From positions 1 through 23,001 of IMG/VR virus record IMGVR_UViG_3300032087_003494: a DNA stretch of 23,001 bases; one strand, 5' to 3'. The position numbers and the translations under genes were made by a program. Shown here piece by piece: positions 1 to 23,001 of the stretch. A model generated the notes under the pieces. The model did no database searches. It was given only the letters and a program-made list of their open reading frames with translations, and was not told where the DNA came from. Source of the DNA: a virus. Within the stretch, counting starts at the first letter, position 1. Every line of letters starts with the position of its first letter.

Positions 1-1
1 C

Positions 2-1363
2 GTGTTTAAAGGTCAGGTATCGATCGAGGGATCGATTAGTGCAGATAACCACGCAGTAACAAAACAATATTTAGAAGCAAACGCCGTTGTTGGCATCGCT
101 ACCGATAGTGCAAACTATGCCGAGCTCGTAACCGTAAATGGTGAAAAGCAGCTTAAATTAAAACCCCTCACCATTACTGATGTATCCGTTGATACAACGG
201 CAACAAGCCTTAGTAACTGGATGGCATCCAATTATACCAATGGCGATGAAAAGCAAGAGGGCGATATCATTGTACTCACCAATGTATCGGGCCGTGCACA
301 AACATTTATCCACAACGGTGGTACCGCAGGCGATGCAAACGATTGGGCCGAAATTGAGGGCGCCGATGTATCTGACGCTGAGGTACGTGGGGCGTTGAGC
401 GCATCCAGTGGTGTAAACTACAACAGCGCAACGGGTGAATTTACCGCAGATCAAGCCGAAATCCGTGCATTTTTCGCAGCGGGTACCGGATTATCATATG
501 ATAATAGCAATGGTACATACTCGTTAAATGTCGATAGCGACGGAATTAGCGAGGGATCCGCCAATTTGTATTATTCGGATGCAAGATCAAGATCCAGTAT
601 CTCTGTATCGGGCAACGGTATTACATACAATAGTGGCACCGGTGTTATCTCGTTGGCAGTGGATACCGATGATGTTGTAGAAAATGTTGGCGCAACCAAT
701 AAATTTTTTACGGATGCCCGGGCACGTGGAGCCATCTCATTGGGATCGGTTGCATCGCCTGATGTTCAATTGTTGGAATACGATAGCAGCAACGGCCAAT
801 TAAAAGTACGTGCATCACAGGTACACGCACAATTCATGGCGGGCACTGGTTTATCTTATTCTGATGGTGAATTTGCACTTAATGCCACAACATCGAACAT
901 TGCCGAGGGTAGCCGCCTATATTACACGGATGCAAGATCGCGCGGAGCCATCTCGGTAACGGGTGGTGGCATTTCGTACAACTCATCAACGGGTGTTATC
1001 ACGTTGGCAGTTGGTTCGGACGATATCACCGAAGAAAGCGGCAATTTATTTTATACGGATGCAAGATCAAGATCAGCCATTAGCGCAGATAGTGATGCCG
1101 GTAATCTGTTAACTTACAACTCATCAACCGGTGCCATCCTGGTTAACAAGACATCATTCCGATCAACATTTGCACCACAAAATTTGGCAGCGAATACATT
1201 TACAACACTCAACCATGGATTGGGCGAGAAAATTGTACACGTTAGTGCATACGATTCAAGTGGAAACCTGATCCAATTGGATGTACAATTGACAGATGCA
1301 AACAACTGTAAAGTTAAATCAATCAATGCGGTTACAGGCCTCGAGATTGTTGTATCGTTGTAA
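2..1363 (+). CDS. Fibre-like virion protein with DAR repeats, 5' end missing
   Basis: Open from the window edge, so the N-terminus is probably cut off; GTG at 2 is only the first possible codon. About 453 residues are visible. The middle carries four copies of a Y/F-Y/F-(S/T)-D-A-R-(S/A)-R-x-x-I motif, separated by beta-rich stretches of the G-(L/I)-(S/T)-Y-(D/N)-S-x-x-G type. The C-terminal 65 residues have an H-G-L-G, V-x-V/A-x-Y-D-x-x-G pattern found at the ends of phage fibre proteins. DAR repeats of this kind are known from fibres of marine T4-like phages and related viruses. The gene lies just upstream of the capsid gene, where a decoration protein or head fibre is as likely as a tail fibre. 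No enzymatic motif is visible. Fibre class is fairly secure; head versus tail is open. Confidence 0.7.
   Translation: MFKGQVSIEGSISADNHAVTKQYLEANAVVGIATDSANYAELVTVNGEKQLKLKPLTITDVSVDTTATSLSNWMASNYTNGDEKQEGDIIVLTNVSGRAQTFIHNGGTAGDANDWAEIEGADVSDAEVRGALSASSGVNYNSATGEFTADQAEIRAFFAAGTGLSYDNSNGTYSLNVDSDGISEGSANLYYSDARSRSSISVSGNGITYNSGTGVISLAVDTDDVVENVGATNKFFTDARARGAISLGSVASPDVQLLEYDSSNGQLKVRASQVHAQFMAGTGLSYSDGEFALNATTSNIAEGSRLYYTDARSRGAISVTGGGISYNSSTGVITLAVGSDDITEESGNLFYTDARSRSAISADSDAGNLLTYNSSTGAILVNKTSFRSTFAPQNLAANTFTTLNHGLGEKIVHVSAYDSSGNLIQLDVQLTDANNCKVKSINAVTGLEIVVSL
566..1081 (+). repeat. Four in-frame DAR repeats in the fibre gene
   Basis: The repeat cores lie at 566-601, 701-736, 917-952 and 1046-1081, encoding LYYSDARSRSSI, KFFTDARARGAI, LYYTDARSRGAI and LFYTDARSRSAI. 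Copies 1 and 4 share long identical DNA stretches (gatgcaagatcaagatc), so they may have arisen by recent duplication or gene conversion. Spacing is uneven (135, 216 and 129 bp), but all spacings are multiples of three. Confidence 0.85.
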
Positions 1364-1406
1364 TCATTGTTGTTACTCACAATAAAACATTTGCCTCGGT
1401 GTTTTT

Positions 1407-1433
1407 CCCCCATTTCGATGGGGGTTTTTTTTT
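1407..1433 (+). terminator. Rho-independent terminator after the fibre gene
   Basis: A 7-bp stem CCCCCAT / ATGGGGG (1407-1413 and 1418-1424) closes a TTCG tetraloop and is followed directly by nine T residues (1425-1433). It lies 44 bp after the fibre stop codon and just before a promoter, so it separates the fibre transcript from the capsid transcript. Confidence 0.92.
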
Positions 1434-1436
1434 GGG

Positions 1437-1465
1437 TTGCCAATGCCCATAAAGCGTTGTAAAAT
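1437..1465 (+). promoter_or_regulatory. Sigma70-type promoter for the capsid gene
   Basis: TTGCCA (1437-1442, 5 of 6 to consensus) and TAAAAT (1460-1465, 5 of 6) are separated by exactly 17 bp. It begins 4 bp after the terminator T-run. Expected start of transcription is near 1472, giving a leader of about 80 nt before the capsid ATG. A small hairpin CGGGT-CGC-ACCCG (1477-1489) would sit almost at the 5' end of the RNA and could slow decay. Confidence 0.72.
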
Positions 1466-1499
1466 ACATGTGGGATCGGGTCGCACCCGTATAAAAGCA

Positions 1500-1551
1500 G
1501 TAAACCCCAACGACACATTTTACATTAAACACAATTACCATTGGGGTTTAC
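1500..1551 (+). promoter_or_regulatory. Leader hairpin covering the capsid ribosome binding site
   Basis: GTAAACCCCAA (1500-1510) is perfectly complementary to TTGGGGTTTAC (1541-1551), an 11-bp stem with a 30-nt loop. The right arm holds the only Shine-Dalgarno-like sequence (GGGGT, 1543-1547) of the capsid gene and ends one base before its ATG at 1553. In RNA it would hide the ribosome binding site. As DNA it could instead be a protein-binding inverted repeat. Confidence 0.65.
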
Positions 1552-1552
1552 C

Positions 1553-2500
1553 ATGGCTAACATTACTAACGTTTCATTGGTTGGCGATCTGCGTTTGCAG
1601 CAGATGCTAAGCCAAGAAATTAAACTCTTAATTACAGACGCACGCAATTTGCGCAACACTCCATTTTTGGATTTTGTTGGATCAATCAACGGCATGGGAT
1701 CGGACACAATCCGAGTACGTAAAGCCGGGTTGGATGGTTACGATTCATTTAGTGCATTTACGGGTACTGGTGGATCTTCAAATGAGGATAGCGCAGTATC
1801 GGCCCATGCCTTAACAGACGGATACGCCGATATCCTTGTAAAACGCCAAGCGTTGATGTACAACATTACCGATCTTGCAAACATGACCGGTATGGGCGCA
1901 GATATTGATCCATTCCGTATTGCAGAATCAATTGCCAAATCATATGAATTGTTGTTTGCTGAATTGACAGGCGCAACCGTTGCCGGGTTTACTTCAGCGG
2001 TAACACAGGTTTCCGCATTGACAGTTGATGATTTTATCGCAGCATTTCAAACATTGGAATTGGCCGCATCTGGAGCAGGCGCACCGGGCCCATACGTGGC
2101 ATTGTTGCACCCTGAACAATGGCAAGATTTGCAAGTAGATATCCGCACAGAGTCAAACAACGCATTGGCATTTGCACCGGCATCATTTGAAGCAATGAGC
2201 GCAAAAGGGCCGGGCTACAAAGGTTCGTATCTCGGTGTTGATATCTATACATCATCACACATTACACAATCCGGTGGATCACACGTTGGCGCAATGTGGG
2301 CACCGGGTGCAATTGGTTTTGCTACTGGTAAACCCGCCGCATTGGTTGGTGCTGCTGAAAGCATGGATATGGGTGATGTACTCATCGAAATGGATCGCGA
2401 TGCTACCCGTGCCCTTACATCGGTGGTTGGCCACTGTTACGTGGGAATGGGGATCATAGACGCAGATCGAGGCGTTAAACTGCTATCCGTTGATAACTAA
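1553..2500 (+). CDS. Probable major capsid protein (HK97-fold type)
   Basis: 315 residues. The start is taken as ATG 1553 (MANITNVSL), preceded by GGGGT with a 5-nt gap; an in-frame TTG at 1541 is less likely because it lies inside the leader hairpin. The protein is moderate in size, rich in Ala and Gly, without signal peptide or membrane segment. It has an N-terminal helical segment, a central region around residues 95-130 (VKRQALMYNITDLA) and a C-terminal half with the alternating strand and helix pattern of phage coat proteins (ALLHPEQWQDLQ; MWAPGAIGFATGKPAAL). This part resembles HK97-fold coat proteins, in which a conserved peptide handles the test for position and insertion. It has its own promoter and terminator, as expected for the most abundant virion protein, and it precedes the connector and tail genes. 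No separate scaffold or protease is seen in the window. Assignment is by pattern and position. Confidence 0.75.
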   Translation: MANITNVSLVGDLRLQQMLSQEIKLLITDARNLRNTPFLDFVGSINGMGSDTIRVRKAGLDGYDSFSAFTGTGGSSNEDSAVSAHALTDGYADILVKRQALMYNITDLANMTGMGADIDPFRIAESIAKSYELLFAELTGATVAGFTSAVTQVSALTVDDFIAAFQTLELAASGAGAPGPYVALLHPEQWQDLQVDIRTESNNALAFAPASFEAMSAKGPGYKGSYLGVDIYTSSHITQSGGSHVGAMWAPGAIGFATGKPAALVGAAESMDMGDVLIEMDRDATRALTSVVGHCYVGMGIIDADRGVKLLSVDN

Positions 2501-2525
2501 TACATTTTGTTGTTAGATTGGTTGG

Positions 2526-2552
2526 CGTGGGTGCCATTGGTGCCCACGTTTT
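2526..2552 (+). terminator. Weak terminator or attenuator after the capsid gene
   Basis: A 10-bp stem CGTGGGTGCC / GGTGCCCACG (2526-2535 and 2539-2548), with two G-U wobbles and a 3-nt loop ATT, is followed by only four T residues. The short T-run suggests partial termination: much capsid mRNA would stop here while some polymerase reads on into the connector and tail genes. Confidence 0.6.
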
Positions 2553-2588
2553 GCCAGTTTACAACACAACCAAAACCGAGGTAACAAC

Positions 2589-3278
2589 ATGAACAACTTT
2601 AAACCAACCGCACAACCATGGGCCCCGCAAAATGTACACAACACACAAATGGTGTTGCCTACACGGCCCAACTACCCCATATTTGCCAAATGGTGGCCCG
2701 CCAATTGGGTTTGGCAAACATTTGAGGTAACCAAAACAATTGCAGGCAAGGGCAACGCAAAAGATAAAACGGTAACCAATACCGTTGGTATGTTTGTACC
2801 AAATATCGAATTTGAACAAATACGCCCGGGTGTAAATGGAGTGCGCCAAATCCGTGGTGACATTGGCGATGTATCCAACCGCATTGGCCAATTGCAACGT
2901 GAGGGTTGGATCTATTTGGATCCAAAACGCAACGATTACGTTAGGGCATACCCGGCCCGTGGTGGCGAATTTTATACGGATCGATTTACTGATATCCGAG
3001 TATTGGCAAACCGCATTATTAAAACATTTGATCGTGATGCGTTTAACCGTTGGTGTGTGCATTTGTTGGTTAATGGTGAGTTGGGCCACATCGAACCGCA
3101 ATTTTGGCAACTGTTTATACGTGAGTTTGAGCAACGGCCCCAACGATTGATACGCCAACAACATTTACCCGAGATCAAACAAAAGATCGATGATTTAAAC
3201 ACGCAGATCGAGGCAATGCGCACATTTGTAACCGAATACCAAACCAATGGTTTGGATGTATACAAACAGGTATTGTAA
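2589..3278 (+). CDS. Unknown protein of the head module
   Basis: 229 residues, not recognised. ATG 2589 follows the phage's recurrent ribosome binding cassette GAGGTAACAAC. The N-terminal 60 residues are rich in Pro, Trp and Asn (PNYPIFAKWWPANWVWQTF). A middle part around residues 75-110 reads like a beta-rich or winged fold (IGDVSNRIGQLQREGWIYLD). Residues 185-215 form a short predicted coiled coil with alternating charged residues. No membrane segment and no enzyme motif. It lies between the capsid and connector genes and overlaps the next gene by one base (TAATG), so a minor head protein or connector partner is the reasonable guess, from position only. Confidence 0.6.
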   Translation: MNNFKPTAQPWAPQNVHNTQMVLPTRPNYPIFAKWWPANWVWQTFEVTKTIAGKGNAKDKTVTNTVGMFVPNIEFEQIRPGVNGVRQIRGDIGDVSNRIGQLQREGWIYLDPKRNDYVRAYPARGGEFYTDRFTDIRVLANRIIKTFDRDAFNRWCVHLLVNGELGHIEPQFWQLFIREFEQRPQRLIRQQHLPEIKQKIDDLNTQIEAMRTFVTEYQTNGLDVYKQVL

Positions 3279-4042
3279 TGAGTGATACACCATACGCCCC
3301 ACAAATAAAGGTGCCCGAACTGTTAGAGCGTGGCAAATCCCAATTATCGGAGTTGCCAATATACCGCAATGGGGCATTGGTTGCGCCAACCAATGTTACG
3401 TACACATTGTTGGCACCTGATGGTACAAAATTAATTGATGATGCTGCAGCAACATATCCGGGCAACATTCCACAATACACGCATGCCACAAACCTATTGG
3501 ATGATCAACAATTGGGTGAGGGGTACATACAAGAATGGAACGTAACGATCGGTGGCCGTGTGTATACATTCCGCCGCATGTGTGCCGTTGTATTGCGCCG
3601 TTTGTATCCCGTGGTATCGGATGCCGATCTAACCTCTACATTTAGCCAACTCGAAGATTTACGCCCATCATCGTTATCCAGTTACCAAACATACATTGAT
3701 GAGGCATGGTACACCATGATCCAACGGATGCGTAACGAGGGTGGCGGCCTTGAATATCTAGTAATGAGCCCCGAGGCATTTCGCAGCGCACACCAAAATT
3801 TGGCATTGTATTATATATTTCGTGATTTCCATTCGAGTTTGGGCCAATCAAATGGGCGATTTTTGGATCTGAGTACTGAAATGTACAACCAATACAAAAG
3901 CGAATGGAAACAGATCAATTTTGTGTATGATCACAGCCATAAAGGATCTAGCGATAGCCCCAACACACGTGTTGCAAAACAACCGGTTATTTACCTGAGT
4001 AATCCGGGTCGTTTGGGTAACTATCGTGGGCGGCGTAGATAA
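3278..4042 (+). CDS. Putative head-tail connector protein
   Basis: 254 residues. Start ATG 3278 overlaps the previous stop (TAATG). The N-terminal 100 residues look like a beta-sandwich (IYRNGALVAPTNVTYTLLAPD), and the middle (residues 110-215) is helical with the layout of head-tail adaptors (VSDADLTSTFSQLEDL, then IDEAWYTMIQRMRNEGG). The C-terminus is basic and unstructured (GRLGNYRGRRR). Adaptors of the HK97 gp6 or lambda gpFII kind form a ring under the portal. This protein is larger than those, mainly because of the N-terminal beta part. The call rests on its place between capsid and tail terminator and on the helical pattern. A baseplate or neck role cannot be excluded. Confidence 0.5.
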   Translation: MSDTPYAPQIKVPELLERGKSQLSELPIYRNGALVAPTNVTYTLLAPDGTKLIDDAAATYPGNIPQYTHATNLLDDQQLGEGYIQEWNVTIGGRVYTFRRMCAVVLRRLYPVVSDADLTSTFSQLEDLRPSSLSSYQTYIDEAWYTMIQRMRNEGGGLEYLVMSPEAFRSAHQNLALYYIFRDFHSSLGQSNGRFLDLSTEMYNQYKSEWKQINFVYDHSHKGSSDSPNTRVAKQPVIYLSNPGRLGNYRGRRR

Positions 4043-4476
4043 TGGGCGTTGATTTTGCAGAATTGCGATCCGAGGTGGCCGCCAATGTTGGTGCCATTAG
4101 TGGGTTTAATTTGGCCAAAATGGCACCCGAGTATTTTGGACGCCAACAAAACACGGTTGCACATAAATCGTATGTTGTGGGCGTTGATTCAACCATAGCC
4201 ACCCCCGAACGGCAACGGCGCACCATTGGTGTGTATGCCCAAACAAATGTTGTTGTTACGTTTGCACATCGGTTGCGCCCGTTGGATGTGTACCCCACCG
4301 ATTACGATGCAACATTAAATGTTGAGCAAACAGTAATAAACGCCGTGTTGGGTACATATTCAACAAACAACGCATTTACAATACGTTATAATGGTACAAC
4401 ACGAACCGTTGTTGATTCTCAGGAATACATGATCGTGGCGTGCACATTTACAGCTTTACACACAATTGATCCATAA
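4042..4476 (+). CDS. Putative tail terminator protein
   Basis: 144 residues, start ATG 4042 overlapping the previous stop by one base. The sequence starts with a short helix (FAELRSEVAANVGAI) and continues as alternating strands with the pattern seen in lambda gpU-like tail terminators (VVVTFAHRLRPLDVYP, then a helix LNVEQTVINAVLGTY and a final strand pair). Tail terminators cap the tail tube and join it to the head. Its length and its position directly before the tail tube gene fit the standard siphovirus order of connector, terminator, tube, chaperones and tape measure. No catalytic motif. Assigned mainly from gene order and secondary-structure pattern. Confidence 0.6.
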   Translation: MGVDFAELRSEVAANVGAISGFNLAKMAPEYFGRQQNTVAHKSYVVGVDSTIATPERQRRTIGVYAQTNVVVTFAHRLRPLDVYPTDYDATLNVEQTVINAVLGTYSTNNAFTIRYNGTTRTVVDSQEYMIVACTFTALHTIDP

Positions 4477-4499
4477 ACCCCCAAACACAGGTAAATAAA

Positions 4500-5000
4500 A
4501 TGGCCTATTCAAGCGTACCCAAAACAAAAAGAGATGGCAAGATCGAGCTTCGTGATGGCTCAGGTACACCCGTTGTACTTGAAATTGCATACGAGGATGG
4601 TAATTTTTCCTTTTCTCAACCGCAGCAATTTAGCGAGCTCGTAGTAATGGATCGTGGTAATTTCTCCACAATCCGCCGCCAAGATGAACAGGCGATCACC
4701 GGATCGTTTGCGTTTCATTTCCGCCAATTTACCGATACAGTAGATGCCGGATCTGTACGTGATTTTATCAACCAATCAGGTGCATACAATGCAAACGTAT
4801 CAACGGGTACAAGTGGCACCCCATATGTTGAACACTACTGTATTGATATCATTTACACGGCCGAGGGTACCAATTTTGGCGATGATAACGATCATTCAGT
4901 TACATTATCAAAATGTGTTTGTAGCCTCGATTTTTCCGAGGGTGATCCATCATCGTTTACATTAAATTTCACATGTTACGGTGGCGCAACCGTAGCATAA
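4500..5000 (+). CDS. Probable major tail tube protein
   Basis: 166 residues; ATG 4500 follows AGGTAAATAAA. The sequence is almost entirely beta with few hydrophobic stretches (GKIELRDGSGTPVVLEIAYED; QAITGSFAFHFRQF; HSVTLSKCVCSLDFSEGDPSSFTLNFTC, given here in pieces). The closing pattern of strand, S/D-F-S-E-G-D-P, then strand, is typical of tail tube proteins that stack as hexameric rings. Its place just before the frameshifting tail chaperone genes supports the call strongly. Two nearby Cys residues (around 139 and 141) are unusual but not diagnostic. Confidence 0.78.
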   Translation: MAYSSVPKTKRDGKIELRDGSGTPVVLEIAYEDGNFSFSQPQQFSELVVMDRGNFSTIRRQDEQAITGSFAFHFRQFTDTVDAGSVRDFINQSGAYNANVSTGTSGTPYVEHYCIDIIYTAEGTNFGDDNDHSVTLSKCVCSLDFSEGDPSSFTLNFTCYGGATVA

Positions 5001-5022
5001 ACCACCAACAACGAGGCATATT

Positions 5023-5367
5023 ATGTTGGAATTGGGCAAATTAGGTAAACACGATATTGTGGTGCCATCTAGTATGGCAACGTGTTGGGATTTTGTAGCC
5101 ATTTGGGGCGGCGATCCCAACCGGGCACAATTGGCACGATTATGTGCGGGTGCAATTGGTGTGTGCGTTGACCATGCCAAATGTTTACCCGCATACCGTG
5201 TTGTGGATGGTGATCCGATTGCATACGGCCATACGATTATGGATCGTTTGTTGGATGCAGGAATAACCCCCGGTGATGTGTACGGCATGGGTGTGGAGTG
5301 TTTGATCTTAATGACCAAACAAATACCCACCAATGATGCCGTAGAGGATACGGCAAATTTTACGTAA
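5023..5367 (+). CDS. Tail assembly chaperone, short form (gpG-like)
   Basis: 114 residues; ATG 5023 after GAGGCATATT. The sequence is not diagnostic by itself, but the arrangement is: it lies between the tail tube and tape measure genes, ends in a slippery site, and an open frame in the -1 register continues past its stop. In lambda, gpG and the frameshift product gpG-T coat the tape measure protein and recruit tube subunits in the cytoplasm; they are not in the finished virion. The last codons read GCA AAT TTT ACG TAA, with the heptamer A-AAT-TTT at 5355-5361. Three Cys residues occur in the first half (CWDF, LCAGAIGVC). Confidence 0.85.
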   Translation: MLELGKLGKHDIVVPSSMATCWDFVAIWGGDPNRAQLARLCAGAIGVCVDHAKCLPAYRVVDGDPIAYGHTIMDRLLDAGITPGDVYGMGVECLILMTKQIPTNDAVEDTANFT

Positions 5368-5406
5368 CCACCCGTGGCCAATTAGATTTATTGGCATTGC
5401 GGGTGG
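5355..5406 (+). promoter_or_regulatory. Programmed -1 frameshift signal
   Basis: Slippery heptamer AAATTTT (5355-5361), in phase as A AAT TTT, matching X XXY YYZ. After a 6-nt spacer comes a two-part stem: CCACCCG (5368-5374) pairs with CGGGTGG (5400-5406), and GCCAAT (5377-5382) pairs with ATTGGC (5390-5395), closing a 7-nt loop. Both arms are perfect. The zero-frame stop TAA (5365-5367) lies in the spacer. Spacer length and stem position are ideal for -1 slippage. Confidence 0.92.
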
Positions 5407-5594
5407 CACGCCATTGGGGCCAAGCTCCAAAATGGTTTTACACGTTAGATAAACAAACCCGTATTGCACTTATAGCCGAATACCGTTTACACAATGAAAC
5501 GCCCGAACAAATCAACAAACGCATATCGGATAATAAACGGCTACAATTAGATCGAATGATTGAACGGCAACGGGCGGTAAACAATGGGCGATAA
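5361..5594 (+). CDS. Tail chaperone extension made by -1 frameshift (gpGT-like)
   Basis: After slippage on TTT (5359-5361), reading continues at T5361 as YVTTRGQLDLLALRVARHWG and on for 77 residues to the stop at 5594, giving a fusion of about 190 residues together with the 113 residues from 5023. There is no credible start in this frame: TTG at 5391 has no Shine-Dalgarno and would cut into the conserved T/TRGQLDLLALR junction. The extension is basic and helical, as expected of the T domain that contacts the tail tube subunit. It overlaps the start of the next gene by 11 bp. In lambda only a small share of ribosomes shifts, and the ratio of the two forms matters for assembly. Confidence 0.88.
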   Translation, partial: YVTTRGQLDLLALRVARHWGQAPKWFYTLDKQTRIALIAEYRLHNETPEQINKRISDNKRLQLDRMIERQRAVNNGR

Positions 5595-6057
5595 ATTTGC
5601 AAAAGGAAATGTAACGGCACAGTTTGATACGAATCTAGATCAAATGTTTACCGGTTTGTTAAACACCGTTGCGCCCAACGCTGCACGCATCATGCAACAA
5701 ACGTTAACCGATATTGAGGTTGAGGCGATACCCGATTGGCCCAAACGCCAACCAACGGTGCGTACCGATAAGGATGGCAAAGTAACATTTTATCGTGATG
5801 ATAGTAAAAATTCGTGGCGTATGTTTGTACGGGGTACCCGGTTGGATGCCAACGGCAATGTTGTTGTGTTCTTAAAGAATACGGCCCCGTATTCGTACAT
5901 GGTACGATATGGTGAGGATCCAACAAACAACCGTGGCCAACCCATCATTGGTGCGCAGGGCAAACGCGTGGCCGATGAGACATTAACCAAACCAATGCGC
6001 AAAAAGGCCAACGCCGTTGTAAAAGCGTTGGCCGATGATTTAACCGGGCGGATATAA
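5584..6057 (+). CDS. Putative HK97 gp10-like neck or tail protein
   Basis: 157 residues; ATG 5584 overlaps the frameshift product and follows GGCGGTAAACA. A helical N-terminus (residues 12-50) is followed by a strand region with V-F-L-K-N-T-A-P-Y-S-Y-M-V-R-Y-G (around residues 95-110). This closely resembles the NTAPYAxxVEYG core of the gp10 family of head-tail joining proteins. The C-terminus is a basic helix (PMRKKANAVVKALADDL). Such genes usually lie before the tail tube gene. Here it sits between the chaperone pair and tape measure, so either the module has been rearranged or the protein has a different, tail-related job. It ends in a TAATG overlap with the tape measure gene. Confidence 0.5.
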   Translation: MGDKFAKGNVTAQFDTNLDQMFTGLLNTVAPNAARIMQQTLTDIEVEAIPDWPKRQPTVRTDKDGKVTFYRDDSKNSWRMFVRGTRLDANGNVVVFLKNTAPYSYMVRYGEDPTNNRGQPIIGAQGKRVADETLTKPMRKKANAVVKALADDLTGRI

Positions 6058-8069
6058 TGGCAACCGAAGAAAAGAAAAGCATTGAGATATCGTACAAGGC
6101 CAATATCAAGGATCTTGTATCCAAACTCGAACAGATCCCCAATGTAACAAAAGAAGAGGCCAAAAAGATGGTGGCGGCATTGGATCGCCAATTGAAGCAA
6201 GCCGAAAAGGCCGCCGCCAAAAGTGCCGCAGCACAAAATAAGGTGGCAAAAGAAATGGCCAACGCTGCCAAACGTGGTGCGCGGGATTTTGATGATTTGG
6301 CCGATAGTGCAGCCCATGCGGGCCAACGCATGGAAATGGTAGCAGAAAAATCAGGCGATATCGATCGTGGGTTTAGTGGTGTTGGGTTGGCATTGCGTGG
6401 TGTAAATCCACAGTTGGCCGAAGCTGCGGATGGTATGGCCGATACATTTGCGGTTGTTGAATCGTTAATAATGGGGTTTGGTTCGTTAAACCCAATTGTA
6501 TTGGCAGGTACCGCCGTTGTTGGTGCTTTGACATTTGCGTATAGTGAATATACCGAATCAGTAGAGGCGGCTAAAAAGCGAACCGAAGAAATTAAACAAG
6601 AAATTGCGGCATTAAATGAAAAGATTAAAGAACAACAACAAATTATTGCCCAAACCGATATTGAATTTAGTAATTTTACCGCCGCCGTTAATGAAAGTGC
6701 ATTAGAGGTTGCGGTATTGCGTGGTGAGTTATCCGAATTGGATGCGGCAACCATGCGTGCACAACAGAGCGCAAACGAATTTAGTAAAACCCAATTAGCT
6801 ACATTAGAAGAACAACAAACCGCATTAAAGGAATCTAGGCAAGCTCGGATTGATGAAATTTCATTATTAGCCGAGCAAATACGGCCATTAAAAGAGGCCC
6901 GTAAAATACAGAGATCGATAAGCGAAATTGTTGCGGGTACGCCACAACGTTTTAAAGAAGCAACATTTGAAGAAAAGCAATTACAAAAAAACCTAGGAAT
7001 TGCAATTAAACAAAAAAAGGAAGATGAGGCCCGATTATTAACATTAGAAGATCAAACTCAAACGATTCGTAAACAAACGGCACAATTAGAGGCCAATTTA
7101 GTACAGGCTGCCCAATTGCGAGAGCAGGAAAGAAAACGAGAAGAAGCTGCTAAACGCCGTGCCGAATATCAAGAGCGTGAAAAGAAACGGATCGAGGAGA
7201 TCGATAAAGAATTAGATCAAAAGGCAAAAGCCGAATTAGCAAGCATACGTGCCCGGGATGAATTGCGTAAAATGCACCAAATGGCATCATTTAGCGATCT
7301 AGATAAAGAGATACAAAAGGTTGAAGATCGATACGCAAAAGAGTATGAAAACCTGTTAAAGTTGGGCGTTATTAGTGGAGAGGAGGAATTAGCCAAAACC
7401 GTTGCGCATGATTTGGATAAACAACGGTTGGCAGAAATTGCCGAATTAAAAGTAAAACAAGGCAAAAAAGAAGAGGAAGAAAAGAAAAAGGCTGATGAAT
7501 TAGCCGAGGAATTGCATAACAAGCAAATTGATCGAATTAACGAACAGGTAAACAAATACACCGCCATGGGATCGGCATTTACTGGATCGATTAAAACGTT
7601 TGCGGGTGCCGTTGGTGAATACCTAGAAAATACAGATCGGGCAACCGAGAAAAGCGTTAAACGATTATTTCGATTAGAACAGGCCGCCGCCGTTGCCGAT
7701 ATCGCCATGGAAACGGCAAAAGCGATTGCGGGATCGTTGGGATTGCCACCCGGTGTGCGTGGTGTAACCATTGCAGCGATTACGGCATCAGGTGCCGCAC
7801 AAACTGCGGCGGTACTATCTCAACAACCACCAACATTGCACATGGGTGGTATGGCACCCGATGAAACAAACGCCACGTTGTTAACAGGTGAGGCCGTATT
7901 AGATCGTACAACCGTACGTAACATTGGCGGGCAAGAGGGCATCCGCCAATTGCAAAATGGGCAAACGGGCACCAACAATGTAGTTATAATACAACCATTC
8001 AAACATATTGATCGATACAATAGATCGGCACGCCGGGTGGCGGGTCGAGTACATGCGGGGGCATACTAA
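6057..8069 (+). CDS. Tape measure protein
   Basis: 670 residues, ATG 6057 in a TAATG overlap. Residues 15-100 and about 170-500 are long charged helices with heptad-like spacing (many Lys, Glu, Gln, Ala). A hydrophobic segment at about 133-162 (LIMGFGSLNPIVLAGTAVVG) could cross a membrane. The C-terminus has the Ala/Gly-rich turn seen in many tape measures (ITASGAAQTAAVLSQQPP, then MGGMAPDETNATLLTGEAVL). Tape measures span the inside of the tail tube, set its length and are released into the host on infection. By the usual rule of about 0.15 nm per residue the tail would be near 100 nm. No peptidase or lysozyme domain is visible. Position after the chaperones is canonical. Confidence 0.92.
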   Translation: MATEEKKSIEISYKANIKDLVSKLEQIPNVTKEEAKKMVAALDRQLKQAEKAAAKSAAAQNKVAKEMANAAKRGARDFDDLADSAAHAGQRMEMVAEKSGDIDRGFSGVGLALRGVNPQLAEAADGMADTFAVVESLIMGFGSLNPIVLAGTAVVGALTFAYSEYTESVEAAKKRTEEIKQEIAALNEKIKEQQQIIAQTDIEFSNFTAAVNESALEVAVLRGELSELDAATMRAQQSANEFSKTQLATLEEQQTALKESRQARIDEISLLAEQIRPLKEARKIQRSISEIVAGTPQRFKEATFEEKQLQKNLGIAIKQKKEDEARLLTLEDQTQTIRKQTAQLEANLVQAAQLREQERKREEAAKRRAEYQEREKKRIEEIDKELDQKAKAELASIRARDELRKMHQMASFSDLDKEIQKVEDRYAKEYENLLKLGVISGEEELAKTVAHDLDKQRLAEIAELKVKQGKKEEEEKKKADELAEELHNKQIDRINEQVNKYTAMGSAFTGSIKTFAGAVGEYLENTDRATEKSVKRLFRLEQAAAVADIAMETAKAIAGSLGLPPGVRGVTIAAITASGAAQTAAVLSQQPPTLHMGGMAPDETNATLLTGEAVLDRTTVRNIGGQEGIRQLQNGQTGTNNVVIIQPFKHIDRYNRSARRVAGRVHAGAY

Positions 8070-11000
8070 TGGGCACCAATCAAACACCGGATAACGTACG
8101 TGGTTTTATCGTACCGTGGCAAATGGATAAAAAAAATTATTGGGTGGCACAATCAAATGCCACACAGGGCGATAAACGTGCGGGGGTACCTGAGGCACAA
8201 ACCGTAACTAGTTTATTGCTGCAAACCCGTGGGTTACAAAAAGATACAATACAAGTACAAACCATTGAGGCGGGCCACGTATCCGAGGGTGCCAAATTTG
8301 GTTGGAAATATGAAACAGATACGGATTTATACGGGCACAATGTGCCAAATGTTTTAACGGGTGTTGATGCCGTTGCTAAATTGAGTTTGTTTGGGACAGC
8401 CTACAGACCGAGAGCGGCGGTAACCACAACCGATGGCAACGTTTTGTGCGCCGTGGAGTATTTTAGTTTAACCACCAACAATGTACGAGTGTACAAAATT
8501 AGTATGGATGGTACTACAACAACGGCATTTTTAAACACCGTTAATTTAACAGAATTAAACGGCCAATCCCGCCACCCCACGTTGATCACATTGGCCAATG
8601 GTAATGTGTTGTGTTTGTTTTGGGCAATTGATAATAATGCAGGCACCGCCAACATACAAGTTTACCAAACCATTGATCAGGGTGCCACATGGGATTTAAT
8701 ATCTAACCGTGGGTTACAAACCGAGATAGATATCACTGGGTTAACATTGCAGCGCATCACAGGTGCCGCCACGGCATCGCAATGTGTGTTGTTTCTAGAG
8801 GCATTTAAAAGTACCGGCACAAACCGCAATTTGTGTTACCAATATGCCAGTGTATCGCAGGGCACCAAATTTACATACGTGGCACAATCCCCCGCATCAA
8901 ATACCATATACCGAGTACACCAACCCAATGTAGTTGTTTACAATGGTGTGTATGTACTCAGTTTTATCCGCAATAATGACACGATCGGGGTAACTCAATT
9001 TACCGATGCGTATGATGATTTATTTAACTCGTTGGTATTTGCCAATATAACTGAGATCGAGGGCGTTGATTTTGCACAAACAATATCCAGTACATTACAA
9101 AATGGCGATAAATACATGCATATGGATGTGGATGGCCGCATATACATTTACGCACGTATGTTGCAAAACGATGTTGTATCGTGTGCATTTGCGGATTGTG
9201 CAGGCGTTGAGGCCATCGAATACGGGCGCACATGGCATTTTATGGGCCCCGATCCAGCCGTAACAACCCCTCAAATGCAACACGCAATTGTATTTGATCC
9301 TGGTGCATGTGGAGAATTGGCCAACATCGCCACCACATTTTACAATGGCCAACAATTGGTGTTGTGCAATTGGGATGCCAACGGTACAAATACTTTTGCC
9401 AGTAGTGTGTTAGCATTATCATTCGGTATGTGGGCCACACAAATCAACCCACGGTTAACAGGTTATCCCACCGATGCACAATATGCACACAATACGCAGG
9501 ATTGGGCACCCGTTGATTTACCAACCGAGGGTGGGCAATGGACGTTAACAACAACCGGTACGCCTACAATAACATTGGATGCCGATCGATTGGATATTAC
9601 ATGTGCGGGTGGTGTTTCTGCAAACTATGCACGATCTATTGTTGATAATACAAACGGGGTAACAATGCATGTGGCATTGGATCAACAAACGGGTGGCGGT
9701 GCATCATCAGGCAATTATATTGGCGTAGCAATTCAACGTACTACAGGTTTACCAAATTTTGGATACCATGTACGAGTGTACATTACACCCACGGCGTTGT
9801 ATTTGTATGATATGTTGGGTTCAACACTAATAGATAGTGTTACCAATTTAAAAACGGGTGGGCGTGCGTTGTATTTGCATGTTAATAATACCACGGGCAA
9901 TATCGTTTTATATTATGCCAGTATTCACGGCCCACGCCAATATGCCACATTATCAGGCGCGGCATCATCTGCAAGTGTAACCACAGAGCAATACACATGG
10001 GGATCTACAATAACCACCATTGGTACAACATGCAGTTGGGCATATGTATCGTATTCTGAGGGCAACGAAATGGGGATCGGTATTGATTCCACATTGAACG
10101 GCAAACAATACCCGGCCATTGGATTTTATGCGGCGTTGGATGATGGTTTATACATCACAACACAGGATGGCCCCGCACGTAATACCGATGAATGGGAAAT
10201 TGTGCCACAATATGATACGCCAATCGAGCGTGTTTTATTTGATTCGTATCCATCCCGGGGTGTTACATGGCGATCCGATGCCGTGGCCAATCCTGATACC
10301 GATTTAATACCCGCCACCAACATATCGTGGGCCATTGATTCGGATAATTTGGGTGTGGATGTGCGATCCCGCAATGGTGTTGTGGGTGTGCATTTAAGTA
10401 ATATCAATTTTAAAGATATCAATTTATATTTGTATCAATCGGGTGCATGGGTTTTGCACAGTACAGTAAATAATCAATCGGGTGCGGATTTTGCATACGA
10501 ACGGTTGGGTAATACTGTACGGGTAACTAGTACCCCATCTGAAACGCCATTTTATCATTATAACGAGTGTGCCGGGTGGTATCTATTGTTAAAGGATGGC
10601 GAAACGGAAATTCTACGCAAAATTCGCACCAATTCCGAGGGTGTACTAAATAGAGCAAACACCAAAACCATTGTGTTTACCATCGAAAATGCACTAAGCA
10701 GCGATCCAACAACGGGTACTAATGCTCAGTTAATACCAAATGCGTGTACCGTTTTGTTGCACAATGTAACGAATTTGGCCGGCATCCGTATTACATTACC
10801 CACCCAACAAACCAATGAGGGGTATTATCAAATTGGCCACATGGTAATGGGCCCCGTGGTGATACCCGCCACCCAATATGGCCGTGGGCGTACAATAAAT
10901 TGGGAAGCCGACACAGACACCATAACCGGGCCAAACGGCGTACAATATGCCAATGTGCGTGGTAATGGTGGGCGTACCATTCGTGTGGGTTGGGTTGATG

Positions 11001-11326
11001 GCGTGGATGTTACAGATTTGTTTGTTCAAAACCCATCCCCTGATTTTTATACAACCAAATCGGGCACTTTACCCGAGGCGGCGATCGGATCCGCACCCAC
11101 AACAATGATGGGCATTGTGCAGCAAATGCAGGGCGAAAACAAGGCCGTTGTATATTTGCCAATCATCGATACCACGGGATCGGCATCGCACGATATGATC
11201 AACCGTTACCATGATCATTGCATGGTTACATTGGGATCGGATGTACAGATCGAAAACGTTATAGGTGATGAAAGTAAAAACGAGGTGTTACGAGTTGGCA
11301 CCGTTGTAATGCGTGAGGTTCGATAA
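8069..11326 (+). CDS. Large tail-tip protein with sialidase-like Asp-box
   Basis: 1085 residues, ATG 8069 in a TAATG overlap. Residues 110-300 look like a beta-propeller of the sialidase/BNR type. There are repeated RPRAAVTTTDGNVLCAVE and HPTLITLANGNVLCLFW units, and an Asp-box T-I-D-Q-G-A-T-W at residues 201-208 (S/T-x-D-x-G-x-T-W). The rest is Thr/Asn/Gly-rich beta sequence with no clear enzyme motif. The catalytic Arg triad of true sialidases cannot be placed, so carbohydrate binding is safer than hydrolysis. Position after the tape measure and before the hub-like gene is where distal tail and tip proteins are encoded. It is therefore a candidate for receptor or glycan recognition. The C-terminal 150 residues may dock to the tail tip. 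Confidence 0.65.
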   Translation: MGTNQTPDNVRGFIVPWQMDKKNYWVAQSNATQGDKRAGVPEAQTVTSLLLQTRGLQKDTIQVQTIEAGHVSEGAKFGWKYETDTDLYGHNVPNVLTGVDAVAKLSLFGTAYRPRAAVTTTDGNVLCAVEYFSLTTNNVRVYKISMDGTTTTAFLNTVNLTELNGQSRHPTLITLANGNVLCLFWAIDNNAGTANIQVYQTIDQGATWDLISNRGLQTEIDITGLTLQRITGAATASQCVLFLEAFKSTGTNRNLCYQYASVSQGTKFTYVAQSPASNTIYRVHQPNVVVYNGVYVLSFIRNNDTIGVTQFTDAYDDLFNSLVFANITEIEGVDFAQTISSTLQNGDKYMHMDVDGRIYIYARMLQNDVVSCAFADCAGVEAIEYGRTWHFMGPDPAVTTPQMQHAIVFDPGACGELANIATTFYNGQQLVLCNWDANGTNTFASSVLALSFGMWATQINPRLTGYPTDAQYAHNTQDWAPVDLPTEGGQWTLTTTGTPTITLDADRLDITCAGGVSANYARSIVDNTNGVTMHVALDQQTGGGASSGNYIGVAIQRTTGLPNFGYHVRVYITPTALYLYDMLGSTLIDSVTNLKTGGRALYLHVNNTTGNIVLYYASIHGPRQYATLSGAASSASVTTEQYTWGSTITTIGTTCSWAYVSYSEGNEMGIGIDSTLNGKQYPAIGFYAALDDGLYITTQDGPARNTDEWEIVPQYDTPIERVLFDSYPSRGVTWRSDAVANPDTDLIPATNISWAIDSDNLGVDVRSRNGVVGVHLSNINFKDINLYLYQSGAWVLHSTVNNQSGADFAYERLGNTVRVTSTPSETPFYHYNECAGWYLLLKDGETEILRKIRTNSEGVLNRANTKTIVFTIENALSSDPTTGTNAQLIPNACTVLLHNVTNLAGIRITLPTQQTNEGYYQIGHMVMGPVVIPATQYGRGRTINWEADTDTITGPNGVQYANVRGNGGRTIRVGWVDGVDVTDLFVQNPSPDFYTTKSGTLPEAAIGSAPTTMMGIVQQMQGENKAVVYLPIIDTTGSASHDMINRYHDHCMVTLGSDVQIENVIGDESKNEVLRVGTVVMREVR

Positions 11327-12942
11327 TGCACCCCGATCAATTGTTGGGCGGTTTGCCGATATTCTATGTGGATTTTGTTTACAATTCGATACATTACCGA
11401 ATTGCGCAAAATGCCATGGATGCCAAACAGGATGGCACCACGTACGCATACACCGATGGGTTATTACAATTTGATTTTGTGGAGGCGGCAAACGTTGGTG
11501 GCGATGTGGAAACAAACACCGTTGGTTGCCAAATCGCAATACCGGGTATCGATGTAATAGAGTTGGCCAACAAGGGTTTGGGGTTGGATGGCCTGCAATG
11601 TGAATTTGGGTATTACATTTGGCGCAATGGTGAGATCGTACAATCATACGATAACCGCATTGTGTTGTACCGTGGTGAGATTCAACAACCACAGTTTGGC
11701 GATCCAGATGAGCCCAACAATTTTGTGGCGTTTACCATTGAGGCACAACCATGGGCGCAAAACCAATTGTTATTAAACACCCCCGTGATTGATCAACGGT
11801 TTGCCGATCGCCATATTGATACGGCGGATGGCAAGGCATGGCCCATTGTGTTTGGCCAACCGGGTTATGCCCAATCAGGCCAATACATTAAAAGTTTGTA
11901 TGCCACCCCCGCATATTGCATAAAAACGTATGATAGCCACAACGCACAATTTATGGTGGCGGGCCATGATATTGTTGGCACGGGCACCGTTACAATCATT
12001 GATGATAATGGGCAAACCGTTGTAAAAACACCCGTGCGTGATTCGGATACATTTGGCAACATATATCATTACATAACAATTTTGCCATCTGATAATGTAG
12101 CCATGCCCGGTTACAGTGGATCGGGTGATTCACGTGAATGGTGGGTTTATTGGGATACACCAACATACCCCAACCGATTTGGCGGCGGTTCGTTAACCCG
12201 GGGTGGCGATGTGTTGCAATGGGCCATGTTGAGATCGGGGCAACGTGTTGATGTTGGCGCGTTTTCCAATATGGCGGCGTTGTTGAATCGTTACCAATTC
12301 AGTGGTTACATAAATGATCCCGCCATGTACGCATGGGAATGGATACAGGGTAACATTTTACCGTTGTTGCCCGTTGGCATCCGTATGGGCCCAAATGGAT
12401 TGCGACCTGTATTGGATCAATTGGGTTTTATTGATTCGTTACAGGCAACCGCACAATGGCACATTGGCAAGGATTTGGAGATCCAACAAATCACGGCGGT
12501 AACACAAACCACGGCCACCGATGACATAATAAACGATGCCACAATCAAATATGCGTTTAATGGGTATGGCCAAAATTTAACGAGTGTTGCCAGATGCCGA
12601 CACATTAGGCAGGGCCAAAACGAGTTACAAACCGACATGGCCAAAACCAGTGTAAACCGATACGGCGTAAAACAAACGGTGTTGGAATCAAATTACATAT
12701 ATGATGGCATCACGGCGGATCTAGTTGTACAAACCGTTGTAAAATCCAATGCCTTGCCACGGTTCGAGGTTACAGTACTTGCAAACATGCAATGGGGATA
12801 CCTGCAAATTGGTGATATTATAGAGGTAACCGCAACCCGGTTGGGCTTAAGCGAACACCACGCAATGGTGGTGGGCAAACGATGGGCGCAAACGGTGTGG
12901 GAATTCACGATCCAATATCAGATTAACCCCAATTTGGCATAA
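11326..12942 (+). CDS. Tail hub or baseplate-like protein
   Basis: 538 residues, ATG 11326 overlapping the previous stop. The N-terminal 150 residues are beta-rich, and the region of residues 130-175 reads like a hub domain (VLYRGEIQQPQFGDPDE, then VAFTIEAQPWAQN). The C-terminal third (from about residue 395) alternates strands with conserved small residues and ends in GDIIEVTATRLGLSEHHAMVVGKRW. This is the kind of OB-like or strand-pair ending seen in siphovirus tail hub proteins, where the last part describes a surface in contact with the tip. No peptidoglycan hydrolase motif. It is the last structural gene before lysis. Called from order and general pattern; an exact family is not recognised. 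Confidence 0.55.
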   Translation: MHPDQLLGGLPIFYVDFVYNSIHYRIAQNAMDAKQDGTTYAYTDGLLQFDFVEAANVGGDVETNTVGCQIAIPGIDVIELANKGLGLDGLQCEFGYYIWRNGEIVQSYDNRIVLYRGEIQQPQFGDPDEPNNFVAFTIEAQPWAQNQLLLNTPVIDQRFADRHIDTADGKAWPIVFGQPGYAQSGQYIKSLYATPAYCIKTYDSHNAQFMVAGHDIVGTGTVTIIDDNGQTVVKTPVRDSDTFGNIYHYITILPSDNVAMPGYSGSGDSREWWVYWDTPTYPNRFGGGSLTRGGDVLQWAMLRSGQRVDVGAFSNMAALLNRYQFSGYINDPAMYAWEWIQGNILPLLPVGIRMGPNGLRPVLDQLGFIDSLQATAQWHIGKDLEIQQITAVTQTTATDDIINDATIKYAFNGYGQNLTSVARCRHIRQGQNELQTDMAKTSVNRYGVKQTVLESNYIYDGITADLVVQTVVKSNALPRFEVTVLANMQWGYLQIGDIIEVTATRLGLSEHHAMVVGKRWAQTVWEFTIQYQINPNLA

Positions 12943-12944
12943 CA

Positions 12945-13532
12945 ATGATTGTATTTATCGATAGGCAACACGCAGGCAAGCCAAACAAATTGGCCGATCG
13001 GGGTGCCGTTGTTGATATTGATGGCGATGCAACACCCGAACGTGAGGCAATCATAACGGGCCAAATTTCAATTGAGTTAGAAAAAATATTGATATTGTTG
13101 GGTGTTGATGTGGTGCCCATTTCCGATGGCACATATAGCGAACGACACAACCGGGTAAACAAATATGCGGCCATGTATCCTAACCGTAAAACGGTTTATT
13201 TGGCCATGCATTTAAACGCCGGCGGCGGGGTGTATGCGGCTTTTTTCTATCATCACGCATCCACACAGGGCCACGAATTGGCAAAACAATTGTGTTTGGA
13301 TATGCGTGCGGCGGGATTTGTAGAAAGTGCTAAGCCAATCGAATGTAAACCGAGTAATTGGACAAAAAACGCATATCACACGATAAAAGGGGTTGGCCGC
13401 CCGGTTGCCATTTGCTGCGAACCGTTGTTTATGGATCAACCTGCACACGCAAAACATTTAACATACGAGGGCATACAGGGGTTGGCAATGTGCATGGCCA
13501 ACGCCATTGTAAAGTGGGGATCCAATGACTAA
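12945..13532 (+). CDS. Endolysin: N-acetylmuramoyl-L-alanine amidase (Amidase_3 type)
   Basis: 195 residues, ATG 12945, two bases after the previous stop. It carries the pattern of zinc amidases that cut between muramic acid and L-Ala of peptidoglycan. H9 (IDRQHAG) is the first ligand, E32 or E34 (TPERE) before a helix is the second, and H89 (YLAMHLNAGGG) is the third. E159 (AICCEPLFM) stands where the catalytic Glu lies. The ERHNRVNKYA segment (66-75) matches the conserved L-x-x-R-x-x-x-A-N helix region. No signal peptide or wall-binding domain, so a holin is needed for release. The next gene, which overlaps by 8 bp, supplies a fitting membrane protein. Length is close to that of single-domain amidases. 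Confidence 0.85.
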   Translation: MIVFIDRQHAGKPNKLADRGAVVDIDGDATPEREAIITGQISIELEKILILLGVDVVPISDGTYSERHNRVNKYAAMYPNRKTVYLAMHLNAGGGVYAAFFYHHASTQGHELAKQLCLDMRAAGFVESAKPIECKPSNWTKNAYHTIKGVGRPVAICCEPLFMDQPAHAKHLTYEGIQGLAMCMANAIVKWGSND

Positions 13533-13854
13533 CGAAACAATGTTACAAATTGCAACGGGGCCCGTTGCGGCATTGGCGTTGTGTTTACTGTTTATATTCT
13601 TTATTGGGCGTTGGTTGGCTGCGCATTTGCCCGTGTGGGTTGATCGGCATCTCAAACAGATCGATCGCATGGTGGATAGCCACAACGAAGATCGGCAAAT
13701 GTATAAAGAGAGTTTGAACGAGGTAAACAAAACGTTGATAACATTGCACGGCGATATTGGTGAATTGCAGGTAGATGTAAAGGCGATGCGTGAGGATATG
13801 ATCCGTGAACGTATGATCGAATCACGTTTAAAGGATCCACGAATCAACCAATAA
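13525..13854 (+). CDS. Holin-like membrane protein
   Basis: 109 residues; ATG 13525 overlaps the endolysin by 8 bp. One strong membrane helix spans residues 12-30 (VAALALCLLFIFFIGRWLA). It is followed by a long charged helix with coiled-coil character (residues 40-100; EVNKTLITLHGDIGELQVDV). A small single-span protein next to the endolysin is typical of class III-type holins or of an inner-membrane spanin. The lack of an overlapping lipoprotein gene argues against a spanin. It ends tail to tail with a minus-strand gene, the two stops overlapping by 11 bp, with no terminator between. Confidence 0.65.
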   Translation: MTNETMLQIATGPVAALALCLLFIFFIGRWLAAHLPVWVDRHLKQIDRMVDSHNEDRQMYKESLNEVNKTLITLHGDIGELQVDVKAMREDMIRERMIESRLKDPRINQ

Positions 13855-14359
13855 ATTTACGTACGGCATCGGGTGGGAATAAATCAAACGCCACCCGCAC
13901 AAACACCGTAAAATCACCCGTGTGGTTGTTTACAATGAATTGTGGCAAATTGGGCATGTTATCGGCAACGATTTGGGCCAATACATGGGTTTGGCACACT
14001 GCAACGTACGTACGGTTGTTGTGGGTGTGGGCCTCAATGGTGTATTTTGGCATGGTTTGATTGTTGGCCCACAATTCCAACATTTTGGTTAATTCCATAC
14101 GTATGCCAGGGTGGCGGGTATTGTACCAACGCAATGCAAAATGTTGTTTTGGTTTACCATCCCATATACGAGCCGCCACGGGCGTTTTACCCACCATGTA
14201 ATCAATACCGTATTTTGTATCGGGTATGGTGCCCTGCATACATTGCCAGTTGGATGGCCAACCATGTTGCGCCAACAATGGTATTACGTATTGCGCAAAA
14301 CGATTATGGCCCCGATCGATATTTTTCTGTACATGATCCATGCCCACAACATAGCACAC
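13844..14359 (-). CDS. Unknown protein on the opposite strand, possibly nuclease-like
   Basis: Up to 171 residues from GTG 14359, or 165 from ATG 14341 (MDHVQKN), which I favour slightly because GTGGGC precedes it. This is the only leftward gene of the first 21 kb. The motif P-D-T-K-Y-G-I-D-Y-M-V, followed about 10 residues later by A-A-R-I-W, resembles the D-x(n)-GID core of some restriction-like nuclease folds, but the expected lysine is not clear. The rest has alternating helices and strands, with Trp and His well spread, so it reads as a real soluble protein. It starts about 50 bp from the DnaA boxes, so it is divergent from the early genes and may share their control region. Function unknown. 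Confidence 0.6.
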   Translation of the reverse strand: MCYVVGMDHVQKNIDRGHNRFAQYVIPLLAQHGWPSNWQCMQGTIPDTKYGIDYMVGKTPVAARIWDGKPKQHFALRWYNTRHPGIRMELTKMLELWANNQTMPKYTIEAHTHNNRTYVAVCQTHVLAQIVADNMPNLPQFIVNNHTGDFTVFVRVAFDLFPPDAVRKFIG

Positions 14360-14392
14360 AACGCCGTTGCATGCGGGCCCATTATCTACTAG

Positions 14393-14488
14393 TTATCCAC
14401 AGGGTTATCCACAGAGTTATCCACATATGTAAAGAAAATCGCATTTTTTTGTTGTATATTTATGTATATCTTGTATACTTAAGTATAC
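14393..14488 (+). other. Candidate replication origin with three DnaA boxes
   Basis: Three perfect TTATCCACA boxes stand at 14393-14401, 14405-14413 and 14417-14425, all in one direction, each 12 bp after the last. They are followed by about 60 bp of AT-rich DNA (14426-14484) with runs of A and T that could serve as the unwinding element. The cluster lies between a leftward gene and the rightward early genes, which include primase, VapE helicase and resolvase. Known origins use exactly this array of DnaA boxes next to AT-rich DNA. It would mean the phage recruits host DnaA. Confidence 0.72.
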
Positions 14489-14499
14489 CCAATGGGTAT
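14452..14499 (+). promoter_or_regulatory. Early promoter with overlapping palindromes
   Basis: A -10 TATACT (14474-14479) with a possible -35 TTGTAT (14452-14457), spacer 16 bp, points to the early genes. The -10 lies in the perfect 16-bp palindrome GTATACTTAAGTATAC (14473-14488), which overlaps a second inverted repeat ATACCC-AAT-GGGTAT (14485-14499). The first palindrome offers a -10 on both strands. The arrangement suits an operator bound by a dimeric repressor. The small HTH proteins encoded downstream are the natural candidates. Confidence 0.5.
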
Positions 14500-14524
14500 T
14501 AACAACAACCAACCGAGGCACAAA

Positions 14525-14740
14525 ATGATTACATTAGATAAAAATTACGATTTTTGCAATTCAAAAAACATTTACATGGATGGGGTGCAAATTGGCGATG
14601 TTTTAAAATATACCGATGGCACGTTTGAAATTAGAGTATCAAAACGTAATGGCAAAACAACACGATACACAACAATCATAACTAACAACGAACAAAAAAT
14701 TATTACACTCATAACTAATTTTATTTGTGAACACCAATAA
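14525..14740 (+). CDS. Unknown small early protein
   Basis: 71 residues from ATG 14525 (MITLDKNYDF), chosen because GAGG at 14515-14518 sits 6 nt upstream. An in-frame ATG at 14492 lies inside the operator-like repeat and is unlikely. Beta-rich sequence (NIYMDGVQIGDVLKYTDGTF, RVSKRNGKTTRYTTII), no membrane segment and no known motif. It is more AT-rich than the structural genes. First gene of the rightward early run, so it would be made first after infection and may act on the host or on early control. Not recognised. Confidence 0.6.
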   Translation: MITLDKNYDFCNSKNIYMDGVQIGDVLKYTDGTFEIRVSKRNGKTTRYTTIITNNEQKIITLITNFICEHQ

Positions 14741-14763
14741 CAACCAACAACCGAGGCAAAACA

Positions 14764-15102
14764 ATGAACACATTAACAGTTAAAACAATCCCACCAACCG
14801 AGGCCACACACAATGGCCGGGTATTGGTGATTACATACGTATCGGGCAAAATGGAATGGATGCCCTATAACATTGAGGCGTTGCAACACATCGCAGCGTG
14901 CCACGATCTCGTTGAGGCAATGAACATTGTACCAATGGGTGATACCCCTGTACAACGATTGGCCAAAACGGCACAAATTTTGGTGATCACCGATGCCATG
15001 TATGACATGGTTTGGTTGCCAATGGATGTTACCACATTAGATTACGTAACCAACAACCACGAAATGATCGAATGTATGGATATTGTGGAGGGTGTACAAT
15101 GA
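14764..15102 (+). CDS. Unknown protein made of two related repeats
   Basis: 112 residues; ATG 14764 follows GAGGCAAAACA. Residues 19-59 and 71-110 align as two copies. VLVITYVSGKMEWMPYNIEA pairs with ILVITDAMYDMVWLPMDVTT, and the ends HDLVEAMNIV and HEMIECMDIV also match. Shared positions are L-V-I-T, M-x-W-x-P, H-x-x-(V/I)-E-x-M-(N/D)-I-V. Each unit would give strands followed by a helix, so the protein is probably a pseudo-dimer. No family is recognised. It overlaps the next gene by ATGA, so translation is probably coupled. Confidence 0.65.
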   Translation: MNTLTVKTIPPTEATHNGRVLVITYVSGKMEWMPYNIEALQHIAACHDLVEAMNIVPMGDTPVQRLAKTAQILVITDAMYDMVWLPMDVTTLDYVTNNHEMIECMDIVEGVQ

Positions 15103-15233
15103 ACAAACAACACGCACAACAATTGGGCACCGCCATTGGGTGGTGCGCCGTTGCTATTGGGGCCGCAATGGCCTTGCCACCATTTATTAAATTATGTGTG
15201 TACACCATGTGTGTATTGTGGGGTGCCGCATGA
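15099..15233 (+). CDS. Small membrane protein
   Basis: 44 residues, ATG 15099 in an ATGA overlap with the previous stop. The sequence has two hydrophobic stretches (IGWCAVAIGAAMALPPF and IKLCVYTMCVLWGAA) split by Pro-Pro, so it may form one bent span or a helical hairpin. Short N-terminal polar head (MNKQHAQQLG). Its own stop overlaps the next start by ATGA too, so three genes are coupled in a row. A small membrane protein in an early run may act in superinfection exclusion or in host takeover, but nothing in the sequence proves this. Confidence 0.6.
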   Translation: MNKQHAQQLGTAIGWCAVAIGAAMALPPFIKLCVYTMCVLWGAA

Positions 15234-15535
15234 TTAACAACAACGATAAAACGCACCGCATGTTGGTAAAGGAATATGGCCGCCGTGTTGCCAAACAAAT
15301 GTTGATTGGCGCAGGTTTTGCCAATGATTTGCACGCATCCGTTGATGCCTCATCATTCACCCGGCAACAATTGGCGGATGCCATTGGTTGCAGTAAAGCG
15401 GCATTAGATAAATGGCTAAATGGTACCCAATACCCCGCCGTGCACTATTTGTGGCGCATTTGTGTTACCATACACCCAAACCAAACAATTATGGCGTATG
15501 TTGGGTATACCATCAAAATCAGTTTAGAGAGGTAA
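15230..15535 (+). CDS. Small HTH protein (Xre/Cro-like), first of three
   Basis: 101 residues from ATG 15230 (ATGA overlap). Residues 45-82 form a helix-turn-helix of the Xre kind: FTRQQLADAIGCSKAALDKW, then LNGTQYPAVHYLWRIC. The two helices, with the G-C-S turn and A-L-D-K-W recognition helix, match Cro/CI type readers. An N-terminal 40-residue helix region (LVKEYGRRVAKQML) may form a dimer interface. The stop is inside the ribosome binding cassette of rusA: GAG AGG TAA acact ATG. It may bind the palindrome at 14473-14488 and act in early control, which is an inference. Confidence 0.7.
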   Translation: MINNNDKTHRMLVKEYGRRVAKQMLIGAGFANDLHASVDASSFTRQQLADAIGCSKAALDKWLNGTQYPAVHYLWRICVTIHPNQTIMAYVGYTIKISLER

Positions 15536-15539
15536 CACT

Positions 15540-15962
15540 ATGTGGGATTGTGTACACACCGGGTTTATATTTGGCCCACCCGTTGCAATGGGGCGGCCAC
15601 GTATGACAAGGCAGGGTAAAGCATACACCCCCGCCAAATCACGGGAATACATGGCCGATGCCGTTGAACAAATCCAAAAGCAATATGGCGATGCGGCGCA
15701 ATTGGCAAACGAACCGTTGCGCCTGCAATTGGTGTTTGTACACAAAAGGCCCGCACGAATTAAACGCACGCAGCGCACACCCAAAACCACCAAACCCGAT
15801 ATCGATAACCTGATCAAAATGGTAATGGATGCGTTAACCAAATCGGGCATTTGGTTGGATGATAATATCGTAACCGAGGTGGCGGCATCCGATTGGTACG
15901 CCAACGAGTACGAACAACCACACGTAATGTATAGCATTTACACACAACGCCGGGGCATGTAA
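15540..15962 (+). CDS. rusA: RusA-family Holliday junction resolvase
   Basis: 140 residues, ATG 15540 after GAGGTAACACT. RusA cuts four-way DNA junctions as a dimer with Mg2+. The diagnostic parts are GRPRMTRQGKAYTPAKSREY (residues 18-37) and KPDIDNLIKMVMDALTKSGI (85-104), followed by W-L-D-D-N-I-V (105-111). D87, D89 and D107 or D108 match the catalytic Asp set of the family. Length (about 120-140) is normal. In phages RusA removes branched DNA before packaging or during recombination. Its place in the replication run fits. Confidence 0.93.
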   Translation: MWDCVHTGFIFGPPVAMGRPRMTRQGKAYTPAKSREYMADAVEQIQKQYGDAAQLANEPLRLQLVFVHKRPARIKRTQRTPKTTKPDIDNLIKMVMDALTKSGIWLDDNIVTEVAASDWYANEYEQPHVMYSIYTQRRGM

Positions 15963-16003
15963 CAACAAACATTGCGGCGTTGTATTCCATCCGAGGCAAA
16001 CAA

Positions 16004-16858
16004 ATGGAAATTACAACATTTACAAACCTGTTTAACACCAACGGGGTGCGCCAAACGTGTACGCCTGCGATGTTGGCTAAAGCGTTAACGGCACCCATGG
16101 CCAACCGTGGTGCCAAAAAACATGTGCCATTGTGGAGCCCCACAACATTTGCGGGTACCCGTGCCAAATCTAATGCCGTTGATATATGGGCATTGGTGTT
16201 TGATATGGATGATGGTTTGGCACCGTTTGATACGTGGCGCATGTTTACCGATTGGCAAGTAATCGCACATACATCATTTAGCCACAAACCGTACCACCAC
16301 AAATACCGTATTGTATTACCGTTGGCGCAACCCGTACCCGCAACCGATTGGGGCCGGGCCTCAACGGCTGCAAATCAGTTTTGGGCACATGTGGTGGGGC
16401 GTGGTACCCCTGATCAATCCGCCATACATGATAACGCCCGGGCATACTATCGTTACAGTATTCCAAACGGATGCGATCCCGAGGGCCACCCATTGCACCC
16501 CGCCCAATATCACCAAACGGCGGTGCATTTGGATGGCGATCCGTTAATACTCAAATACGACCACATAACCGAGGCGGCACCACGCCACGCAGCCCGTACA
16601 AAACCAACACAATTGCGTGGATCTAGTGTGAAAACGTACGAAATGGCAATGATGGATCCAGAGGTACGGCGCAATGTTGCCAATGCCGTTGGTGCATCTA
16701 TACAGGGCAATACGGCCCGCAACATTTTGTGCCCCGGTTGCGCCAAACGTGAGGTTTATTTTTCAATCGATCCCACATCCATTGGTGCCGTTGTTTGGCC
16801 ACGCTGTAACAGGCAAGACAAATGCGCATGGTTTGGCAAGTTGGATCAATTGGTATAA
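16004..16858 (+). CDS. AEP-type primase (PrimPol-like) with C-terminal zinc ribbon
   Basis: 284 residues from ATG 16004, set by GAGG 8 nt upstream; ATG 15980 in frame lacks a site. The core has the marks of archaeo-eukaryotic primases: D67-M-D69 (VFDMDDG) for metal binding, H89 in HTSFSHKPYHHKYRIVLPL (89-107), and the D-Q-S-A-I-H-D-N-A-R-A-Y-Y-R-Y-S-I-P segment (137-154). A C-terminal four-Cys site (C243, C246, C268, C274) forms a zinc ribbon. It would lay down primers, and perhaps extend them, at the origin region 14.4 kb. It works naturally with the VapE-like ATPase at 18851-20134; in many phages and islands the two are fused or neighbours. Confidence 0.82.
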   Translation: MEITTFTNLFNTNGVRQTCTPAMLAKALTAPMANRGAKKHVPLWSPTTFAGTRAKSNAVDIWALVFDMDDGLAPFDTWRMFTDWQVIAHTSFSHKPYHHKYRIVLPLAQPVPATDWGRASTAANQFWAHVVGRGTPDQSAIHDNARAYYRYSIPNGCDPEGHPLHPAQYHQTAVHLDGDPLILKYDHITEAAPRHAARTKPTQLRGSSVKTYEMAMMDPEVRRNVANAVGASIQGNTARNILCPGCAKREVYFSIDPTSIGAVVWPRCNRQDKCAWFGKLDQLV

Positions 16859-16871
16859 CGGAGGCAACAAC

Positions 16872-17123
16872 ATGAAATTATCAAAAAACTTTTGTTGGTA
16901 CACATTTCAAAAAGCAGCAATGAGCAGAAAAACAAGTTTTTACACGGATGGATGGATATATGACATTTTATATAAAAACGATGGATACAGGATTACCAAT
17001 AAAAGGCCGGCAGATAAAACAGACATTGTAACAAAACAAGACGAACACAATGCAACCATGCCGGATGGTACCCCATTGTATTTTACTAATGGTGCATACA
17101 AACCATTACCAAAAAAAGGGTAA
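16872..17123 (+). CDS. Unknown small early protein
   Basis: 83 residues, ATG 16872 after GGAGGCAACAAC. Rich in Lys, Tyr and Phe (FCWYTFQKAAMSRKTSFY; WIYDILYKNDGYRI). No membrane span or known motif. A C-terminal MPDGTPLYFTNGAYKPL part looks like a beta hairpin. Base composition is more AT-rich than the neighbours, a mild sign of separate origin. The stop (GGG TAA) lies in the ribosome binding cassette of the next gene. Not recognised. Confidence 0.55.
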   Translation: MKLSKNFCWYTFQKAAMSRKTSFYTDGWIYDILYKNDGYRITNKRPADKTDIVTKQDEHNATMPDGTPLYFTNGAYKPLPKKG

Positions 17124-17127
17124 CAAC

Positions 17128-17439
17128 ATGAAACGCAAACATTTTACCAAACCACCCGGTTTATCATCGTTTGGCAATTGGCTATTTGCCGAACTGTTTA
17201 CACGCAATATCACTATTAACGAAATGGCGGCCAAATTGGATACATCACGCACAACATTGATATCATACATGCAGCACCCAACACGGATACCAGGCCACCG
17301 CATTTTGCAAATATGCGCCATACTATCGCCAACCGTGATGCATTACCACAAAATGGTGCCAAATGCCATGCGGGCGTTGCCAAACTACAACACCATTTAC
17401 AACACACAAAAGGAGGCACAACACAATGCCAAACATTAA
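17128..17439 (+). CDS. Small HTH protein, second of three
   Basis: 103 residues from ATG 17128, preceded by AAAGGGTAACAAC. Residues 27-64 form an Xre-like helix-turn-helix: ITINEMAAKLDTSRTTLISY, then MQHPTRIPGHRILQICAIL. The pattern of two helices followed by P-x-x-x-x-I-L-Q-I-C is shared with the proteins at 15230 and 18595. The C-terminal 40 residues are polar and short of structure. It overlaps the adenine methyltransferase by 14 bp, whose AAAGGAGG site lies inside this gene, so both are probably produced together. Target unknown. Confidence 0.68.
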   Translation: MKRKHFTKPPGLSSFGNWLFAELFTRNITINEMAAKLDTSRTTLISYMQHPTRIPGHRILQICAILSPTVMHYHKMVPNAMRALPNYNTIYNTQKEAQHNAKH

Positions 17440-18061
17440 TTTACATTTGGGTAATTCACTCGAGGCCATGCGCAAAATGCCCGATAACAAATACACGTTG
17501 GCCATTGTGGATCCGCCGTACGGTATGGGCCATAAAGCGTGGCAAGGTGGGTTACCTGAGAGATACGGCACCCGTGTATTTTTCAATATGAAAGATAAAG
17601 CCCAACACTGGGATGTGGCACCCGGGCCCGAATACTTTGATCAATTGATGCGTGTATCCCAAAACCAAATCATATGGGGCGGTAATTATTTCCCGAGTAT
17701 TTGGCAACATGGTGGCCGTTGTGTAATTGCATGGGATAAATGCCAACCGTGGCCTAATTTCTCGCAAATCGAGTTGGCATGGACATCATACAACAAACCC
17801 GCCAAACTGTTTAAATATGATAACCGCACAAAAGGCAAGATCCACCCAACACAAAAGCCGATTGATCTGTATTTGTGGTTATTAGATACGTTTGCACAAC
17901 CGGGTGATACCATTTTGGATACCCATTTGGGATCGGGATCCATTGCATGCGCCTGTTATGATGCGGGGTACGATCTAGATGCGTGGGAAATTGATCCAGA
18001 ATACCACGCCGCAGCCACCGCACGATACAACGAACACAGCCGCCAAACCAAACTATTTTAA
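17426..18061 (+). CDS. DNA methyltransferase, probably adenine-N6, beta class
   Basis: 211 residues. ATG 17426 is chosen because AAGGAGG lies 9 nt upstream; longer in-frame starts would overlap the HTH gene further. Motif IV D29-P-P-Y-G comes first, then IIWGGNYFPSIWQ, a K-I-H-P-T-Q-K-P segment (around 137-144) and motif I D165-x-H-x-G-S-G-S, with E188 (AWEID) as motif II. This order (IV before I) marks the beta group, and DPPY favours adenine-N6 over cytosine-N4. There is no separate target domain, so specificity is not predictable. No restriction partner is near, so it is an orphan that would shield phage DNA or mark origins. Confidence 0.9.
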   Translation: MPNINLHLGNSLEAMRKMPDNKYTLAIVDPPYGMGHKAWQGGLPERYGTRVFFNMKDKAQHWDVAPGPEYFDQLMRVSQNQIIWGGNYFPSIWQHGGRCVIAWDKCQPWPNFSQIELAWTSYNKPAKLFKYDNRTKGKIHPTQKPIDLYLWLLDTFAQPGDTILDTHLGSGSIACACYDAGYDLDAWEIDPEYHAAATARYNEHSRQTKLF

Positions 18062-18087
18062 CAACAACAACAACCGAGGTAACAACA

Positions 18088-18345
18088 ATGGTACACACCA
18101 AAATTACATTTAACGGGCAACAACGAGTTGCCACCAACATGCAAGGCCAACAATGCAAAGTATGGGGCGCATGTACGTTGCATATTTGGATTGCAGGCCA
18201 ATGGGCAATTGAGGGGCATTATATCAATACTGATACGGCAAACCACATGGCCAAACAATACAAACGTAACAAACGCCGTTTGGCACAATTTACCGATATG
18301 ATTTTACACCGCCGCAAATATCCAATGGCACAACAACCGAGGTAA
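18088..18345 (+). CDS. Unknown small basic protein
   Basis: 85 residues; ATG 18088 after the full cassette GAGGTAACAACA. The N-terminal part is beta-like (KITFNGQQRVAT; KVWGACTLHIWIAGQW). The last 35 residues are a basic helix (MAKQYKRNKRRLAQFTDMIL, HRRKYP), suggesting nucleic acid binding. Ends in CCG AGG TAA, so its stop codon is also part of the ribosome binding site of the gene at 18350. No family recognised. Confidence 0.6.
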   Translation: MVHTKITFNGQQRVATNMQGQQCKVWGACTLHIWIAGQWAIEGHYINTDTANHMAKQYKRNKRRLAQFTDMILHRRKYPMAQQPR

Positions 18346-18349
18346 CAAC

Positions 18350-18598
18350 ATGAGTAAACAACAAATTGATATACGGCGGTGGGCCTATTGCCGCCAAACA
18401 TGCATAGAAATTGCGCAGGCCATACAAACATTGGCCAATGGCGATTTGGAAACAATGCAACGCATTTGGGATGCACCAACACCCGAGGAGCGCAAACAGG
18501 TGTTGCAAATGGCATGGGGCACCGCCAAACCGAGTTTAACAACAATGTTTTGGGGATGGGGTACCGAGATCGAACGGCCAACGGATGGTGGCAAATGA
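18350..18598 (+). CDS. Unknown small helical protein
   Basis: 82 residues, ATG 18350 after GAGGTAACAAC. It is mostly helical (IRRWAYCRQTCIEIAQAIQT; TPEERKQVLQMAWGTA) with a Trp-rich end (MFWGWGTEIERPTDGGK). No catalytic motif or membrane span. Overlaps the next gene by ATGA. Lying between the methyltransferase and the VapE gene in one run, it may be an accessory to replication, but this is only from position. Confidence 0.58.
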   Translation: MSKQQIDIRRWAYCRQTCIEIAQAIQTLANGDLETMQRIWDAPTPEERKQVLQMAWGTAKPSLTTMFWGWGTEIERPTDGGK

Positions 18599-18867
18599 AC
18601 ACACAAACATTTACAACGTGGTTAAATTCTACAATTCAGAATATGGAATTAACCCGGCGTGCATTTGCAGATCTCGCCAACGTTGGGTACCAAACATTGC
18701 ACCCATGGCGTTTACGGGATTTTGATCCGAGCATGATCACATTTATCAGGGTGTGCCATGCGGTGGCCAAATTAACCAACCGCCCATTGCATGTGGTAAT
18801 ATGTGAGGCCATACAAACAACAAAAGCATACAAACAATTAGGGGTACAAAATGACACAGATCAATGA
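18595..18867 (+). CDS. Small HTH protein, third of three
   Basis: 90 residues, ATG 18595 in an ATGA overlap. Residues 18-50 give a helix-turn-helix: ELTRRAFADLANVGYQTLHP, then W-R-L-R-D-F-D-P. It continues with ITFIRVCHAVAKLTNRPLH, the same post-HTH helix type as in the proteins at 15230 and 17128. The turn (N-V-G-Y) is less typical, so DNA binding is likely but not sure. It overlaps the VapE-like gene by 17 bp, whose site AGGGG lies inside it. It may regulate or load the replication genes. Confidence 0.6.
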   Translation: MNTQTFTTWLNSTIQNMELTRRAFADLANVGYQTLHPWRLRDFDPSMITFIRVCHAVAKLTNRPLHVVICEAIQTTKAYKQLGVQNDTDQ

Positions 18868-20134
18868 TATTATTGCGGCATCAGGCGTTGTAATCGATAA
18901 ATCACATTGCCCACAATCGGGCCATTTGCCTACGTGGCATGTGTTGCGTAAATCCCCGGCCAAATTTGATGCCGATGGGAATATCACCAAATTGCCCAAT
19001 GCCATCAATTGCCGCCACAATTTGGCGTTGATCCTCGAGGGCGATCCAAAATACGATACGTTGGCGTATTGTGAACACTCCGATCGTTTATTGTTTCATG
19101 GCGACATGATCGAGCCTGCACAGTTGCAACAAATCGCATTGGATTTAGAGCGGGATTATCGTTTAAAATGTAAGGATAACGAACTAACCGGGGCCATTGT
19201 ACGGGTTGCCAATATGAATACCGTTGAGCCCATTAAAGAGTGGCTACAAGCATTGGCACCATGGGATGGCACACCACGCATTAACGGCATGTTTACCGAA
19301 CGATGGGGCGTTGAGACACCCGCCACAAAAGAAGAGCAACAATTTATTGGCATGTTGGCGGTGCGTTGGATGGTATCACTCGTTGCCCGCATTATGGATC
19401 CCGGTTGCGATGTGCACACGGTTTTAACATTGGTTGGGCCAAAAGGGATGGGCAAAAGCCGTGGGCTACGTGCATTGGCTTCTAAACCGTGGTTTAGTGA
19501 TTCCAATATCAACATTACCAACAAAAGCGCCTACGAGTTGTTGCACCAATCATTGGTGTGGGTTTGGGAATTGGCAGAAATGCACGCATTACATGGCCGC
19601 AGTGCCAACAATGCCAAAATGTTTTTAACCAGTGCGGCGGATCGATATCGGCCAACATGGGGTAAAACACCCGTGTTACGCCAACGCCGTACGGTATTTG
19701 TAGCCACCACGAACGATTACCAATTTTTATCGGATGGCCCCGAACGGCGTTTTTGGCCATTGAAAGTGGTTAATAAAATTGATGTTGATTGGGTTGCATC
19801 CAATCGGGTACAATTGTTTGCCGAGGCGTTGCACATGTACAAAGGGGGCACCAAATGGTTTTTAAACGATATCGAAGAGATCACACTCGAACGTATGCAA
19901 CAGGCGTTTATTATTTCCGATCCATGGGCTACGGCTGCGCAATCGGTATTGGAAAACGATAACCCCGATTTGTTACCCACAACCGATGCCATTATGGATG
20001 CGTTGGATATCCCAAAAGCACAACGCAATGTTGGGTATTCCCGCCGCATTTCGCAAATATGCCGTGATTTGGGATATCAAGTAAAGCAAACCCGAGGCAA
20101 GCGCATTTGGGTAAACCGCAGGGGTGGCAAATGA
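18851..20134 (+). CDS. VapE-like (VirE) P-loop ATPase, replicative helicase
   Basis: 427 residues, ATG 18851 after GGGGTACAAA. Residues 125-145 carry the family opening (IKEWLQALAPWDGTPRI). Walker A is G-P-K-G-M-G-K-S (196-203). Walker B is V-W-V-W-E-L-A-E (236-243). Sensor T-T-N-D is at 286-289. The arginine finger R-R-F-W-P (299-303) is the hallmark of the virulence-associated E family. These ATPases act as hexameric helicases in phage and island replication, normally with an AEP primase, as here with the gene at 16004. The N-terminal 110 residues hold a His/Cys-rich part (CRHNLAL, YCEHSDRLLFHGD) of unknown role. The C-terminus (RNVGYSRRISQICRDLGYQV) looks like a winged helix for DNA contact. 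Confidence 0.9.
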   Translation: MTQINDIIAASGVVIDKSHCPQSGHLPTWHVLRKSPAKFDADGNITKLPNAINCRHNLALILEGDPKYDTLAYCEHSDRLLFHGDMIEPAQLQQIALDLERDYRLKCKDNELTGAIVRVANMNTVEPIKEWLQALAPWDGTPRINGMFTERWGVETPATKEEQQFIGMLAVRWMVSLVARIMDPGCDVHTVLTLVGPKGMGKSRGLRALASKPWFSDSNINITNKSAYELLHQSLVWVWELAEMHALHGRSANNAKMFLTSAADRYRPTWGKTPVLRQRRTVFVATTNDYQFLSDGPERRFWPLKVVNKIDVDWVASNRVQLFAEALHMYKGGTKWFLNDIEEITLERMQQAFIISDPWATAAQSVLENDNPDLLPTTDAIMDALDIPKAQRNVGYSRRISQICRDLGYQVKQTRGKRIWVNRRGGK

Positions 20135-20889
20135 TACGCATTGGATCACTTTTCTCCGGTGTGGGCGGGTTTGAACTCGGGATCGAGCGGGCAATCCCAA
20201 ATGCCCACACCATTTGGCAAGTAGAACAAGATACATTTTGCCAATCAATTTTACGTAAACATTGGCCCAACGCCACAATTTACGATGATGTACGCACCGT
20301 TGGTGCACACAATTTACAACCAATCGATATTTTAATTGGTGGTTTCCCATGTCAGGATATATCCACCGCAGGCAAACAAAGAGGTATTATAAATGGCACA
20401 CGCTCGGGTTTATGGTGGGAAATGCACCGCCTTGTATTGGAATTACGACCACGAATTATTATCATGGAAAACGTGGCAAACATCATTCGATTGGGCGGCA
20501 CCGATGTTGTTGGATCGCTTGCCAACATCGGGTATGATTGTGAATGGAGCGTTATATCGGCTCGACAATTTGGCGCACCCCACATGCGCAAACGTTGGTT
20601 TTGTGTTGCCTACCCCAACGTGTCACGATGTAAAAAACGCAATGAGCCCATCATGTTGGAACAGAGCGGCGGATCTCGGAGTGGAGATCGCAAAATTGGA
20701 GGGGTACACATCAGAAACTATTGGAAAGAAGAAACGCATCCACCCCGATTATGTAACGTGGATGATGGGATTCCCGATCGATTGGCTAAATTAAAGGCGT
20801 TGGGCAATGCGATTGTGCCCCAATGCTCGGAATACATCGGCAAATTGGTTTTACAATCGGGTTTGTTGGATGATTTGATCAACCAGTAA
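20131..20889 (+). CDS. DNA cytosine-5 methyltransferase
   Basis: 252 residues from ATG 20131 (ATGA overlap with the VapE gene). Motif I is L-F-S-G-V-G-G (7-13), motif IV G-G-F-P-C74-Q-D-I-S with the catalytic Cys, motif VI E-N-V (113-115), motif VIII G-A-P-H-M-R-K-R (148-155), motif X G-N-A-I-V-P-Q (225-231). All catalytic parts are intact. Between motifs VIII and X only about 70 residues remain, where a target recognition domain usually takes up more, so the protein is small for its family (HhaI methylase has 327). This same region codes a second protein in the +1 frame (20393-20794). No restriction partner is near. Likely function is protection or marking of phage DNA. Confidence 0.93.
   Translation: MIRIGSLFSGVGGFELGIERAIPNAHTIWQVEQDTFCQSILRKHWPNATIYDDVRTVGAHNLQPIDILIGGFPCQDISTAGKQRGIINGTRSGLWWEMHRLVLELRPRIIIMENVANIIRLGGTDVVGSLANIGYDCEWSVISARQFGAPHMRKRWFCVAYPNVSRCKKRNEPIMLEQSGGSRSGDRKIGGVHIRNYWKEETHPPRLCNVDDGIPDRLAKLKALGNAIVPQCSEYIGKLVLQSGLLDDLINQ
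20381..20395 (+). promoter_or_regulatory. Internal ribosome binding site for the nested gene
   Basis: GAGG (20381-20384), within AAAGAGGT, stands 8 nt before ATG 20393. It lies inside the methyltransferase frame and resembles the GAGGTAACAAC-ATG cassette used by most genes of this phage (7 nt gap). It decides the start of the nested +1 frame gene. Confidence 0.65.
20393..20794 (+). CDS. Nested +1 frame gene inside the C5 methyltransferase (WMMGFP family)
   Basis: 133 residues, entirely inside the methyltransferase gene, one base ahead in frame. It is not random: in order it has S-W-K-T-W-Q-T-S-F (near residue 24), L-P-T-S-G-M-I-V-N-G-A-L-Y-R-L (44-58), F-V-L-P-T-P-T-C-H-D (69-78) and H-P-D-Y-V-T-W-M-M-G-F-P-I-D-W at the end. 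From general knowledge this resembles phage proteins with SW(K/R)TSQ, W/L-P-x-S-G-M-x-x-N-G, (L/W)PTPTxxD and NPxWVEWLMGFPxGW signatures, often found beside C5 methylases. The end is the +1 reading of VDDGIPDRL in the methylase, so both frames carry conserved motifs over the same bases. Function is unknown. It may be a partner of the methylase. A shadow translation of a conserved gene is the competing view, but the internal ribosome binding site and ATG speak against it. Confidence 0.6.
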   Translation: MAHARVYGGKCTALYWNYDHELLSWKTWQTSFDWAAPMLLDRLPTSGMIVNGALYRLDNLAHPTCANVGFVLPTPTCHDVKNAMSPSCWNRAADLGVEIAKLEGYTSETIGKKKRIHPDYVTWMMGFPIDWLN

Positions 20890-20922
20890 ATGCCCACGTG
20901 CAAGTTGTGCGGCGTTGTTATT

Positions 20923-20964
20923 GGCTATATTGTACCAACACACACATGGGGGTACAATATGGCC
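20923..20964 (+). promoter_or_regulatory. Hairpin covering the exonuclease start codon
   Basis: GGCTATATTGTACC (20923-20936) can pair with GGTACAATATGGCC (20951-20964): 14 bp with one U-G wobble, loop of 14 nt. The inner 10 bp (ATATTGTACC / GGTACAATAT) are perfect also as DNA. The right arm holds part of the GGGGGT site (20948-20953) and the ATG at 20959. In RNA this would block initiation until melted. It could alternatively be a DNA operator. Confidence 0.62.
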
Positions 20965-21546
20965 ATTTGTTTTGTAGATACTGAGACAACCGGGTTGGAT
21001 AAATCACGCCACGAAATCATTGAGATCGCAATTATCGTTTGGGATGGTGGGCAATTGAAGGTTTACAACCAACGGTTGTTACCTGTGCACATCGCCACCG
21101 CAGACCCAAAAGCACTAGAGATCAACGGTTATACACCCTCGGGTTGGATGGATGCGCCAACATTTGCCGAACAGGCACAAACCATTGCGGATCTACTATG
21201 TGGTAACATTGTTGTTGGGCACAATATCCAATTCGATATCGCCTTTATAGAAAAGCAATTACGAGGCGCATGTATTCCAATACCGAGGTATCGCACCGTT
21301 GATACATGTACATTGGTACACGAACATTTAACACCCATTGGTTGCCCGGGGCATAGTATGGATAAAGTGCGGGCATATCTCGGTTGGGTACGCCCACATG
21401 CGCATACGGCGTTTGTGGATGCCATGGATTGTTACCGATTGTACAAACTATTGGTGCGGGCCTCAGTGTGGCAGCGGTTTAAAATATGGGCGTTGCATAA
21501 ACTGCGGCCATACATCCAATGGTACAAAACAGATAAAAGCAGATAA
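20959..21546 (+). CDS. DnaQ-like 3'-5' exonuclease (DEDDh)
   Basis: 195 residues from ATG 20959; an alternative ATG at 20890 would add 23 residues (MPTCKLCGVV...) but has no ribosome binding site, while GGGGG precedes 20959 by 6 nt. Exo I V-D7-T-E9-T-T-G, Exo II G-H-N-I-Q-F-D93 and Exo III H149-T-A-F-V-D154 give the complete DEDDh set. The enzyme removes nucleotides from 3' ends with two metals. It could proofread for the primase or host polymerase, or trim DNA in recombination. No polymerase domain is fused. The last residues (KTDKSR) are coded by the CAGATA repeats, which also code the end (KADKSR) of the facing gene. Confidence 0.85.
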   Translation: MAICFVDTETTGLDKSRHEIIEIAIIVWDGGQLKVYNQRLLPVHIATADPKALEINGYTPSGWMDAPTFAEQAQTIADLLCGNIVVGHNIQFDIAFIEKQLRGACIPIPRYRTVDTCTLVHEHLTPIGCPGHSMDKVRAYLGWVRPHAHTAFVDAMDCYRLYKLLVRASVWQRFKIWALHKLRPYIQWYKTDKSR

Positions 21547-21749
21547 AAGCAGATAGAAACAGATAGCCAAAACGGCTAGAACATCCAACGGTACGGCATC
21601 ATACGCAAAAATTGCTCTATAAAACAGATAAATTACAATTCTTTTTTAAAAAAAATAATTATAGTTTAGTAAAGATACACATACAAAAATGGCCCAATGT
21701 TGATAGTACATCGAGCCGTTGCGCATTATAGGCGAAAATACACCCGTTT
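21547..21749. other. AT-rich convergent intergenic region without a gene
   Basis: About 200 bp between the facing genes with no credible coding frame. It holds a short inverted repeat TAGCC-AAAAC-GGCTA (21564-21578), a very AT-rich core (21620-21670, including CTTTTTTAAAAAAAATAATTATAG) and a leftward promoter-like pair. No T-run terminator is obvious for either flanking gene. Confidence 0.7.
21658..21686 (-). promoter_or_regulatory. Promoter-like pair pointing left into the exonuclease gene
   Basis: On the minus strand TTGTAT (21686-21681) and TATAAT (21663-21658) are 17 bp apart. The -10 is perfect and the -35 is the same hexamer proposed for the early promoter at 14452. Transcription would run antisense through the repeats and the 3' end of the exonuclease gene. 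AT-rich DNA gives such matches by chance, so this is tentative. Confidence 0.35.
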
Positions 21750-22097
21750 TTATCTGCTTTTATCTGCTTTTATCTGCTTTGCAATGCGTTTTGCCCACCG
21801 TTGTGCAGGTGTACCACCCCACAATGCCCATGCAATTGCCATTTTGGATGTGCGATCCCGCCGTTTATCTGCGTTTGCCTGTGAATGGCGTGCAAACCAT
21901 GCGGCCATTAACTCGATTTGTGCATCACTAACCGATCCCGATGCCAAACGGCGTGCGGTTCTCATCCCTGTACCAGGTACACGTTTACCGCCCTCATCCT
22001 TATACGCTGCACGTTTGGATTGTGGTAACGATCGGTTGTATTCCAACGCACGGTTGGCGATTAATTGTATTTGCCGTGGTACTCTGTATTGTGCCAT
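21750..22097 (-). CDS. Small phage protein with IAWALWGG motif
   Basis: 115 residues from ATG 22097 (MAQYRVPRQ), preceded on the minus strand by GGGGGA; a longer frame to 22172 has no site. A perfect -10 TATAAT lies at 22124-22119 on the minus strand, with no good -35. The protein has R-T-A-R-R-L-A-S-G-x-V-S, M-A-A-W-F-A-R-H and I-A-W-A-L-W-G-G-T-P-A-Q-R-W-A. This order matches a small domain common in phages, alone or fused to head maturation proteins (FARHE ... IAWLLWGGDxGRxWA). Its role there is not established. Very basic N-terminal half. The last residues KADKSR come from the repeat array. Being close to the region where packaging genes may start fits the family. Confidence 0.68.
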   Translation of the reverse strand: MAQYRVPRQIQLIANRALEYNRSLPQSKRAAYKDEGGKRVPGTGMRTARRLASGSVSDAQIELMAAWFARHSQANADKRRDRTSKMAIAWALWGGTPAQRWAKRIAKQIKADKSR

Positions 22098-22157
22098 GCA
22101 TCCCCCAAAATGTGTTAGATTATATATGCAAATAGTAACACAAACCGTTGGATATCG

Positions 22158-22382
22158 ATGACACCCACTCAATACAAAGAATATGCCATATCACGCAAAA
22201 TACTATTGTTACGCCGTGAGGGATTCCCGCAGCGACAAGCCACGGCGATCGCATTTCGTATGTGGCGTGATGGTGAGTTAAAACCACAAAAGCCGGGCGA
22301 ACGTAAACGCCAACGGGATTTACGGCGGCGGCGTTGGTATGATCAACGTAAACGTATGAGGGATCAAGATGTACAAAAATAA
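22158..22382 (+). CDS. Small basic protein
   Basis: 74 residues, ATG 22158; only GGAT is seen as a site. The first half is a helical unit (ISRKILLLRREGFPQRQATA, then IAFRMWRDGELKP), which resembles short helical domains in phage proteins that read E-G-F/Y-P-x-x-Q-A-x-A-I-A. The second half is nearly all Arg, Lys and Gln (KRQRDLRRRRWYDQRKRMRD), suited to nucleic acid binding. It starts 60 bp from the divergent gene at 22097, sharing an AT-rich spacer. It overlaps the next small gene by 14 bp. Function unknown. Confidence 0.6.
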   Translation: MTPTQYKEYAISRKILLLRREGFPQRQATAIAFRMWRDGELKPQKPGERKRQRDLRRRRWYDQRKRMRDQDVQK

Positions 22383-22449
22383 ACCAATGAAACGCAAAAC
22401 AACCAAACGTAAACCAATGAAACGTGGCAACAAACGGGGCAAACAATAA
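22369..22449 (+). CDS. 26-residue Lys/Arg-rich peptide with KPMKR repeats
   Basis: ATG 22369 follows GAGGG (22358-22362) by 6 nt, and the frame ends at TAA 22447-22449, overlapping the next ATG by one base. The product begins MYKNKPMKRK and holds K-P-M-K-R twice, 10 residues apart, with 13 of 26 residues Lys or Arg. The site, the coupling at both ends and the repeat argue for a real gene. A DNA or RNA binding or condensing role is plausible. It was too short for usual gene finders. Confidence 0.6.
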   Translation: MYKNKPMKRKTTKRKPMKRGNKRGKQ

Positions 22450-22931
22450 TGGCAATTAAAACCCAATACATCATTGCACCGTACCAATGCGATCCCGATA
22501 TATGGGTAATGCGTGTTGCATGGTTACACAATCGATTGGTGGCAAACATGGATGCGTTGCCATACATTATTTTATCGCAACATGCGAATATATTGATCGG
22601 TTGTTATGGTGATTGCAACGATGAGGCACAACGCAAAATTGGTTTGCGTGCAACGTTGTTACACGTTGGCCATACAGCTATGGGATACGATAATGAATTG
22701 TTGGTAATCGTACCCGATGATGGCACACCAACCGATGGCATGGCATCCCAATTGCGTGTATGGATGGAGACACGAAACGATTTTGATTTTGAAATGAATA
22801 TCTATGCAGGCACGTGGCAACATTGGTTAAATGAGTTTGACACCGATCACGATCCAATACCAAAACGCAAAACCAAACGCAATACACAACCCGATATCGA
22901 GGCGGATAGCGAAGATTATACCGAGGTATAG
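22449..22931 (+). CDS. Possible nucleoside deoxyribosyltransferase-like protein
   Basis: 160 residues, ATG 22449 in a TAATG overlap. The order Y-I-I-A-P-Y at the start, a helix with V-A-W-L-H-N-R-L-V, a P-Y-I-I-L-S-Q-H segment, then ELLVIVPDDGTPTDGMASQL resembles the fold of phage proteins related to nucleoside 2-deoxyribosyltransferases. In those, S/T-x-G-M near the end of a strand and an A-S/P-Y start bind the nucleotide. Substrate and activity are not shown. The last 40 residues are an acidic and basic tail (PKRKTKRNTQPDIEADSEDY). It ends in ACC GAG GTA TAG, similar to the usual cassette. May serve in nucleotide handling. Confidence 0.45.
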   Translation: MAIKTQYIIAPYQCDPDIWVMRVAWLHNRLVANMDALPYIILSQHANILIGCYGDCNDEAQRKIGLRATLLHVGHTAMGYDNELLVIVPDDGTPTDGMASQLRVWMETRNDFDFEMNIYAGTWQHWLNEFDTDHDPIPKRKTKRNTQPDIEADSEDYTEV

Positions 22932-22932
22932 G

Positions 22933-22971
22933 CACACACCCGGGGGCCACCACCCCATGGGGCCGTGTGTG
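22933..22971 (+). other. GC-rich stem-loop near the end of the window
   Basis: CACACAC (22933-22939) pairs with GTGTGTG (22965-22971) and GGCC (22945-22948) with GGCC (22961-22964), leaving a 5-nt bulge and a 12-nt loop that contains CCCCATGG. No T-run follows. The last 70 bases are much richer in C and G than the rest. An ATG at 22977 stays open to the edge, but no ribosome binding site is seen. It may be a terminator of odd type or part of a packaging or end site. Confidence 0.45.
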
Positions 22972-23001
22972 TGGCGATGACCCACCCCCCGCACTGCGCA
23001 C

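Follow-up and report, generated by a model that had tools for sequence, protein, structure and literature searches.

DnaA boxes at an early promoter, and a probable iteron origin 7 kb away, in a phage encoding a VapE-like helicase

Here, we analysed a 23,001-base IMG/VR virus record (hereafter the window), in which three DnaA boxes stand 5' of an early promoter, P1. The reading that we favour, at a probability of roughly 55%, is that these boxes modulate P1, the promoter of the replication operon, and that replication starts at an iteron origin at 21526-21780. The boxes, operators, promoter and iteron architecture, together with their conservation, are established at the level of sequence. Phages that encode an initiator helicase are generally regarded as independent of DnaA. 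In this phage family, DnaA arrays recur beside origins of the PICI type, and in one clade they lie at the replication-gene promoter, providing a natural comparison between two uses of host DnaA, directly at an origin and indirectly via a promoter, as well as an easy route to origins in uncultured VapE phages. The proposed iteron origin is a new PICI/SaPI-type member, carried here by a phage; the combination of DnaA array and iterons at the origins of relatives, as well as the promoter-placed boxes of the clade, also look new as far as the open-licence literature shows.

DnaA boxes and an operator-bearing promoter

A first-pass annotation had described this block as three perfect TTATCCACA copies at a 12-bp period, AT-rich DNA, a 16-bp palindrome covering a -10 element and a further inverted repeat, all lying between divergent genes. 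Each of these elements was located precisely, as follows.

14393-14401, plus strand: DnaA box 1, TTATCCACA, exact match
14405-14413, plus strand: DnaA box 2, TTATCCACA, exact match
14417-14425, plus strand: DnaA box 3, promoter-proximal, TTATCCACA, starting 56 bp before the palindrome
14426-14451, plus strand: spacer of A-tracts and T-tracts that may act as an UP element, within the second least stable 60 bp
14452-14479, plus strand: early promoter P1, TTGTAT - 16 bp - TATACT, called on conservation
14454-14469: operator copy O1, GTATATTTATGTATAT, three mismatches against the palindrome, over the -35/spacer
14473-14488: operator copy O2, perfect 16-bp palindrome GTATACTTAAGTATAC, no mismatch, over the -10/start
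14485-14499: inverted repeat ATACCCA-A-TGGGTAT

Three exact 9-mers in one orientation, at a fixed period and within 33 bp, cannot be the product of chance; the single further exact TTATCCACA in the 23 kb, at position 306, falls within an ORF of the structural region. Among the 60-bp stretches of the window, 14426-14485 comes second in order of nearest-neighbour instability, and the promoter also lies inside it. The block is flanked by a minus-strand ORF (13844-14359) and by a plus-strand gene whose ATG is at 14525. P1 was not picked by a generic sigma-70 consensus scan of the window, so that the promoter call rests on conservation.

The inverted repeat at 14485-14499 is a candidate for a third operator or a hairpin in the 5' leader. 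In an alignment judged by eye, relatives keep its arms and differ in the loops, and one of them (L262, near 3459) displays an apparent compensated double change, from ACCC/GGGT to ACAC/GTGT.

Downstream of P1, the plus-strand early run encodes an HTH protein, RusA, a primase-like protein, DNA methylases, a VapE-like helicase and a DnaQ exonuclease. The principal genes around the block are listed below.

13844-14359, minus strand: divergent gene, 171 aa, conserved in relatives
14525-14740, plus strand: first gene of the P1 operon, 71 aa, variable in relatives
15194-15535, plus strand: Cro/C1-type HTH protein, candidate operator ligand (HTH_3, E 2e-5)
15540-15962, plus strand: RusA-like resolvase
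16004-16858, plus strand: primase-like protein (phrog_9765, E 2e-6)
18851-20134, plus strand: VapE-like helicase, candidate initiator (PF05272, E 4e-56; PDB 7pds, E 7e-24, deposited under the title 'Similar to D. nodosus vapE')
20890-21546, plus strand: DnaQ-like exonuclease, its 3' end overlapping the left iterons

The two DNA methylase genes of the replication operon occupy 17363-18061 and 20107-20889 (N4/N6 type and C5 type), and HTH proteins are also encoded at 17050-17439 and 18484-18867. Further downstream, a 15-bp tandem repeat, TAAACCAATGAAACG, is present in 3.1 copies at a gene end (22380-22425), and a 15-bp repeat was also seen in L265 (3934-3983). Capsid, tail and lysis genes are all encoded by the phage itself, which looks lytic; no integrase was found in nine records searched, which makes a lytic life likely, although the records are fragments. 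A search of bacterial genomes returned no relative of the primase and one distant match to VapE (35%, in a Myxococcota MAG), while searches for phage matches gave one weak hit for the capsid and none for the primase.

Conservation in relatives

We compared the block with 18 viral loci found with the primase-like protein. The boxes are present in close relatives, where their absence would, according to the first-pass annotation, have counted against its proposal. Their number is three, two, one or degenerate: in four close relatives there are two, at the 12-bp period, which leaves the window with one extra 12-bp unit, and the third box is private to it. Two boxes 21 bp apart are found in L250, a single box in L253, L254 and L261, and a degenerate box, TTATCAACA, at the position of the proximal box in L262. 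The distance to the promoter is fixed, with the proximal box lying 55-58 bp 5' of the palindrome in the window, L247, L248, L127, L128, L250, L253, L254 and L261. This spacing holds down to about 61% primase identity, with the exception of L249, whose two boxes, 32 bp apart, are at -77 and -109 from the palindrome. Across the close set, variation touches 0-1 of the 18 box columns (the sole variable column being an effect of gap placement) versus 26 of 59 columns in flank and spacer (Fisher p 0.002), supporting constraint on the boxes at the level of the alignment.

Relatives likewise conserve the -10, the palindrome and O1, the operator copy that covers the -35. At the P1 position, L129 and L249 carry TTGACA - 17 bp - TATATA, and the form in L249 supports the promoter call. 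Five relatives also contain a second operator-promoter copy, P2, downstream and on the same strand (L249, at primase start +1822; L252; L255; L257; L260), and O1 is present in P2 as well. The earlier proposal of an early promoter with operators is thus borne out by conservation and by recurrence of the module. All five P2 copies are devoid of DnaA boxes, indicating that operators and boxes are separable and, given the similar hexamers, that DnaA is not essential for this type of promoter. The notion that the boxes offset a weak -35 was dropped, since the box-free P2 has a similar -35, TTGCAT.

A probable iteron origin 3' of the VapE-like helicase gene

Approximately 7 kb from the boxes, two inverted iteron sets flank AT-rich DNA.

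21526-21565, plus strand: left iterons, 4 x 10 bp, AAAACAGATA / AAAGCAGATA, of the form AAAA(G)CAGATA
21617-21676: AT-rich melting region, the least stable 60 bp of the window by nearest-neighbour stability
21748-21780, minus strand: right iterons, 3 x TTTTATCTGC, in the opposite orientation to the left set

PICI origins always have their AT-rich region between two iteron sets (PMC6092414), and SaPI origins lie directly 3' of the Rep helicase gene, the C-terminus of the helicase reading the iterons (PMC7581432). On the strength of this architecture, the stretch at 21526-21780 is probably the replication origin of the phage. The arrangement is kept in L265 and L270. In the divergent relative L264, both arms carry AAAACACTTA as iterons, the kind of concerted change to be expected of two sets read by a single protein. 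Faster divergence of the VapE C-terminus along with iteron change was considered and set aside as too weak (64.7% versus 74.5% for the core, in L259).

To place the window in its family, we used 80 viral loci fetched with a VapE alignment, a sample that is independent of DnaA boxes; several are near-duplicates, and the counts are therefore of loci and not of independent events. In 58 stretches (the window and 57 loci), iterons were evaluated around the AT-rich minimum within 2.3 kb 3' of VapE. At least three plus three inverted iterons flank that minimum in 67% of the 58, as compared with 0.03% of 2939 control positions, the iteron type varying by subgroup (CAGATA, AATACA, ACACTA, TCACAC and others).

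Clusters of DnaA boxes lie 3' of VapE in 22 loci and 5' of it in two, both belonging to the clade of the window, whose origin has no DnaA array. Eleven of the 22 loci have their least stable stretch 3' of VapE as well, and in these 11 the start of the array falls between the helicase gene and the stretch; arrays may face either way, so that this is not a strictly directional device. The most complete example, L064 (11877-12389), combines eight DnaA boxes, CAGATA iterons, AT-rich DNA and inverted iterons directly 3' of VapE, and L302 is arranged in the same manner.

DnaA arrays in other viral DNA

Three-box arrays were found in at least 119 viral stretches, and the spacing of same-strand boxes in viral contigs is helically phased, with peaks at 11-13 and 20-22 bp. 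Of a non-redundant set of 87, 37 have their array within an ORF. In 27 of these, the boxes are on the opposite strand to the ORF, and they are read mostly as VDN/VDK repeats. Ten proteins encoded over such in-ORF arrays were scanned; six match replication-initiation families (O-like or DnaD-like) and four match none. Initiator genes in which tandem boxes appear as VDN/VDK tetrapeptide repeats were noted in L003 (9479-10477), L016 (1107-2006), L026 (9600-10415), L058 (8810-9730), L060 (8493-9518) and L078 (1314-2498).

In 26 of 70 loci, no more than 500 bp separate the array from the least stable 60 bp, where 7.4 loci would be expected. Tandem DnaA arrays of phages are thus often linked to an origin, a pattern from which the window departs. 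Among genes flanking intergenic arrays, a VapE-type helicase accounts for 4 of 72 near ORFs and for none among the 25 families listed of 56 far ORFs, an association that is suggestive only.

Where replication starts

The first-pass annotation had regarded origin and early promoter as merged at the block. The promoter half of that proposal stands, with its operators and with boxes under constraint; the origin half finds no support, with the probable origin placed at 21526-21780. In a merged site, DnaA would melt the AT-rich DNA and load a helicase, with transcription and repressor tuning initiation, and the site could serve as a secondary origin. DNA that ranks second in instability within the window does adjoin the boxes on their 3' side, with the polarity of R1 and the DUE in E. 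coli oriC, and in other phages three-box arrays are found within initiator genes and close to unstable DNA. However, several observations argue for replication starting elsewhere, which the earlier annotation had named as grounds for rejecting its proposal. The evidence is indirect: the iteron origin is the better candidate, is found family-wide and matches the VapE-like helicase. Furthermore, relatives are reduced to one box or to a degenerate one. Runs of DnaA-trios within 16 bp of a box differ among relatives and are near chance (31-79% in shuffles), the strand on which they would be read not being settled. GC skew had been suggested as a check and was discarded as an origin marker: the cumulative curve has its maximum, not its minimum, near 14.0-14.5 kb, which is uninformative and speaks against an origin there. 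Taken together, we consider a merged origin unlikely.

A model for DnaA at P1

With the probable origin 7 kb away, a role for DnaA in adjusting early expression is more likely than local initiation of replication. P1 would be the main early promoter and drive the replication operon, and a phage repressor occupying O1 and O2 would silence it by covering the -35 and -10. Host DnaA on one to three boxes, 61-93 bp 5' of the inferred start, would modulate P1, so that expression of the primase, the VapE helicase and DnaQ would follow host DnaA. The VapE-like helicase would then bind the inverted iteron sets, melt the AT-rich DNA between them and fire the origin downstream. That DnaA, the repressor and VapE bind their sites is inferred, as is the sign of the DnaA effect. 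DnaA stimulates transcription at ori-lambda (PMC8203912; PMC3985674), and by analogy with lambda pR, activation is slightly favoured.

Counting in favour of modulation at P1 are the fixed position of the boxes, their constraint, the conserved promoter and operators, and an origin located elsewhere. Counting against it are the box-free P2, the failure of the generic scan to pick P1, the usual linkage of three-box arrays to origins in other phages, and a spacer between box and promoter that is easily melted. DnaA control has possibly shifted from origin to promoter. In the fuller version of this idea, which we put forward tentatively and rate short of even odds, in DnaA-using relatives the array lies 3' of VapE, next to the iteron origin; the clade of the window would have moved it to a set position 5' of the repressor-controlled promoter of the replication genes, with DnaA gating phage replication via transcription.

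The boxes could alternatively act as a DnaA sink like datA, titrating host DnaA on a multiplying genome and slowing host initiation. Perfect consensus tandem boxes copied with each phage genome would suit this role, and a sink could tolerate their variable number; however, one to three boxes are few, and a sink has no need for a fixed distance from a promoter, making this explanation improbable. We give equally little credence to the boxes serving the iteron origin by looping, or being the relic of an origin-side array that a rearrangement has moved. The array of L064 and L302 lies directly beside the same CAGATA iterons, where the clade of the window has none, but the distance of 7.1 kb is large and the fixed promoter spacing would be left unexplained. 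That a phage protein reads the TTATCCACA repeats in place of DnaA is very improbable: several HTH proteins are encoded nearby and tandem repeats are typical of phage regulators, but the repeats are the exact DnaA consensus and recur at 11-13 and 20-22 bp in unrelated viral contigs.

Comparison with known systems

The proposed modulation of P1 by DnaA has its closest parallel in lambda pR and ori-lambda, which share with the window host DnaA sites by the early promoter of the replication operon and a link between DnaA, transcription and replication (PMC8203912, PMC3985674). In lambda, the iteron origin lies inside the transcribed O gene, whereas the probable origin of the window, identified from sequence, is 7 kb off; the window also differs in having perfect tandem boxes 5' of the promoter at a fixed distance. 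Phages with a DnaA array in their initiator gene resemble lambda in this respect, where the iterons lie within O.

The tandem boxes beside AT-rich DNA, with the polarity of R1 and the DUE in E. coli, recall the basal unwinding system of bacterial oriC (PMC8287927). Unlike oriC, the window has no consistent DnaA-trio run, and its AT-rich stretch is filled by the promoter and operators.

The probable downstream origin shares with PICI/SaPI replicons a VapE-like helicase and inverted iteron sets around an AT-rich region, 3' of the helicase gene. In contrast to these elements, the window belongs to a phage with structural and lysis genes of its own, and two genes separate helicase and origin; many relatives, moreover, add a DnaA-box array between the helicase gene and the iterons. 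Composite iteron plasmid origins with DnaA boxes (P1 oriR, pSC101 and RK2) have their counterpart in relatives such as L064, with its DnaA boxes, iterons and AT-rich DNA, whereas in the window the DnaA boxes and the iterons are 7 kb apart.
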